From the NCBI RefSeq assembly GCF_003731635.1, contig NZ_RCUA01000089.1, forward strand, positions 1 to 64,000: 64,000 nucleotides of DNA, written 5' to 3'. Origin of the DNA: Marisediminitalea oceani (GTDB taxonomy: Bacteria > Pseudomonadota > Gammaproteobacteria > Enterobacterales > Alteromonadaceae). This document shows, in pieces, positions 1 to 64,000 of this stretch (position 1 is the stretch's first letter; each line of letters starts with the position of its first letter). Below the pieces are notes generated by a model. The model ran no database searches. It saw only the letters and a list, made by a program, of their open reading frames with translations, and was not told the DNA's origin. The position numbers and the translations under genes are program-made.

Positions 1-40
1 GGGACTATTTTACGGAGTGGTTCTGTCTGGGGAAGACGGT

Positions 41-418
41 CTAAATTGATCGCTTACGGCACAAATCCGTCAGTTTATTAATAATGGCCTGTACGGAACG
101 GCCGCTGTCAAACACGTCATCAACAATTAACAACTTGTCCTGATGCTGAATATTCTTAACCAGATAGTTTAAGCCGTGGACTTTAACTTCTTTGGCCTGA
201 TCATCAATCCCCTGGTAGGACGAAGTTCGAATCGCAATGTTATCCGTTTCGACGCCATGAAATGCCAGATACTCCTGAACCGCTATGCCAATGGGTGCGC
301 CACCACGCCATACTGCAATAATAAACGTTGGCTCGAAGCCTGAATCATAGACCTGAGCTGCCAGTTTAAATGAGTCGTCCAGCAACCCTTGCGCATTTAA
401 ATATGTTTTGCTTTTCAT
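41..418 (-). CDS. Truncated phosphoribosyltransferase family protein
   Basis: The protein has 125 residues of a type I phosphoribosyltransferase fold. It contains the PRPP-binding loop LLIVDDVFDSGRS near residues 96-108 and a conserved WRGGAPIGIAVQE segment near residues 38-50. Family members normally transfer purine bases onto PRPP in the cytoplasm; the substrate cannot be told here. It is a paralogue of the divergent gene at 507-1073 and aligns with it from the start through the PRPP loop. The paralogue continues for about 70 more residues, including a YxLHETSDWLVFP-like C-terminal core, whereas this protein ends at a TAG codon. Reading on past the TAG shows a possibly related stretch (TVFPRQN) and then a second in-frame TAG. 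The gene is therefore probably truncated or decaying, but the window edge hides the rest. Confidence 0.7.
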   Translation of the reverse strand: MKSKTYLNAQGLLDDSFKLAAQVYDSGFEPTFIIAVWRGGAPIGIAVQEYLAFHGVETDNIAIRTSSYQGIDDQAKEVKVHGLNYLVKNIQHQDKLLIVDDVFDSGRSVQAIINKLTDLCRKRSI

Positions 419-506
419 TGCTTGTCCTGTAAAAGGTATTAACTAACCGGCCAATCAAATGCTATGGTAGCCTTAACATAGCATTGTGTCACACTGGAGA
501 TGCTTG

Positions 507-1073
507 GTGGAAAAGCGTTATCTTGAAGAACAGCAAATTATTGAAGATTCTTTTCGTTTAGGCGTTCAGATTTTTGAAAGTGGTTTTAGGCCTACGTTTA
601 TTGTGGGCTTGTGGCGCGGTGGCAGCGCGGTTGGCATTTATGTACAGGAATGCCTGCAAACACTGGGCGTACAAACCGACCATATAGCATTGAGAACCTC
701 TTATCCGGGCCTGCCTGAGTATCAGAATATGGTCGAGACCCCCGAGCGCATAAGAGTGCACGGCACCCAATATCTTATTGAAAATCTTAATATTGATGAC
801 GGTTTGCTGATTGTTGATGACGTATTCAGTTCTGGCCATAACATTACTGCTGTGATCAATCGTTTAAGCACCAAGCTCAAACGTAATATGCCCGAAGAAG
901 TCAGAATAGCCACACTTTATCAGCGCACCGGTTATAACCGCACTACCCTAAAGCCCGATTTTTGCCTGCATGAAACTTCAGACTGGCTGGTATTTCCCTA
1001 TGAATTAAAGGGCCTGAGTCACGAAGAAATCACTGCTAACAAGCCTTATGTTGCGCCTTACTTACGAACCTAA
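507..1073 (+). CDS. Phosphoribosyltransferase family protein (purine-type PRT)
   Basis: This 188-residue protein is a full-length type I phosphoribosyltransferase of the hypoxanthine/xanthine PRT-like group. The PRPP-binding signature LLIVDDVFSSGHN lies near residues 100-112, and a conserved LHETSDWLVFPYELKG segment lies near the C-terminus. The open frame extends up to a GTG at 486, but I chose GTG 507. It has GGAGA seven bases upstream, and starting there lines the N-terminus up with the divergent paralogue. It is expected to be a cytoplasmic purine salvage enzyme; the exact base is not deducible. The intergenic region of about 90 bases to the minus-strand paralogue probably holds both promoters. 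Confidence 0.85.
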   Translation: MEKRYLEEQQIIEDSFRLGVQIFESGFRPTFIVGLWRGGSAVGIYVQECLQTLGVQTDHIALRTSYPGLPEYQNMVETPERIRVHGTQYLIENLNIDDGLLIVDDVFSSGHNITAVINRLSTKLKRNMPEEVRIATLYQRTGYNRTTLKPDFCLHETSDWLVFPYELKGLSHEEITANKPYVAPYLRT

Positions 1074-1083
1074 CTGTCTGGTT

Positions 1084-1446
1084 TTACATATTGATTAGTT
1101 TATTGAGGTAATCTTTTAGCGGCGTGTTGATAACCTTTACATCCGGGCTATCGTTTATCTTGAGTGCTGTAATAACAATAGATTTAAGGTACTGATACTC
1201 CTCAGAAACCTCGGGGATATTCAGACGTTCTGTAAGCGTTTCCAACTCTTTGTCGCTCAGTTTATTCCGGTTAATGTACCGCCTGATATAACTGCGCCAT
1301 TCATCTAAATGACTAACTTCCAGGCGTTCCGGAAAGATTCTGAGATCTTCAATATCCTGTTTAAAATCATGGGGCGGCTGTGGTTCGTCGAGTAAGTAAC
1401 GGTACGTGAATAACGTGATAATTTCGCTGTTTTCATTTGCATACAT
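1084..1446 (-). CDS. Hypothetical protein, 120 aa
   Basis: I do not recognise this protein. It is a small, charged, probably soluble and mostly helical protein with no signal peptide, membrane segment or cysteine motif. The ATG at 1446 has an AGG about ten bases upstream. The gene converges on the phosphoribosyltransferase that ends at 1073, with only ten bases between them, and it lies about 100 bases downstream of the histidine kinase on the same strand. Coding potential is supported by an uninterrupted frame and composition like that of its neighbours. No function is assigned. Confidence 0.6.
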   Translation of the reverse strand: MYANENSEIITLFTYRYLLDEPQPPHDFKQDIEDLRIFPERLEVSHLDEWRSYIRRYINRNKLSDKELETLTERLNIPEVSEEYQYLKSIVITALKINDSPDVKVINTPLKDYLNKLINM

Positions 1447-1546
1447 ATTGGCTTTACCTGCGTCGCGTTTGCTTAATGCCTGCTACGCATAAAATGCTCA
1501 TCTGTATCAACCTTCAGAAACAAACGTGACTCAACCGCGGCAGTTA

Positions 1547-3757
1547 TCAACCTTCACAGCTAGCAGCCAAAACACTATACAAACGGTTCATATCAATTGG
1601 TTTCCCGATATGCTCATCAAACCCCAATTGAAGGTACTTTTGAACCTCATCAGCCATTACATCTGCGGTTAGGGCGATCAAAGGAAGGTGTGGGAATTGC
1701 GCTTTAATTTCCTTACATGCCTGAACACCATCCATCACTGGCATTTGAATATCCATTAATACAGCATCGTAACGGCCCTGTTTACCGCTAACGGCATCCA
1801 GCGCAAGCTGACCGTTTTCCACCATATCAAAGCTCACATTGGTTGACTCCAGCATAGACTCAATGATGGTCTGATTAATCATATTATCTTCTGCTACCAA
1901 TATTTGTTTGCCGGTTAAGTCCGGTACAGCCAAACTAAAGGGCACTTCGGTTTCACTGACCAGTTCGGCTCGCGGTAATGGCAGTTCCACTGTTACCCGG
2001 GTGCCCTGCTGCTCTTCACTCTCCACGTTCAGTCGCCCTTGCATTATGCTTACAAGGCTATGTGTAATCGACATGCCAAGACCAGTGCCACCCACCTTAC
2101 GGGTACTGGATGTATCGGCCTGGGAGAAGCGCTCAAAGATCTTACTCTGCATAGCTTTATTCATCCCAATGCCGGTATCGGTTACTGCTATTACTATTTG
2201 CTCCTGCTGGTCACTGGCAGAGGCCATACTTAACTTAACCGTTACCGAACCCGCCTCGGTAAATTTCACTGCGTTTGAGACCAGGTTAACAATGATTTGT
2301 TTAACCCTTACCGAATCTCCAAGCCAACCATCCTGGAAGGAGCTCTCAATCTCCATCGCCAGCTTCAGGTCTTTGCTCTGTGCCAGTGCTTTAAGATCAG
2401 ACACTGCCGACTCAGTAATTTCCAGTAATGAAAATGGTTGTTCCTCAAGCTCGAGTTTATTGGCTTCGATTTTTGAGTAGTCGAGTATGTCATTTATGAT
2501 GGTTAACAGATGTTTAGCAGAAAACAGTGCCTTGTTAACCCGCTCTTTGGTGTGACTGGTTAAATCTGAACGTTCAAGCACTTGCAGTGTGCCCAGAACA
2601 CCATTCATCGGGGTGCGGATTTCGTGACTCATATTCGCCTGAAAGTCACTTTTAGAGCGGTTGGCACTATCTGCTTCCAGCAAAGCTCTGGCCATATTTT
2701 TATTATGTAAGTGCGCGCGATACAGCATGAATATGGTCATTACAACGATGACCACCAGAAAGAAGCTCACGATAACAAGAACCACCTCTAACGAGTAAAC
2801 CGACGGTTCCTCATTCACCAGTTCTGCACCAGGCGGTAAAGCTTTTGCATCGATTCCCCATCGGTCCAGCTGTTGTGCGTTGAATTGTTGGCTGACTACC
2901 CTATTCTGATGCGCGGGCAACTGCTCCCCTGCTGCCAGGGCAATTGCTGCGTCAGCTATTCTTTCTGGTACCACTACAGCACCACCGGCATACCGACTCA
3001 CATTGTGAGCAAATATGGTAAAAACGGGATGTTGAGTTTGTGTGGTTAACCAGTCATGTACGGTCTCCCAGTTTCGTTCGTGAAATTTATAATTGATGTA
3101 AATAATGGGTGTACCTGCCGGGCTATCGCGTAATGCTGTCAGCGTTTGTTCGGGGTATTTTTCCGGGTTGAAATATCTGAAGCCAATTCCAACGGGAACC
3201 TTGGAGACAAAGTTTTGTACCAGACCGTCATCTTGTTCCAGGCCAAGATGGCCATGCACCAGCAGTATTTCTTTGGTATCTGGCAATGCAGCTAAAATCT
3301 GTGAATAAGATAAATCAGGCTCATAGTCAGAGCGCACCAGGGTGCCTGTTCTGGGGCTCCAGTCTATGTGTAAAAAATAGCGTTCTGCCTGGGGCAAAAT
3401 GGTTGGGTTGGTATCCACAAATACGCTGGCGTGGCGACCGATCGCCACAAGGCGGGAGAAACTCGCGTTTTGCTTATCCCGAAGGAGGTTTTGTAATTGA
3501 TAGTTAAAGTTATCAAGAATGGTTTTTTTGACTTCAGGCCCGAAATCTTCAACCGAATCGGCATAATAGGCCGGTACCGTTAACACCAGGATATTTTCGC
3601 TCTCTGACACCTGGCTCATTAACCGGTACATCATTTTCACTTCAAAATCAGACTCGTTAAACGAATTAACCAGAATAACGCTGTAGCCTTCGGCTTGTCT
3701 GGCAGATGTGCTGGCCGAAAAAAAGAGCAAAAAAAATACAAAAAGCCGCAACATCAT
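1547..3757 (-). CDS. Hybrid sensor histidine kinase/response regulator with periplasmic ABC-like sensor domain
   Basis: This 736-residue protein has an N-terminal signal peptide (about residues 1-19), then a periplasmic region of about 300 residues resembling ABC-transporter substrate-binding proteins of the PF04392 type. A single membrane span lies at about 322-346. The HisKA domain carries phospho-acceptor His378 in MSHEIRTP. The HATPase domain shows the N-box (Asn491/Asn495), DTGIGM with Asp527, and GGTGLGM. The C-terminal receiver domain has Asp669 in VLMDIQMPV and Lys719. The architecture implies ligand sensing in the periplasm, autophosphorylation, and internal transfer to Asp669, probably then relayed to an Hpt protein. 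No partner regulator or Hpt gene lies nearby, so the output is unknown. Confidence 0.9.
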   Translation of the reverse strand: MMLRLFVFFLLFFSASTSARQAEGYSVILVNSFNESDFEVKMMYRLMSQVSESENILVLTVPAYYADSVEDFGPEVKKTILDNFNYQLQNLLRDKQNASFSRLVAIGRHASVFVDTNPTILPQAERYFLHIDWSPRTGTLVRSDYEPDLSYSQILAALPDTKEILLVHGHLGLEQDDGLVQNFVSKVPVGIGFRYFNPEKYPEQTLTALRDSPAGTPIIYINYKFHERNWETVHDWLTTQTQHPVFTIFAHNVSRYAGGAVVVPERIADAAIALAAGEQLPAHQNRVVSQQFNAQQLDRWGIDAKALPPGAELVNEEPSVYSLEVVLVIVSFFLVVIVVMTIFMLYRAHLHNKNMARALLEADSANRSKSDFQANMSHEIRTPMNGVLGTLQVLERSDLTSHTKERVNKALFSAKHLLTIINDILDYSKIEANKLELEEQPFSLLEITESAVSDLKALAQSKDLKLAMEIESSFQDGWLGDSVRVKQIIVNLVSNAVKFTEAGSVTVKLSMASASDQQEQIVIAVTDTGIGMNKAMQSKIFERFSQADTSSTRKVGGTGLGMSITHSLVSIMQGRLNVESEEQQGTRVTVELPLPRAELVSETEVPFSLAVPDLTGKQILVAEDNMINQTIIESMLESTNVSFDMVENGQLALDAVSGKQGRYDAVLMDIQMPVMDGVQACKEIKAQFPHLPLIALTADVMADEVQKYLQLGFDEHIGKPIDMNRLYSVLAASCEG

Positions 3758-3977
3758 AATACGCAGTCACTTTGGGAAGATTTGAGCCTTAAGCAGTATT
3801 TTAACCACAGGCAATATCATTTAGATTAGCCAATTTTTACAACATTGTTAATTTATTTTAACGCCTAAAAAGTGCCTGGCAGGACCGGCATATGTAGTGG
3901 TGCGCTAAACTTTGGTTAAACACCTCAGTCACCGCCGTGTATAATGCGGCGAGTCTTACCAGAAAAAAGAATCATCA

Positions 3978-4499
3978 ATGGCCTCTTCCCTTACCTACCT
4001 GTCTCATTATCCGCAACATTTGCAGGATCAGGTTGCACAACTATTGGATGCCAACAAGCTCGGAGACTGGCTGCGCGCTCGTTATCCCCATATACATAAC
4101 ATCAATAACGATAAAGCGTTACGTGATTATGCGATGGTGATTAAGAATCAGTACATGAAGAAAACGCAGCCCTTAAGTAAGGTGGTTTACGACAATAAGA
4201 TCCACATTGTAAACCATGCGCTGGGCCTGCATTCCTATGTCTCGCGGGTTCAGGGCGGCAAGCTGAAAAGTAAAAATGAGCTGAGGGTGAGCGAACTATT
4301 TAAAGCTACCCCGGAAGCCTTTTTAAATATGATTGTTGTGCATGAGCTCGCCCACCTGAAGGAAAAAGAACACAATAAAGCGTTCTATCAGCTGTGCCGA
4401 CACATGTTGCCCGACTACCATCAAATTGAATTTGACGTTCGCGTGTACTTAACTGAGCTGGAAAATACCGGCCATGTTTTTGTAACTCCCACAGCCTGA
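3978..4499 (+). CDS. YgjP-like (DUF45) M48-type metallopeptidase
   Basis: This 173-residue cytoplasmic protein carries the zinc-binding motif VVHELAHLKEKEHNKAFY. His122 and His126 are the HExxH histidines, Glu123 is the catalytic glutamate, and His132 is the likely third ligand. This HELxHxxxxxH arrangement is typical of the YgjP/DUF45 family, whose physiological substrate is poorly known. The basic segment around 88-100 (VQGGKLKSKNELR) is also typical of the family. The UPF0231 gene follows after eight bases, so the two are probably cotranscribed. The ATG at 3978 fits the domain start. Confidence 0.85.
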   Translation: MASSLTYLSHYPQHLQDQVAQLLDANKLGDWLRARYPHIHNINNDKALRDYAMVIKNQYMKKTQPLSKVVYDNKIHIVNHALGLHSYVSRVQGGKLKSKNELRVSELFKATPEAFLNMIVVHELAHLKEKEHNKAFYQLCRHMLPDYHQIEFDVRVYLTELENTGHVFVTPTA

Positions 4500-4507
4500 G
4501 ATAAACC

Positions 4508-4858
4508 ATGGATTTTGAATTTTTAACCGATGTTACCGGCGAGCCGCTGGCCAAATGCGATGTGGAAAGTGAATATTTTGGTGACTGGCTAAGCCATGAT
4601 ATTGGTGCAGATACTGTAGCTGTTACCACTTTACTGGCAGCGATTGAAAAGCTACTTACCAGACAACAAATGGAATATGAATATACCGGCAAAATTTATC
4701 ACCTGATGATTGCCGACGATGAAGTCGAACTGTTCCTGAATAACACCGAACTCAATCACAGTGAGTTCGACGAAGATTTGGCTGAAGGCCCGGTCTCAGG
4801 CTGTGGTCTGATGGACTTTGCTAATCTGCTTGAAAACTGGCTGGGGTTTATCCGCTAA
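4508..4858 (+). CDS. yacL: UPF0231 family protein (YacL-like)
   Basis: This 116-residue acidic protein matches E. coli YacL over its length. It begins MDFEFLTDVTGEP where YacL begins MDYEFLRDITG, and it ends with the family's CGxxDF segment (CGLMDFANLLENW). The biochemical function of the family is unknown. It is probably cytoplasmic, with no signal peptide or membrane span. It lies eight bases downstream of the YgjP-like peptidase gene, so it is likely translated from the same message. Confidence 0.85.
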   Translation: MDFEFLTDVTGEPLAKCDVESEYFGDWLSHDIGADTVAVTTLLAAIEKLLTRQQMEYEYTGKIYHLMIADDEVELFLNNTELNHSEFDEDLAEGPVSGCGLMDFANLLENWLGFIR

Positions 4859-5012
4859 CGTCATATACAAGGTGTTCAAATTGTAACAGTTTTTCTGTAG
4901 CTAAGTGCATTCCTTACCAGTACAGTGATTAAACCTGTTTAGTGCAGCAACACATCTGGCTGTGTGAGCTGACGACAATGGATGATCTTTAATCTCACAA
5001 TGGAGTGTAAGA

Positions 5013-5636
5013 ATGCGTTATTTTTTAGCCTGTTTGTGTGTATTACTGCTAAGCGGCTGTGGCGGAGATGATGGCCCGGACGATCTGCAAGCCTTCGCCG
5101 CTAGTCAGGCAGAAAGGCGCGGTTTTACTGCTGTGCCCAATCAGGACAATGTCTCACTGGCTGATCTGGATTTGAGTACTGAGCAGGATTACGCAGAAAT
5201 TCGATTGGTGTTTACCGATTCATCCGCGTCAGATTATGAAGTGATTAAGGCATTCGATGAAGATATTAAGGCATCGTTAAGTGAAGCCCAACTGTTTGCC
5301 CTGAACACCGAAACCACCCTTTCAGGCTATGATTCGGGTTGTTTACCGGCTCACTGTGTTATCTACCTGGTTGCTCTGCATGGTTTACAAACCACGCTGG
5401 TAGACAACCTGCTCGATTTGCGTAGTTTCCTGGGCGATATCAATACCCCGGCGGAGATCTCGTTTGTTTCACCAGAAAGCTATTACTATCAGCAAAATGA
5501 AGACGGTTACTTAACGCTAACGATTTGGTCTGATTGTAACGGGAATTCAGGTGTCGACCTGGTTCAGATAACGCGCGGGGGTGACGTACTGGTTCAGCAA
5601 ACTCTGGCAACTAAACACAGTAATTTGGTATGTTAG
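5013..5636 (+). CDS. Putative lipoprotein, function unknown
   Basis: The protein has 207 residues and a classical lipoprotein signal peptide: a hydrophobic core, then the lipobox LLSGC with Cys16 as the acylation site. Gly17 at position +2 suggests outer-membrane rather than inner-membrane retention. The mature part is acidic and begins with a Gly/Asp-rich linker. Three or four further cysteines, including the C-terminal residue, could form disulfides. GGAGT seven bases before the ATG supports the start. It ends in TAG, which shows that amber works as a normal stop in this genome. I do not recognise the family. Confidence 0.75.
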   Translation: MRYFLACLCVLLLSGCGGDDGPDDLQAFAASQAERRGFTAVPNQDNVSLADLDLSTEQDYAEIRLVFTDSSASDYEVIKAFDEDIKASLSEAQLFALNTETTLSGYDSGCLPAHCVIYLVALHGLQTTLVDNLLDLRSFLGDINTPAEISFVSPESYYYQQNEDGYLTLTIWSDCNGNSGVDLVQITRGGDVLVQQTLATKHSNLVC

Positions 5637-5649
5637 TGCCCGGCCAGAA

Positions 5650-6120
5650 CTAACAACGTGAATAACTATTAGCCCAGAAGATGCGGTTGGTCATGGTGTC
5701 ATGGGTATTTTGCTGATTGAGATACATGGCACCTAACAAGTAAGCTTCCAGCTCGCCCTCATTGCTACACTGCCATTGCTCAACCACGTTTGAATGCCAC
5801 TGAACGTGATGCACCAGTTCATGCAGTAATACCTCTTTGAATCTGGGGTTATCCAATGCATTAACATAATGCCGGGCATTGGCAACTGACTGTGGGTCCA
5901 GTATATAAATAGTGCCGTAATTGCCATCCTCGAATGCATAGAGGGCCTTTATGCGCATATCGATACCTGATACCGGCGCGGTAGCATCGGCATTTTGATA
6001 ATATTCTTCGGTGAGTTCCTTGCGACTTAACACCACAACTTCTGGATGCGGCAGGCCCTGCGTACGATAGCTCGTATGCATTTCAATCCAGCTTAGCAAT
6101 GTGGTAATCAATAGCTCCAT
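5650..6120 (-). CDS. HExxH protein, DUF6647-like putative metallopeptidase
   Basis: The protein has 156 residues with the zinc-peptidase motif VLLHELVHHVQW (His100, Glu101, His104). About 17 residues later comes NEGELEAYLLG, whose glutamates could supply the third metal ligand in the gluzincin manner. It resembles the DUF6647 family, which is uncharacterised. No clear signal peptide is visible, although the N-terminal 12 residues are hydrophobic. It converges on the lipoprotein gene, with only 13 bases between the stop codons, and no separate terminator is obvious there. Peptidase activity is inferred from the motif alone. Confidence 0.7.
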   Translation of the reverse strand: MELLITTLLSWIEMHTSYRTQGLPHPEVVVLSRKELTEEYYQNADATAPVSGIDMRIKALYAFEDGNYGTIYILDPQSVANARHYVNALDNPRFKEVLLHELVHHVQWHSNVVEQWQCSNEGELEAYLLGAMYLNQQNTHDTMTNRIFWANSYSRC

Positions 6121-6199
6121 TTCTGACCCAGCAAAAAACTTGAGTTATTATATTTACGTTGAAGTTGATGAAAAAGTGCACAAATCGGCACGCGTAAAA

Positions 6200-6230
6200 T
6201 AAAAAAGCCGGCATCGAAGATGAGCCGGCT
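6200..6230 (-). terminator. Rho-independent terminator of the catechol dioxygenase gene
   Basis: On the minus strand, AGCCGGC and GCCGGCT (arms at 6224-6230 and 6206-6212), extended inward by ATC/GAT, form a hairpin. It is followed by a run of T residues at 6200-6206. It sits about 30 bases after the stop codon at 6263. Confidence 0.8.
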
Positions 6231-6262
6231 GTTGAATGTGGTTGGATACCATTCAAAACTGG

Positions 6263-7189
6263 TTAGGTGTAAACCCCTAAAAAACTCTCCGGTACATGCA
6301 GAGACTGTGAAAAGGCGGCATGGCCAAGTTCGTCCATGGTCCAGGTTAACAGCGGCATATCCGGATAATAGGTGTAGCCGTCGCAGAACACTTCGTTACG
6401 ATTACCTGATGGATCAAAGTAATAAACAGTCTTAACCTGAGTCACACCATGGCGATCGTTCATTTCTACCGGTATTTCATATTTGCCTATCAGATCGGCA
6501 GCGCGAATGTGATCCTGGGAGTTTTCCAGTCTGAAGGATACGTGGTGGATAAGGCCAGGATTAGGATTTACTCCAAAAGCGATGTCGTGGGCCCGGCTTG
6601 AACAGCTCACGAAAAACAACACCGTATTCCCCTCACCATCAATGACTCGTTCGGTATAGCTAAACTCAAAGACTTCGGTAAACAGTTTTAAGTTTTGGTC
6701 TGCATCAGGCCCCACAATAAAGACGTGATCCAGCCCGTTTATGCGAAAACCGCGACATACATCATCATCGGGGATCACATCAGGGTTGAGCGTGCCCAGT
6801 GAATTACCCACCTGCTCTTTCTCGGCAAACAGATGCATTTCATGACCGGTGGGCAGAATAAACTTTAAGCGACGCCCACTTTTAGGGTAAACCCCGGCAT
6901 CTACGCGCTCTACCTCAATGCCAAAATCGATAATACTCTTTTCTAAATCGTCCAGCGTAGCGTCGTCATATACCTTAAAGGCAATATGATCCAATCCAGC
7001 CTGATCAGTTTCACGCAATACCAGACTGTGATGATCGTGTTCCGCCCAGGCTTTAAAATAGACCAGGCCATTATCGTCGGTCATCATCTCGTGCAAGCCC
7101 ATTCGGGTGCCGTAATGTTGTTTGGAGTCGGCCATATCCAGTACTCGCATCTGAACTTCAGCCAGCCTTAGTACACCACGCATTGACAT
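6263..7189 (-). CDS. Catechol 2,3-dioxygenase (extradiol, XylE/DmpB type)
   Basis: This 308-residue two-domain VOC-fold enzyme resembles XylE/DmpB along its whole length (XylE is 307 residues). Iron ligands are recognisable as His158 or its immediate equivalent in the GLDHVFI segment, a histidine of LIHHVSF (218/219) and Glu269 in GNRNEVF, numbered from an upstream GTG three codons earlier. It would cleave catechol between C2 and C3 to 2-hydroxymuconic semialdehyde in the cytoplasm. I chose ATG 7189 because AAGGTGG lies six bases upstream. None of the usual meta-pathway genes is next to it, nor a phenol hydroxylase or dedicated regulator. It appears monocistronic, with its own terminator. Confidence 0.92.
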   Translation of the reverse strand: MSMRGVLRLAEVQMRVLDMADSKQHYGTRMGLHEMMTDDNGLVYFKAWAEHDHHSLVLRETDQAGLDHIAFKVYDDATLDDLEKSIIDFGIEVERVDAGVYPKSGRRLKFILPTGHEMHLFAEKEQVGNSLGTLNPDVIPDDDVCRGFRINGLDHVFIVGPDADQNLKLFTEVFEFSYTERVIDGEGNTVLFFVSCSSRAHDIAFGVNPNPGLIHHVSFRLENSQDHIRAADLIGKYEIPVEMNDRHGVTQVKTVYYFDPSGNRNEVFCDGYTYYPDMPLLTWTMDELGHAAFSQSLHVPESFLGVYT

Positions 7190-7679
7190 ATTTACCACCT
7201 TGTATTTGTTACATTTTTTTATGGCAATGATTTAATTTAGTCGCGAATTGTTAATTTTTTTGTGCCGCCTATTAACTAAAAACACCAGGAACAAAACCCC
7301 GGTGATAAACGGTAGGTATCTGTTATCTTTACCTTAAAGCAACAACTCACAACAGAGTGTGTTACTGCATGGCGGTTGGACCAGCCTAACATTGCAAAGC
7401 CATTCGTTAACAGTGTGTAAACTTACACGTGCTTGGATGAGCTGGGAAATACCTTTTAAAGGCGAATCTTATACCTAAAAGGTATTCCCCTTGGTTACAG
7501 TAAGGTTTTAATGGTATAGCACCAGGGGCTATTTTGCTTTTGAGAATACACTGCAGCGTAGGCAACGTGCTTTCTCATCTTTGCTCAGTACACTGTTTAT
7601 ACGTTTGCTTACAAATAGCCACTTGCCAGTAAGATGTCATTTTTTAAAATAGTGTTTTACTCTGGTAAAGGAAATACCG
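7190..7679. other. Divergent intergenic region, 490 bp, with inverted repeats
   Basis: This region separates the catechol dioxygenase gene from the divergent amidohydrolase gene and probably holds both promoters. I see no convincing gene in it. It contains the palindrome GTGTAAACTTACAC at 7415-7428 and a long imperfect inverted repeat at 7444-7490, listed separately. Confidence 0.6.
7444..7490. repeat. 15-bp inverted repeat
   Basis: GGGAAATACCTTTTA (7444-7458) pairs with TAAAAGGTATTCCCC (7476-7490) at 14 of 15 positions across a 17-base spacer. No T-run follows on either strand, so it is more likely an operator or RNA structure than a terminator. It lies about 190 bases upstream of the amidohydrolase start. 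Confidence 0.6.
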
Positions 7680-9149
7680 ATGTTGAAAAGCCTATGGCGT
7701 TTTCTTGCAGGCGTAGCGTTTTTATCAACTGGTGCTCTGGCACAAGATATCTTAATACAAAACATTACCCTGGTGTCCCCCCATCTTGCCGATGATGTGC
7801 CCAATGCTAATGTCTGGATTACCGATGGTGTAATTACCCAGGTATCAGCGCAACCTGTAACGGATGTCAGCTCTTCCACCCGAATTATTGATGGTGAGGG
7901 GAAGTTTTTATCGCCCGGTATTATGGATAGCCATATACATGCAGACAGTATTCCCGGCATTGGCTTTTTAAACAGTGATAAAGCCCGCGAGCAGCCGGCT
8001 CTGGTAAATGACTATCTGACTCAATTACCCAGGAGCATGCTCTACTTCGGTATTACTCAGGTATTAAATTTAGGCGCCAGTGATGGCGAGTCCGCGTTTA
8101 CCCGCGGCAGCCCGCATCCGGATTATTTCAGCTGTCAGCCTATTCCGGTAATTGGCGGCTACCCTCATCTTTCAGCTGAGTTTACTCTTCGTCATACCCG
8201 CTACTTTATTCTCGAAGAACATGCAGACCTGTCCCTTCCCGAAGGGATCGATCCGGCCAGTCATACTGTTGAAGCAGTTGTGAAGTCCATTGCTGATACA
8301 GGGTCGCCGTGTATTAAAGTGTATATTGAAGATGGTTTCGGCGCCGCATCAGACTGGCCCCTGTTAGCTGATCCCACACTCACAAAAATACGCCAGGAGG
8401 CCGATAAATATGGCTTACAGGTATGGGCCCATGCCAATGCCATCGATATGTATCACATTGCACTGAACCATGAGGTTGACGGCCTTGCCCATGGGCTATG
8501 GAACTGGCAATGGCAGGAAGATCCCGATAATCCACCGGTCACAAAAACACTCAATAGTGTTATAAGCAGTTCAACCGCTTATATGCCAACCATTCAGGTG
8601 ATGCTGTCGTTACAGGGCATGTATGATGAAGCGGTTCTCAACGATCCCAGACGAAATAAAGTAATGCCTGCGTCGCTATTAAACTGGTACCAAACCAATG
8701 ATGGACAGTGGTTTAAATCAGAGATTACGCGGGATTTTGGCGAGCCGCCCGACAACATTGTGCATAAGCTTACCGGCTACGGTGTGCAGCGTGCCAGGCA
8801 AGCAGCCCGCTATCTTGCTGATAAGGGCTATCCCCTGCTGTTGGCCTCTGATTATCCTTCCAGTCCCTCTTTTGCGGCGAGCCCCGGCCTCTCAACTTAT
8901 TATGAGATGGAACAAATGGCTGATGCCGGTATTTCTGCAGCGCAGATTTTTACCGCAGCCACCATTAACGGACCCCGGCAATTTGGCCTGGATGAACAGT
9001 ACGGAACCATTGAGCCCGGAAAAGTCGCTAACCTGCTGATCCTGGATAAAAATCCAAGACTGAAGGTGAGCAACTGGCTGACCATCGATACCATCGTACT
9101 GCACGGCACCGCGATAAAGCGGGAGGATTTAGCCGTTAATGGTCAATAA
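7680..9149 (+). CDS. Secreted amidohydrolase family protein
   Basis: This 489-residue metal-dependent hydrolase has a signal peptide (about residues 1-21, cut after ALA). The composite N-terminal beta-sandwich leads to the metal site PGIMDSHIHAD with His85 and His87. Further ligands are expected from HANAID, from HEVDGLAHGLW, and from the aspartate in LLASDYPSS. The C-terminal GTIEPGKVANLLILD segment is typical of imidazolonepropionase-like and Xaa-Pro-dipeptidase-like amidohydrolases. It probably acts in the periplasm or outside the cell on a cyclic amide or peptide; the substrate is unknown. AAAGGA lies shortly before the ATG. It is a single gene, divergent from the dioxygenase. Confidence 0.85.
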   Translation: MLKSLWRFLAGVAFLSTGALAQDILIQNITLVSPHLADDVPNANVWITDGVITQVSAQPVTDVSSSTRIIDGEGKFLSPGIMDSHIHADSIPGIGFLNSDKAREQPALVNDYLTQLPRSMLYFGITQVLNLGASDGESAFTRGSPHPDYFSCQPIPVIGGYPHLSAEFTLRHTRYFILEEHADLSLPEGIDPASHTVEAVVKSIADTGSPCIKVYIEDGFGAASDWPLLADPTLTKIRQEADKYGLQVWAHANAIDMYHIALNHEVDGLAHGLWNWQWQEDPDNPPVTKTLNSVISSSTAYMPTIQVMLSLQGMYDEAVLNDPRRNKVMPASLLNWYQTNDGQWFKSEITRDFGEPPDNIVHKLTGYGVQRARQAARYLADKGYPLLLASDYPSSPSFAASPGLSTYYEMEQMADAGISAAQIFTAATINGPRQFGLDEQYGTIEPGKVANLLILDKNPRLKVSNWLTIDTIVLHGTAIKREDLAVNGQ

Positions 9150-9164
9150 GCTGGGCTGACTACA

Positions 9165-9944
9165 TCAGAACAAAGACAGCAAACCTTCAGCGCCAACCAT
9201 TACTATTTCAAAGGCAATAAGGATGATAATGATCCACTCTAAAAACGAAGAGTGCTTATGCTTTAGTTCATCGGCCAGCATATCGAACAATTCGTGGATA
9301 ACGTTAAGTTTGTTCGATAACAGCTCAACCCGTGGGCGAATATCCAGATACTTCGCAGCCGTGTTGTAGGCCAGCTCGTAAACCGGGTATTCCCAGAAAA
9401 ACTCAGGCGTATCAAGAAGGTTATAGTGCAGAAAAATATCGCTTTTAGTGCTAAACAAATGTCCGCGAATACTGGCTATTTCACGCCGTCCCAGCTTAAT
9501 GGAGCCAGTCTCGGCCAGCACTTTAGGTAAGTGACTGTACTCGGCAATAGTATGCTGAGCTCTGAGTTCATAATCATTAAGCTTGATAGACTGTGCCAGC
9601 GCGTGACTTTTCGCCAGGCGCAGCAAGGGATCATCTGACGACAGCGTAATATGGTCTTTTTGCAGTTTGACCTCACCTGCACCAACGGTAAACCGGAAAT
9701 GTTCCTGATGTTCCCCAGCCAGTAACTCGCTTTGAATCTTTAAGCGATGTAACAACGACAAACGTTCATCTTCGTCGATGCCCCAGAAAACCATAACACC
9801 GTAGTCAAATACCCAGGCTTCGCCACCGGGCAGCTCGATCAATGAGGCGTCACGATAACGGGTACCAATATCAATCGCATAGTCGGAAGTCAGCTGACTT
9901 TCCGGCAGTGCGTAAACCGAAACACGGTCATTAGTAAATTGCAT
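9165..9944 (-). CDS. RMD1/YagE family (DUF155) membrane-anchored protein
   Basis: This protein of about 259 residues fits the RMD1/DUF155 family. A soluble N-terminal part includes GEAWVFDYGVMVFWG, and a central region has SLIELPGG-type and LAKSHALAQSIKL segments. A C-terminal hydrophobic segment (FLEWIIIILIAFEIVMVGAE) anchors it in the membrane. The eukaryotic homologue Rmd1 is linked to meiotic division; the bacterial role is unknown. The frame continues to a TTG at 9959, but ATG 9944 looks more likely; neither has a clear ribosome-binding site. It converges on the amidohydrolase gene. Confidence 0.8.
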   Translation of the reverse strand: MQFTNDRVSVYALPESQLTSDYAIDIGTRYRDASLIELPGGEAWVFDYGVMVFWGIDEDERLSLLHRLKIQSELLAGEHQEHFRFTVGAGEVKLQKDHITLSSDDPLLRLAKSHALAQSIKLNDYELRAQHTIAEYSHLPKVLAETGSIKLGRREIASIRGHLFSTKSDIFLHYNLLDTPEFFWEYPVYELAYNTAAKYLDIRPRVELLSNKLNVIHELFDMLADELKHKHSSFLEWIIIILIAFEIVMVGAEGLLSLF

Positions 9945-10080
9945 GAATGCTGTAACCAATAGATGAAAACCGCGCGATTATGCGCTTTGTCGGTCAATCT
10001 ACCTATTACATTCAGAGTGGAAAATATTCTTCGCCAGGACAAATAATTTTCATCAGCACAACAAAATCAAACGCAAACCG

Positions 10081-11658
10081 CTAGCTCAGTGTGTAGTCAG
10101 CAGGATCGTAAAAACAAAAGTTGTTTTTGCCCTGGCGTTTTACTTCGTAGAGTGCCGCGTCGGCATTTTCTATCAGCGCGTGCTGATCGGTACCGTGGGT
10201 GGGAAATATTGAGATTCCAATACTCACGCCTACCTGTAATCGGTGACCATTAACGTGCATTGGTGCTTCAAAAGCACGAACAATACGGCTCGCAACCTCT
10301 CTTATAGCGCCTTTATCAAGAGGTTTATACAGCACAATGGCAAACTCGTCGCCGCCCAGGCGGGCAATTAAATCAATTTCCCGGCAGTTTTCACGAAATA
10401 CCTGAGCAATGATATGCAGGAGTTTATCTCCGGTCTGGTGCCCGTAAGTATCGTTAACCGCTTTAAACATATCCAAATCGAGGATCATTACGCCAAGCAG
10501 CGCACTATCGCGCTTAGCCATATTAATGAATTTATCAAAAGTGGCATAAAACTGATTGCGGTTAGCCAATCCGGTTAGCTGATCCGTCATGGCCATTTGC
10601 TTAATCTTTTGCTGAGCGAGTTTTCGTTCAGTGATGTCCTGAACAATGCCATGGGATTGCACCACATTGCCCATCACATCGCGGTCGTGCACACACTTTT
10701 CGTGAACCCAGCGCACCTCGCCGTTGTCCTGTCGGGTGATACGGTGCTCTACATCAAACGGAGTGTTAGTGGTTGTAGACCAGTCAAACTGCTGTAGTAC
10801 ATACTCTCTGTCATCAGGATGGATAACGGTAATAAAGAGCTCTTTACTGGTAGAGCGAACCGACTTGGGTAACCCGCATATATTGTAAATTTCGTCTGAC
10901 CATATCAACTTTTCAGTAGTCTGGTCCCAATCCCAACTGCCAATATGGCCCACTCGCTGCGCCTGATTAAGGGTTTCTTCGGTACGCTTTTGCGCCGTTA
11001 TATCGGTACGAATGGCGATATACTGATAAGGCTTATCGTGTTCATCCAGAACCGGCACAATGGTCGCATTTACCCAGTAAAATGTGCCGTTTTTCGCCCG
11101 GTTTTTAATATCACCGTGCCATACACTGCCGCTGCAAATCGTTGACCAAAGCTCTTTAAAGAAGGCTCTGTCATGATAACCTGAGCTTACAATTCGATGA
11201 TTCTGACCAAGTAGTTCTTCACGAGTGAAGCCGCTTATCTGGCAGAACTTATCATTAACATAAATAATATCGCCGCTTTTATCTGCGGTGCTCACTATGG
11301 CGTGTTCGTCGAGGGTTCGTTTTTGCAACGCAAGATCGTTATTCACCTGCTTTAACTGACAAAGGATACGCTCTTCGTCCGCACGCATTTTAAGCAGACT
11401 CTTTTCATAGGGCCGGATAACTAAGAAATAAATCACCGGCGTGGAAAATAAAGCAAGGAAAGCCACATCAACCAGTACATTTTGCCACGGCGTAAACTCT
11501 GTAGGTAATGCGTACAGCCCAACCATTATAACTGTCTCGACAACAATAATAATCGTCAGGATTTTGATAAACAGCTTTTTGGTGAGTTTTTGAGTACCGA
11601 TTGGCTTCGACTCCTGAATAACCTGATTAAAACTGCAGATAGAACCGCATATTTCCAA
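10081..11658 (-). CDS. Membrane diguanylate cyclase with two PAS domains
   Basis: The protein has 525 residues: two membrane spans at about 30-50 and 62-82, a PAS domain at about 120-220, a second PAS/PAC domain at about 235-345, and a C-terminal GGDEF domain. The active site is intact (GGDEF at 435-439). A product-inhibition I-site, R426-x-x-D429, sits five residues upstream of it. It should make cyclic di-GMP from two GTP and be feedback-inhibited. No EAL domain is present. The only upstream start in frame is a TTG at 11658 without a good ribosome-binding site, so the true N-terminus is uncertain. It stands alone. Confidence 0.9.
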   Translation of the reverse strand: MEICGSICSFNQVIQESKPIGTQKLTKKLFIKILTIIIVVETVIMVGLYALPTEFTPWQNVLVDVAFLALFSTPVIYFLVIRPYEKSLLKMRADEERILCQLKQVNNDLALQKRTLDEHAIVSTADKSGDIIYVNDKFCQISGFTREELLGQNHRIVSSGYHDRAFFKELWSTICSGSVWHGDIKNRAKNGTFYWVNATIVPVLDEHDKPYQYIAIRTDITAQKRTEETLNQAQRVGHIGSWDWDQTTEKLIWSDEIYNICGLPKSVRSTSKELFITVIHPDDREYVLQQFDWSTTTNTPFDVEHRITRQDNGEVRWVHEKCVHDRDVMGNVVQSHGIVQDITERKLAQQKIKQMAMTDQLTGLANRNQFYATFDKFINMAKRDSALLGVMILDLDMFKAVNDTYGHQTGDKLLHIIAQVFRENCREIDLIARLGGDEFAIVLYKPLDKGAIREVASRIVRAFEAPMHVNGHRLQVGVSIGISIFPTHGTDQHALIENADAALYEVKRQGKNNFCFYDPADYTLS

Positions 11659-12283
11659 ACAGTATTGAACCGGCTAAGGATAAGTATCACTACCTATTAT
11701 AGCGCAATATTACCCTGTCTAAGTGTCATGAAAACTATTCTTTAGTTCGAAACGGAGGAGAATTTTGCAAGTCATAATCAGCCGGATTCTTCAATCATAT
11801 TGTGTAAAACCAGTACGCTAATTCCATCGACTGGAGTACTAATTAAGACCCGTTCATTCCTCAATAATAGCCCAGTTGGCGCTTGCAATAGGAGTGAAAC
11901 AATCGTTTCATTGTGTAGCTGGTCACTGGCTCTTCATACAGAACAGATGTCGCCAACATAGCCTTTAGGTCTTAAAATACTCTGAAAATGAGGCTAAAAC
12001 CGTTACGCGTAACTATTTTTGATGATTTTGCAGCCAAAATCCTAACGTATTACCAATCGTCGAGGTAAGGTTCCTGGCATATGACTAACCCTCAACGCAC
12101 TCTTTGTAGGAGGCCAATAGCTTTTAAGAACGTATTTTATTCTTAGCTAATAAGAGTAATCACAGGATACACCAGGCGGTCTATTCCTGAAGAATAAAAA
12201 CAGCTTTATTGTGAATAAAAAAGTGAAAAATGGCAGACAGAGAAGAAAAATAGCGAGCGAAGATTTTGAATTTTCGGTGATGA
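11659..12283. other. Intergenic region, about 625 bp, no supported gene
   Basis: This is one of the longest stretches without a gene. No frame gives a convincing protein, and I see no tRNA-like or strongly folded RNA. A strong ribosome-binding-site-like GGAGGAG at 11754-11760 precedes only an 18-codon frame. The upstream control of the diguanylate cyclase gene probably lies at its left end. Confidence 0.5.
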
Positions 12284-12313
12284 TAAAAAAAGCTCCCCTG
12301 TTTAAGGGGAGCT
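12284..12313 (-). terminator. Rho-independent terminator of acuR-acuI
   Basis: On the minus strand AGCTCCCC and GGGGAGCT form an eight-base-pair stem with a seven-base loop. A run of T residues (12284-12290) follows directly. It begins about ten bases after the acuI stop codon. Confidence 0.9.
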
Positions 12314-12323
12314 CAGAATGAAA

Positions 12324-13307
12324 TCAGGCATTCACGTCGACAACAATACGCCCCTGCACCTGCCCGGAAAGAAACTGAGGAGCAACCTCAAGGGCTTCGG
12401 CTAAGGTAACCTTTTTGGTAATGGTCGATAGGCTCGATTCAGGTAAGTCCTTAATAACCCGTGCCCAGGCCTTTTCACGCACTGCCAGGGTTTGTGTTAC
12501 GCTGTTTATCCCCATCAGTTTTACGCCGCGCAAAATAAACGGCGCTACCGTAGCCGGAAAGTCCATGCCCTGAGCCAGGCCACAAGCTGCTACAGCACCT
12601 TCAGACTGAGTGGCCGCGCAAGCATTAGCCAGGGTGTGACTGCCTACAGAGTCAACGACTCCCGCCCAGCGTTCTTTTGCCAATGGGCGGCCTGGTTCAC
12701 TGAGCGTTGCACGATCGATAACCTCTTTAGCACCCAACGCTTTTAACGTATCCGCTTGTTCCAAACGGCCAGTGGAAGCAACCACGTCATAACCAAGATT
12801 CGCCAGAATGGCGATTGCGGTGGTGCCCACCCCACCATTTGCACCGGTAACCAGTACCTCGCCCTTGTCGGGGGTAACGCCCTGTGATTCAAGTGCCATC
12901 ACACACAGCATGGCAGTATAGCCAGCAGTGCCCACAGCCATAGCATGCTTACCTGTTAAACCCGCAGGCATCTGTTGCACAAAATCGGCATTAATGCGGG
13001 CTTTTTGGGCTAACCCTCCCCAATACTGTTCACCCAGACCCCAGCCGTTTACCAACACTTTGTCACCGGCGGAAAATCTATCTGAACGACTTTCCAGCAC
13101 TGTGCCCGCCAAATCAATCCCCGCTACCATGGGGAATTGTCTGACTACCGGACTTTTACCGGTGATCCCCAGCGCATCCTTATAGTTTAACGTACTGTAC
13201 TCAACCGCTATCAGGACATCTTCATCCGGTAATACTGACTCATCGAGTTCGGTAATTTGTGCAGTGTAGTCCTGGTCGTCTTTATTAATATAAATCGCTT
13301 TAAACAT
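12324..13307 (-). CDS. acuI: Acrylyl-CoA reductase AcuI/YhdH (MDR family)
   Basis: This 327-residue zinc-independent medium-chain reductase is close to E. coli YhdH throughout (LNYKDALGITGK, VLVNGWGLGEQYWGGLA, GTAGYTAMLCVMALE). The NADPH-binding Rossmann motif VTGANGGVGTTA lies near residues 152-163. AcuI reduces toxic acryloyl-CoA to propionyl-CoA with NADPH, the detoxifying step of acrylate and dimethylsulfoniopropionate (DMSP) breakdown. The gene begins 14 bases after acuR, so the pair is one operon driven by the acuR promoter. No DMSP lyase or acryloyl-CoA-forming gene is adjacent, so it may serve general acryloyl-CoA detoxification. Confidence 0.9.
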   Translation of the reverse strand: MFKAIYINKDDQDYTAQITELDESVLPDEDVLIAVEYSTLNYKDALGITGKSPVVRQFPMVAGIDLAGTVLESRSDRFSAGDKVLVNGWGLGEQYWGGLAQKARINADFVQQMPAGLTGKHAMAVGTAGYTAMLCVMALESQGVTPDKGEVLVTGANGGVGTTAIAILANLGYDVVASTGRLEQADTLKALGAKEVIDRATLSEPGRPLAKERWAGVVDSVGSHTLANACAATQSEGAVAACGLAQGMDFPATVAPFILRGVKLMGINSVTQTLAVREKAWARVIKDLPESSLSTITKKVTLAEALEVAPQFLSGQVQGRIVVDVNA

Positions 13308-13321
13308 CGTGCCCTCCGGGG

Positions 13322-13948
13322 TTAACGCTTGATAGTAAGTTGATGGATAAAACCATCGGCAAATTTTTGCATTGGTGAACTGGACTGCATTACCTTGGCA
13401 GTCAGGATGGCGCCTTCCCAGCCTATCCAGAAAAACTCAGCCTGCTGCAGGCAGTCGGTCTCCTGGTGAATTAAACCGAGCACTTTTGCCTGCTCCAGGT
13501 TATGTGCCAGCATGGACGTCCAGTTCTTTAAACACTGCGCCAGGGGTTGCTTGAAAGACTCTGCCAATATGGGCATTTCCTGCCCGAAGTTGCCAATCAG
13601 GCAGCCGCGGCTAAACCGGTATTTCTCCATGCCATCGATAGCTTCCTGAACAAAGGTCGAAACACCGGTAAGCGGCTGTGATGGATTAGAGGCCAGGCAT
13701 CGTCTCAGCTTGGCGCAAAAATACTGGTCGTAGCGCTCAATCACCTGCAAACCAAAATCGTCTTTGTTTTTAAAGTAATGATAAAAGGAGCCCTTCGGCA
13801 CACCCACACGCTTTAGGATCATGTCGATACCAACGGTGTTAAAACCCCGCTCAGTGAGTATTGCCATGCCAGCAAGGAGTAAGGCCTCTTTGGTATCGTC
13901 AAAGTTTCTGGCCGACTTAGGGGGTCTGCCCCGGCGATTCTGTTGCAT
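13322..13948 (-). CDS. acuR: TetR-family regulator AcuR
   Basis: This 208-residue TetR-type repressor begins with the AcuR-like RRGRPPK stretch. Its helix-turn-helix lies at about residues 36-65 and ends in GVPKGSFYHYFKNKDDF. AcuR in Rhodobacter represses acuI and responds to acrylate. The gene sits immediately upstream of acuI in the same orientation, and two identical half-site palindromes lie at its promoter, indicating autoregulation. The C-terminal ligand-binding half (FSRGCLIGNFGQEMP) is typical of this TetR subgroup. Confidence 0.85.
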   Translation of the reverse strand: MQQNRRGRPPKSARNFDDTKEALLLAGMAILTERGFNTVGIDMILKRVGVPKGSFYHYFKNKDDFGLQVIERYDQYFCAKLRRCLASNPSQPLTGVSTFVQEAIDGMEKYRFSRGCLIGNFGQEMPILAESFKQPLAQCLKNWTSMLAHNLEQAKVLGLIHQETDCLQQAEFFWIGWEGAILTAKVMQSSSPMQKFADGFIHQLTIKR

Positions 13949-13961
13949 ATCTCTCTTATTT

Positions 13962-13998
13962 TAGACCGATCGTCTATTTATTATAGACCGCCCGTCTA
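13962..13998 (-). promoter_or_regulatory. acuR promoter with two AcuR-type operators
   Basis: Two 15-base palindromes, TAGACCGATCGTCTA (13962-13976) and TAGACCGCCCGTCTA (13984-13998), share the half-sites TAGAC/GTCTA. Their centres are 22 bases apart. A perfect -10 box, TATAAT on the minus strand (13980-13985), lies between them, so one operator covers the spacer and the other the start point. Binding by AcuR is inferred from position and symmetry. Confidence 0.8.
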
Positions 13999-14051
13999 GA
14001 AATGAAAGAGACTAACGCTTATAAATGCATAATCAATTGAAATTATTGAAT

Positions 14052-14945
14052 TTAATGTTTAAGTAGGAAGTCCTGGTAACGTGTTAGCGTTTGCCTTGAC
14101 TGCGGTGTTAAAACGGGGCTTTGCAGACGGATGATTTGCCTTTCCCTGAGCATGTTGTTGGCAGACTGAGCAAAGGCCTGCTGATTGTACAAAGCATTTA
14201 AGCTGCCGTCGGCAAGGGCTAAATCCAGTCCCTTTTTAAGACGCTCTGCCAGACTGCGGTTTCGCTTGCTCACAAAAAAGTAGGTTGGCGACGGGTAGTA
14301 AAAAGCCAGGTCCGGTTCAATGACCAGTTGCGCAGATGGCCTGGATGCCAGTTCATATTCGACTTCCATCACCGAACGCGGAAAGTAGTCGGCCATTTTT
14401 GACTCGATAAGTTTAAACATCATGGTCAAAGGGACTTCTTCAACGCGGTAACCATTAAAACGCATTACGTCGGTATCTGGCCACCCTATCCCCTGTACCG
14501 ATAAACTCTGTTTCAATTCACCCGGCGCTCTGGTGCCAAAGGACTGTTGATTATCCGGATGGACTAAAAACACCCGGTAGCCCAGCAATCCACGCGCCAA
14601 TGGAAAATAAACCGCTAAATGCTCTCGTTCACGTTCTTCAGAAGTAACCGCCCAGGTAACATCAGTCGACCCTTCCTTAACCTGCCGCAACACACGATCC
14701 TGATTAGCATTAAATGGATCAGGAACAACCTTTATCGGGCGGCCGTTGGTATTGGTTTTATCCAGTGCCAGCCTGAGTACTTCAACAAAATAAGCATGAA
14801 TATCGCTGTCCTCAAACACCACAGCAGGCACGCGGACGGTATAAGACCTCTCCGCACTAGCCGGCGAAGTGAAGCAAATTCCCGTAACCAGCGTGGCGAG
14901 AAGCAAAAGGTGAAAAGATCTGATAACGTAATAAGAATGAAACAC
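14052..14945 (-). CDS. Periplasmic substrate-binding-like protein (SBP_bac_3 fold)
   Basis: This 297-residue protein has a signal peptide (about residues 1-31, cut after ASA). Its body resembles type 2 periplasmic binding proteins of the amino-acid (extracellular solute-binding protein 3) group. Examples are the VTWAVTSEEREREHLAVYFPLARGLLGYRVF lobe-1 region and the late AFYYPSPTYFFVSKRNRSLAERLKKGLDLALADGSL region. No ABC permease or ATPase gene is adjacent. It may serve a sensor rather than a transporter, as is common for orphan members in Alteromonadales. It is transcribed alone. (Motif regions are given by landmarks only; ligand unknown.). Confidence 0.75.
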   Translation of the reverse strand: MFHSYYVIRSFHLLLLATLVTGICFTSPASAERSYTVRVPAVVFEDSDIHAYFVEVLRLALDKTNTNGRPIKVVPDPFNANQDRVLRQVKEGSTDVTWAVTSEEREREHLAVYFPLARGLLGYRVFLVHPDNQQSFGTRAPGELKQSLSVQGIGWPDTDVMRFNGYRVEEVPLTMMFKLIESKMADYFPRSVMEVEYELASRPSAQLVIEPDLAFYYPSPTYFFVSKRNRSLAERLKKGLDLALADGSLNALYNQQAFAQSANNMLRERQIIRLQSPVLTPQSRQTLTRYQDFLLKH

Positions 14946-15049
14946 GGTGCGTCGCTACAGAAAAGTGATATACAGTAAGCCTAGTCAGGCTATGACGAAA
15001 AATACAGCTGCGGACAAAATATCCTGATGTGTTTTTTGACGGGTAAAGA

Positions 15050-15079
15050 GAAAACGGGCTGGTTAGAATAAACCAGCCC
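15050..15079 (-). terminator. Rho-independent terminator of the ATP-grasp/alpha-E operon
   Basis: GGGCTGGTT (15056-15064) and AACCAGCCC (15071-15079) form a perfect nine-base-pair stem with a six-base loop. On the minus strand it is followed by GTTTTCTC. It sits just after the alpha-E gene stop codon. Confidence 0.8.
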
Positions 15080-15095
15080 CGACTAGCTTTGTAGC

Positions 15096-16016
15096 TTAAA
15101 AATACTGACTGTCAATCGCCTGGTGGAGTTTCACTACGCCAAGCTGAATGTCATCAATGACTTCGTGGAGTCTGTCCTGAGTCAGTTCATGGGTATCGAG
15201 TTGTTGTAATTCCTCTGATAACGCTTCGACCTGCTTTGAAATACTGTCCGATTTCGGCAGTTCCAACAGGCATTTGCCAATTTGCATCAGGCCATGCTGA
15301 AGTGAACGCGGGAACTGTTTATTGTTAATTAAAAATTCCAGCACGTCAGCACGGTTAATTCTGATGCGCATTTCCTGACGGTACATCTGATAAGCCGTTA
15401 GCGACTTTAACACCCCCATCCACTGGATATTCTCGAACGCCGACTGTTCCGGTGAGAGATCCGGTAACAGCGACGCTGAACGCACATCAATAATGCGTGA
15501 TGTCATGTCGGTACGTTCCAGATGGCGGCCGAGTCGCAGGAAGGCATAGCCTTCGCCACGCAGCATGGTGCCACCAAGTAAGCCGGTAATGGTCTGGTTG
15601 GCCACGATAATGCGATGCAGACAGTTAAACCGGTGCCGCCGGGTTAACACACTCTGGCCATCGGCTTTGGCTGCAATATACAGGTTGTTGATTTGTTCCC
15701 AGGCTTCGGATGGGATAATTTCACGAATGATCCGCGCATTTTCACGCACTGCCGCCAGGCAGTTGATGATAGAACCGGGGTTAGCCGTGTCAGTCACCAT
15801 AAATTTGATTACGCTTTTTTCATCGGCTTCTTTATACAGATCGTAAAACACATCCCTAAACGACAGCATGTCGATAATGGGTTCCCAGCCCAGGGTGACG
15901 TTACGTGGTAAGTCGAGTAAAAGGTGGGTGTTTACCTGAATTAATCGAGCGGTGTTTTCCGCACGTTCCAGATAACGCTCCATCCAGTAAATATGATTAG
16001 CTACCCTAGATAACAT
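15096..16016 (-). CDS. Alpha-E domain-containing protein
   Basis: This 306-residue, mainly helical, cytoplasmic protein belongs to the alpha-E family, with the characteristic start MLSRVANHIYWMERYLERAENTAR. Alpha-E proteins have no proven activity. They are found beside circularly permuted ATP-grasp ligases and Anbu peptidases, and have been proposed to take part in synthesis or modification of peptides. The gene starts two bases after the ATP-grasp stop codon, so the two are translated together. A terminator follows. Confidence 0.9.
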   Translation of the reverse strand: MLSRVANHIYWMERYLERAENTARLIQVNTHLLLDLPRNVTLGWEPIIDMLSFRDVFYDLYKEADEKSVIKFMVTDTANPGSIINCLAAVRENARIIREIIPSEAWEQINNLYIAAKADGQSVLTRRHRFNCLHRIIVANQTITGLLGGTMLRGEGYAFLRLGRHLERTDMTSRIIDVRSASLLPDLSPEQSAFENIQWMGVLKSLTAYQMYRQEMRIRINRADVLEFLINNKQFPRSLQHGLMQIGKCLLELPKSDSISKQVEALSEELQQLDTHELTQDRLHEVIDDIQLGVVKLHQAIDSQYF

Positions 16017-16018
16017 CG

Positions 16019-17473
16019 TTAGTCGGCCTCCATGTCTACAATCCAGGTATCTTTACTACCACCACCCTGCGACGAATTAACTACAGTAGAGCCCTTGCGC
16101 ATGGCTACCCGGGTAAGCCCCCCGGTGGTCACGCTGATGTCATTGCCGCTTAAGATAAACGGTCTGAGATCAAGATGTCGGGGTTCGGCTTTCGTACCAA
16201 TAATAGTAGGAGCAGTCGATAACAATAACATGGGCTGGGCCACATAATTGCGGGGATCGCGACGGATCAGACGAACAAACTTTTCACGCTCGGCTTTAGT
16301 GGCGTGAGGACCAATCAGCATGCCATAGCCGCCCGACTCGTTTGCCGGTTTGACGACCATTTTTTCGATATTCTCAATAACGTAATCCCGTTCGTCTTTG
16401 TTAACGCACTTATAGGTGGGCACATTGGGCAGTAATGGCTCTTCATCGAGATAGAATTTAATGATCTCCGGCACAAAGGCATATACTACCTTGTCGTCGG
16501 CCACGCCGGCGCCCGGTGCATTGGCAAGGCCAACATTACCGGCTTTCCAGGCCCGCATTAAACCGGGCACACCCAGCATGGAGTCTTCCCGGAAAGCTTC
16601 CGGATCGAGAAAGGCATCGTCAATGCGGCGGTAAATAACATCCACTCGCGACAGACCATCGACGGTACGCATATACACAATATCGTCGTCATCGACCACT
16701 AAATCACTGCCCACTACCAGTTCGGCCCCCATTTGCTGGGCCAGATAGGCGTGTTCAAAATAGGCAGAGTTATAAATACCCGGTGTAAGTACCACCACCT
16801 CTGGCTGATCGATGTCGCGCGGTGATAGCTGACTAAGCATGTCATATAGCTGTGACGGGTAATCATCTACCGGCAGAATGTTATATTTTTCAAACATATC
16901 GGGAAACACCCGCTTCATCACATGGCGGTTTTCCAACATGTAAGACACGCCAGACGGAACCCGTAAATTATCTTCCAGCACATAAACGGTGCCGTTGTGA
17001 TCACGCACCAGATCCGAGCCACAAATATGCGCCCACACCCCGTGTTTAGGTTTAATACCCATACACTCAGGTAAAAAGTTCTTCGACGCATCCAGCAGGC
17101 TTCTAGGCACAACGCCGGCTTCAAGAATGCGCTGCTCGTTATACAAATCGTCAATAAACATGTTGAGCGCTTTTACACGCTGCTTAAGGCCTTTTTCAAT
17201 TTGCAGCCACTCTTTTTTGTCGATAATGCGGGGGATAATGTCGAACGGCCAGGCTCTGTCGATTGAGCCCTCTTCTTCGGTATACACCGTAAAGGTAATA
17301 CCCATTACATGGATAGCGGTGTTGGCGGCGGTTTTATATTCTTCTAATTCCTGGTCAGTAAGGTTGCGCAGGTATTTACAAATTTCTTCTGCAGCAGGAC
17401 GCGGTTTATTTGCAACGCGAATGAGTTCATCGTAAAACTCCCCTGCCCGATAATTTCCCCATCTTATTGCCAT
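16019..17473 (-). CDS. Circularly permuted type 2 ATP-grasp protein
   Basis: This 484-residue protein belongs to the circularly permuted ATP-grasp family (PF14403 type). Recognisable segments are GVWAHICGSDLVRDHNGT, VLEDNLRVPSGVSYMLENR, and late MVVKPANESGGYGMLIGP, the nucleotide-binding core. ATP-grasp enzymes form carboxylate-amine bonds through an acyl-phosphate. This subgroup is predicted, not shown, to ligate peptides or amino acids. It is upstream of and coupled to the alpha-E gene and divergent from the Anbu peptidase gene, from which it is separated by 168 bases. Confidence 0.9.
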   Translation of the reverse strand: MAIRWGNYRAGEFYDELIRVANKPRPAAEEICKYLRNLTDQELEEYKTAANTAIHVMGITFTVYTEEEGSIDRAWPFDIIPRIIDKKEWLQIEKGLKQRVKALNMFIDDLYNEQRILEAGVVPRSLLDASKNFLPECMGIKPKHGVWAHICGSDLVRDHNGTVYVLEDNLRVPSGVSYMLENRHVMKRVFPDMFEKYNILPVDDYPSQLYDMLSQLSPRDIDQPEVVVLTPGIYNSAYFEHAYLAQQMGAELVVGSDLVVDDDDIVYMRTVDGLSRVDVIYRRIDDAFLDPEAFREDSMLGVPGLMRAWKAGNVGLANAPGAGVADDKVVYAFVPEIIKFYLDEEPLLPNVPTYKCVNKDERDYVIENIEKMVVKPANESGGYGMLIGPHATKAEREKFVRLIRRDPRNYVAQPMLLLSTAPTIIGTKAEPRHLDLRPFILSGNDISVTTGGLTRVAMRKGSTVVNSSQGGGSKDTWIVDMEAD

Positions 17474-17550
17474 CTACAATCCCTAGAGCTTATTTTCGGT
17501 ATACAAAATACCATCTAAGCGACTTTTGACTGAAATTGCAACGAAAATAA

Positions 17551-17572
17551 TGACAAATTGATGACAAATTGA
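17551..17572. repeat. Tandem 11-bp direct repeat in a divergent promoter
   Basis: TGACAAATTGA occurs twice head to tail (17551-17561 and 17562-17572), one helical turn apart. It lies in the 168-base region between the divergent ATP-grasp and Anbu genes. It could be a binding site for a regulator shared by both transcripts. Confidence 0.6.
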
Positions 17573-17641
17573 TCTGGAAAAATGCGCTGAATCACTCCAT
17601 GCTATCGTTATTGTTTTTCGTGTGTTTTCAGAGAGTTTCCT

Positions 17642-18403
17642 TTGACCTATTGTTTAGCCCTAAAAGTAAATCGCGGATTAGTCTTTGCATCAGATTCGCG
17701 CACCAATGCCGGTGTCGATTACGTCGCTACTTACAGTAAAATGCGCCGTTACTGCTGGCCCGGAGAGCGCGTATGTGTGCTGATGACATCCGGCAGCCTG
17801 GCAACTTCTCAGGCAGTAATGAATGCCATCAATCGCGACCTTAACGATCCGGATGCTGAATTCAGCCTGCGTCACGGCAAGCAGCTTTATGAAGTAGCGC
17901 AATACATTGGCAAGCTTAGTCAGGCAGAACAAACCCTGCACGAGAAAGCGATGGAAAAATCAAACGCCAGTGCGGAGTCGAACTTTATTCTTGGCGGCCA
18001 AATAGCCGGTCAGGCAGCGGAAATTTTTCACATCTATCCGCAGGGTAATTTTATCAGCGCGTCGGAAGACACCCCTTATCTGCAAATTGGTGAAACCAAA
18101 TACGGTAAGCCGATTCTGGATCGTATTATTGCTAAAAGCACCACGCTGGAGGATGCCGCGCGTTGTGCCATGGTGTCACTGGACTCGACTATTCGCAGTA
18201 ATATCTCAGTAGGGCCGCCTATTGAACTGGCAATGTATCAGGATGACTCTCTCGATGAGCCCTTCCATCACACCTACACCTTAAACAGCCCGATGTACAA
18301 ATCCATGAAAAAGCAGTGGACAGACGGCTTGCACCGCGCTTTTGAACAACTTCCCAGGTTTGATTGGGAAAAGGTTAAAGCGGACGAACCAGAAGGTGAA
18401 TAA
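17642..18403 (+). CDS. Anbu, proteasome-like (HslV-related) peptidase
   Basis: This 253-residue protein of the Ntn-hydrolase fold is the ancestral beta-subunit Anbu. It starts MTYCLALKVNRGLVFASDSRTNAG; removal of Met exposes Thr2 as the N-terminal nucleophile, and Asp18 and Lys-type partners are expected nearby. The start is TTG 17642, with the weak upstream GAGAG. It is fixed by the requirement that Thr follow the initiator. Anbu forms ring-like or helical assemblies in other bacteria, but its substrate is unknown. The 3' end overlaps the convergent zinc peptidase gene by 29 bases. Confidence 0.93.
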   Translation: MTYCLALKVNRGLVFASDSRTNAGVDYVATYSKMRRYCWPGERVCVLMTSGSLATSQAVMNAINRDLNDPDAEFSLRHGKQLYEVAQYIGKLSQAEQTLHEKAMEKSNASAESNFILGGQIAGQAAEIFHIYPQGNFISASEDTPYLQIGETKYGKPILDRIIAKSTTLEDAARCAMVSLDSTIRSNISVGPPIELAMYQDDSLDEPFHHTYTLNSPMYKSMKKQWTDGLHRAFEQLPRFDWEKVKADEPEGE

Positions 18404-19451
18404 AGTGGAGCTTTTCGCGGGTCTTGTCGTTGATGACAAACGGATAAGCATCGTCCAGGCCCATACTGTTATTCAGTGAGTTGAGCAGGTTAGTAAGCTG
18501 ATCCCAGTCGTCAATTAAGGTATCGAAACTCTCTTCATTGTAACTGGCAGTATGCGGATGATCGGCATTTAGCGGGTTGGAGAGCAACCGGTTTTCTAAA
18601 CTGGTTTCGTATTCGTTGGCCGTTTCCAGGGTATCTACCATATGCAGGTAGTGCGCCCAGGTCTCGGCCCAGTCTTCCCATGGATGCATGCTGGCATAGG
18701 CACTGATACAGCGCTGTTGCCAGTCAGCGGCAGGCCCGTTTGCGTAGTAGTTTTCCAGACTTTGCTGATAATCCTGACGCTCGTCACCAAATAACGCCCT
18801 GAAAGCCTCAATATACTGACTGCCTTTGATTAGCACATCCCAGTAATAATGGCCTGACTCATGACGGAAATGGCCAATCAGCGTCCGATAACGTTCGTTC
18901 ATTAACTCGCGCATGGCGAGGCGTTTGGTCTCTTCGGCTTCTTTGAGGTTAATGGTGATCACCCCATTACTGTGACCGGTTAACACCGTATTCTGGACGG
19001 TGAGCTCCCGGCCGTATAATGCCTGAGCAACTTCATCCTCGAGAAACCGAAAGGATAATCCGCGGGGGTTATGACGCTTGCCGATAACCGGTAGTTCAAG
19101 CTTATACAGGGTGTAAAGCAGATGCCGTTTGGCCTGCTCCATTCGAAACCAGAGTTTAACGTTGTCTGGTTTAGACAAATCGGGAATGGTATCGGTGAGT
19201 TGGCAGGACGGACAGAGTTTATAGTCGCTTTCAACCGGTACCAGCCAGTTGCAGATATTTTGCTTTGAATAATTACTGCACTGGCGGTAAGCCTGCCCGT
19301 TGTGGCCGGCTATCCAGTTACCGTCTGCATCAATATCGCAGGAGGAAATCACCTTGGCATCCGACAAAAAACCGACCGGGCGCTGGCAGGACAAGCACTG
19401 GCTATTGGCGAAATATAAGGTGTTACCACACTGACAAGTATAAGTTTTCAA
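18375..19451 (-). CDS. Zinc-ribbon metallopeptidase (PF10005/PF15887, DUF2248 type)
   Basis: This cytoplasmic protein of about 358 residues has an N-terminal zinc ribbon (Cys6, Cys8, Cys18, Cys21, then Cys58, Cys67, Cys80, Cys83) and a peptidase motif GHFRHESGHYYWD. His197 and His201 bind zinc with Glu198 as base, and a later HPWEDWAETWAHYLH may supply the third ligand. The open frame reaches TTG 19481. I prefer TTG 19451 because it gives the family-typical start MKTYTCQCGN and fits a promoter TTGCTG-N16-TATAGT just upstream. It converges on and overlaps the Anbu gene, a common neighbour. Confidence 0.85.
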   Translation of the reverse strand: MKTYTCQCGNTLYFANSQCLSCQRPVGFLSDAKVISSCDIDADGNWIAGHNGQAYRQCSNYSKQNICNWLVPVESDYKLCPSCQLTDTIPDLSKPDNVKLWFRMEQAKRHLLYTLYKLELPVIGKRHNPRGLSFRFLEDEVAQALYGRELTVQNTVLTGHSNGVITINLKEAEETKRLAMRELMNERYRTLIGHFRHESGHYYWDVLIKGSQYIEAFRALFGDERQDYQQSLENYYANGPAADWQQRCISAYASMHPWEDWAETWAHYLHMVDTLETANEYETSLENRLLSNPLNADHPHTASYNEESFDTLIDDWDQLTNLLNSLNNSMGLDDAYPFVINDKTREKLHFIHLLVRPL

Positions 19452-19549
19452 ATCTTTTGCTTCTGTTCGGGCAAACTGCAATTAGCTTACTAAGACTATA
19501 GTAGCAAAGGATATCACAGCAAAGTAATCACAGTTTCATTACATGACGA

Positions 19550-19699
19550 TTATTTTGCTGTGGTGTGTCGCGAACGGGCACTACTGCAGCGTTTTGAGCA
19601 GTACTTCACTTCCGCCCAGTTTTTCTCCCATTTTTTACGCCACACAAATGGCCGCTGGCAAACCGGGCAGATTTTGCTGGGTAAATCGGCCTTACGCAT
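19550..19699 (-). CDS. DUF2256 zinc-ribbon protein
   Basis: This 49-residue protein has a zinc ribbon (Cys11-x2-Cys14 and Cys34-x3-Cys38) around the DUF2256 signature ICPVCQRPFVWRKKW and EVKYCSKRC. The family is often encoded next to photolyase/cryptochrome genes and has no known activity. The ATG at 19699 overlaps the end of the upstream Fe-S photolyase gene by eight bases, so it is translationally coupled. The frame stays open upstream, but the family start and the overlap favour 19699. Confidence 0.88.
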   Translation of the reverse strand: MRKADLPSKICPVCQRPFVWRKKWEKNWAEVKYCSKRCSSARSRHTTAK

Positions 19700-21224
19700 T
19701 ATCGATAGCCGACAGTAGCTGCTCTGCCTGTTCCTGCATAGCATCAACGGTATCCTGAGACATCCGGTCGAGGCTTTTATAGATCAGCCCCATACGGTGG
19801 TTTTTGCTCAGTTTATCGCGGTGCTTAATTAAAAAGTCCCAGTATAAATAGTTAAACGGACACGCGTTTTTACCAGTCTTTTTAGATACAGCATAGCCGC
19901 AGTTTTTGCAGTAATCGGACATCCGGTTGATGTACTGACCACTCGCCACATAGGGTTTGCTGGCCAGATTACCGCCGTCGGCAAACAGGATCATGCCACT
20001 CACATTGGGCATTTCCACCCACTCAAAAGCATCGGCATACACCAGCAGGTACCATTCATTTACCGCTTCTACTGATAACCCGGCCAGCAAACTGAAATTA
20101 CCTATCACCATCAAGCGTTGGATGTGGTGCGCGTAGGCATGGCGTTTAGTGTCGCCAATGCACTGGCGCATACAGTTCATATTGGTATGCCCACTCCAGT
20201 AGAAGTCTGGCAACTTGCGCTGATGATTAAAGTAATTTTCCTGCTGCAGGCCCGGCATACAGTGCCAGTAAAAGCCCCTGACGTATTCGCGCCAGCCCAG
20301 GATCTGACGAATAAAACCTTCTACCGCATTAAGCGGTGCGTCGCCATCGAAGTAGGCCTGTTCCGCCGCTTGCATGACTTCCATGGGCAGCAATAACCCG
20401 CAATTGAGATAAAACGATAAGTGGGAGTGAAACAGCCATACGTTGCCTTCGCGCATGGCATCCTGATAATCGCCAAACTCATTAAAGCGCTGCTCTATAA
20501 ACTGTTCGAGTACCTTTAATGCTTCGTCCCGGGTCACGGCATAATTGAAGTCCTTAGCATCGCCCATGTGATCGGCAAATTCAGTTTCTACCAGTTCAAT
20601 TACTTGGCTGGTCATGTCGTCCGGCGAAACGGTATAGGGCTTAGGCGGAGACACATCCGCCGGCAGCGACTTACGGTTGTCCTGATCGTAGTTCCATTTA
20701 CCGCCAATGGGTTTATCGCCTTCCATCAGTAGCCTGGTTAACTTACGCATTTCCCGGTAAAAATACTCCATGCGCCATTGTTTGCGTCCTTCGGCCCACT
20801 CGCTGAACTGTTCAAGCGTGGCAATAAAGCGATCGTCATCGCAAATTTCAACCGGTATTCCCAGCTGGTGTTGCCACTGTTGCATGCTCTTGAGTACCCG
20901 GTATTCACCAGGGAATGTCACTACCACTTTATCAAAACTATGCTGGCTGCAGGCGTGTTTAACTTCATTGAGCAGCGAGCCCTGATTGTTATCATCGTCG
21001 TAGCGACGGTAAATAACGTCGTAACCATCGTCGCTTAACTCTTTAGCAAAGTGGCGCATGGCCGAAAACAACAACACAATCTTTTTCTTGTGATGCTTTA
21101 CATAGGTGGCTTCTTCGCGCACTTCGGCAAGCAGGATCTTATCCTGTGATTTAGTGCAGTCCCTGAGACTCGACATCTCGCGGGAAAGCTGGTCGCCCAG
21201 TACTAAACGTAATACCCCGGCCAT
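19692..21224 (-). CDS. Fe-S photolyase/cryptochrome (PhrB/CryB type, DPRP)
   Basis: This 510-residue protein belongs to the deoxyribodipyrimidine photolyase-related group, bacterial (6-4) photolyases with FAD and a [4Fe-4S] cluster. The four cluster cysteines are visible: Cys351, Cys439, Cys442 and Cys455 (YCKNCGYAVSKKTGKNACPF), in the same spacing as in Agrobacterium PhrB. The early LVLGDQLS motif is typical. It should repair UV (6-4) photoproducts or act as a blue-light sensor. It overlaps the upstream class I photolyase by one base (TAATG) and the downstream DUF2256 gene by eight. Confidence 0.9.
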   Translation of the reverse strand: MAGVLRLVLGDQLSREMSSLRDCTKSQDKILLAEVREEATYVKHHKKKIVLLFSAMRHFAKELSDDGYDVIYRRYDDDNNQGSLLNEVKHACSQHSFDKVVVTFPGEYRVLKSMQQWQHQLGIPVEICDDDRFIATLEQFSEWAEGRKQWRMEYFYREMRKLTRLLMEGDKPIGGKWNYDQDNRKSLPADVSPPKPYTVSPDDMTSQVIELVETEFADHMGDAKDFNYAVTRDEALKVLEQFIEQRFNEFGDYQDAMREGNVWLFHSHLSFYLNCGLLLPMEVMQAAEQAYFDGDAPLNAVEGFIRQILGWREYVRGFYWHCMPGLQQENYFNHQRKLPDFYWSGHTNMNCMRQCIGDTKRHAYAHHIQRLMVIGNFSLLAGLSVEAVNEWYLLVYADAFEWVEMPNVSGMILFADGGNLASKPYVASGQYINRMSDYCKNCGYAVSKKTGKNACPFNYLYWDFLIKHRDKLSKNHRMGLIYKSLDRMSQDTVDAMQEQAEQLLSAIDNA

Positions 21225-22651
21225 TAGTCCTCCTTGGTATCCGCGTACGCGTCCAGCGCGCGCTGGCGTGATTGCTTGAGGTCAGCTATGGGCTTGGGAT
21301 AGGTGCTGCCCAGTTCTACACCGGCTTTTTGCAACACATCTTTGGGCGCATCCCAGGGTTTGTGCAGGTATTTGTCTGGCATGTTGGCAAGCTCAGGGCA
21401 GTATTTTTTTACATAACTGCCCTGCTTATCGAATTTTTCACCCTGCAGTACCGGGTTAAAGATGCGGAAATACGGCGCCGCATCAGCACCTGAACCCGCT
21501 ACCCATTGCCAGCTTGCAGAGTTACTGGCCCTGTCGGCGTCTACCAGACAGTCCCAGAACCAGCGTTCACCTTTGCGCCAGTCGATGAGCAGGTTTTTGA
21601 CTAAAAACGAGCCGACAATCATTCTTACCCGGTTGTGCATGTAGCCGGTTTGCCACAGTTCGCGCATACCCGCATCGACAATGGGGATGCCGGTTCGCCC
21701 TTTGGTCCAGGCAGTGTATTTTTCATCCTGATTAAGCCACTTAAACTTATCAAACTGGCTGTTAAAATTCTTATCGGTAATGGTAGGAAAATGAAACAGC
21801 AGGTAGTAGCTGAACTCACGCCAGCCCAGTTCACTTAGAAAACAGTCGAGATCACTGCTACCCTGATCATCAAAGGCGTTTAGCAGTGCATACCACACCT
21901 GATTGGGGGAGATTTCGCCAAAGTGGAGGTGTGGTGATAAACGGGATGTGCCTCTTACCGACGGAATGTTACGCTGATCTTCGTAGCCTTTGGCCGCGTG
22001 TTTAATAAAATCACTGAGTTTGTCAGCAGCGCCCTCTTCGCCCGGTGTCCAGTGTTTGGAAAATTCACTGTCCCAGTTTATTTCAGGTAACAGTCCGGCA
22101 TCATCAATGCTATGCCCTTCATTTGCCACGTCGGCATAGGTAATTCGTTCGGGCGCAGAAGACGGATAACGAGGTGCAGAAGCCTGCAAACAGCCTTTAC
22201 GATAGTAAGGCGTAAACACCCGGTACACGCCGCCATCCTGCTTGCGGATACTCATTGGTTCCCACAGCAGTGAGCCGTTAAAGCTGCTCACCAGGCAATC
22301 GCGTTCTCGCAGGGTTTGCTTAATTTCTTTGTCTCTGTCGATAACCGCCGGCTCGTAGCAGCGATTCCAGAATACTGCCCGGGCGCTGAACTTTTCCACT
22401 AATTCGCTGAGGATCTTCTTCGGTTCACCGGTAAAGCACTGCAGATGGCCATTCAGACGTTTATTCAGTGAGACCAAGGAATGATGAAGCCACCAGTTGG
22501 AGGCACCACCGGGCTGGTCTGCCTCATCGAGTTCTGTGTCGAAGATATATACCGGTACCACTGTGCCGTGCTCAACGGCCGCAAGCAGTGCCGGGTTATC
22601 GATTACGCGTAAATCCTGCCGAAACCATACAATACATACGGGCTGACTCAC
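21224..22651 (-). CDS. phrB: Class I deoxyribodipyrimidine photolyase
   Basis: This 475-residue CPD photolyase/cryptochrome has an N-terminal antenna domain (VWFRQDLRVIDNPAL) and a C-terminal FAD domain with WREFSYYLLFHFP, TGIPIVDAGMRELWQTGYMHNR, and WQWVAGSGADAAPYFRIFNP. It uses blue light to split cyclobutane pyrimidine dimers in DNA. It starts at a GTG, with AGGAA about eight bases upstream. It is first in a three-gene minus-strand operon, coupled by TAATG to the Fe-S photolyase. The divergent region of 185 bases separates it from the DASH cryptochrome; I saw no LexA box there. Confidence 0.93.
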   Translation of the reverse strand: MSQPVCIVWFRQDLRVIDNPALLAAVEHGTVVPVYIFDTELDEADQPGGASNWWLHHSLVSLNKRLNGHLQCFTGEPKKILSELVEKFSARAVFWNRCYEPAVIDRDKEIKQTLRERDCLVSSFNGSLLWEPMSIRKQDGGVYRVFTPYYRKGCLQASAPRYPSSAPERITYADVANEGHSIDDAGLLPEINWDSEFSKHWTPGEEGAADKLSDFIKHAAKGYEDQRNIPSVRGTSRLSPHLHFGEISPNQVWYALLNAFDDQGSSDLDCFLSELGWREFSYYLLFHFPTITDKNFNSQFDKFKWLNQDEKYTAWTKGRTGIPIVDAGMRELWQTGYMHNRVRMIVGSFLVKNLLIDWRKGERWFWDCLVDADRASNSASWQWVAGSGADAAPYFRIFNPVLQGEKFDKQGSYVKKYCPELANMPDKYLHKPWDAPKDVLQKAGVELGSTYPKPIADLKQSRQRALDAYADTKED

Positions 22652-22836
22652 TATGTTGTTCCTTTTTTAATCGTTGTTTTTGATGTGCCTTGCTTTGTAC
22701 GTAAAGCACCTGAAAACGATCGCAATTACCGCCATAGATGGTGGGTATATTTAGCCATTAAAACGGGCGGACTGTTTTTTTAATTTTTCTCATCTATGCT
22801 TAAATCCATATCGATAAGGACATCGTAAAGACTGCT

Positions 22837-24108
22837 ATGAATATGACTTCTTCCAAAACGGGCCTGTACTGGTTCCGACACGATTTGCGCCTCGACGACC
22901 AGCCAGTCCTCACTGAGCTGGTCTCTCGTTGTCAAAAGTTACTGCTGGTGTATTGCATCGATGAGGATTGGTTTACCCGCAACCAGTTTGGCTATTGCGC
23001 CATGGGTCACCACCGCCAACAATTTCTGTACGAATCGCTTTATGCGTTGAATCAGCAATTAAATAACTATCAGCAAACGCTGCTGGTTGTTACCGGCGAG
23101 CCAGTAGAAGAGATTGCTCAGCTCATAAAGGCTTATGACGTTGATATACTTGGTGTCGGCGAATATCCGGGCCTGAATGAACGGGAACAGCTTAAGCAAC
23201 TTACCTCAAAGTATCCCGGCGTGCATGTGGTTACTGGCAGTAATAACAGCCTGTTTAAGCCAACAGACCTGCCGTTTGAAGTAAACACGATGCCTGATAA
23301 ATTCAGCCCGTTTCGTAAGAAGGTTGAAAAAGCCATTACACCACTTGCTCCTGCAGAGCCCGTCGCGCTGATACCACCGCCTCCTATTGCGCTGCAAACC
23401 GACTGGCCATCACTGCCATTACAGCGTGGCAACTCTTCCTCCTACAACGGCGGAGAACATGCCGCACAAAAGCAGCTCAAGTATTACTTTTTCGACAAAC
23501 ACCTTATTAGTCAGTACAAAGAAACACGCAACGGCCTGGACGGCTGGGATTATTCGAGTAAATTTTCGGCCTGGCTGGCCAACGGGTGTATTTCTCCGCG
23601 CCGGATTTATGCAGAATTAAAACGTTTTGAAGCAGAGCACGGTGCTAACGATTCGACCTACTGGCTCTATTTTGAATTACTGTGGCGGGAATTCTTCTGG
23701 TGGTTGCAAGTAAAACATGGCGCGCAGTGGTTTGCCCCGGGCGGTATACAACAGCAAACAGCTGCCAACATGCAGCCCTCTGCTTCGTTGCTGGACTGGC
23801 AACAAGGCACCACTGACAACGCCCACATCAATGCCTGTATGCGACAATTAAATGCGACCGGTTATATGTCGAACCGGGCCAGGCAATGGGCGGCCAGCTA
23901 TCTGGTTAACGAACTCGGTGAGCACTGGCGATATGGCGCAGCCTATTTTGAACAGCAACTAATTGATTACGATGTGGGTGCCAACTGGGGAAACTGGCAG
24001 TATCTGGCTGGTGTAGGCAGCGACCCCCGGGGTCTGCGCCATTTCAATATTGAGAAACAAGCGCAGATGTACGATCCCGACGGTAAGTTCACCAGTCTCT
24101 GGTCCTGA
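22837..24108 (+). CDS. DASH-type cryptochrome
   Basis: This 423-residue photolyase-family protein has YWFRHDLRLDDQPVL at the start. Its C-terminal segments GNWQYLAGVGSDPRGLRHFNIEKQA and GYMSNRARQWAASYLVNE are diagnostic of cryptochrome-DASH. DASH proteins bind FAD and an antenna folate and repair dimers in single-stranded or looped DNA. The ATG at 22837 is followed by a second in-frame ATG (MNM), so the start is known only to within two codons. It is divergent from the class I photolyase gene and probably shares light- or stress-responsive control with it. Confidence 0.92.
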   Translation: MNMTSSKTGLYWFRHDLRLDDQPVLTELVSRCQKLLLVYCIDEDWFTRNQFGYCAMGHHRQQFLYESLYALNQQLNNYQQTLLVVTGEPVEEIAQLIKAYDVDILGVGEYPGLNEREQLKQLTSKYPGVHVVTGSNNSLFKPTDLPFEVNTMPDKFSPFRKKVEKAITPLAPAEPVALIPPPPIALQTDWPSLPLQRGNSSSYNGGEHAAQKQLKYYFFDKHLISQYKETRNGLDGWDYSSKFSAWLANGCISPRRIYAELKRFEAEHGANDSTYWLYFELLWREFFWWLQVKHGAQWFAPGGIQQQTAANMQPSASLLDWQQGTTDNAHINACMRQLNATGYMSNRARQWAASYLVNELGEHWRYGAAYFEQQLIDYDVGANWGNWQYLAGVGSDPRGLRHFNIEKQAQMYDPDGKFTSLWS

Positions 24109-24129
24109 GCCGGTCAAAGTAGTTTGCGG

Positions 24130-24387
24130 CTAACGGTCGTGATCTTTAAGCCACTCGTTTAACAGCTTAACCTGGCCACAGCGGTACGCCGCATACATTA
24201 ACCGAATAGAGTTTGACAGCACTTCACTGTCATTCCAGCCGGTCTTTTCCTGTATTTCTTCATAACAGCTTAATGCCTCAGGCGTCACATAACCTCTGAC
24301 CTGACGCTTACCGGCTTCACGCTGGCGTTCGCGGAAGCGTTTTTGTTTATCAGCATTAGCTCGTGGATTTTTCTTAGATTCTGTCAT
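24130..24387 (-). CDS. Small basic protein, possible ribbon-helix-helix regulator
   Basis: This 85-residue protein has a very basic N-terminus (KQKRFRERQREAGKRQVRGYV) followed by predicted helices. The strand RQVRGYVTPEAL followed by two helices resembles a ribbon-helix-helix DNA-binding fold, but the match is weak. It converges on the DASH cryptochrome, with 21 bases between stop codons, and is divergent from fabA. Function and target are unknown. Confidence 0.6.
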   Translation of the reverse strand: MTESKKNPRANADKQKRFRERQREAGKRQVRGYVTPEALSCYEEIQEKTGWNDSEVLSNSIRLMYAAYRCGQVKLLNEWLKDHDR

Positions 24388-24548
24388 GATACCCTGTAAT
24401 TAGTCGAAAATTTGGTAGTGCAACAACGGCCGTTTAGTTCCCTGAATCAAAGGTGGTCACTAAGCTTGTGCACCACTTCGCGCATTTTAGCCTAAAATTA
24501 GAGTATATCCTTGCCTCACGGCAAAAAAATTACTGTTCAGAGTTGTTT

Positions 24549-24566
24549 AGCGTACAAGTGTTCGCT
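24549..24566 (+). promoter_or_regulatory. FabR-type operator upstream of fabA
   Basis: AGCGTACAAGTGTTCGCT is an 18-base near-palindrome and matches the FabR site known upstream of fabA and fabB in enterics (AGCGTACA-N2-TGTTCGCT form). It ends 36 bases before the fabA start. Repression by a FabR homologue according to membrane unsaturation is inferred. Confidence 0.8.
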
Positions 24567-24602
24567 AAATTACGCACGTTAAAAATAATCGATGGGAATC
24601 CA

Positions 24603-25121
24603 ATGACAACGAAACAATCCAGTTTTAACAAAGAAGACCTGTTAGCCTGTAGTCGCGGCGAAATGTTCGGCCCGGGCAACAGCCAGCTTCCGGCTCCTAA
24701 CATGCTTATGATGGACCGTGTGAGTCTGATCACTGATGAAGGCGGCGAGTTTGGTAAAGGCCAGATTATTGCTGAATTAGATATCACTCCCGATTTATGG
24801 TTTTTTGACTGCCATTTCCCTGGCGATCCGGTAATGCCTGGTTGTTTGGGTCTTGATGCCATGTGGCAGCTGGTGGGTTTCTTCCTGGGCTGGAGCGGTG
24901 GTCCGGGTAAAGGCCGCGCATTAGGTGTTGGTGAAGTGAAATTTACCGGTCAGATCCTGCCTACGGCGAAGAAAGTGACTTACAAAATTCAGATGAAGCG
25001 TGTTGTTAAGCGCCGTTTATTTATGGGTCTTGCCGACGGTATTGTAGAAGTTGATGGCCGTGAAATTTACTCTGCGAAAGATCTGAAAGTGGGTCTTTTC
25101 CAGGATACCAGCGCTTTCTAA
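24603..25121 (+). CDS. fabA: 3-hydroxydecanoyl-ACP dehydratase/isomerase FabA
   Basis: This 172-residue protein has the same length as E. coli FabA and is very similar to it, with catalytic His71 ([12 protein letters not shown]) and Asp85 (LGLDAMWQL) in the same positions. It dehydrates 3-hydroxydecanoyl-ACP and isomerises trans-2- to cis-3-decenoyl-ACP, the branch point for unsaturated fatty acids. The open frame extends 50 codons upstream, but ATG 24603 gives the family N-terminus and leaves room for the FabR operator at 24549-24566. It converges on rmf across a shared hairpin. Confidence 0.97.
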
Positions 25122-25170
25122 TATCAGCGGGTGTCTTTGACTGATAGCCTGTGTGCTATTGGTGTAGCCA

Positions 25171-25197
25171 AGAAAAAAGCCCCTTTTACGGGGCTTT
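25171..25197. terminator. Hairpin between convergent fabA and rmf
   Basis: GCCCC (25179-25183) and GGGGC (25190-25194), extended by A/T pairs, form a stem. The minus strand has a six-T run after it, so it is a good rmf terminator. The plus strand has only three T residues, so it may be weaker for fabA. Confidence 0.8.
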
Positions 25198-25210
25198 GAC
25201 TCAAGAGATG

Positions 25211-25387
25211 TTAACGAACCACCACACCTAACTGGCGGTCTTCCATGGCCTCTCTGTACCCGCCTAACCATTCTGAGCGAGTATCGCTCGTTTGAAAGGG
25301 ACATATTTCCTTAGAGCGACCGCTGATTCCTGCCTGATAGCCTTTAGCGTGAGCGCGAGTCAGTTTATCTCTTTTTTGTCTTTTCAT
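25211..25387 (-). CDS. rmf: Ribosome modulation factor Rmf
   Basis: This 58-residue basic protein begins MKRQKRDKLTRAHAKGYQAG and contains the Rmf landmarks GRSKEICPF and WLGGYREAMED. Rmf binds 70S ribosomes at stationary phase and joins them into inactive 100S dimers. The start is ATG 25387 with GAGG upstream. The order fabA, rmf, DUF3466, uup, rlmKL is conserved in Alteromonadales and Vibrionales, which supports the call. The 310-base region upstream probably holds a growth-phase-controlled promoter. Confidence 0.95.
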   Translation of the reverse strand: MKRQKRDKLTRAHAKGYQAGISGRSKEICPFQTSDTRSEWLGGYREAMEDRQLGVVVR

Positions 25388-25698
25388 TGAATAGCCTCAT
25401 TTGTTGGGTTAACAGTGAACAGAATAGGCCAGCAACTCAATACATAATAAGTGGTAGTGTGGCGTTTTCTGAGCACCATTTATTAGATAGTGCAAGGCTT
25501 GTTTTGGTTCAAGAGCGATTCGTTTTTTTTACGCTTGACAAACTATAACGATCTGAAATGTCGATTCATTTTACATTACAATTTTTTTTCATAATTGTTT
25601 CAGCATTTAAAAGTAATTGGTCTAAAAAGCATTGCAAGTTGGTACAGGTGGAATTATGACCATTTTTGAGCTGAAATTTGTGCTTATATAGCTTTTAC
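25388..25698. other. AT-rich intergenic region upstream of rmf
   Basis: About 310 bases without a supported gene separate rmf from the downstream end of the DUF817 gene on the same strand. The region is AT-rich and probably holds the rmf promoter, but I cannot point to a -35/-10 pair with confidence. Confidence 0.5.
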
Positions 25699-26481
25699 TT
25701 AGCGCTTATTTTGACGAATATTCAGGGTGTTAATCAGCGATACCAGCACAAAGCTCAGCAACATCAGCAAATACCACGAACTCAACTTGGCTAATGGCAC
25801 CATTTGCCATTGTTCATGCTGATTAGGGTATATCCAGATATTAGCAAATGTTGCGATATTTTCTGCAAACCAAATGAATAACGCCACCAGAAACCAGCCC
25901 ACCAGCAACGGCATATAGCGGTGCGTTTTAATGATCCTGAAATAGATGCGGGTGCGGTAAAACATGACCACGGTAGCAGCCAGTAACAGCCAGCGAAAAT
26001 CGGCAATAAAGTGATGCGAAAAGAAATTAATATAGATCAGGCAAACTAAAATCACGGTGAGTTTTACGGGCGGATAATGGCTGTATTCAAACTCAAATAT
26101 CCGCCAAACGCGGGCAATATAGCTCCCCACCGCGCTGTACATAAAACCGGTAAACAAAGGCACATTGCCGATGCCAAAGACATAAGCTTCAGGATACGTC
26201 CAGGAACCTATGGCATCTGAGGTCTTAAATAATTCCATCACCGTGGCCACCAGATGAAAAACGATGATGACCAATGACTCCCTGAGCGTTTCCAGTTTAA
26301 AAGCCAACAAAGCAACCTGAAATACAATCGCGGCGATAAAGATAAAGTCGTAGCGATGTAAACTATCAAGCGGATACCAGAGGTTCGTGCCTATCATGAG
26401 CGCCAGTAAAAAGCCGCCGAATATACAGGCATTGGCCTGTTTAAGCCCGAATATCCACAGTTCCCTGATACATTGCTGCAT
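25699..26481 (-). CDS. DUF817 integral membrane protein
   Basis: This polytopic protein of about 260 residues has seven to eight hydrophobic spans and the DUF817 landmarks [18 protein letters not shown] near the start, [23 protein letters not shown] in the middle, and the late [27 protein letters not shown] segment. The family's function is unknown. The frame extends to TTG 26517, but ATG 26481 gives a normal family N-terminus. It lies downstream of a terminator and is probably transcribed on its own. Confidence 0.85.
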
Positions 26482-26517
26482 AGTGTTGGTTTTATTATTA
26501 GTGTTGGTCAGTAACAA

Positions 26518-26546
26518 AACACCCGGCTGATTGCCGGGCGTTTTTA
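26518..26546 (-). terminator. Terminator after the DUF3466 gene
   Basis: CCCGGC and GCCGGG form a GC-rich stem around a five-base loop, followed by a T-rich tract on both strands (GTTTTT on plus, TGTTTTG on minus). By position it ends the minus-strand DUF3466 transcript. Confidence 0.75.
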
Positions 26547-26569
26547 ATAGTTACTCGCTTAGCGGTTGT

Positions 26570-28306
26570 TTATTTTTTAACGCGACGGCGGAACACAGCC
26601 AGCAGCGATAATAAGGCAATACCATACCAGCTTGCTGAGGCTCCCTGACGCTCATAAGGTGCTTCTTCAACACCCTCGCACTGCTCAATGCTACCGGTGC
26701 TGTTAGGCGTAAGCTTAACGGCCACAACGCGGTCTGTCTCAACAGTATCGCCGGCATCGGTTAATACTTCTTCACCGGTAATGTAGCGCTGTGTTGAAAT
26801 GTAGCGGGCATTTGCAATAATTTCGTCATTATCGTTTATGTCCATGGCGCTTACCAGCGTGTATTGTTCACGCTGTTCACAAGTAAGCAGGGTATTAAGA
26901 TCAATAAATTCACCCACATTCATGTCGTACATAAAGGCGCGTAACTGACGACCAGTCTGTACATCTGACTCGTATTCGCCCTCGCCTACAACAATGCCGT
27001 TATTGTTTATAGCACGAGGAGTAACCGCTGCTGTCTGGAAGAAACCTTGCGGATATTCGGCCTCACCGCTGTCGATGTTGTAGATAAACATCTGGTTACG
27101 GGCCACACCGTTGTTTTCACGTAGCACAGTACCAACAACCCAGTTATCGTCGTTAATATCTACCGCTGAACTACTGAGGTTCTCTTCACGGGGTAATAGC
27201 TCTGTGGTTTCACCATTGGCAAAGGTAGCAGCCACAATATTGGCGTAATAAGCTGCCCGGCCGCCTGGTAGTGTGTAAATAATACGCTCACCGGTATGAG
27301 AGGTACCTACTGCGATGCCATTGTTATTGATGCCATAAGCTGTACTGGTGTAACCCGTAGAGTCTTCATCTTCTGCTGGCTCGAACACCATACCGTACTG
27401 GGTAGAGGATAATACGTTGCCCTGGGCATCCAGTTGCCAGGTTACCGCGCGGCGGTAACTGCCAGCCGTAATGCCTCTGGCCAGGTTGTAGATACACAGT
27501 TCAATCGGCGTATCACCCCGGGTTTCATCATCATAGCACTCGTCGATATCCGTCTGATAATCTTCGGTAAGCGAAACACTGCCCCAGCCGGCTACCTGCA
27601 ACGGTTCATTAATGGCAAAGGCTTCACTGAAGCCATTAATACCGGTATCGTCTGGCATGGTTGGTGGTAATGCCGTGGTTACACCATTAGCTTCAACAAA
27701 AGCCTGAGTCAGGGTGTCGTTTACGATATAAGTAAACTCATCACCGTCTTCATCAGTGTAATCCACTTTGAAAAAAGGTGTGCTGCCGGCACCCACAAAA
27801 AAGTCGCCGCTTACTGAGTCATTTACCTGGCTGTAGGCACTGCGGGTGTAATCTTCGAAGGTTTCATCAATAACATCAAAACCCGGGATTAAATCAGCAG
27901 TAACCGTATCGCCATGGTAACTACGATAAGTCGCTAATGACTGAATAAGAATATTAATACCGCTGCTGCCACTACGACCGTTAACAATGTAGGCATACAG
28001 TGCCTGGTAGTCGGCATTGCTGAATACGCCCTGTTGGACGGCTTCGGGATCTTCGAAGTTATTGGTAAATGTTTCGTTTTCAAAGTCCAGAATCGACAGA
28101 TCTATAGGCGGGTTATATTCCGACTCACTCACCATCACCATGGTGCCTGTGTTATCAATGGACTGGGCAAAGTTAAAGAATGACTTGTCCTGCACCGGAG
28201 CCAGGGTTAAATCATAGGTTGCTGCAGTCGCTAATGGCGATACCGCAACGGCAGTGACTGCGGAGGTTGCAAGGATTACTGCAGATGCAAGCTGTTTTAG
28301 TTTCAT
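26570..28306 (-). CDS. DUF3466 family secreted protein with C-terminal anchor
   Basis: The protein has 578 residues with a signal peptide (about residues 1-28, cut after ATA) and a long acidic body with repeated DINDNxxVVG-like units (NNNGIAVGTS, DINDDNWVVGT, NNNGIVVGEGE, DINDNDEIIA). These resemble the repeats of extracellular beta-propeller proteins. The C-terminus has SASWYGIALLSLLAVFRRR, a hydrophobic segment plus an arginine cluster like the GlyGly-CTERM/rhombosortase sorting tails. The protein is therefore probably surface-attached and processed. Its role is unknown, but its position between rmf and uup is conserved in this group. Confidence 0.85.
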   Translation of the reverse strand: MKLKQLASAVILATSAVTAVAVSPLATAATYDLTLAPVQDKSFFNFAQSIDNTGTMVMVSESEYNPPIDLSILDFENETFTNNFEDPEAVQQGVFSNADYQALYAYIVNGRSGSSGINILIQSLATYRSYHGDTVTADLIPGFDVIDETFEDYTRSAYSQVNDSVSGDFFVGAGSTPFFKVDYTDEDGDEFTYIVNDTLTQAFVEANGVTTALPPTMPDDTGINGFSEAFAINEPLQVAGWGSVSLTEDYQTDIDECYDDETRGDTPIELCIYNLARGITAGSYRRAVTWQLDAQGNVLSSTQYGMVFEPAEDEDSTGYTSTAYGINNNGIAVGTSHTGERIIYTLPGGRAAYYANIVAATFANGETTELLPREENLSSSAVDINDDNWVVGTVLRENNGVARNQMFIYNIDSGEAEYPQGFFQTAAVTPRAINNNGIVVGEGEYESDVQTGRQLRAFMYDMNVGEFIDLNTLLTCEQREQYTLVSAMDINDNDEIIANARYISTQRYITGEEVLTDAGDTVETDRVVAVKLTPNSTGSIEQCEGVEEAPYERQGASASWYGIALLSLLAVFRRRVKK

Positions 28307-28327
28307 TCAAAATCCTGTTTACTGCTG

Positions 28328-30253
28328 TCAATCTTCCAGCATACTTTCTAGTTCGTCCCAGCGCGCATAGGCTTGGGATAATTGTTCTTCACTCTCTGCA
28401 AGCGCATTGAGTACGGCGCTGGTCTGTTCACTATCCTGCTTAAAGAATTCAGGATCATTAACCAGCGTCTGTTGTTCTTCGACCTGCTTTTCCAGTTTCT
28501 CAATTAGCGCAGGTAAGTTATCGAGTTCGCGTTGATCTTTATATGATAACTTTTTCGCCTTGCGCGGAGAAGCCTTTGCAGTCGGACTGACTTTTTCTGA
28601 TTTAGTTTCATTTTTTACCGATTTAGCGGAAGAAGAAATATAAATTGATTTCCCCTGACCGGCATACCAGCTTTCAATATCAGAATAACCGCCGACAAAC
28701 TCCTCTACTTTACCGTTTTCTGTAAACAGCAAACTGGAATTTACAACATTATCAACAAATTCGCGATCGTGGCTGACTAAAATCACTGTTCCTGTGTAAT
28801 TAATCAACAAAGTCTCGAGCATTTCGAGAGTTTCCACATCCAAATCATTGGTTGGTTCGTCGAGAATTAGCACATTACTGGGTTTAAGCATTAACCGCGC
28901 TATCATCAGACGATTTTTCTCGCCACCGGATAACGACTTCACCGGCGCATTTACCCGCTCTGGGGTAAACAGGTAATCCTGCAGATAGCTGATAACATGG
29001 CGAGGATGGCCATTGACCATTAAATCCCGTTTACCATCGGCCACTACATCAATAACTGATTTTTCTAAATCCAGGCCCAGACGATGCTGGTCAAAATAGG
29101 CCACTTCCAGGTTGGCGCCCTGGCGGCTACTGCCGGATGCCGGCGTAAGCTCGCCCAACAACAACTTAATTAAGGTACTTTTACCACAGCCATTCGGGCC
29201 TATCAGGGCAATCTTATCGCCCCTGAGTACGGTTAAATCCAGGTCTTGTACGATTGTCTTGCCTTCAATGGCGTAGCATAAGGCCTGGGTTTCAAATACC
29301 AATTTGCCAGAACGGGCAGCGGTGTGCTGCGCCATAGCCGCGTTGCCAGTGAGTTCACGGCGTGCGGCACGTTCTTCGCGAAGCTTTTTCAGCGCCCGCA
29401 CGCGGCCTTCATTGCGGGTACGGCGGGCTTTGATGCCCTGACGGATCCACACTTCTTCCTGAGCCAGCTTTTTATCAAATTCAGCCTGTTGGCTGGCCTC
29501 AACCTCAAGGTCGTGCTCTTTTTTATCCAGGTATGTCTGATAATTACCCGGGTAGCTGGTGAGCTGGCCTCGGTCAAGATCCACAATGCGGGTAGCCATG
29601 GCTCGGATAAACGCCCGGTCGTGGCTGATAAATACGATAGCCCCCTGATACTGCTGCAGGCTCTGCTCCAGCCAGCGGATCATCTGCACGTCCAGGTGGT
29701 TGGTGGGCTCATCGAGCAACAGGATATCCGGCGATCGTACCAGCGAGCGCGCCAGCGCGGCTTTGCGTCGCCAACCACCCGACAGCGATGCCAGCGAGGC
29801 ATTACCGTCCAGTTGTAGCATGGTCAGTGTCTGTTCGATTTTTTGTTCAAACTGCCAGGCATTCTGAATTTCAAGCTGCTCCTGTAGCGACTGCAACTTG
29901 TTGAGGTTCTTTTCGCTGGGATCCTCTGTGACCAGCTGAATTTGCTTAAAGTAGCCTTTCAGAATATCGCCTACTTCAGCGAGCCCCTCGGCCACGTAAT
30001 CAAATAAGGCGATATCAGTGGTTTGTGGCGGATCCTGCTCAAGGCGAGCAATAATGGTATCCCGTTCCACAACACGTTGGCCGTCATCGGGGATCACATC
30101 GCCGCTGATCACTTTCATCAGGGTTGATTTACCGCTGCCGTTACGGCCAACAATACACACCCGCTCGCCCGGTTGAACCACCAGTTCAACACCGTCGAGC
30201 AAAGGCGGCGTGCCAAATAGCACAGATATATTTTTAAGTTGTAACACACTCAC
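28328..30253 (-). CDS. uup: ABC-F ATPase Uup
   Basis: This 641-residue soluble protein has two ABC ATPase modules. Walker A motifs are GRNGSGKSTL (residues about 37-46) and GPNGCGKSTL. Signature motifs are LSGGWRRKAALARSL and LSGGEKNRLMIARLM, each followed by LLDEPTNHLD- or LILDEPTNDLD-type Walker B. A linker lies between the modules and a coiled-coil C-terminal domain (about 545-641) is typical of Uup. Uup acts on ribosomes and branched DNA and affects transposon excision. It starts with GTG, overlapping the glutaredoxin-like stop codon by four bases. Confidence 0.95.
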   Translation of the reverse strand: MSVLQLKNISVLFGTPPLLDGVELVVQPGERVCIVGRNGSGKSTLMKVISGDVIPDDGQRVVERDTIIARLEQDPPQTTDIALFDYVAEGLAEVGDILKGYFKQIQLVTEDPSEKNLNKLQSLQEQLEIQNAWQFEQKIEQTLTMLQLDGNASLASLSGGWRRKAALARSLVRSPDILLLDEPTNHLDVQMIRWLEQSLQQYQGAIVFISHDRAFIRAMATRIVDLDRGQLTSYPGNYQTYLDKKEHDLEVEASQQAEFDKKLAQEEVWIRQGIKARRTRNEGRVRALKKLREERAARRELTGNAAMAQHTAARSGKLVFETQALCYAIEGKTIVQDLDLTVLRGDKIALIGPNGCGKSTLIKLLLGELTPASGSSRQGANLEVAYFDQHRLGLDLEKSVIDVVADGKRDLMVNGHPRHVISYLQDYLFTPERVNAPVKSLSGGEKNRLMIARLMLKPSNVLILDEPTNDLDVETLEMLETLLINYTGTVILVSHDREFVDNVVNSSLLFTENGKVEEFVGGYSDIESWYAGQGKSIYISSSAKSVKNETKSEKVSPTAKASPRKAKKLSYKDQRELDNLPALIEKLEKQVEEQQTLVNDPEFFKQDSEQTSAVLNALAESEEQLSQAYARWDELESMLED

Positions 30254-30483
30254 TTCAGAAACAGCTCCAGTTCATCGAGCGTAAACGGCCAGCCCAGTTC
30301 GGCGCCGTTATCCTCACGCTTTAATACCGGTATACGCACCGCATACAGATGATAATGGTCGGTATTATCACGGATATTATGTTTGGTAATTTGCAGTTGC
30401 TCGTATACGGATGATTGCCTGAGCAGCTCATCCGCATCGTCACATAAACAGCACTGTGGGCCGGTAAAAAACGTTATCTTCAT
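30250..30483 (-). CDS. Glutaredoxin-like (thioredoxin-fold) protein
   Basis: This 77-residue protein has a redox motif Cys11-x-x-Cys14 (GPQCCLCDDAD) and a cis-proline-like RIPVLKRE segment, as in glutaredoxin-like family members. It is expected to be a small cytoplasmic thiol-disulfide protein; its partner is unknown. ATG 30483 overlaps the rlmKL stop as ATGA, and its own stop overlaps the uup GTG as GTGA. It is therefore translationally coupled on both sides. Confidence 0.9.
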   Translation of the reverse strand: MKITFFTGPQCCLCDDADELLRQSSVYEQLQITKHNIRDNTDHYHLYAVRIPVLKREDNGAELGWPFTLDELELFLK

Positions 30484-32600
30484 GATAAGGTCAGCACAAA
30501 GCACTGGTGAATATTACTGTGGCGGGCAAAATCCTGCGGTATGGTTTGCGCAGAGATATTCTCAACCGCTAAACCTAGCTCTGCCATGGCGTCGTTGTCC
30601 AGTTTAAACCCACGCTTATTGTTAGAAAACACAATGGTACCGCCCGGATTCAGACAGCGACGAACCTGGGTTAATAACATCACGTGGTCACGCTGTACGT
30701 CCCAGGTAGTATCCATTCGCTTAGAGTTGGAGAATGACGGCGGATCGACAAAAATCAGGTCGTACTTACCATTATGACCTACTAACCACTGCAAACAATC
30801 GGATTGTACAAAGTGGTACGCCCCGTTAAGTTTATTCAGTTTAAAGTTGTCTTTCGCCCAGTTAATGTAGGTGTTGGACATATCTACCGTCGTCACCGAG
30901 CGGGCACCGCCAAGCGCTGCCGCAACCGATACACTGCCGGTATAGGAAAACAGGTTCAGTACGTCTTTGCCTTTGGCCATCTGACGAACTTTCTGGCGGG
31001 TAATACGGTGATCCAGAAACAGCCCGGTATCCAGGTAATCGGTGAGATTAACGTAAAGTTTGGCGCCGTTTTCCCACACCACTTTACGGTTACCGGTGGT
31101 GTTAACCTTTTCGTACTGCTGTTTGCCTTTTTTCTGCTCACGTACTTTGAGCATGATTTGCTTAGCCGGTACACCTGTGACAGCAGGTAAATACAGCAGC
31201 ACTTCCTGCAGGCGGCGACGAGCTTTCTCGGCATCGATAGTTTTAGGCGGCGCGTATTCCTGCACTACCAGGCAATCATCGTACACATCAATGGCTACGT
31301 TGTATTCGGGCAAATCGGCATCATAAATACGATAGCAGTTGGTATCCTGCTTTTTGAGCCAGGGCTTAAGCTTTTTAAGATTCTTTTTCAGCCGGTTGGC
31401 AAAGTCGTTATCCTGACTGTCACCGAACTGTTGGCAGTTGTTGGCATCGAGTTGGTAATTAACCAGTTTACACTCGAGCTTACCGTTCATCAGGCTGTAT
31501 TCTTTATTGCCGCGCAGCTTTAACAGCCGCAGTAATTCCCGGTTACTGCTTAACAGCGACACCTGCCAGTCCTGCCAGTGTTGCTTTAATTGCTCGCCCC
31601 ACTGAGCGAACAACGGAATAAGTTCGGTGAGCTCACCTAAACGCTCGCCATATGGGGGGTTAGACACCAGATAGCCCGGCTCGCTAATGGCTGCAGGCGG
31701 GGTAAATTTAGTCGCATCGGCCACGTTAAACTCGATGAGTTCAAACACCCCTGCCTCATTGGCATTTTGTTTGGCAATGGCGATTAACTTACGGTCGATA
31801 TCGCTGGCAAATAATGTAATGTCGGGCTGAATTTGTGCGGACTTTGCGTCTTCAATTAATGCCTGCCAGTCACTTTCCCGGTGCCCCAGCCACTTGCTGA
31901 AGCCCCAGCGCGGCCGGCCCAGACCTGGTGCTTTATGCATTGCCATTAGAGCAGCTTCAATGACCAGCGTGCCAGAACCACACATAGGATCCAGTAACGG
32001 CTTCTCCATATTGGCTGCCCAGCCACTACGCATCAGCATGGCTGCCGCTACATGTTCTTTTAATGGCGCCAGACCAGCATCCTGACGGTAGGCCCGCTGG
32101 TGCAGACTGCCGCCAGAGAGCTCAATACCAATCAGTATTTTATCGCGATGCAATCGGCCACTGATAACCATATCTGGTAAGTCGCGCTCTACATTGGGGC
32201 GTGAACCGTCTTCTTCATAGAAGTGATCGACAATCGCATCTTTAATTTTTAACGCACCGAACTGGGTATTATTAATGGCTTTACTGCTGCCATTAAACTG
32301 CACTGAAAACGTATTATTCACGGCAAAGTGCATCGACCAGTCGATGTCACGGGCGCTGTCGTATAACTCTTCAGCCGTTCCTGCGTTACCTTCGTTTAAA
32401 ATCCAGATCACGCGGTTAGCCAGGCGCGACCACAAACATACTTTGTAGGCCGCCTGTAGATTAGCTTTTACTCTGACCCCACCGCGGGCGATGGCCAGCT
32501 CTGCATCAGGGCAAAGTTCGCTGAGCTCCTGTTTAAGCAGCTCGTCGAGACCGCGACTGGTGGTAACTAAAAATCCAGGCTGAGATTGTGAAACAGACAT
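30480..32600 (-). CDS. rlmL: Bifunctional 23S rRNA methyltransferase RlmKL
   Basis: The protein has 706 residues: a THUMP domain at about 45-155, an RlmL methyltransferase with the NPPYGERLGE catalytic motif near residue 314, and a C-terminal RlmK methyltransferase with VDPPSFSNS near residue 617. It methylates G2445 (m2G) and G2069 (m7G) of 23S rRNA. It starts one base inside the pyrD stop codon (TAATG) and is coupled to the glutaredoxin-like gene downstream. Confidence 0.96.
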   Translation of the reverse strand: MSVSQSQPGFLVTTSRGLDELLKQELSELCPDAELAIARGGVRVKANLQAAYKVCLWSRLANRVIWILNEGNAGTAEELYDSARDIDWSMHFAVNNTFSVQFNGSSKAINNTQFGALKIKDAIVDHFYEEDGSRPNVERDLPDMVISGRLHRDKILIGIELSGGSLHQRAYRQDAGLAPLKEHVAAAMLMRSGWAANMEKPLLDPMCGSGTLVIEAALMAMHKAPGLGRPRWGFSKWLGHRESDWQALIEDAKSAQIQPDITLFASDIDRKLIAIAKQNANEAGVFELIEFNVADATKFTPPAAISEPGYLVSNPPYGERLGELTELIPLFAQWGEQLKQHWQDWQVSLLSSNRELLRLLKLRGNKEYSLMNGKLECKLVNYQLDANNCQQFGDSQDNDFANRLKKNLKKLKPWLKKQDTNCYRIYDADLPEYNVAIDVYDDCLVVQEYAPPKTIDAEKARRRLQEVLLYLPAVTGVPAKQIMLKVREQKKGKQQYEKVNTTGNRKVVWENGAKLYVNLTDYLDTGLFLDHRITRQKVRQMAKGKDVLNLFSYTGSVSVAAALGGARSVTTVDMSNTYINWAKDNFKLNKLNGAYHFVQSDCLQWLVGHNGKYDLIFVDPPSFSNSKRMDTTWDVQRDHVMLLTQVRRCLNPGGTIVFSNNKRGFKLDNDAMAELGLAVENISAQTIPQDFARHSNIHQCFVLTLS

Positions 32601-33607
32601 TAAAGGCCTTCAACCAGCTGTTTAACTAACGCTGGTCCCTGATAAATAAAAGAAGAATATACCTGAATAAGCTCGGCACCGGCTGCCATTCGGGCCTTAG
32701 CACTGGCAACATCATGGATACCGCCAACACCGATAATGGGCATCTTACCATTGAGTGCTGTGTGTAATTGTTCGGTGATCAACTGGCTTTGATTAACCAG
32801 TACCTCACCGCTTAAGCCACCGGCTTCATTGGCATGTTCGAGGCCTTGTACTGCCTCGCGATCCAGCGTTGTGTTGGTGGCGATAACGCCGTCCATTTCT
32901 GATTTGATCAGCGATTCGGCGATGCCATTCACTTCTTCAGGCGTTAAATCCGGCGCAATTTTTATAAACAGCGGTACATATTTACCGTGTACCTGAGCCA
33001 GTGTGCCCTGGGCTTCCTTAAGACCACCCAGCAGGGCTTCCAGCGCTTCGCCATACTGCAGGTTGCGCAGTCCCGGCGTGTTTGGCGAGGAAATATTAAT
33101 GGTCACGTAGCTGGCATGCTCGTATACCTTGTTGAGGCACTTTAAGTAGTCATCCAGCGCGTTGGCTTCTTCGGTATCTTTGTTCTTACCAATGTTAATG
33201 CCCAATGCGCCGTCGTAACGACTGGCTTTAACTTGCTCAACCAGATAATCTACGCCTTTATTGTTAAACCCCATGCGATTAATGATGGCGTTTTTTTCCG
33301 GTAAACGGAACAAGCGCGGCTTGGGGTTACCCGGCTGCGGACGAGGTGTGACTGTCCCAACTTCGATAAAACCAAAGCCCATAGCGGCAAACGCATCAAT
33401 GCACTCACCGTTTTTATCCAGGCCGGCAGCAAGCCCTACCGGATTTCTGAAGGTAACACCAGCAACCGTAACCGGCTTATCCGGAGTGTTTACCCGGTAC
33501 AGTGCCGACAGCGGTGTGCGCTGGGTGCGGTGTAACCATTTAATACTGAAATCGTGACTCTTTTCGGGGTCGCAGTTAAGCAAAGCTTTTTGGATAAGTT
33601 CGTACAT
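32600..33607 (-). CDS. pyrD: Dihydroorotate dehydrogenase (quinone), class 2
   Basis: This 335-residue membrane-associated flavoenzyme of pyrimidine synthesis oxidises dihydroorotate to orotate with quinone as acceptor. Landmarks are the N-terminal amphipathic membrane helix, [12 protein letters not shown], the catalytic-serine segment [14 protein letters not shown], and the FMN-phosphate site GVGGIHD. It begins a tight operon with rlmKL, the glutaredoxin-like gene and uup. Confidence 0.96.
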
Positions 33608-33632
33608 GAAGTGTTATAACGCCATAAATTAA

Positions 33633-33664
33633 AGCCCCGGCGGGTACTTATACCGGTCGGGGCT
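33633..33664 (-). terminator. Terminator of the NAD-glutamate dehydrogenase gene
   Basis: AGCCCCGNCGGGTA and TACCGGTCGGGGCT form a 14-base-pair stem with two mismatches and a four-base loop (33633-33664). On the minus strand it is followed by TTTAATTTAT. It separates gdhB from pyrD. Confidence 0.8.
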
Positions 33665-33737
33665 GTGAAGATATTGTATGCAACCTTACACTGACAAACG
33701 CCAGCGTGAAGCAGGTATCAACCCTTGGTTGCGTAGT

Positions 33738-36700
33738 TTACTGGTTAGACTTCATGCTTAAAAGCATCAATTCACGCAGAGCAACAGAAAACTTCGCAAA
33801 ATCGTGGCTCGAGCTGGTTTTAAACTCACTCATCATATGATACCAACGTTTTAGCAAGGCTTCATTATTTTGCATCCAGTTGTCTAAAATCGTATCGGCA
33901 TCTTTTGATTTAGTGTTGCCGGCCAGTAAAGTGGCAACAATCGAGCGCTGCTGCCAGTCGAGCTCTTCACGATAAGATGCCCGGGCAAGTGCCTGCCAGT
34001 GGTTACCTACCGGTTGATTGTTGATTTGCTCAAGGAACCAGTGCAGTTCCAGGGTTGAGCCTAACTGATAATACAACCGCCCTACTACATCGATGCTGTG
34101 CGAGCCCTGCTCCACCACCTGAGTAAGATCCAGTGCGCTGAACAGATTACTGAAGGCGGCAACACGGGCAGCGATATCCTGCGGAACGCCTTTCTCCATC
34201 CAGTTCTGGGTGGCTTTTTCGAGCTGGCTGATTTCCTGTTTCACCAGATAGTTCGACAAGTTTTCACACAGATCATTTACCGCCGGCTGATACTTCTCGA
34301 TGCACTGCTGAATGTCGTTACAGTTATCACCGTGGCGAATATACCAACGGGTACCACGGCGCATTAAACGGCGGGCCGATTCCAGCATTGCCAGTTGTAC
34401 CTTGGCATCCACCTTATTGTCGAGGCTTTCAATGTCCTGCCACAACTGACCAATACTGAAAACCCCTTTAACGATACTGTAGGCATTGGTGATTTCCACA
34501 ATATCCGCGCCGGTTTCTTCCTGCATGCGATACACAAAATTTGCGCCCATATCATTAACCATATTATTGGTTAACTTGGTGGCAATAATCTCTGCCCGCA
34601 GCGGATGCTGCTGCATTTGTTCAGCAAAGCGTTCACGTAATACCGGTGGGAAGGCACTGATCAGCAACTTACCGTGATACGGATTGTCGGTAAGGGCCGG
34701 AATATTCAGCTGGTCTTTGAGCACCATTTTTCCGTAGGCGGTAATAACACTCAGTTCTGGCCGGGTCAGGCCGCGATTCTGCACCGCGCGGTCGGAGATT
34801 TCATCGTCGTTAGGGATAAACTCCAGTTCGCGGTTTAACGCGCCATCGCGCTCCAGGCCATGGATAAAGCGTAATTGTTCTTTAAGTGACGAAACGCCGG
34901 TCATCTCAGTCACCGAGATGGTTTGTGTCTGGCGATAACAATCCTGTAGCACAATTTTCGCTACGTCATCGGTCATGTCGTAGAGCAAATTGTTGCGCTG
35001 CTTAACGGTGAGATCGCCGTTACTGACCAGTGCATTTAGCAGGATTTTGATGTTGACCTCGTTATCTGAGCAATCCACACCACCAACGTTATCGATGAAG
35101 TCGGTGTTCACCCGACCACCGTTGGCAGCAAATTCCATACGGCCCAACTGCGTAGCGCCCAGATTACCGCCTTCGCCAATGATTTTAGCTTTCAGATCGC
35201 AGCCGTTAACCCGCAGCGCATCGTTGGCTCTGTCGCCCACGTCACTGTGACTTTCTTTTTTGCTCTTCACATAAGTGCCGATACCACCGTTCCAAATCAA
35301 ATCGACCGGCATTTTAAGGCAGTTATGAATTAGCTCCGTGGGCGTCATCGAATTCTGACGGGTGCCCAGCCAGGTTTTCATTTCCGGCGTTAAGGTAATG
35401 GATTTAGCCGCCCGACTAAACACACCACCGCCTTTTGAGATCAGCGATTTGTCGTAGTCATCCCAGGTTAGGCTGGGGTTTTCAAATAGCCGTTGACGCT
35501 CTTTATAACTTTTCGCTGCGTCCGGATCCGGATCGAAGAAAATATGCAGGTGGTTAAAGGCAACAATCAGGCGGGTATGCTCAGACAGCAGCATACCATT
35601 ACCAAATACATCGCCGCCCATATCGCCTACGCCAACACAAGTAAAGTCAGTGGTCTGACAATCGATACCAATTTCGCGGAAGTGACGTTTAACCGACTCC
35701 CAGGCACCGCGGGCAGTAATGCCCATCTTCTTGTGGTCATAGCCAATGCTACCGCCTGAGGCAAAAGCGTCGCCCAGCCAGAAGTTATATTCTTCTGAGA
35801 TACCGTTAGCAATATCCGAGAATGTCGCTGTACCTTTATCGGCGGCAACTACCAGGTAAGGATCGTCTTCGTCCAGCCGCACAACATTTTTCGGCGGCAC
35901 AATTTCACCGTCGACAATGTTGTCGGTAATATCCAGCAAGCTGCGGATAAACGTACGGTAGCAAGCTTTGCCTTCTTCGAAGATTTCCTGACGGCTGGCC
36001 CCCGCAGGCAGTTGTTTACACACAAAACCGCCTTTAGCGCCTACTGGCACAATCACGGTATTTTTAACCTGCTGAGCTTTTACCAGACCGAGAATTTCGG
36101 TGCGGAAGTCTTCCTGGCGATCTGACCAGCGTAAGCCACCACGGGCTACCCTGCCGCCACGTAAATGCACACCTTCAATTTTCGGGCTATACACAAAGAT
36201 TTCATACTTCGGCAGCGGTAATGGCATTTCCGGGATCAGCTCTGGCAGCAATTTAAACGACACATAAGGCTTGTCGCTGCCATCTTCTGCCGGCTGATAG
36301 AAGTTAGTCCGCAGTGTGGCGTTGATCATATCCAGATAACGACGAATGATACGGTCATCATCCAGGTTACTTACCTGGTCCAGCGCTTCAGTAATTTTAT
36401 CCTGCAGCGTTTGCTGGCGCTTCTTGCTCGGCTTGCGGCCTGGATTAAAGATCAGCTCAAAATAGCTGATCAGCATTTCGGCGATGTGCGGATAATTCGA
36501 CAGTGTATTAGCAATATAATCACGGCTGAAACTGCTACCGGTCTGGCGCATATACTTAGCAAACGCGCGCAGAATGGTTACGTTACGGCCAGTGAGTTCT
36601 GCGCTAAGCACCAGGCGGTTAAAGCCGTCGTCTTCCAGATCGTTGTACCACACCTTGGCAAAGGCATCCTGGAATAACTGCTGGGCCTTGACCATGTCCA

Positions 36701-38573
36701 GGTCGTTACCGCTCTTATGCAGCATGGTAAAGTCCATGACCCACTTGAGCTTGCCATCGGCGCATTGGATCTTATACGGGCTTTCGTCAATAACCCGTAA
36801 ACCAAAGTTTTCCAAAATCGGGAGTACATCAGACAAATGAATCGGTTCAAACAAGTGGAATAGCTTTAGCTTCACTATCTGACTGTCGGACTGCTCTTCC
36901 TGTGGTCGATAAAACAACATACCGAGGTTTTCTTCAGGTGTCAGTTGTTCCAGCTTTTCGATATCGACTAAGGCTGCACTGGGCAGGTTTTGCTCGGTAT
37001 AAGAGGGCGAAAAAGCATTGAGATAATTACGCTCCAGCATTTTCGCTTTGGCTTCACCATAAGCCGAAGATAAAGCAGACGACAGGCGGTCATTCCAGGT
37101 TTTGGTTAACTCAATAATATTCTGCTCGATATCCTTCACGTCTAATTCCGCATTGTTGTCTTCTACCCTGGCGATGTAATGAGTCCGGGCATACACCGAC
37201 TCTGAGAAAAAGGTAGTAAATTCCACTTCCCCGCTGGCATTCAGCGAGCGCTTCAATAATGCCTGGGTTTCTTTACGCAACTGGGTGTTATAGCGCTCTC
37301 TGGGCACATACACCATACACGAGAAGAAGCGGCCAAAGGTGTCTTTGCGCACGAATAAGCGGGTAATACCGCGTTCCTGCATCTGGAAGATGCCGCGGAT
37401 GATTTCGGCCATTTCCTCTTCCGGCGTTTGCAGCAGCTCATCCCGTGGGTAAGTTTCTACTATGTTGTTAAACGCTTTAAAGGCGTGGGTATCCGGATCG
37501 AACTGCGACAACTCGCAAATGCGACGAATTTTATCCGACAGTAACGGAATATCCTTGGTACTGCTGTTATAAAAACTGGCAGAGTATAAGCCCAGGAAGC
37601 GGTGCTCGCCGGTAACCTGACCATTACTGTTAAATTCTTTAATGCCGACATAATCCATGTACGCAGGACGGTGGACCCGTGAACGGCTGTTCGTTTTGGT
37701 CAGTAATAACAGGTGCTGACTCAACGCCTCTTCCCGCGCTGTTGCCGGCAGGTTAGATAGTAACCGTGGTTTATCGCTGATGGAGTTTTTCATTAGCCCC
37801 AGGCTACTGTCGTTATCCGGCGTCCACTGATGATCGCCCTCAATGGCACTAACCGAATAGTAGCGATAGCCCATCAGGGTAAAATTGTGATCGCTCAGCC
37901 AGTCGAGAAACCGAAGTACTGTGTCTTTATGGGATTTATCCACCGGTAACTTCTTGGCTTTACTCACCTGGCCGGTAATGGCTTTAAGCTTATCCAGCAT
38001 CGGCTGCCAGTCAGCCACTGCCAGTGACACTTCGTCGATGGTGGAATGCAGTTCTGAGGTTAACTGTTCCAGATCGGCTTTGCTGGTCTGACGGTCAACC
38101 TCGATAAACACCACGGTTTGTCTTAAGTTGCTGGTTTGATTTGCATCGAGAAAACTTACCAGCTTGTTATTGTCATCACGCTCAATATTCATTGGGCTGT
38201 GGATCAGCATATGTGCGGTGATGCCCAGGCGATTTAATGCCATACGCACCGAGTCGACTAAAAATGGTACGTCACGAATGATCAGCTCAACAATGGTATG
38301 GCTCGACTTCCAGCCATGCTTCTCGATTTCCGGGTTGAATACGCGTACGTGGGGTGAGCTGGCATCGAAATTGGAGAAGGTATTCCACAGACTGAGTGTG
38401 GCACCGTATAGATCGCTGTCGTTACGATTCTCAAGGTCGTCCAGAGAGATATTTTTAAAAAAATGCCGACCAAAGGTGTGAATATGCTCACGGCTTTTGG
38501 CATCTACTTTTTTGTCGATAAGTGAAAAAACATTCTCAAGCAAAACTGAGTAGCGCTGAGAGTTAGCTGTCAT
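33738..38573 (-). CDS. gdhB: Large NAD-specific glutamate dehydrogenase (GDH2/L-180 type)
   Basis: This protein of 1611 residues is the usual size of the 180-kDa bacterial NAD-GDH class. A long N-terminal regulatory region precedes the catalytic part. There ARGGLRWSDRQEDFRTEI (about residues 808-825) and PVGAKGGFVCKQ mark the substrate/lysine site. The GDMGGDVFGNGM and WNGGIGTYVKS regions mark the nucleotide-binding core. It converts glutamate to 2-oxoglutarate with NAD and is mainly catabolic. It is monocistronic with its own terminator. Confidence 0.96.
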   Translation of the reverse strand: MTANSQRYSVLLENVFSLIDKKVDAKSREHIHTFGRHFFKNISLDDLENRNDSDLYGATLSLWNTFSNFDASSPHVRVFNPEIEKHGWKSSHTIVELIIRDVPFLVDSVRMALNRLGITAHMLIHSPMNIERDDNNKLVSFLDANQTSNLRQTVVFIEVDRQTSKADLEQLTSELHSTIDEVSLAVADWQPMLDKLKAITGQVSKAKKLPVDKSHKDTVLRFLDWLSDHNFTLMGYRYYSVSAIEGDHQWTPDNDSSLGLMKNSISDKPRLLSNLPATAREEALSQHLLLLTKTNSRSRVHRPAYMDYVGIKEFNSNGQVTGEHRFLGLYSASFYNSSTKDIPLLSDKIRRICELSQFDPDTHAFKAFNNIVETYPRDELLQTPEEEMAEIIRGIFQMQERGITRLFVRKDTFGRFFSCMVYVPRERYNTQLRKETQALLKRSLNASGEVEFTTFFSESVYARTHYIARVEDNNAELDVKDIEQNIIELTKTWNDRLSSALSSAYGEAKAKMLERNYLNAFSPSYTEQNLPSAALVDIEKLEQLTPEENLGMLFYRPQEEQSDSQIVKLKLFHLFEPIHLSDVLPILENFGLRVIDESPYKIQCADGKLKWVMDFTMLHKSGNDLDMVKAQQLFQDAFAKVWYNDLEDDGFNRLVLSAELTGRNVTILRAFAKYMRQTGSSFSRDYIANTLSNYPHIAEMLISYFELIFNPGRKPSKKRQQTLQDKITEALDQVSNLDDDRIIRRYLDMINATLRTNFYQPAEDGSDKPYVSFKLLPELIPEMPLPLPKYEIFVYSPKIEGVHLRGGRVARGGLRWSDRQEDFRTEILGLVKAQQVKNTVIVPVGAKGGFVCKQLPAGASRQEIFEEGKACYRTFIRSLLDITDNIVDGEIVPPKNVVRLDEDDPYLVVAADKGTATFSDIANGISEEYNFWLGDAFASGGSIGYDHKKMGITARGAWESVKRHFREIGIDCQTTDFTCVGVGDMGGDVFGNGMLLSEHTRLIVAFNHLHIFFDPDPDAAKSYKERQRLFENPSLTWDDYDKSLISKGGGVFSRAAKSITLTPEMKTWLGTRQNSMTPTELIHNCLKMPVDLIWNGGIGTYVKSKKESHSDVGDRANDALRVNGCDLKAKIIGEGGNLGATQLGRMEFAANGGRVNTDFIDNVGGVDCSDNEVNIKILLNALVSNGDLTVKQRNNLLYDMTDDVAKIVLQDCYRQTQTISVTEMTGVSSLKEQLRFIHGLERDGALNRELEFIPNDDEISDRAVQNRGLTRPELSVITAYGKMVLKDQLNIPALTDNPYHGKLLISAFPPVLRERFAEQMQQHPLRAEIIATKLTNNMVNDMGANFVYRMQEETGADIVEITNAYSIVKGVFSIGQLWQDIESLDNKVDAKVQLAMLESARRLMRRGTRWYIRHGDNCNDIQQCIEKYQPAVNDLCENLSNYLVKQEISQLEKATQNWMEKGVPQDIAARVAAFSNLFSALDLTQVVEQGSHSIDVVGRLYYQLGSTLELHWFLEQINNQPVGNHWQALARASYREELDWQQRSIVATLLAGNTKSKDADTILDNWMQNNEALLKRWYHMMSEFKTSSSHDFAKFSVALRELMLLSMKSNQ

Positions 38574-38703
38574 GTGCTCTACCTAATGATGATTTGTAGT
38601 TAAGTATAGATTGTACCTACATATTTTCTCGAAAATATGACGGAATTAAAAGCCCTGTTTTTACATCATATTTACATTTTGGGTAAGTATTCAGATTAAG
38701 CAA

Positions 38704-38728
38704 ATAAAAAGGAGCCTGAGAGGCTCCT
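38704..38728 (-). terminator. Terminator after the RND transporter gene
   Basis: GGAGCC and GGCTCC form a stem with flanking A/T pairs, and on the minus strand a T-rich run follows. It ends the DUF1302-to-RND transcript. Confidence 0.8.
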
Positions 38729-38753
38729 TTATTGGTTACTTATGCGAAAAAAT

Positions 38754-41075
38754 TTACTTTTCGCTACGATTAAACCATAACAGTCTGGCCAGTGCCGGCA
38801 GCACAACTATGGCACCCAGCATATTCACCAGGAACATGAAGGTCAGCAGAATACCCATATCTACCTGGAACTTGAGTGACGAGAACACCCAGGTGCTCAC
38901 GCCAATCGCCAGAGTAATACCGGTAAACAGTACCGCACTGCCCCGCTCCTTGAGCGCCTCAAGGTAGGCTTTTTCAACAGACATGCCCTGTTTAATCAAC
39001 CCGTTCATGGTCGACAGGATATAGATACCGTAGTCCACACCAATACCCACACCCAGTGCAATTACCGGTAACGTGTAAACAGTCAGGCCGATATTCAGGT
39101 ATGTCATTAATGCCTGTGCCAGTACCGAGACCACATACAGCGGTAATACTACCGAAATAGTGGCGCGTAGAGAGCGGAAACTCAACAGGCACAGGATGAT
39201 CACCGCACCAAATACGTACATCATCATCGGTGTTTGCGCTGCCTGTACCGCTTCATTAGTGGCCGCCATTACGCCTACCGGACCAGACGCCAGACTAAAA
39301 CGGGTATCTTCGGTCTGATATTGCTGTCTGAAATCCTTCACCGCATCGACTACCCGGGTAATGGTTTGTGCTTTATGATCTTCCATAAACAGAATGATTG
39401 GCATGACCGAGCAATTGCCGTTTAACAAGCCTGATGACGTAGGTACACGAGAAATCGCCTGCACCAGGGTTTGCTGATTACGCGGTAATACCTGCCATTT
39501 CGGGTTACCTTCGTTGTAGCCGGCATTCACCACCTTCGCTACTGAAGCAAGGGAAACCGCTGACTGCACACCATCCACATTGGTCATCTTCCACTGGAAA
39601 TCATCGATAGCGCGCATCGTTTCGTAGCTGGTACAGGCCTCTGGAGTGGTTTCTACCAGAACTGAAATATAATCCACCGTCACTTCAAAGCGGTCGGTGA
39701 TCAGAGCCGTGTCCTGGTTGTACCGTGAGTCCTGATGCAATACCGCAGCACCGGCCTGAATATCACCAATCTGCATTTGCTTGGACTGCACAAAGCCCAG
39801 CGCAAACAGAATGCCGGTAACCAGTACGATGGTGATCGCCGTATTTTTACGGGTACATACATCCAGTACATGCCACAGGCCTTCTGACTTTGATTCCTTA
39901 CCGGCAAAGCGGTCGAGGTAATGCTCCGGGAAGCGGATAAAGCTCATTAATACCGGCAACAGAATAAGGTTGGTCAGAATAATTACCGCCACACCCAAGC
40001 TGGCAGTAATCGCCAGCTCGCGAATAATGCCTATATCAATAACCAGTAAGGTTAAGAAACCTACCGTGTCTGACAACAGCGCAATACCGCCAGGAATTAA
40101 CAGCGCGCGGAACGCGGTCATTGCTGCCTGTTTGGCATTGTTACCTTTAATAACGTTTTTCTCTACCGCATTAATCATCTGCACGCCATGACTCACGCCA
40201 ATGGCAAACACCAGAAACGGCACCAGTATCGACATAGGGTCCAGACCAAAGCCAAGCGTGGTAAGCAAACCCATTTGCCAGACAACCGCGATAACCGAGC
40301 ACATGATAGGTAGCACAGTGAGCATGATATTGCGAGAGAAGAAATACACCATGAAGGCGGTGATCACGATAGCGATGGCAAAGAACAGCACAACAAATTT
40401 AGCGCCGGTCGCCACATCGCCAATCATTTTGGCAAAACCGATAATATGTACGCTTACCTGATCGTCTTCATACTGCCCGCGCAGCTTGGTTTCCAGCTCA
40501 TCAGCCAGTGCCAGGGTGTTAAGCGCTTCACCGGTTTCAGGATCTAACTCAAGTAGCTGGGCAGTTACCATGGCACAGCGGTAGTTATTAGACACCTGAC
40601 GGCCAACAATCTTGGCTTTTTCGATATTTGCGGCAACTGTCTCTAACGCTATGGGGTTAGACGAGTCAAAATCCGCCGGGATAACCGGGCCGCCGGCAAA
40701 GCCACCCTCAACAATTTCGGTAAACCGGGTGGATGGTGAATAAAGCGACACCACCAGTGAACGGTTCACGCCATTGATAAAAAACAGTTCATCGTGAACA
40801 TTCTTCAGCGTATCGAAGAAGTACTGATTAAAGATATCACTGTCTTTGTCGCATACTGCCACAAGCACATTGTTAGCACCGCCAAAGTCTTTACGGTGCT
40901 CCATGTAGGTTTGCATGTATTCGTGGTTCAGCGGAATATTTTTTTCGAAGCCGGCATCGAGCTGCATACGTGATGCCTGAAATGCCAGCACCAACGTAGC
41001 AAAAATAAACAGAATAATAACCAGCGGTCGATTATTGAAAATCAGACGCTCTGAAACTTGACTAAATGAAGACAT
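38754..41075 (-). CDS. RND/MMPL-type transporter (HAE-3-like)
   Basis: This 773-residue inner-membrane protein has twelve expected spans. One span lies near the N-terminus (about 17-36), then a large periplasmic domain with FEKNIPLNHEYMQTYMEHR, five spans, a second periplasmic domain, and five final spans. The conserved intramembrane segments GVSHGVQMINAVEK and GVGVDYGIYIL are typical of the MMPL/SSD-like RND branch. Such proteins move lipids or other hydrophobic molecules using proton motive force. It is last in the gene set with DUF1302, DUF1329 and a YCF48-type protein, suggesting that these serve as its outer-membrane and periplasmic partners. Confidence 0.88.
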   Translation of the reverse strand: MSSFSQVSERLIFNNRPLVIILFIFATLVLAFQASRMQLDAGFEKNIPLNHEYMQTYMEHRKDFGGANNVLVAVCDKDSDIFNQYFFDTLKNVHDELFFINGVNRSLVVSLYSPSTRFTEIVEGGFAGGPVIPADFDSSNPIALETVAANIEKAKIVGRQVSNNYRCAMVTAQLLELDPETGEALNTLALADELETKLRGQYEDDQVSVHIIGFAKMIGDVATGAKFVVLFFAIAIVITAFMVYFFSRNIMLTVLPIMCSVIAVVWQMGLLTTLGFGLDPMSILVPFLVFAIGVSHGVQMINAVEKNVIKGNNAKQAAMTAFRALLIPGGIALLSDTVGFLTLLVIDIGIIRELAITASLGVAVIILTNLILLPVLMSFIRFPEHYLDRFAGKESKSEGLWHVLDVCTRKNTAITIVLVTGILFALGFVQSKQMQIGDIQAGAAVLHQDSRYNQDTALITDRFEVTVDYISVLVETTPEACTSYETMRAIDDFQWKMTNVDGVQSAVSLASVAKVVNAGYNEGNPKWQVLPRNQQTLVQAISRVPTSSGLLNGNCSVMPIILFMEDHKAQTITRVVDAVKDFRQQYQTEDTRFSLASGPVGVMAATNEAVQAAQTPMMMYVFGAVIILCLLSFRSLRATISVVLPLYVVSVLAQALMTYLNIGLTVYTLPVIALGVGIGVDYGIYILSTMNGLIKQGMSVEKAYLEALKERGSAVLFTGITLAIGVSTWVFSSLKFQVDMGILLTFMFLVNMLGAIVVLPALARLLWFNRSEK

Positions 41076-41084
41076 AACTACACG

Positions 41085-42122
41085 TTAATCCAAAGAAAGT
41101 GAATAGATGCCATCGGCGGCAGTGACAACAGTTTGTCCGTCTACGGACACCGCATTTAAGAGCGCAGATTTACTCTCGGTTTGTGAAACGCTCACTCCGG
41201 CGGCGGGTTCACAGTTAAGCGTTGGTGCGGCATACGGGTCGAACGACGATGTTTTCAGAGGCAGAGAGGCCTTAACCATTACGCCGTTATTGCCTATAAA
41301 AGACAACTTATTCTGGCCGGTGATAATCGAGTTTAACGTCGCGGTATTACAGGTTTGCAGAGTCTCCCACTGCTCTCCATCTTCGCTGACCAGAATGTTA
41401 CCCCGTAAGCCCGCGGCCACCATTAAACCGGAATCCAGCTGCACAAAATCGAAAAATGAGCCAGTGTAGTCTGACTCCAGACGCTGCCAGCTCTGACCGT
41501 CATCATCGCTCATCGCCAGTAAACCGGCTTCACCAGCTATCAATAGCGTGCCGTTCTGGCCACGGTTGATACGGTTTAAGTGCGGTAAAATGGAGTTTAA
41601 CTCCAGTTGATAAAACTCTTCGTCTTCCTGACGAATTTCTTCTAAGTACTCGCGATCGTAAGGGTTGAGAAATTCGGCGTGGCGCACGCTTTCCCAGGTA
41701 TTACCGCCATCACTGGTTTGATAAAACAAACCATAGGCACCAATGGCCAGACCACGGCGACTATCAAAAAACATCACATCTAAAAACGGGCGTTCCAGTT
41801 CGGGCTGGTACATTTGCACCTGCCACTGCTCACCGCCATCGCTGGAATGCAGGATAATGGCATCATGACCAACGGCCCAGATATGTTCCCCGACCAGGGT
41901 AACAGCGGTTAACGTAGATTGGGTAGGAACGGTGACCTGAGTAAAGTCGCTATCAGCGCGCTTGATTAGCACGTGGCCACGTTCGCCCACAGCAACAGTG
42001 ATATCGCCGGAGGCAATATCCAGTAACAGAGATTCTTTAACAAGTGGTGCCTGATAAGACTGTTCTGCATGCAATGCAAAAGAAACTAACAACAGTAGCA
42101 CCGAAGAAATGGATTTACGCAT
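41085..42122 (-). CDS. YCF48/BNR-type periplasmic beta-propeller
   Basis: This 345-residue protein has a signal peptide (about residues 1-19, cut after LHA). Four SSDGGEQW-like repeats are visible (SSDGGEQWQV, TSDGGNTWES, SDDDGQSWQR, SEDGEQWETL), each with an A/VAxG-type strand before it. These match the YCF48/photosystem II assembly factor-like propeller used in envelope systems of non-photosynthetic bacteria. It is followed nine bases later by the RND transporter gene. It is probably a periplasmic scaffold for that transporter; this is inference from co-location. Confidence 0.85.
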   Translation of the reverse strand: MRKSISSVLLLLVSFALHAEQSYQAPLVKESLLLDIASGDITVAVGERGHVLIKRADSDFTQVTVPTQSTLTAVTLVGEHIWAVGHDAIILHSSDGGEQWQVQMYQPELERPFLDVMFFDSRRGLAIGAYGLFYQTSDGGNTWESVRHAEFLNPYDREYLEEIRQEDEEFYQLELNSILPHLNRINRGQNGTLLIAGEAGLLAMSDDDGQSWQRLESDYTGSFFDFVQLDSGLMVAAGLRGNILVSEDGEQWETLQTCNTATLNSIITGQNKLSFIGNNGVMVKASLPLKTSSFDPYAAPTLNCEPAAGVSVSQTESKSALLNAVSVDGQTVVTAADGIYSLSLD

Positions 42123-42158
42123 TAAGACGTTTAGCCTCCGGATCGTTATACCTGATTA

Positions 42159-42185
42159 AGAAAACGGTTGGCCAGGCCAACCGTT
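42159..42185 (-). terminator. Strong intraoperonic hairpin between DUF1329 and YCF48 genes
   Basis: AACGGTTGGCC (42163-42173) and GGCCAACCGTT (42175-42185) are perfectly complementary around one central base. On the minus strand the hairpin is followed by TTTTCTT. It looks like a partial terminator that lowers expression of the two downstream genes. Confidence 0.75.
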
Positions 42186-42196
42186 ATTCTGAAGTG

Positions 42197-43564
42197 TTAT
42201 CTCATGCCTTCACGGCGCAGTGCCTGAGGCGTGAACTCGGCTTCTCTCGGATTAATTGAGAAGTCGTACATTTTCTCCTCATTATCCAGGCCAATTGCCA
42301 GGTAGCGGCGTGAGTTCAGGTCGTGATAAACGTCCAGCGTAGACCACTGAGTCGGAACTTCGTAGTAGTTCACACCATAGGCCACAGCAACACGGTACAG
42401 TTCACCTCGGTTGTCGTACATATCGGCCAGTTGGATCTGCCAGCTGTCTTCATCAATATAGAACACGCGCTTCTGATAAATATGGCGTAAGCCTTCTTTC
42501 AGGGTTGCTTCTACTACCCAAACACGGTGTTTTTCCCAACGGGTTAAATCGGGATTTACGTGATTAGGCTTAAGAATATCTTCGTAGCTTACTGAATCGC
42601 CGTGCAAGGTGTAGTTGTTATACGCAACGTACATTTCTTTCTTGCCTTTTAGCTCCCAGTTATAACGGTTTGGCGAGCCGTTAAACATATCGAAGTCATC
42701 GGTAGTACGCAGGCCATCGGCCGCTGTTCCCGGTGTATCATAAGCGATGTTCGGTGCCAGACGCACACGACGCTGACCAGTGTTGTAGGTCCAGGCTTTA
42801 CGCGGCTCTTTTACCTGATCCAGTGTTTCATGAACTAACAGTGCAGTACCCGCCAGACGTGCCGGCTCAGTTACCTTCTGTTTAAACATAAATAACACGT
42901 TGTTTTCCAGCAGGCTTTCCGGCGTAGCGTTTTCCTGTGAGTACTGAATTAACAGCTGCTCATCAAAGCCGATTACGTTGTAGTCGCCGCCAGCGGTTAC
43001 CGCTGCCTGACCACCATTACGCTGCACAGCCGGGCCACGATAACGGGCAATATGGTTCCAGATCGCTTCCAGGCCATTAGCCGGAATGGGGAAAGGAATA
43101 CCTACCGCAGCGCCTGCCATACCGTTACCACCATCTAATAAGGTAGCACGGGTGGCGTTTTCTTTGGTCGCGTCATAAACAAACTGTGGGTTTGATGCAG
43201 AGCGATGAGTTTTGTAAACCGGTAACTTAAAGGTGTCCGGGTAAGTTTCGAACATCTTTTTTAAGCCTTCAGATAACTGATCAGCATATTGCTGATAGTT
43301 AGCAGCGGTAATTACAAACTCAGGTGTCTCCCCTGCGTATGGGTCCGGGTGGAAATCCCCTGCACTGTAACCAGCAGGCGTAGAGGTAATACCGCCTGTC
43401 CACGCCGGGATAGAGCCGTCTGCATTACCTGCCTTTTCACCACCGAGAGGTGTCAGCTCGGTGCCCAGTTTAGCGGCTTCATCCGCAGTTACTTTTGCCT
43501 GTACAGGCACTGTCGTTAGCGCAACCGTAAGGGCTGCTGCAATAATTCCGATTTTTTTCATCAT
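42197..43564 (-). CDS. DUF1329 periplasmic protein (LolB-like family)
   Basis: This 455-residue protein has a signal peptide (about residues 1-23, cut after VQA). It shows the DUF1329 landmarks GTELTPLGGEKAGNADG, IPAWTGGI and later NYTLHGDSVSYEDILKPNH and RVWVVEATLKEG. The family is often annotated as outer-membrane lipoprotein-sorting protein because its fold is predicted to resemble LolA/LolB; no activity is proven. It follows the DUF1302 gene by 18 bases, and the pair is found beside MMPL-type transporters in many marine gammaproteobacteria. It is likely to carry a lipidic substrate across the periplasm. Confidence 0.87.
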   Translation of the reverse strand: MMKKIGIIAAALTVALTTVPVQAKVTADEAAKLGTELTPLGGEKAGNADGSIPAWTGGITSTPAGYSAGDFHPDPYAGETPEFVITAANYQQYADQLSEGLKKMFETYPDTFKLPVYKTHRSASNPQFVYDATKENATRATLLDGGNGMAGAAVGIPFPIPANGLEAIWNHIARYRGPAVQRNGGQAAVTAGGDYNVIGFDEQLLIQYSQENATPESLLENNVLFMFKQKVTEPARLAGTALLVHETLDQVKEPRKAWTYNTGQRRVRLAPNIAYDTPGTAADGLRTTDDFDMFNGSPNRYNWELKGKKEMYVAYNNYTLHGDSVSYEDILKPNHVNPDLTRWEKHRVWVVEATLKEGLRHIYQKRVFYIDEDSWQIQLADMYDNRGELYRVAVAYGVNYYEVPTQWSTLDVYHDLNSRRYLAIGLDNEEKMYDFSINPREAEFTPQALRREGMR

Positions 43565-43582
43565 AATAAATACTACTCTTTA

Positions 43583-45646
43583 TTAGATTGCATACTTGAT
43601 GTTGAACGAAACGAAGTCGCGATCAGCCAGTTGGTTGGTGGTACCGATACCACCCCAGAATGCACTATAAGAGGCTGTTGCCGACCATTTACTCAAGTAA
43701 TCAAAAGTGAATGAAATATTGGCTGATTTAGTATCTTCAGTGAACAGGAATAATGGATCCGGTGTAGTACCTTTCACATCATGAGAGAAGGTCATACGAG
43801 TCCGCAGGTTAATACCTGAAAATACGTTATTGTGATCAGCCACTGCCAGTAGTCGATAACCCCAGGCATCATCCGTAGCAAATGGGTTAGTTTCAGGTCC
43901 GTTTGATAAGCCTGTGTGTAAACCAATACGCGGATTACCTGTTTCAGTAGGCTCCAGCGACGGTGTACGGCCGGTACCCGGCGCGTTAAGACGCACAACC
44001 GATGGGTCCGGGAAGTCAACAATATTAACATACCCTGCTTCACCCAGCAGGATCAGGTTGTCAGTACCCAGTGCCGGACCAAATACGTGAGACACGGTAA
44101 ACTGTGCCTGCCAGGTATCAGAAAATACATAACCCTGAGCCGTTTCGCCCGGGCCAACTGCACGGTCGATGTTATTTAACTGGGAAATACCGGCCAGATC
44201 AGGACGCAGACCTGCGTTCGCTAACTGTTCAGGCATACCCATATAAAGTAATTCTACGTCATCAATCTGTAGAGGCTCATCCTGACGATAAGCAAATTCA
44301 CCGGCAAGGGCTGTGGTACCGATATTGGTATTAAAGCTGAAACCGTACAGTTTAATGTCTTCAGGATAATAGAACTTCGCTTCAGTGAAAGCCTGCAGCT
44401 CGGTAATGTTATCGCGGTTAATGTTATGACTGGCGATATAAGCCAAATCTTCAGCAATGGCCGCACTGGTAAAGTTAGACGTTTCACCAGAAATTAGCGG
44501 GCGCTGACTGTGGTAGTTAATGTGATAGAAACTCATTTCCGTTTCATTCAGCGCTTCGGCGAACCAGGTTAAACGTAAACCGTACTGGCCCTGATCGTCT
44601 GCATCCACATGAGCGGCGTCACTGTATCCACGGATGGCCACTTTTGTTGGGTAAGCAAGATAAGCCTGACCAATTGCCGCAGGGTTACCGCCGGCGCGCA
44701 GGGCGTCACCAAGACCATTCAGCGAAGACAGCAGGTAGTCCAGATCGATATCCGGGTTACCGGTAAAACCAAGCTGGATATTATTTGCCTGACCGCCCTC
44801 ACCGGCGAAATCGTTGGTGGCGAAGTAACTACCGGCAACCGGTAACCAACTGCGCTCCCACTCATACTGATAATAGGCCGATACGCTGACATTCTGGGTT
44901 AAACCCAATTGCGCGAAAACCATGCCTACCGGAATAAAGACTTCTTTAAGTTCTGCACCAGGAGTACGGGCGCGGGTAACATCCACAGGGTTAGTGGTAT
45001 TGATACCATGCTGAATAAAGGTACTCTCACCCCAGCTTACTACCTGCTGACCAACACGCACGGTTAGCGGGTTATCGCCAATCCACCAGTCGCCATAGAA
45101 GAATGCGTCCAGCAGACGTACGTCGGTACACAATAATTCTTTAGCTCTTGGATCGTCGCAAAGCTCAGTGTTATTACCGGTAATCGGGTTATCCCATGGA
45201 CGGTCGTTGTCCATTTGCTCAAAGTCATAGAACCAGAAACCGCGGGCAAAAAAGCCGATATCGCCATAGCGAATGTCTAATTCGTGGTTACCGGAGATCT
45301 GGGTTGAGAATGCTTCGCCTGAATCATGCGCCAGGTTACCCAAATCGCCGTTACTGGAATAGGCACCATCAGCCAGCGCCCACACATCGGCACTGGGGTA
45401 AATAACGTTGGTCGCCGCATTATAGCCAGACCAGTTAAACTGAGGATGATTACTGTTACCAATTAGACTGTAGTCGCGGTCTTCAACGCGAATACTGGTA
45501 GCGAGTGTCAGGTTTGTATCCAGCGATACGGATACATCACCAAAGTCCCATGAAGCGGCACCAGCTGGTAGCGAGGCGGCACCTAGAAAGGCAAAAATTC
45601 CAGCTGCGATAGGCGATTTCTTAAATGCGCTAAGCCTGGTTATCAT
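43583..45646 (-). CDS. DUF1302 outer-membrane beta-barrel protein
   Basis: This 687-residue protein has a signal peptide (about residues 1-30) and a body rich in alternating aromatic/polar strands, as in the DUF1302 family. Landmarks are ASWDFGDVSVSLDTNLTL, QVVSWGESTFIQHGIN and a C-terminal FVSFNIKYAI strand, though it lacks the usual terminal Phe. DUF1302 is predicted to be an outer-membrane channel. It is first in a transcription unit that continues with DUF1329 and, after a hairpin, YCF48 and RND genes. AGGAG lies ten bases before the ATG. Confidence 0.87.
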   Translation of the reverse strand: MITRLSAFKKSPIAAGIFAFLGAASLPAGAASWDFGDVSVSLDTNLTLATSIRVEDRDYSLIGNSNHPQFNWSGYNAATNVIYPSADVWALADGAYSSNGDLGNLAHDSGEAFSTQISGNHELDIRYGDIGFFARGFWFYDFEQMDNDRPWDNPITGNNTELCDDPRAKELLCTDVRLLDAFFYGDWWIGDNPLTVRVGQQVVSWGESTFIQHGINTTNPVDVTRARTPGAELKEVFIPVGMVFAQLGLTQNVSVSAYYQYEWERSWLPVAGSYFATNDFAGEGGQANNIQLGFTGNPDIDLDYLLSSLNGLGDALRAGGNPAAIGQAYLAYPTKVAIRGYSDAAHVDADDQGQYGLRLTWFAEALNETEMSFYHINYHSQRPLISGETSNFTSAAIAEDLAYIASHNINRDNITELQAFTEAKFYYPEDIKLYGFSFNTNIGTTALAGEFAYRQDEPLQIDDVELLYMGMPEQLANAGLRPDLAGISQLNNIDRAVGPGETAQGYVFSDTWQAQFTVSHVFGPALGTDNLILLGEAGYVNIVDFPDPSVVRLNAPGTGRTPSLEPTETGNPRIGLHTGLSNGPETNPFATDDAWGYRLLAVADHNNVFSGINLRTRMTFSHDVKGTTPDPLFLFTEDTKSANISFTFDYLSKWSATASYSAFWGGIGTTNQLADRDFVSFNIKYAI

Positions 45647-45845
45647 AATTTTTATACTCCTGATTCAACAGTAACCTGCTGATAAAACGACAAACTCATC
45701 GGTTTATTTAACAAAATGATTACATCATTTTACACAGATGGCAAGAACTAATCGTACCAGTTGAAAAAAAGCCGTGTTTTTAATCTGTTACAAAAATAGC
45801 GTCTGGTGAAAACGTTCTTAACCGCTTGATAGTTATAGTTCAAAT

Positions 45846-46082
45846 TCAGGCGATGCGCTCAAAAGATTTAATTTTATTTTGTGCGCTAACCACGAGTCTG
45901 AAGCGGCCATAAAAACCCCGACTATCAATAAATTGGCGAATGCGGCCCGATGGTACCTGCACCCGCTCGCCAGAATCAGCGGTCAATACCACTACGGGTA
46001 TCGAACCGCTGTAAAGGAGCTGACACTGGTGATATGGCTCATTTACCGAAAAAAAATACACTTTATCGGTACTATGAATCAT
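45846..46082 (-). CDS. DUF2835 family protein
   Basis: This 78-residue protein matches DUF2835. YxxCQxLYSGSIPVVVLTADSGERVQVPSGRIRQF (landmarks ADSGERVQVPSGRIR) is followed by GFYGRFRLV. The family is small, cytoplasmic and uncharacterised. Its first 11 bases overlap the end of pepN, so translation is coupled and the pair is an operon. Confidence 0.85.
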   Translation of the reverse strand: MIHSTDKVYFFSVNEPYHQCQLLYSGSIPVVVLTADSGERVQVPSGRIRQFIDSRGFYGRFRLVVSAQNKIKSFERIA

Positions 46083-48672
46083 GTCCGTAGGCCAGAGCTT
46101 TACTGACTTTTTCGTAAAGATCCTTACTTAATGAGGCATCATCAAGCAAACGGGACAGTTGCTGTCGCATCAGGGCCTGACGCGATGGCGCAAAGTGTTG
46201 CCATTGGGTTAACGGCGTGACTAACCGTGAAGCCACCTGCGGATTGGTTTTATCCAGCTCCAGCAGATAGTCGGTCAGGAATCGGTAACCACTGCCATCA
46301 TCGGCATGGAAACCTGAAGTATTATAAAACGCGAAGCTACCAATCACCGCGCGAACCCGGTTAGGGTTTTGCTGGCTGAACTGCGGATGCTGTCGCAATA
46401 GCGTAAGTTGCGCCAGAATATCACTGCGATCGCAAGTGGCATGTAAACCAAACCACTTATCCAGCACCAGCGGATCGTCGCGCCAGCGTTGCTCAAACTC
46501 ATTCATCAGGTTATTAAACAACACTAAATCAAACTGTTGCGCAGCTTTCAGTGCACCCAGCGTATCTGACATGTTGTCGGACCCTGAGAACTGGTTAGTA
46601 ATCAACGTTTCAGCCAGTGGTAATTCTGCCAGTAGCGTGAGCACCACATTCTTACACCGCCGTGAACTAACCTGAGCCGGCTCATAGGCATAAGAGTCTG
46701 ATTGATTGGTTTGGTAAATTACCAGTAACAAGTCAGACATGAACTCAGCCAAATCGTGGCTAAAGGTTTGTCTGGCTTCGTTTAAGGCATGTACATCGAT
46801 ATTCTCACGGGTCTGGCACAGGGTTTCAAAGCTGGGTACCACCAAACATTCACCGAGAATTTCCGGATTATCCTGGCTGGCTTCAACGGCCTCATAGAGC
46901 CCCTGCCAGATGGCCTTTTCTACCTGCTGCGGGCTGCCCTGATAATATTGCTCAATGCACCAGTTATACAGCTGCTGAATAGCATCCCAGCGGCTAAAGG
47001 CATCGTTGGCAAAACGAAAAGTATGCAGCCACTCTAACGGCGTGAGATCGGAAGTGAGCTTAACCGGCGCGGAAAAATTACCCAGTGCTACCGGCGTTAT
47101 ATCACTTCCTTTACCGGTAAAAGTTAATTCAGTTACCGGTTTATCCAGAATAACCAGATTATCGCGGAACATGCCGCTATCTGGTGCCACGTGCTGACCG
47201 TCAGCTGCCAGAAACTCAATTTGCAGCGGGATATACAGGTCTTGTTTTTCCGACTGATCAGCGGTTGCCAGGTTTTGCTGAGTCAGCGTTACCGTAAGTT
47301 TATCGCTGGCGGCATCATAAGCACGTTTAACCTCAACGCGAGGTGTGCCCGATTGACTGTACCAGCGGGAAAAATGCTTTAAATCAATATCGGTTGCCGA
47401 CTGCATGGCTGACACAAAGTCATCACAGGTAACAGCCTGACCGTCATGACGGCGGAAATACTCATCCATCCCGGCACGAAAACCGTCTGCACCGAGCAGT
47501 GTATGCATCATTCGGATGACTTCAGCGCCCTTATCGTAAACCGTTACCGTGTAGAAGTTGTTCATTTCGATAACTTCATCCGGGCGGATGGGATGACTCA
47601 TAGCACTGGCGTCCTCAGCGAACTGGTGCTCACGCATCACCCTGACCTGCTTGATACGGTTACTGAGCGGTGAGCTCATATCGCTGCTGAACTGCTGATC
47701 GCGGAATACCGTAAGGCCTTCTTTTAAGCTTAGCTGGAACCAGTCCCTGCAGGTGACACGGTTACCGGTCCAGTTATGAAAGTACTCATGGGCGATAACC
47801 GACTCTACATTAAAGAAGTCTTCATCGGTAGCAGACGCCTGATCGGCAAGTACAAACTTGCTGTTGAAAACGTTTAGCCCTTTGTTTTCCATGGCCCCCA
47901 TATTAAAGAAGTCCACCGCCACAATCATGTAAATGTCGAGGTCATACTCGAGGCCAAAAACTTCTTCATCCCAACGCATGGAACGTTTTAAAGCTTCCAG
48001 GGCAAATTCGCCACGCTGGCGCTTGCCTTTATCGACAAACAGTTCGAGCGCTAACGACTTACCGCTTTGCGTAACAAAGGTATCGGTTAACTGATCAAAG
48101 CTGCCGGCTACCAGTGCAAACAGGTAGCTTGGCTTAGGAAACGGATCCTGCCATAAAATCCAATGCGTGCCGTCGGTGTTACTGCCTTGTTCAATGGGGT
48201 TACCGTTTGCCAGCATGGTTGGCAGGCTGGCTTTGTCACCAGTAATTTTAACGGTAAAACGCGCCAGTACATCGGGTCGGTCCAGGTAATAGGTGATCCG
48301 GCGGAAACCCTCAGCTTCACACTGAGTGCAATAAACGCCATTAGACAGATACAGCCCTTCCAGCGCCTTATTCTCAGACGGATTAACTTGCGTCACGATA
48401 CGCAGAGTAAAGGCATCGGGCACATTATTCAGTACCAAGCCGCTATCGGTTTGCTGGTAATCACCAAAAGGTAAATCATCAATAGCAACTTCTAACAGTT
48501 GCATATGTTCGCCATCGAGCTCTAACGGCGCGTTGGCGTTACCCTGGCGCTTTACCTGCAGTTCGCTGACCACTTTGGTCGCAGTCGGGTCCAGGGTAAA
48601 GTCCAGGCTAATATCAGTAATTGTAAACTCGGGCGCGCGATAATCCTCGCGACGTTTAGCCACTAGCGTCAT
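46072..48672 (-). CDS. pepN: Aminopeptidase N
   Basis: This 866-residue M1 zinc aminopeptidase carries the exopeptidase motif GAMEN (residues 259-263) and the zinc site HEYFHNW (His295, Glu296, His299), with Glu318 as third ligand (LKEGLTVF). It removes N-terminal residues from peptides in the cytoplasm during protein turnover. The frame extends to TTG 48687, but AGGAG five bases before ATG 48672 fixes the start. The downstream DUF2835 gene overlaps its 3' end. Confidence 0.96.
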   Translation of the reverse strand: MTLVAKRREDYRAPEFTITDISLDFTLDPTATKVVSELQVKRQGNANAPLELDGEHMQLLEVAIDDLPFGDYQQTDSGLVLNNVPDAFTLRIVTQVNPSENKALEGLYLSNGVYCTQCEAEGFRRITYYLDRPDVLARFTVKITGDKASLPTMLANGNPIEQGSNTDGTHWILWQDPFPKPSYLFALVAGSFDQLTDTFVTQSGKSLALELFVDKGKRQRGEFALEALKRSMRWDEEVFGLEYDLDIYMIVAVDFFNMGAMENKGLNVFNSKFVLADQASATDEDFFNVESVIAHEYFHNWTGNRVTCRDWFQLSLKEGLTVFRDQQFSSDMSSPLSNRIKQVRVMREHQFAEDASAMSHPIRPDEVIEMNNFYTVTVYDKGAEVIRMMHTLLGADGFRAGMDEYFRRHDGQAVTCDDFVSAMQSATDIDLKHFSRWYSQSGTPRVEVKRAYDAASDKLTVTLTQQNLATADQSEKQDLYIPLQIEFLAADGQHVAPDSGMFRDNLVILDKPVTELTFTGKGSDITPVALGNFSAPVKLTSDLTPLEWLHTFRFANDAFSRWDAIQQLYNWCIEQYYQGSPQQVEKAIWQGLYEAVEASQDNPEILGECLVVPSFETLCQTRENIDVHALNEARQTFSHDLAEFMSDLLLVIYQTNQSDSYAYEPAQVSSRRCKNVVLTLLAELPLAETLITNQFSGSDNMSDTLGALKAAQQFDLVLFNNLMNEFEQRWRDDPLVLDKWFGLHATCDRSDILAQLTLLRQHPQFSQQNPNRVRAVIGSFAFYNTSGFHADDGSGYRFLTDYLLELDKTNPQVASRLVTPLTQWQHFAPSRQALMRQQLSRLLDDASLSKDLYEKVSKALAYGHDS

Positions 48673-48692
48673 TGCATCTCCTAACAAGATGT

Positions 48693-50156
48693 TTATTTAG
48701 CTGTAGTCACGGCTTGCGGTGGCTCAAGACGGAGAATTTTAATTCCCAGATAAGCATAGATCACCGCCAGAACCGGACTGATTAAGTTAAAGAAGGCAAA
48801 GAAAATATATTCAAACGGATGCACCATTAACACGCCATGCATATAAGCACCGCAGGTATTCCAGGGAATCAGCGGTGACGTGATGGTGCCGCCGTCTTCC
48901 AGGCTACGGGATAAGTTTAGCTGATCAAGGCCACGTTTGGCGTACTCATCCTTATACATACGGCCAGGCATAACAATAGCCATGTACTGGTCAGAAGTGA
49001 TCAGGTTTGTGCCGATACAGGTGAGGATCGTGCGACTCACCATGGCGCCGGCAGTTTTAGCGCCGTGTAAAATAGCGCCAACCGCACGAGTAAGTAACCC
49101 TACCCGCTCCAGAACCGCACCAAATGACATGGCGCACACAATCAGCCAGATAGTATTGAGCATGGAAGACATGCCGCCGCGGCTCAGCAGACTGTTGAGG
49201 TTGTCGTCACTGGTGTTAAAACTAACGCCGTCGAATAAGGCAGTCCAGACCACTTTAAGCGCGCCTACAGAAAATGAATCTGCGCTGTCTTTCATGGTTT
49301 GAATGACATCCGGCTGAAAAATTAGCGCCCAGACGCCGCCTAACAATGCTCCGATACCCACTGCCGGGAAAGCCGGCATTTTGCGTACCGCCAACGTCAG
49401 CAGCACAACCAACGGCACCAGCATAAAGATATTGATGTTAAAGGTATCATCCAGTAATACCTGCATCTGCTTAATTTTCTCAGCAGACTGCACACCGGAT
49501 TCACTGAGGCCAATGATAACGAATAGAATCAGCGCCAGTACAAAGCTGGGAATCGTCGTCCACAGCATGTAGCGAATGTGTTCAAACAGATCGGTACCAG
49601 CCACTGCCGGAGCCAGGTTTGTGGTTTCGGATAACGGCGAAATTTTATCGCCAAAGTACGCACCGGAAATAATCGCACCAGCGGTGATTGCCGCTGACAT
49701 ATCCATACCAGCCGAAACGCCCATCAGTGCCACACCTACGGTAGCTGCTGTTGTCCACGAACTGCCGATACTCATTGCCACCACGGCACAGATGATACAG
49801 GTAGCCGCATAAAACATACTGGGGTTAAGCAGTTCAAGCCCATAATAAATTAAGGTAGGTACCGTACCCGCTAGCATCTAGGTGCCGATCAGTGCACCGA
49901 CAACCAGCAGAATAAGACAGGCGCCCAGCGACACCGAAATGCCCTGAATAATGCCCTTTTCAATATCGTGCCATTTGTGGCCATTCTTCATACCAATAAT
50001 GGCCGCCAGGCCAGTACCGATTAACAGCGAGACCTGATTGGGTCCGTAAGAGGAATTATCGGCGAACAGGTACACGGCGGTACCGAGCATCAGAATGAGT
50101 GAAATTACCGGGATAAATGCGTCTAACAGCGTCGGTTGTTTTATTTCTCTGGTCAT
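48693..50156 (-). pseudogene. nhaC: NhaC-type Na+/H+ antiporter interrupted by an in-frame amber codon
   Basis: Read through, this is a 487-codon NhaC family antiporter. The first 92 codons (ATG 50156, AAGGA upstream) give the N-terminal spans and end in LLVVGALIGT. The remaining 394 codons continue in the same frame with LAGTVPTLIYYG, GSSWTTAATVGVALMG and AGAIISGAYFGDKISPLSETTN, the hallmark core. The only interruption is TAG at 49878-49880, exactly where NhaC proteins usually have tryptophan (GALIGTW[I/M]), a single G-to-A change from TGG. An ATG follows directly, so a second fragment could be translated alone. NhaC exchanges protons for Na+; this copy is probably inactive unless readthrough occurs or the base is a sequencing error. 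Confidence 0.85.
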
Positions 50157-50166
50157 GGTTATTTCC

Positions 50167-51501
50167 TTATGCAACCGAACGATAGAACATCAGCAGAATG
50201 ACCAGCGGGCAAACAAACTTCACATACCATGGCCAGATTTTCCAGAATAAACGCTGCTCCATATCCGGCGCGCTTACCTTAAGCTCAGCCAGGATTTCGT
50301 TGCGTTTCCATACCCAGCCGGCAAAGATACACAGAGCAAAGCCAAGTAACGGCTGACTGTACTTAGTGGTCAGTGCGATAACAAAACCAAACAGCGTAGA
50401 GAAGTTAAAGATGATCAGTGCGCTGGCAACAAAAATAACGGTTGTTACAATCATTACTGCCTTAGGACGGGATAAATTACGGCTTTCCGACAAATAGGCC
50501 ACGGGTACTTCCAGCATTGAAATAGAGCTGGTCAGGGCGGCTATTACCATAAGCGCGAAGAACACGGTGGAAACCACCACGCCAATTGGCCCGATAGTAT
50601 TAAATAGCGCCGGTAAGACGGTAAAAATCAACTGGTCGCCGGCAATCAGCTCGCCGGTAGAAGAGAATATTTCCACGCCATTATTAAGCGCTACATACAT
50701 CGCCGGGATAATCAGCATACCGGCAATAATGGCCACACCAATATCCACCAGGGCTACCGCGGCACCAATGGTCGGTAAATCTTCTTTCTTACTCATGTAA
50801 GAGCCATACACCAGCATGGTACCCACGCCGAGTGACATGGAGAAGAACGCCTGCCCCATGGCATCGATCAGCAGATCAGGATTAAGTACTACTGAAAAGT
50901 CCGGTACCAGATAGGCAGCCCAGCCTTCGCTGGCACCTGGCTGAAAGCTTACATAGACAATCAGTATACCCATCAGAATAAACAGGGTTGGCATGAGGCG
51001 TACAGACCAGCGCTCAATACCCGCTTTTACCCCGCCAAGAACGATATAAGACGTGAGGCTCAGAAACAGCGCACAAAAGATCAGGTTGGTGCTTAGTGAA
51101 TAACTGGTAAGCCAGTCGCTGACTGCCTGAGGCGCAACTGGCCGGCTGGCCGATTCTGCAAAGAAAGCAATCATCCAGCCGCCAACAATGGCGTAAAAAG
51201 CCAGAATCAACGACACCGTAACACAGCCCCACAGGCCGGTAAGCCGCCCCAACGGGTTACTGGTGATTTGACCCAGTGAATCCACCATATTGGCCCGGTG
51301 AGCACGGCCGATAACCAGCTCTGCCATTAATACCGGATACGCCAGCGCGAACGCCAGTAACAGGTAGACCAAAACAAAAGCTGCGCCGCCATTACTGGCT
51401 ACCTGGGTTGGAAAACCCCAGATATTGCCCAGTCCCACAGCCGAGCCGGCAGCTGCCAGTATAAATCCGATACGAGAAGAAAACTCACCACGAACCGCCA
51501 T
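50167..51501 (-). CDS. Neurotransmitter:sodium symporter (NSS/SNF) family transporter
   Basis: This 444-residue protein of eleven to twelve spans has the NSS start GFILAAAGSAVGLGNIWGFP, where the unwound TM1 binds Na+ and substrate, and a later LTSSISMLEVPVAYL region. Bacterial members (such as LeuT and MhsT) take up amino acids with Na+. The stop codon lies ten bases before the nhaC start, so the pair is one operon and links Na+-driven uptake with Na+/H+ exchange. The substrate cannot be given from sequence. Confidence 0.92.
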   Translation of the reverse strand: MAVRGEFSSRIGFILAAAGSAVGLGNIWGFPTQVASNGGAAFVLVYLLLAFALAYPVLMAELVIGRAHRANMVDSLGQITSNPLGRLTGLWGCVTVSLILAFYAIVGGWMIAFFAESASRPVAPQAVSDWLTSYSLSTNLIFCALFLSLTSYIVLGGVKAGIERWSVRLMPTLFILMGILIVYVSFQPGASEGWAAYLVPDFSVVLNPDLLIDAMGQAFFSMSLGVGTMLVYGSYMSKKEDLPTIGAAVALVDIGVAIIAGMLIIPAMYVALNNGVEIFSSTGELIAGDQLIFTVLPALFNTIGPIGVVVSTVFFALMVIAALTSSISMLEVPVAYLSESRNLSRPKAVMIVTTVIFVASALIIFNFSTLFGFVIALTTKYSQPLLGFALCIFAGWVWKRNEILAELKVSAPDMEQRLFWKIWPWYVKFVCPLVILLMFYRSVA

Positions 51502-51581
51502 ACACGTTGTTCCCTTTATTATTGTTTTATATATATTTTAATACTGTCGTTAGTATTTGTGATTTGTGTGTCTGATGCAAT

Positions 51582-51611
51582 GAAAAAAGGGCTGACAGTG
51601 CTGTCAGCCCT
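51582..51611 (-). terminator. Terminator of proQ-prc transcript
   Basis: GGGCTGACAG and CTGTCAGCCC form a near-perfect stem with a two-base centre, followed on the minus strand by a run of six T residues. It lies just after the prc stop codon. Confidence 0.9.
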
Positions 51612-51627
51612 TTAATGAAGCGAACTA

Positions 51628-53667
51628 CTAACCGCGGGTAAGTGCGTATTTCCCCGTATTTACCATATCAAGAGTAATGTTGGCGGCTTCCGTCAGGTAC
51701 GGATCCAGTTCCTCAAGCTCTTCAGGCAGGTCCTCAAGATCTTCAACAACTGGCAGTCCCATTCGGGATAAGCGTTCATTTGCACGGGTCAGTGCTTGTT
51801 GTTCGTTCTCTTTTTTCTCGGCCAGTCGCTCTGACTCAACCAGTGAAATAAAGTCTTTGTCTTTATTTTCTTTATATTTTTCGATGTCCTGCTGAATATA
51901 GCCAAACTCAGGATCCTGCATTATGCGGGCGTTGTGTTTAGCAGCCAGTACATCCAGTGCACTCTGGGTATCACCAAAGGTAGTGTAGTTAGCACGTTTG
52001 ATGCTATCCCATGGCAAGGCATTTTCTTCCTGGCTTTCGCCCCACTCTGCCGGATCGATTGGCGACGGGAACGGAATGTCAGGCACGACACCTTTATGCT
52101 GCGTGCTGCCGCCATTGATACGGTAGAACTTAGCAATGGTGTACTGCACGCTGCCCAGCGGGTTTTCGTAAAGGTCGTAAATACGCCCTAACCCTTTGTG
52201 CTGTTGCACTGTACCTTTACCAAAGGTTTGCTCACCGATGATCAACGCACGGTTATAATCCTGCATGGCAGCGGCAAAGATTTCTGATGCCGAAGCACTG
52301 TAGCGGTCAACCAGCACAGTGAGTGGGCCCTGATAGGCCACTTTACCGTCGGTATCCTGATTTACGCTCATGCGGCCGCCTTCATAGCGGATCTGCACAA
52401 CCGGCCCCTGTTCAATAAACAGGCCGGAAACCAGCGTGGCTTCTGATAAAGAACCACCGCCGTTACCACGTAAATCAACAATAATCGCTTTAACTTCTTC
52501 CGACTTCAGCGCATTAATTTCCTTTAATACGTCAACGTGGAGATTGTTATAGAAGCTCGGGATTGAGATAACGCCTACCTTTTCATTCTGATGCGGGCCT
52601 GAGTCAGGCACAAACACTTCAGATTTAGCAGCACGATCTTCCAGTTTAATTTTGTCACGGATTAAGGTTATCACCGACACCGTTGTACTTTCGGTTGCGC
52701 CTTTTTGCACCTGCAGGCGCACTTCACTGCCTTTCGGGCCTTTGATCAGCTCAACCACGTCATCCAGACGCCAGCCAATGACATCCACAAATTCTTCGTC
52801 TTCCTGAGCGACACCGATAATTTTATCTTCCGGCTTGATCGCCTTGGACTTATCAGCCGGACCACCCGGAACGATGCTCTTAATAACGGTAAAGTCATCT
52901 TCGCTCTGTAATACTGCACCAATACCCTCCAGCGACAGGTTCATGTCCATCTGGAAGCGCTCGGCGTTACGTGGCGATAAATAACTGGTGTGCGCTTCGA
53001 TGCTTCGGGCAAATGAGTTCATTACCGTTTGGAACACGTCTTCGCTTTGAGTTTGTTTAAGACGCTTAATGGCTCGCTCGTAACGCTTGGTAAGCAACTC
53101 TTTGATCTTATCCTGCTCTTTACCAGCCAGCTTAAGGTTTAGCGCATCGTACTTAACGCGCTGACGCCATAACTCATCAAGCTCATCCTGATCCACGGGC
53201 CAGGCAGCCTCTTCACGGTCGTAATAAAACTTATCGCCTTCTTTCTCGAAGTTAAACTCGCCGTCGAGCAGCGTTAAGGCATATTCATAGCGACCAATGC
53301 GTGATTCGAGGTTGCGATTAAACATGTCATAAGCCACTTGCAGGTTTCCGCGCAGAATGGCTTCGTCAAATTCATCCCGATGCTTGTTAAATTCAGCAAT
53401 ATCGGACGCTAAAAAGATATTTCGATTTCCGTCGAGAGATTTGAGATAGCGGTCGTACACTTTCTCAGATAACGAATCATCCAGTTTGATCAGTTTGTAA
53501 TGTTCACGGGTGAACAGCGTACTGATGCGCTTTGCCGCAGAGGAATGCTGCGGCTCTTGCTGGAGAATGGGCAGATCTTCGACACTATTGCCAGATGTAA
53601 CCGCACCGGCTCCTACGCTTAACGCAAGAATTGCACTGGCAACGGAAATGCGAAGTATATCTTTCAT
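51628..53667 (-). CDS. prc: Tail-specific (C-terminal processing) peptidase Prc
   Basis: This 679-residue periplasmic serine protease has a signal peptide (about residues 1-22), an N-terminal helical domain, a PDZ domain (about 240-320), and the S41 catalytic part. The catalytic dyad is Ser459 in DRYSASASE and Lys484 in GEQTFGKGTVQ, with the same 25-residue spacing as in E. coli Prc. It degrades proteins with nonpolar C-termini and processes penicillin-binding protein 3. It follows proQ by four bases, the same order as in E. coli. Confidence 0.95.
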   Translation of the reverse strand: MKDILRISVASAILALSVGAGAVTSGNSVEDLPILQQEPQHSSAAKRISTLFTREHYKLIKLDDSLSEKVYDRYLKSLDGNRNIFLASDIAEFNKHRDEFDEAILRGNLQVAYDMFNRNLESRIGRYEYALTLLDGEFNFEKEGDKFYYDREEAAWPVDQDELDELWRQRVKYDALNLKLAGKEQDKIKELLTKRYERAIKRLKQTQSEDVFQTVMNSFARSIEAHTSYLSPRNAERFQMDMNLSLEGIGAVLQSEDDFTVIKSIVPGGPADKSKAIKPEDKIIGVAQEDEEFVDVIGWRLDDVVELIKGPKGSEVRLQVQKGATESTTVSVITLIRDKIKLEDRAAKSEVFVPDSGPHQNEKVGVISIPSFYNNLHVDVLKEINALKSEEVKAIIVDLRGNGGGSLSEATLVSGLFIEQGPVVQIRYEGGRMSVNQDTDGKVAYQGPLTVLVDRYSASASEIFAAAMQDYNRALIIGEQTFGKGTVQQHKGLGRIYDLYENPLGSVQYTIAKFYRINGGSTQHKGVVPDIPFPSPIDPAEWGESQEENALPWDSIKRANYTTFGDTQSALDVLAAKHNARIMQDPEFGYIQQDIEKYKENKDKDFISLVESERLAEKKENEQQALTRANERLSRMGLPVVEDLEDLPEELEELDPYLTEAANITLDMVNTGKYALTRG

Positions 53668-53671
53668 ATTA

Positions 53672-54334
53672 CTACCTCTTGGAACGTGCTAAACGCAGTG
53701 TTTGCGGATTAACCTTTACTACCATCCCCGTATCCAGTTGAACATGTACACCGTCTTTTGCTACTTCGGTAATTACCGCGTGCATTGGTGCCTTGCCTAG
53801 TTTTACCGTAACTGATGTACCAACGGTTAAATCGGCATCAGACAGCTTGGCCGGGGGCGTCTTAATTGGTCTGCTATTTTTCGATTTAGTTCCGTTATTA
53901 TAGCGTCCGGCAGGAGATTTACCCGCTTTCTCACCGCTATTCGCCGCAGATGAACGGCCATCTTTCTTACGATTTGCCTGTACTGCCTGCTTACGTTTTT
54001 CAGCAGCCTTGGCTTTGCTCTCGTCCAGTTGCTTTTTGGCGTGCTCTTCGTGTTCTTCTTCTATCGCCGCATCCTGATTTCCGTCCAGATCAACGCGAAA
54101 GTTCCCTTTCTTGATGCTGTACAAATAGCGCCAGCTATTTGTGTAATGGCGTAAGCTCGAGCGCAGCAGCGTTTTACTAACGCGTTCCTCTTCGGCGAGG
54201 CGCTCGGCAAGATCCTGAAAAATGCCAATTTTAAGGGGTTTGGCTTCACCTTCTAAGGTAAAGCAATTAGGAAATGTCTCGGCAAGAAAGGCAATAACCT
54301 CTTTGCTGTTACTAAACTTCTGTGATGATTCCAT
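53672..54334 (-). CDS. proQ: RNA chaperone ProQ
   Basis: This 220-residue protein has an N-terminal FinO/ProQ domain (about residues 5-115, with FPNCFTLEGEAKPLKIGI and LRRSLRHYTNSWRYL-type segments), a basic and flexible linker, and a C-terminal Tudor-like domain ending MVVKVNPQTLRLARSKR. ProQ binds structured small RNAs and mRNA 3' ends. The frame continues to TTG 54343, but ATG 54334 is preferred. It precedes prc by four bases. The window also encodes a candidate small RNA at 58857-58962 that could be a client. Confidence 0.92.
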   Translation of the reverse strand: MESSQKFSNSKEVIAFLAETFPNCFTLEGEAKPLKIGIFQDLAERLAEEERVSKTLLRSSLRHYTNSWRYLYSIKKGNFRVDLDGNQDAAIEEEHEEHAKKQLDESKAKAAEKRKQAVQANRKKDGRSSAANSGEKAGKSPAGRYNNGTKSKNSRPIKTPPAKLSDADLTVGTSVTVKLGKAPMHAVITEVAKDGVHVQLDTGMVVKVNPQTLRLARSKR

Positions 54335-54355
54335 CAATGTCAATGTGTGTCAGTG

Positions 54356-54640
54356 TTAATCCAGATTGTTTGCATCATCCCAAGTTGCTAAGAGATGGTC
54401 AACCCAATCAAGCAAATCATCATCATTTACGTACAATAAATTGTCATCCTGATGCCAAATTGACCAGGTATGGGCCAATAATTTTTCTAAACGCTCGATT
54501 TCGATGTCTTCTTCGGCGCGATCATAAACCATGTGTAACACGGTATTGAGACGTTCTGCGGCCTCATCAGGATCCTCAAACACATCTTCCATATCTTGCC
54601 AGGTGGCCAGAACCACCTGAATATCTACCATGTGCTTCAT
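54356..54640 (-). CDS. Hypothetical acidic protein, 94 aa
   Basis: The protein is strongly acidic, with many Asp/Glu residues and a Trp-rich C-terminus (HTWSIWHQDD, DDDLLDWVDHLLATWDD). It is soluble, with no signal or membrane segment. The ATG at 54640 overlaps the stop codon of the msrC gene (ATGA), and it ends 22 bases before proQ, so it is embedded in the msrC-proQ-prc operon. I do not recognise the family. An association with RNA or translation proteins would be inference from position only. Confidence 0.65.
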   Translation of the reverse strand: MKHMVDIQVVLATWQDMEDVFEDPDEAAERLNTVLHMVYDRAEEDIEIERLEKLLAHTWSIWHQDDNLLYVNDDDLLDWVDHLLATWDDANNLD

Positions 54641-55095
54641 GATAATTCCGCCACCAGAGCATCCACAATGGCCACCAAACCGGCTTCGTCTTCGGCACTA
54701 AAGCGGGACAGTTTTGGACTATCAATATCCAGTACACCAACCAGCTCGTCGTTTACCACAATCGGGATAACAATTTCTGATTCTGACGCGGCGTCACAGG
54801 CAATATGCCCGGGAAACGCGTGAACATCGTCGATACGCTGGATGGTATTGGATTGCGCTGCCGTGCCGCATACGCCTTTGCCCATCGGAATGCGAATACA
54901 GGCTGGCAGCCCCTGAAACGGGCCCAGTATTAACTGCTCTTCTTTATAAAGATAAAAGCCGGCCCAGTTAACGTCTTCCAGATTGTGATAAATCAACGCG
55001 CTTAAATTAGCCAGGTTGGCAATTAAATCAGGTTCGCCGGCAATCAGGCTTTTCGCCTGTTCAATTAATTGAGGGTAAATGCTACTGTCGTTCAA
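54637..55095 (-). CDS. msrC: Free methionine-R-sulfoxide reductase (GAF domain)
   Basis: This 152-residue GAF-fold enzyme matches E. coli MsrC (YebR). It includes DVNWAGFYL, LGPFQGLPACIRIPMGKGVCGTA and FPGHIACDAASESEIVIPI, and its three cysteines at about 66, 76 and 100 correspond to the catalytic set. It reduces free methionine-(R)-sulfoxide. The open frame extends to 55194 without similarity to the family, so I chose TTG 55095, which gives the start MNDSSIYPQLI. This start has only a weak GAG upstream. Confidence 0.88.
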   Translation of the reverse strand: MNDSSIYPQLIEQAKSLIAGEPDLIANLANLSALIYHNLEDVNWAGFYLYKEEQLILGPFQGLPACIRIPMGKGVCGTAAQSNTIQRIDDVHAFPGHIACDAASESEIVIPIVVNDELVGVLDIDSPKLSRFSAEDEAGLVAIVDALVAELS

Positions 55096-55183
55096 ACTAT
55101 AATTCTCAATTGAAAAGTTACAAGACCGGCAGAGTGTAGCAGTTCCCTCAATAAAGGTTAATCGGTGAAAATCGCCCTGGTGA

Positions 55184-55861
55184 TTAATTCTCAATAGCGA
55201 AGGTAACGTTCACCGAAGCTGAGGTATCAGTCTGGCCGGGTAGACTGAAAGCATCTTCCTGTTGAACACGCATTCTTACCCCAACCGGTGGCTGGTTATA
55301 AGACATGGATTCGCTAATCGAAATGACCCCGGCGATAGTTACGCCCATTTGTTTAGCGATAAGGCTGGCGCGGTCTTTGGCGTCTTCCACCGCGGCAATT
55401 AGTGCCTCGCGATAGACCTTTTCGGGATTGGAGTTAATAAACTCAAACTGATCAATGCGGTTAATGCCGCGCTTCATAGCCCCATCGAGCACAATATCGT
55501 AGTTTTGCAATTGATTTGAGGTTACGCGTACCTGCCTACTCAGTATAAACCCCTTATGTTCTCTGCCATTAGGTGTGTGTTCATACCACGGGGATAAATT
55601 GACTGACATTGACTGTATGTGCTGTTCCGCAACGCCCTGAGACAATAAAAAGCTCACTACGGCTTTAAGTTTGGCGTTGGCCTGCTCGTTAAGCTTGCTC
55701 ACTACCGCACCACGCTCTTCAATGACCATGGTCAGGGTATAAGCATCTGGCGCCGCCGCAACAATCCCCTGGCCAGACACCTGTAACGTTTTTTCGTCTG
55801 CCTGAGAATGAAAACTTAACGCCAGACCCAGCGCAGCAAATGCAATGACTTTCCAATTCAT
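55184..55861 (-). CDS. SIMPL domain (DUF541) periplasmic protein
   Basis: This 225-residue protein has a signal peptide (about residues 1-21, cut after SQA). It shows DUF541 landmarks: LQVSGQGIVAAAPDAYTLTM, REALIAAVEDAKDRASLIAKQMG and a final SASVNVTFAIEN strand. SIMPL proteins (for example BP26 and YggE) are periplasmic and oligomeric; their function is unclear, with links to oxidative stress. It is transcribed with the msrC group or alone; there is an 88-base gap to msrC. Confidence 0.88.
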   Translation of the reverse strand: MNWKVIAFAALGLALSFHSQADEKTLQVSGQGIVAAAPDAYTLTMVIEERGAVVSKLNEQANAKLKAVVSFLLSQGVAEQHIQSMSVNLSPWYEHTPNGREHKGFILSRQVRVTSNQLQNYDIVLDGAMKRGINRIDQFEFINSNPEKVYREALIAAVEDAKDRASLIAKQMGVTIAGVISISESMSYNQPPVGVRMRVQQEDAFSLPGQTDTSASVNVTFAIEN

Positions 55862-55940
55862 AAAACAACTCCAGTTATAAGACTTGCGCAGTATGGCAAC
55901 AAAAGACTTAACCTAACCTGAACTTCTCTGCAGATTGCTA

Positions 55941-57170
55941 TTAGCCAAAGAACCAGTAACTCACCACAATTGCGGTGGCAATACCGGCCACGTCGGCTGC
56001 CAGACAACAGGCTACGGCATAGCGTGAGTGTTTAATGCCTACTGCGCCCAAATACACAGCCAGCACATAAAACGTGGTTTCGGTAGAGCCCTGCATCACC
56101 GACGATAAACGCCCGGCAAAGGAGTCTGCGCCATGGTGCTGCATAGTTTCAATCATCAGTGCCCGGGCACCACTGCCACTGAGCGGTTTCATTAATGCGG
56201 TGGGTAACGCATCCACAAAGCGCGGATCAAAGCCCATCCACCCTGCTGCGGTAGCAATCATCTGGACCAGGATATCCATTACCCCACTGGCGCGTAACAT
56301 GCCAATAGCGACTAACATCGCTAGCAGAAAAGGAATGAGAGATACCGCTACTTCAAAGCCTTTTTTGGCGCCATCAACAAATTGCTCATAGGTGTTATTG
56401 CCTACCCGCCAGCCGGAAATAAGCACACCGACCACAAAGGCAAACAGCAAGCTGTTTGCCACAATAGCTGACTGACTGGCCAGCTCAGAGGCGGCCAACT
56501 GGGCAAAATATAAAATTACCGCCGCCAGTAAGCCAAACACACCCACCAGATACAGCAGCACCACACGATTAAACAGGTTAATACGCTGAACCAGGCAGGT
56601 AACAATCAACCCTGCCAGCGTTGATGCACTGGTGGCCAGTAAAATAGGAATAAACACATCTGTGGGCTGGGCCGCGCCCTGCTCGCCACGGTACAGGAAT
56701 ACCGCGATGGGAAATAAAGTGACTGACGAGGTATTGAGCACCAGAAACAGGATCTGGCTGTTGGTGAGGGTATCTTTTTTAGGCGCCAGGGTTTGCATAT
56801 CCTGCATGGCCTTAATACCAAACGGCGTTGCCGCATTATCCAGGCCAAGCAGGTTGGCCGACATATTCATGGTAATACTGCCCAGCGCCGGATGGTCGCG
56901 GGGAATGTCGGGCATGATGCGGCATAAAAACGGTGCCAGTACCCTGGAAAACTTTTTGATTAAGCCGGATTTTTCAGCCACTTCAAATATGCCCAGCCAG
57001 AAAGCCAGTACGCCTATCAGGCCAATGGCAATCTCTACACTCAGCGTGGCCATGCCGCTTACCGCATTCATTACATCCTGAAAGCCGCCAGGGTTTTCGC
57101 CCCACAGAGCCTGATATAAGGTCGCCAGAAATGCGCTGACAATAAAGATAAGCCAAATTCGATGCAGCAT
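55941..57170 (-). CDS. Fused SpmA/SpmB-like nucleoside-recognition (Gate domain) membrane protein
   Basis: This 409-residue inner-membrane protein contains two Gate/nucleoside-recognition halves. The first has NMSANLLGLDNAATPFGIKAM (the SpmA signature) and the second has GSTETTFYVLAVYLGAVGIKHSRYA (the SpmB signature), a fusion of two genes that are separate in Bacillus. Despite the name, bacteria without spores have it too. It probably moves a small solute, but the substrate is unknown. It begins with ATG and has about ten hydrophobic spans. Confidence 0.88.
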   Translation of the reverse strand: MLHRIWLIFIVSAFLATLYQALWGENPGGFQDVMNAVSGMATLSVEIAIGLIGVLAFWLGIFEVAEKSGLIKKFSRVLAPFLCRIMPDIPRDHPALGSITMNMSANLLGLDNAATPFGIKAMQDMQTLAPKKDTLTNSQILFLVLNTSSVTLFPIAVFLYRGEQGAAQPTDVFIPILLATSASTLAGLIVTCLVQRINLFNRVVLLYLVGVFGLLAAVILYFAQLAASELASQSAIVANSLLFAFVVGVLISGWRVGNNTYEQFVDGAKKGFEVAVSLIPFLLAMLVAIGMLRASGVMDILVQMIATAAGWMGFDPRFVDALPTALMKPLSGSGARALMIETMQHHGADSFAGRLSSVMQGSTETTFYVLAVYLGAVGIKHSRYAVACCLAADVAGIATAIVVSYWFFG

Positions 57171-57314
57171 AGATGATTAACCTGAATAATGAGTAAACAA
57201 TAGGCGGACAGGTTAAACCGAAAGACAGGAAAGCAGAGATAGCAGATTAACGCACTGTCGTTCTCACCTTCCCGGGTGTTACCTGACACGACAGTTTGAG
57301 ATAGTAGCGTTAAA

Positions 57315-57348
57315 GGCTGGCAATTAACAATTTTTTATTTTGCCAGCC
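57315..57348 (-). terminator. Possible terminator of the aminotransferase gene
   Basis: GGCTGGCAA and TTGCCAGCC pair around a 16-base AT-rich loop. Only three T residues follow on the minus strand, so termination is uncertain. It lies 53 bases after the aminotransferase stop codon. Confidence 0.5.
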
Positions 57349-57400
57349 TTCAAACTCAGGAATTTTTTAGTCGCTCTGCAGACAACCTCTTAAAGCGGTA

Positions 57401-58522
57401 TTATTTTAATACCGTCTTTAATGCCGCCAGACAAAAGTCGACGTTTTTGTCGGTACAGGCGGCGCCCATCAGACCAATTCGCCATACTTTGCCGGCAAAG
57501 GCACCCAGGCCTGCACCAATTTCCAGATTAAAATCATTTAACAGGCGGCCACGGACCTCAGCATCGTCTACTCCCTCAGGAATACGAACTACGTTTAACT
57601 GTGGTAAGCGGTAGGCTTTATCAACGGCCATTTCAATACCCAGTTTCTCAAGGCCGGCTACCAGCTTGTTATGCAGGGTTGCATGGCGTTGCCAGGCGTT
57701 CTCGAGACCTTCTTCGTGCAACATAACCAAAGATTCATGCAGTGCATAAATACTGTTTACCGGTGCAGTATGGTGATAAGCACGTTTTCCGCCCTGGCCC
57801 CAGTAACCAACAATCAGGTTCATATCCAGAAACCAGCTTTGCACCGGCGTTTTACGGCCTTTAATCACCTCAAGGGCCTTATCGCTGAATGAAACCGGCG
57901 AAATGCCCGGTACACAACTTAAGCATTTTTGCGAACCGGAGTAGATCGCATCAATTTGCCAGTCATCAACGGCCAGCTCGATGCCGCCCAGCGACGTAAC
58001 CGCATCAACAATAGTCAGGCAATCGTACTGACGGGCTAGTGCACACATTTTCTCGGCGTCATTGCGCACACCGGTAGAGGTTTCGGCGTGAACAAAAGCT
58101 ACGATTTTGGCTTCCGGGTGAGCTTTTAACGCGTCTTCGAGCTTATTGAGATCGGTTTGCGTGCCCCAGTCGTCTTCAACTACCACAGCGGTGGCACCAC
58201 TACGCACCACGTTTTCGCGCATACGCATGCCAAACACGCCGTTGATGCACACGATAACCGTGTCGCCCGGCTCAATAAGGTTAACAAACGCCGCTTCCAT
58301 CCCGGCCGAGCCTGGTGCGGATATCGGCATAGTTAACGCGTTTTCCGTTTTAAAGGCGTACTGCAGTAACTCTTTGGTTTCATCCATCAAACCAATAAAA
58401 TCAGGATCGAGGTGACCCACGGTACTGCGAGCCATGGCATTTAACACACGAGGACTCACGTCAGACGGACCCGGGCCCATTAACGTACGTTGTGGCGGAA
58501 TATGACTGCTGTATGATTTCAT
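57401..58522 (-). CDS. Serine/alanine-glyoxylate aminotransferase family protein
   Basis: This 373-residue class V PLP enzyme carries the cofactor lysine Lys199 in YSGSQKCLSC. Other family landmarks are MGPGPSDVSPRVL near the start, APGSAGMEAAFVN (PLP phosphate region), and HAETSTGVRND. It transfers the amino group of serine or alanine to glyoxylate, giving glycine. A role in the serine cycle is not supported by neighbours, so glyoxylate detoxification or glycine formation is likelier. It is monocistronic, with a long upstream region. Confidence 0.93.
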   Translation of the reverse strand: MKSYSSHIPPQRTLMGPGPSDVSPRVLNAMARSTVGHLDPDFIGLMDETKELLQYAFKTENALTMPISAPGSAGMEAAFVNLIEPGDTVIVCINGVFGMRMRENVVRSGATAVVVEDDWGTQTDLNKLEDALKAHPEAKIVAFVHAETSTGVRNDAEKMCALARQYDCLTIVDAVTSLGGIELAVDDWQIDAIYSGSQKCLSCVPGISPVSFSDKALEVIKGRKTPVQSWFLDMNLIVGYWGQGGKRAYHHTAPVNSIYALHESLVMLHEEGLENAWQRHATLHNKLVAGLEKLGIEMAVDKAYRLPQLNVVRIPEGVDDAEVRGRLLNDFNLEIGAGLGAFAGKVWRIGLMGAACTDKNVDFCLAALKTVLK

Positions 58523-58856
58523 TGATGATACCTGCTCAGTAAAGAAAACCTATGGGCGCTATTCTGGCAATTCGGTTACCAAACCACAATCGCAGTTTCG
58601 AGCGATTAGCTGATTATCATTATTCATACAGTGAATAGAAAAGCTAGCATATGATACACGTAAGTATATAGAACATTTTTAATACACATAACCTGTGGAT
58701 AAATATTGCACAAACTGGTTATATTTTGTGCATTCGCTGTCAATTAAGTGTTCAATGACTGGCGTAAAGTACTGGTTAGTATCTATAATTGATTAAAAAT
58801 GGGACAGAACAAAAAAATTGTTTATAAATTGAACGATTTTGAGCTATGATTACAAA
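58523..58856. other. Intergenic region upstream of the aminotransferase gene
   Basis: This holds the minus-strand promoter for the aminotransferase and, at its right end, the plus-strand promoter of the small RNA. An eight-base inverted repeat, TGCACAAA-N10-TTTGTGCA, lies at 58707-58732. I see no protein-coding gene here. Confidence 0.6.
58707..58732. repeat. Inverted repeat, operator candidate
   Basis: TGCACAAA (58707-58714) and TTTGTGCA (58725-58732) are perfect eight-base arms around a ten-base spacer, one and a half helical turns between arm centres. It may bind a dimeric regulator of the aminotransferase gene or of the divergent small RNA. Confidence 0.5.
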
Positions 58857-58962
58857 TCTACAAAGACGATTTGTTCACTTCTCCCTTTGTAAAAGTTAGC
58901 GCACGGCTCAGCAATGAGCCATTCCCCTAGGCCCGGAGCTTTTTAAGTTCTGGGCATTTTTT
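58857..58962 (+). ncRNA. Probable trans-acting small RNA, about 106 nt
   Basis: The region carries a -10 box TATGAT at 58845-58850 and then three consecutive stem-loops. Stem 1 is TACAAAG (58859-58865) with CTTTGTA (58885-58891) around a pyrimidine-rich loop ending in CTTCTCC. Stem 2 is GGCTCA-GCAA-TGAGCC (58905-58920), with a GNRA tetraloop. Stem 3 is GCCCGGA/TCTGGGC (58931-58955), followed by six T residues (58957-58962), a Rho-independent terminator on the plus strand. No plus-strand gene lies upstream, so the terminator must end a short RNA. The CTTCTCC loop and the single-stranded CCCC before stem 3 could pair with Shine-Dalgarno regions. I cannot match it to a named family. Confidence 0.6.
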
Positions 58963-59066
58963 ATGGGCGAAGAAAAATTTGTCGGTGAACTACTGCCAGC
59001 GCCGTTAGCGCCAGCAGTTTGTCGAGTCATTCAATCATGCCTTGAGAACGGCAAAGAATTATGGGA

Positions 59067-59933
59067 TCAGTCGGTGATCCGCATCAGGCCTTCCTGCATG
59101 GTAGACGCCACCAGTTCACCCTGCTGGTTAAACAGCTGACCCCGTACCAGGCCTCTGGCGCCCCCACTGGCAGGGCTCTCCATCGAATAAAGTAACCATT
59201 CGTTCATGTTAATCGGGCGATGGAACCACATGGCGTGGTCGATAGTGGCAATCGCCAGGTTACGGTCGGTAATTTGCACGCCATGGGGCTGCAGCGACGT
59301 ACTTAAGAAGTGATAGTCGCTGGCATAGGACAGGGCTGCCTGATGCATGGCCTGTGAATCGCCAAGGTCTTCGTTTGCCCGTAACCAGGTATACCGCTCT
59401 GGCTTATCATTTTTTGACGTAAATGAACGCACAGCATCGACGGTACGAATATCAATGGGGCGATGGTAGCTCAGCGCTTCACGCATTCTGCGGCCGATAT
59501 TCTCATAGTTACGCTCGTACATTCTGATGTCAGGTTCCACCTCTTCCGGTGCAGGCACATCAGGCATCTGAGCATACTGATGCTGCATGCCCTCTTCCGG
59601 TTGCTGAAATGAAGCTGTCATGTAAAAGATGTTGCGGCCATTCTGAATGGCTTTTACCCGCCGGGCAGAAAAGCTTTTACCATCCCTCACGATTTCAACG
59701 TCGTAAACGACCGGCTGCTTGGCATCACCGGGTAATAAAAAGTAGCTGTGAAAAGAATGTGCAACGCGGCCCTCCGGCACGCTTGCCCACGCCGCCTTTA
59801 ATGCCTGACCTAACACCTGGCCACCAAATAAGGCACGAAAGCCCAGATCCCAGCTCTGGCCACGATAAAGTCCCTTTTCCAGGGTTTCTAATTCCAGTAA
59901 AGAGGCAACTTTAACTTCGTTTTGCTGTTCCAA
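59067..59933 (-). CDS. tesB: Acyl-CoA thioesterase II TesB
   Basis: This 288-residue double-hotdog thioesterase matches TesB across its length (FRALFGGQVLGQALKAA, HSFHSYFLLPGD, and the late MWFHRP and GLVRGQLFNQQGELVASTMQEGLMR). It hydrolyses medium- and long-chain acyl-CoA in the cytoplasm. It is preceded by 49 bases after the kinase gene and could belong to the bkd-rlmJ-kinase transcript, or have its own promoter. Confidence 0.95.
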   Translation of the reverse strand: MEQQNEVKVASLLELETLEKGLYRGQSWDLGFRALFGGQVLGQALKAAWASVPEGRVAHSFHSYFLLPGDAKQPVVYDVEIVRDGKSFSARRVKAIQNGRNIFYMTASFQQPEEGMQHQYAQMPDVPAPEEVEPDIRMYERNYENIGRRMREALSYHRPIDIRTVDAVRSFTSKNDKPERYTWLRANEDLGDSQAMHQAALSYASDYHFLSTSLQPHGVQITDRNLAIATIDHAMWFHRPINMNEWLLYSMESPASGGARGLVRGQLFNQQGELVASTMQEGLMRITD

Positions 59934-59982
59934 GAGTAACTCCCAATAGATAAACAGATAGGTTCACTGCCAATAAGACTGA

Positions 59983-61827
59983 CTACCGCGTTCGGGGATT
60001 GCGAGGATAAAACTTGTCGGCACACTTTGCCCGGTGCTCAAAAAAACGCGTGTCTTTGTAAGGTAACTTCATAAAACCACAGGTGCCTTCACCTGTAAGT
60101 AGTGGCAGTGAATTAATGATTTCGTTCAGTAACGCATTAAACTCATTTTCCTTCGTATGATCAAGTAAACGATAGTAACTATGAATTTTTAAGTGCTTCT
60201 CAAGCGCCTCGAAAATGATACAGCCAGTATGATGAATGGCATTCAGCGCTTTAATGGCCTGCATAATTTGTGGCGGTAAAGCGAGGAACTCGTCCGGATC
60301 ATCACCATCCTCAAAGTACGAATGCACCCGGCTTTCAGAAGTACTGAGTGAAACACTGGATTTTTCATACGGGATAACGGTAGCGGCACCGGCCACAAAC
60401 GGCGCTTCAATTTGTTCACGCTCAATATGCAGGGTGTTTTTGGCATCAAACAGGCAGCATTTAAATACCCCTTGGCGGTGAATGGCCCGGGCCAAAGTAA
60501 CCACGGTATTGACGGCATGCTTAAAAGCCTGCTCCCTGGCCGGATCCTGTAGATTCAGGCTGGAATCAATGTATACGCCTTCCGGTTGCCAGTGAATAAC
60601 CAGACCGCCTACCACCGGATAACGGGCCAGACGGCTGACCGCCGCTAAAAAACCTTTTTCGGTGGCGCCCATGCCATCCAGGTAGTTTTTGTAATACCGC
60701 TCAAACTGGGCGTCATTTAAATAGCTTAACTGGCTGAGCTCATCCGACTGCTGCTCGCTAAGATCGTTTTGCTGGCGTAAAAACGACTTGCGGGAACTAT
60801 ATACCACCGATTCGATATTCTTGCGCTCTTTGGCTACCCACACCGGTAACAGGGATTCGTAGCGCTCCACGCTATCATTAGCAAACACCAGGTTTTCCAG
60901 CAATTTAAGGTGCGACAGCAAATAGTCACCACCACTGTGCTGTTCTGAAACGCTGTCGCTGAGCATATAGGTAAGAATGTCAGACAGTATTTTGGGTAAT
61001 CCCAGCGAGGATGGCGGGATCACCTGATGGGCAAACCGCGCCGACTGGCCGGAAGCCAGTGCATACAGAGTGCCAGCCAGCCCCTGCTCGTCAAAGCGTG
61101 GGCTTGAGCGCTCACCATTAAGCTGCGCATCGCCAATAAAGTAGATATCCCCCAACCTGGCATTGGTTTGCTGTATATCTCCCGACATTAAATCAAGCAC
61201 ATTGTTTTGCACCGGCTGCAGGTGTTCATCAAGCTGTGCGTACACACTGGAGCCCCAGTCGATAAGGCTCAGGCGTTCGTTGTTTTCATCCCATACCAGG
61301 TTGGAAGGTTTAATGTCGCCATGTACGATAGGCCGGTGACCGCCGTCGAGCTCAAACTGGCGTAAATACAGCAGGATTTCACCCAGTTGCACGGCCATCT
61401 TTACAATCAGTCGCGGCCCTACAGGCCCTTCGCGTAAACTGTATTGCTCAAGGTCGATGCCCGGCGCCCGTTCCATCATCAGAATGGATTGCCTGCCCCG
61501 TTGGTAAAACTCTTTCACTGCCGGAATATGCGAGTGGCTGAGCAGCCCCTGCATAAACGCTTCTTCCTCGAGGCGGTCCTGCATGCTCACGGGCAGTGTT
61601 ATGCGGGTGAATTTAAATACCAGCTCTGCACCGGCGTGATCGCGCCCGCCAAAGGCAAAGCCATAAGCGCCTTTGCCAATCAGGCTGATATCGGTAAAAC
61701 CCAGGCTTTCGAGCTGCGCGATACACAGCGCAATCCAGTCTTTAAGCTTTTTGGCATCCGCATGAGAAAGCAGATACACCGACTGCTCCTCAGGAATATA
61801 AAAGTGGCGGATGCCTTTTCTGGTCAT
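59983..61827 (-). CDS. Serine/threonine protein kinase-like protein
   Basis: This 614-residue soluble protein has an N-terminal kinase domain (about 40-330): G-loop GKGAYGF (51-57), Lys72 in VFKF, catalytic loop HGDIKPSN (His169, Asp171, Lys173, Asn176) and a DWG version of the DFG motif (Asp190). All catalytic residues are kept. The C-terminal 280 residues are unlike any domain I recognise. The start ATG overlaps the rlmJ stop codon by four bases (ATGA), so it is translated with the rRNA methyltransferase. Target proteins are unknown. Confidence 0.85.
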   Translation of the reverse strand: MTRKGIRHFYIPEEQSVYLLSHADAKKLKDWIALCIAQLESLGFTDISLIGKGAYGFAFGGRDHAGAELVFKFTRITLPVSMQDRLEEEAFMQGLLSHSHIPAVKEFYQRGRQSILMMERAPGIDLEQYSLREGPVGPRLIVKMAVQLGEILLYLRQFELDGGHRPIVHGDIKPSNLVWDENNERLSLIDWGSSVYAQLDEHLQPVQNNVLDLMSGDIQQTNARLGDIYFIGDAQLNGERSSPRFDEQGLAGTLYALASGQSARFAHQVIPPSSLGLPKILSDILTYMLSDSVSEQHSGGDYLLSHLKLLENLVFANDSVERYESLLPVWVAKERKNIESVVYSSRKSFLRQQNDLSEQQSDELSQLSYLNDAQFERYYKNYLDGMGATEKGFLAAVSRLARYPVVGGLVIHWQPEGVYIDSSLNLQDPAREQAFKHAVNTVVTLARAIHRQGVFKCCLFDAKNTLHIEREQIEAPFVAGAATVIPYEKSSVSLSTSESRVHSYFEDGDDPDEFLALPPQIMQAIKALNAIHHTGCIIFEALEKHLKIHSYYRLLDHTKENEFNALLNEIINSLPLLTGEGTCGFMKLPYKDTRFFEHRAKCADKFYPRNPRTR

Positions 61828-62681
61828 GACTCGGTGTGATTAAGCCAAACCACGTTGTGCTGGCATTGCGTGCCTAAACGTGGGCAAAGTTCAGTCAGGC
61901 TATTGGTTAAAATGGTGTCGATTTGCCAGGCCGGGTTAATAAAGCACACGCCGGAACCATACATGCCGGTATCGGCGTCTTTATCCTGGGCCAGCAGTTC
62001 TACCTGCAATACATTGTGATTAAGCCTGGAAAGGGTCTGGCACATGGCTTCAGATTCCCCCGTCTTATCGCCGGCACGGGCCGACAACAACGGATACCAA
62101 ATCAGAATTTGCGCCTGAGGCCAGCGTTTTAAGCACTCTTTTACCGCGTTGATCACGGCCTGATATTCGCTGCGTGACTCATAGGGCGGATCGATAAGCA
62201 CCGCGCCACGGTTAGGCTTAGGCGGCGATAAAGCGACCAGGCCTTCCAGGCCGTCACGAAAGTGACTATGAATCTGCCCCTGCCCTTTATGGCGTTTAAG
62301 CACCCCTTTTAAATTTGCAAATTCGCCGGGGTGTAATTCCATCACGTGCAAAGCATCGTTGGCTCGCAGTAAATCCGCAGCCAGTACCGGTGACCCCGGG
62401 TACTCATTGTTATTGCGATATAACGCCAGCGCGGCCAGATAATCGACGAGCAGCGGATCCTGCGGTGAAAACTGATCCAGCTTCACAACGCCGTCTTTGT
62501 ACTCACCGGTTTTATTGGCCTGTTCAGAGTCTAGACTGTAACAGCCCGAGCCGCCGTGGGTATCAATCAGGTTAAACGGCTTGTTTTTCTGCTTCAGGCG
62601 ATTAATAACGGCCTGCCAGCAGAGATGTTTGAGTATGTCGGCATGATTACCGGCGTGATAACCGTGTTGGTAACTCAGCAA
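61824..62681 (-). CDS. rlmJ: 23S rRNA m6A2030 methyltransferase RlmJ
   Basis: This 285-residue protein matches RlmJ from its start (MLSYQHGYHAGNHADILKH), with DTHGGSGCYSLDS forming the AdoMet site and the catalytic LIDPPYE motif near residue 166. It methylates adenine 2030 of 23S rRNA. It overlaps the downstream kinase-like gene by four bases. A perfect 11-base hairpin lies upstream, between it and the E2 gene. Confidence 0.95.
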   Translation of the reverse strand: MLSYQHGYHAGNHADILKHLCWQAVINRLKQKNKPFNLIDTHGGSGCYSLDSEQANKTGEYKDGVVKLDQFSPQDPLLVDYLAALALYRNNNEYPGSPVLAADLLRANDALHVMELHPGEFANLKGVLKRHKGQGQIHSHFRDGLEGLVALSPPKPNRGAVLIDPPYESRSEYQAVINAVKECLKRWPQAQILIWYPLLSARAGDKTGESEAMCQTLSRLNHNVLQVELLAQDKDADTGMYGSGVCFINPAWQIDTILTNSLTELCPRLGTQCQHNVVWLNHTES

Positions 62682-62737
62682 AATAGTGCTCTCTCTTGAA
62701 ACCTGTTATCAGGATCTCCGAACCCTGGATGCAGGCG

Positions 62738-62762
62738 AAACTTGCGCGAATCGCGCAAGTTT
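62738..62762. repeat. Perfect 11-bp hairpin between E2 gene and rlmJ
   Basis: AAACTTGCGCG and CGCGCAAGTTT are perfectly complementary around AAT. Only three T residues follow on either strand, so it may be a weak terminator of the E2 gene, an mRNA-stabilising structure, or a site for a dimeric protein. Confidence 0.6.
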
Positions 62763-62799
62763 ATCGCCCGCGGCACCAAGATACCAGTGTCGCAGTGGG

Positions 62800-64000
62800 T
62801 TAACGTAATTTGCTTAACATTTTGAGCGGATTGGACAGATAATCCAGCCATACATTATTAAACCGTACCATGGTAGCGCCGTCGATAACCCGGTGGTCGG
62901 CCGACCAGCTTACCTGCATCACAGACTGACTGATAACCTGTTGCTGGTCATCAAATCGCGGCAACTGCTGTATTTTACCCAGCGCCACAATGGCCAGTTC
63001 AGGGTAATTAATAATCGGTGTGGCGGTCGTGCCGCCCAGTACACCCACATTGGAAATGCTAATCGTACCGCCTTTCAGGTCACTACTACTCACTTTACCC
63101 TGCTTGGCATCGGTAACAATGCGCTGCATGGCCTCCGCGATTTCCAGCACACTCAGGTTCTGCACCTGTTTAATGTTTGGTACCAGTAAACCGGCACTAC
63201 TATCTACCGCAAAACCAATATTGTGGTCGTCAAAGTAGGTCATGGCGTTGCCATCCTCACTGAGACGGGCATTAAACTGCGAAAATTCCGTTAAGCATAA
63301 CGACAAGGCCTTAATGAAAAACGGCATAAAGGTCAGCTTAATATCCGCATCGGCAAACTGTGCCTTTAACGACCCTTTAAGCGCAATGAGCGGATCCATC
63401 ACCAGCTCATCCGACACGGTAAAATGCGGAATAGTGCTCACCGAGCGAACCATCTGTTTCGCCATGGCTTTTTGCACCGGCGTTAACGGCACGGTGCGGC
63501 TTGCCTGCTCTGCGGCCACGGTATTTTCTGCCTGAGAAGTGGTTTGCGCCGAACTCTGCTGACCTTGTTGCAGCGCATTAAGTACATCCTGTTTCAGTAC
63601 CCGACCTTTTTTACCGGTTGGGGTAATGTCCTGCAGGGCAAGGTTATTCTCTTTAGCCAGGCGGCGAACTGCCGGACTGGCCGGCACCTTACCTTCAATC
63701 ACTTTGGGTGGCTCGAACCCACCTTCCTGAAAACCGGTGGGTACCGTTTTGCCCGGAGCTGGCGGTGATGCCTGCACAGTGGTTTCATTACTGGCGGTGG
63801 TTGCGCCTGAACTCCCCCCGGCACCTTCTTGCTCGACCGATAAATCAAATAAAGGCTCATGCACTTTGGCAATCTGCCCGACCTCGTGATAACGCTTAAC
63901 GAGCGTACCGGCATGCTTAGCGGGAATTTCCACCACGGCTTTATCGGTCATCACTTCAACAACCACCTCATCCTCGGCGACAAACTCGCCGGCATCGATG
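62800..64000 (-). CDS. bkdB: Branched-chain 2-oxoacid dehydrogenase E2 (lipoamide acyltransferase), 5' end outside window
   Basis: This is the C-terminal 400 residues of an E2 enzyme; the frame is open to the right edge, so the gene starts beyond it. Visible parts are the end of the lipoyl domain with the modified lysine in VMTDKAVVEIP, an E3-binding domain (SPAVRRLAKENNLAL...GRVLKQDVL region), and the acyltransferase domain with the active site SADHRVIDGATMVRF. The ATM after DHRVIDG and a short end suggest the branched-chain rather than the pyruvate enzyme. The E1 and E3 genes are expected upstream, outside the window. The symbol follows the Pseudomonas convention. Confidence 0.88.
   Translation of the reverse strand, partial: IDAGEFVAEDEVVVEVMTDKAVVEIPAKHAGTLVKRYHEVGQIAKVHEPLFDLSVEQEGAGGSSGATTASNETTVQASPPAPGKTVPTGFQEGGFEPPKVIEGKVPASPAVRRLAKENNLALQDITPTGKKGRVLKQDVLNALQQGQQSSAQTTSQAENTVAAEQASRTVPLTPVQKAMAKQMVRSVSTIPHFTVSDELVMDPLIALKGSLKAQFADADIKLTFMPFFIKALSLCLTEFSQFNARLSEDGNAMTYFDDHNIGFAVDSSAGLLVPNIKQVQNLSVLEIAEAMQRIVTDAKQGKVSSSDLKGGTISISNVGVLGGTTATPIINYPELAIVALGKIQQLPRFDDQQQVISQSVMQVSWSADHRVIDGATMVRFNNVWLDYLSNPLKMLSKLR

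Follow-up and report, generated by a model that had tools for sequence, protein, structure and literature searches.

The locus described here lies in a 64 kb stretch of DNA, referred to as the window, flanked by the genes for a class-V aminotransferase and an acyl-CoA thioesterase, both of which are on the minus strand. The genes prc, proQ and msrC are found further to the left on the same strand, and the features of the locus itself, most of them predicted on the plus strand, are as follows:

51628-55194, minus strand: prc, proQ and msrC (Pfam Prc, ProQ and GAF matches), in the order seen beside E. coli sdsR
57401-58522, minus strand: class-V aminotransferase gene, left-hand neighbour
58818-58966, minus strand: sub-threshold match to RF00101 (SraC/RyeA), 29.8 bits against a gathering cut-off of 37, not counted as a gene
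58821-58826, plus strand: -35-like hexamer TTTATA within the TTGTTTATAAA block (58818-58828), from the promoter match
58844-58852, plus strand: sigma-S-like -10 element CTATGATTA (hexamer TATGAT, 58845-58850), from the promoter match and the CTAYNNT motif
58857-58962, plus strand: predicted SdsR RNA (start +/- 2 nt, end within the U run), from RF00111 with the start set by analogy to E. coli
58859-58891, plus strand: predicted first stem-loop, UACAAAG (58859-58865) with CUUUGUA (58885-58891), from the fold of the likely transcript
58878-58885, plus strand: CUUCUCCC, lineage-specific pyrimidine stretch at the first loop, from counts of TCTCC/CTCCC before the core
58896-58904, plus strand: core UUAGCGCAC, single-stranded and likely the main seed, from AGCGCA invariance and complements in E. 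coli targets
58905-58920, plus strand: second stem-loop GGCTCA-GCAA-TGAGCC, from the fold and covariation
58931-58962, plus strand: Rho-independent terminator with an 11-pair stem (58931-58955) and a U6 tail, the expected Hfq-binding end, from the fold and a terminator scan
59067-59933, minus strand: acyl-CoA thioesterase gene, right-hand neighbour

SdsR is a well-known small regulatory RNA that is produced when bacterial growth stops, and it is commonly described as an enterobacterial RNA. A covariance-model search of the window (cmscan, Rfam 15) gave one match at the gathering level, to RF00111 (SdsR_RyeB) at 58864-58963 on the plus strand, with 48.6 bits against a cut-off of 38; the first-pass annotation, in which a small RNA matching no known family was placed here, is therefore corrected on this point. 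The match spans the full model length (1-100); it is exact over UUAGCGCACGGCUC and near-exact over GAGCCAUU.CCCUA, the first 30 bases align loosely, and the score is modest because the 5' third of the window RNA is unlike enterobacterial SdsR.

Our data argue, with a probability of roughly 0.92, that the locus is the Alteromonas orthologue of sdsR and that its product would be made by RpoS-containing polymerase, held by Hfq and paired with mRNAs, with targets probably largely different from those in E. coli. The evidence computed here comprises covariance-model membership, a kept core, compensatory changes, a sigma-S-like -10 element, a common gene neighbourhood and the presence of hfq, rpoS and proQ in the genome. 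Judged from its sequence, the RNA is a further member of an already known family with a 5' end that differs from the E. coli version, and given this different 5' end the set of target genes perhaps differs as well. With E. coli K-12 SdsR (b4433) it has in common the core UUAGCGCACGGCUC..GAGCCAUU.CCCU, the second stem-loop, a covarying terminator, a length of approximately 100 nt, a CTAY-type -10 box and the prc-proQ-msrC neighbourhood, whereas its 5' third is unrelated in sequence and carries CUCUCCC. The genus name Alteromonas, used for the window and the searched relatives, was taken from named records with an identical core.

Promoter and transcript boundaries

The -10 box noted in the first pass, TATGAT at 58845-58850, is present and conserved among the loci. 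Together with TTTATA it gives a promoter match of 9/12, which taken alone is within chance (2 found versus 2.8 expected in 2 kb). Of 78 distinct loci, the window included, 60 have the motif CTAYNNT 40-75 nt upstream of the AGCGCA core (dinucleotide shuffles: mean 5.9, max 12), 40 have the stricter CTAYNCT (shuffle mean 1.2) and 27 have CTAYNCTTA (0.08), and since many of the 78 loci are closely related these counts are not independent events. CTAYNNT is also present in 35 of the 36 stretches that carry the exact genus core and have at least 45 nt of upstream DNA. It is the conservation of the predicted promoter across loci, not the single-site match, that places it beyond chance. The CTAY..CT pattern in the -10 region is a sigma-S signature; the window -10 fits the loose CTAYNNT only, the stricter CTAYNCT being absent, and by this loose motif the promoter appears sigma-S-like. 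A gene for RpoS is present in the genome (TIGR02394, 460.3 bits versus a cut-off of 378.7). The motif set consisted of 77 loci plus the window; L001, L002, L024-L027, duplicate sequences and the mis-centred L006 were left out, L006 being treated separately in the pyrimidine-stretch and GTTTATA counts, and L091, L097 and L098, which have no core match, are in no motif count.

Upstream of the core, GTTTATA is present in 16 of the 19 genus members and the full TTGTTTATAAA block in 10 of 19; it may act as a -35/UP-like element or as a site for a regulator.

For E. coli K-12 we took TATTCT as the -10 hexamer; it ends 6 bases upstream of the annotated sdsR 5' end, and primer extension placed the start of the RNA 1 nt downstream of an earlier reported end (PMC6610125), which we assumed to be identical to the annotated 5' end. 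Applied to the window, this spacing puts the start of SdsR near 58857. The interval originally proposed for the RNA, 58845-58962, was accordingly kept at its end and shortened at its start, the 58845 side being promoter DNA and the RNA being predicted to cover about 58857-58962. At the 3' side the terminator was described correctly; it has an 11-pair stem (58931-58955) followed by an A and then six T residues at 58957-58962. The statement that no plus-strand gene lies upstream also holds, as the only open reading frames of at least 60 aa just upstream (57671-57892 and 58146-58415) are inside the aminotransferase gene. An independent small RNA with its own predicted promoter and terminator is well supported.

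Conserved core and secondary structure

The hexamer AGCGCA is invariant in 48 of 48 aligned sequences, an invariance that is partly preselected, the family model having been used to find the loci and a core pattern to place them, and the core TTAGCGCACGGCTC..GAGCCATT.CCCT is nearly identical from E. coli to Alteromonas. The 48 sequences were hand-picked to cover the groups, and a separate genus alignment comprised 19 members. For core and terminator in the 48-sequence alignment, 96.2% of 715 cells are paired versus 82.4% in shuffles, and 104 cells are double-changed versus 26.4 in shuffles (max 33 with slid partners; 0/500 shuffles reach 104); both partners have changed in 8 of the 15 pairs, an unexceptional number (shuffle mean 6.3, with 54 of 500 shuffles reaching 8). 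Both-sided changes affect 7 of the 9 scored terminator pairs, and the closing pair of the second stem-loop is A-U in 26 and U-A in 13 of the 48 sequences. Within the genus alignment (19 members) no both-sided change was seen in the central stem and the terminator, hence the covariation support comes from the wider 48-sequence set. The central stem and the terminator are maintained by compensatory changes.

Three hairpins were initially proposed, of which the second (58905-58920) and the terminator are borne out. The first was not retained in its original form: the fold calculated from 58845 pairs 58852-58858 with 58868-58874, begins two bases past the -10 hexamer and draws on promoter bases, and it cannot form from a start near 58857. 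With that start, five of the seven bases of the 58852-58858 arm are lost and UACAAAG/CUUUGUA would form instead. Folding from 58856 gives this stem (58859-58865/58885-58891) and folding from 58860 the same stem minus one pair, in each case with 1/200 shuffles equally stable. The stretch folds better than 200/200 dinucleotide shuffles (z -3.4), and trimmed to start at 58856 it has a z of -3.2 with 1/200 shuffles as good. At another register of this region many genus members can form a 5' stem, most commonly as UUUGCA/UGCAAA. In the 19-member genus alignment 79.6% of its cells are paired, versus 77.1% for shuffles and at most 58% with slid partners, and its covariation score is reached by 16/500 shuffles. 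The search for compensatory changes, which had been suggested as a check of all three stems, was thus positive for the central stem and the terminator, while for the 5' stem covariation gives weak support, within the genus only.

The loop of the first stem contains CTTCTCC (58878-58884). In 15 of 19 genus members the 45 nt that precede the core contain TCTCC or CTCCC (shuffles: mean 1.6, max 6), as they do in 32 of 36 exact-genus-core stretches (one of the 37 was dropped, having too little upstream DNA). The corresponding numbers are 4/15 for loci of other genera in the family, 3/19 for the remaining loci and 0/22 for enterobacterial-group loci (group f18, so named from scores near that of E. 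coli). Being conserved and lineage-specific, the stretch has a plausible role as a seed, as was suggested for it at the outset, and the CUCUCCC loop could be a second seed that pairs with Shine-Dalgarno regions. The same suggestion for the CCCC linker (58924-58927) gained no support from pairing; the linker is conserved in the 48-sequence alignment, and the complements in E. coli target genes match the core.

Targets and the antisense strand

In E. coli, SdsR is transcribed mostly by sigma-S polymerase, has a Rho-independent terminator at its end and has tolC, mutS and yhcB among its targets (PMC6610125); under prolonged nitrogen starvation no other RNA has as many Hfq-linked mRNA partners, and SdsR reduces the translation of yeaG through a site at -31 to -22 that was predicted and tested with a reporter (PMC10954441). 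For the organism studied here we propose that RpoS-containing RNA polymerase would make an approximately 105-nt SdsR RNA at entry into stationary phase or starvation, that Hfq would hold its U-rich 3' end and that the single-stranded core UUAGCGCA would pair with mRNAs near the ribosome-binding site, mostly lowering translation; in this lineage the CUCUCCC loop of the 5' stem would perhaps also pair with mRNAs. The genome encodes hfq, and the RNA ends in U6, a putative Hfq-binding end.

The E. coli yeaG site (-29) holds TGTGCTAA, a complement with one G-U of the core UUAGCGCA, in agreement with the reported site (PMC10954441). Core complements are also present in E. coli tolC (GCGCTAA at -33) and yhcB (TGCGCTAA at +14), which we infer to be pairing sites, and none was found in mutS, such that three of the four E. 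coli targets have one. On the basis of these complements the core was taken as the main seed. For tolC, yhcB, mutS and yeaG, the regions from -150 to +60 relative to the profile-match start were searched in 12 Alteromonas genomes each; the start codons are approximate, and yeaG of the own genome has two possible starts. A 7-base core complement with one G-U or none is present in 0/48 regions (shuffles 2.6), and an 8-base complement with more G-U allowed in 3 of 48. Hence the RNA is conserved, and conservation of its targeting of tolC, yhcB, mutS and yeaG, whose orthologues differ from the E. coli regulon in lacking a core-seed site, is unsupported; the SdsR targets here are probably largely unlike those of E. 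coli. The yeaG gene itself is present in 12/12 genus genomes searched. Among the yeaG upstream regions of the genus (L318-L329), several have a CTAAGCTGAAA-like box some 30-45 bases before yeaG, perhaps a sigma-S promoter of the yeaG operon.

Whole-RNA duplex energies against tolC, yhcB and mutS were dropped, as the known E. coli targets, with z values of 0.35, 0.35 and -1.2, were not distinguished either and the duplexes spanned the whole RNA. Counted genome-wide against a backwards control, the core complement TGCGCTAAC occurs 44 versus 32 times in the own genome and 30 versus 29 times in G009. For G010 the numbers are 96 versus 32, an excess that is absent in the two other genomes and possibly reflects a repeat family. 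Near the starts of 43 hand-picked open reading frames of the window, three weak core-seed sites were found (ORFs 3978, 10081 and 42197).

A more specific reading is that SdsR of the Alteromonadaceae has been rewired, in that promoter, core and terminator were kept, CUCUCCC was gained as a second Shine-Dalgarno seed, and tolC, yhcB and yeaG left the regulon. We offer this tentatively, with the odds somewhat against it.

In E. coli, SraC/RyeA (RF00101) lies on the strand opposite SdsR, and the two form a pair of RNA toxin and RNA antitoxin; that such a pair, with a minus-strand antisense RNA driven by sigma-70, exists at the window locus appears unlikely. The RF00101 cut-off of 37 is reached by three of the six loci scanned, E. 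coli (L058, 175.1 bits), L079 (51.1) and L070 (45.7), the last of which is from the window's own family, and the window has an RF00101 match on its minus strand. The latter, at 29.8 bits, is however below the curated cut-off and largely the reverse complement of SdsR, and is therefore not independent evidence. Moreover, conservation within the genus is poor over the 100 nt beyond the terminator, the region of the ryeA start in E. coli (the commonest base averages 48%, and 7 of 100 columns reach 80% or more), and 12/12 orthologues of yhcB, the target linked to toxicity, lack a core-seed site (2/12 have one if more G-U is allowed). No minus-strand sigma-70-like site was found in 58000-60000, nor within 100 nt past the terminator in any of the 19 genus members; as the scan also overlooks the promoter of ryeA in E. 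coli, this result carries no weight for or against the pair.

Neighbourhood, distribution and significance

The window proteins are 56, 45 and 50% identical to E. coli MsrC, ProQ and Prc, respectively. The E. coli K-12 order is prc-proQ-msrC-letAB-rsmF followed by pphA-sdsR-yebY, and the common order prc-proQ-msrC supports orthology with E. coli sdsR. Relative to these three genes the window sdsR is on the opposite strand compared with E. coli. In E. coli and several other groups msrC and sdsR are separated by the letAB-rsmF genes, which a search of 20 kb at the window locus did not find. Proteins of the window and of E. coli were also used to search 40 stretches of 20 kb, each surrounding a match (20 from the own family and 20 from others); neither these stretches nor the window yielded YebY or PphA, the immediate neighbours in E. 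coli. In 29 of the 40 stretches (own family 10/20), sdsR has one or more of Prc, ProQ, MsrC, LetA, LetB and RsmF within 10 kb. Ten of the 11 stretches without any of them are from the own family, and three of the 11 carry the nucleoside-gate transporter gene that the window has at 55941. Among the stretches of other families, 15/20 have RsmF near sdsR; in the own family one does (L070).

The presence of proQ in the window was the ground on which regulation through a chaperone had earlier been called plausible, and the gene is 4.5 kb from sdsR, as would fit an RNA that depends on its product. ProQ is, however, within 10 kb of sdsR in 20 of the 40 stretches (9/20 in the own family) as well as in E. 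coli, and its proximity is thus a mark of common descent, inherited with an old neighbourhood; E. coli SdsR is also among the main Hfq-linked RNAs (PMC10954441). Regulation through ProQ is left without support by these data, and we consider it very unlikely.

RF00111 matches above the cut-off were obtained in 19/19 genus genomes searched and in 23 of 31 relatives overall. An order-wide draw of 394 genomes gave 199 with a match at E <= 0.01, 181 of them above the cut-off; the 175 non-matching genomes of the draw are outside the listed rows, and among the rows listed the window's own family has 32 genomes with and three without a match. Exact copies of the 41-nt genus core occur in the named genome collection in 37 stretches, a single metagenome bin accounting for two of them, and the carriers are Alteromonas, Salinimonas, Aestuariibacter, Marisediminitalea, five entries labelled Alteromonadaceae only and one labelled Gammaproteobacteria only.

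L002 (23 bits), a possible further copy within the own genome, was rejected, as it lacks TTAGCGCACGGCTC and by eye resembles an ordinary terminator, and so were the weak extra matches in relatives, L025 (34.3 bits), L026 (31) and L027 (28.2), which also lack TTAGCGCACGGCTC and are terminator-like. L025 (1501-1608) and L027 (1501-1606), at 28-34 bits and with no core, have a similar hairpin with a long terminator and similar upstream sequence, and are probably one element in two genomes, a 3' UTR terminator.

No plasmid or phage record was matched by blastn (E <= 1e-5). The general SdsR core is present in at least 120 stretches of IMG/VR; among the 80 listed (L198-L277) it is less than 2 kb from a locus end in 79, and the Alteromonas-type stem is present in 0/80. 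From this end placement there are perhaps prophages at or beside sdsR, and a prophage 3' of sdsR is reported for Salmonella (PMC5913331).

These data also bear on whether the RNA represents a new family that resembles SdsR only in its hairpin layout. The 5' third unlike enterobacterial SdsR and the lack of core-seed sites in the orthologues of E. coli targets would fit such a family; it was rejected, and we regard it as highly improbable, given an RF00111 score above the curated cut-off, a core nearly identical from E. coli to Alteromonas, a graded series of related sequences in many families of the order, and synteny with E. coli sdsR. The least probable reading, that the strong intrinsic terminator between the two genes merely serves these genes with no separate RNA, is dismissed as both genes are on the minus strand with the U run on the plus strand, and as promoter and core are conserved along with the terminator.

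The literature searched contained no report that combines RyeB with Alteromonadales, and for Alteromonas with SdsR or RyeB it yielded only a review that names Pseudoalteromonas in another context (PMC7308464). The primary transcriptome of A. macleodii lists 127 chromosomal sRNAs (PMC5864184); RyeB is absent from the main text of that paper, and SdsR was taken as absent from the same main text because the search for Alteromonas and SdsR did not return it. Outside the enterobacteria, RyeB is annotated in Vibrio parahaemolyticus (svpa1713.1; PMC6601013), a likeness at the level of the family name, and in V. fischeri SdsR was said to be previously unreported (PMC6299092).

Combining family models with synteny can quickly resolve a locus that would otherwise be read as a bare terminator plus hairpins. 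An SdsR orthologue present across a marine family, with a different front end, would provide a natural experiment for telling the fixed parts of a stress RNA from those that can shift to new targets. Finally, our data suggest that SdsR is a candidate starvation regulator in a widespread ocean heterotroph.
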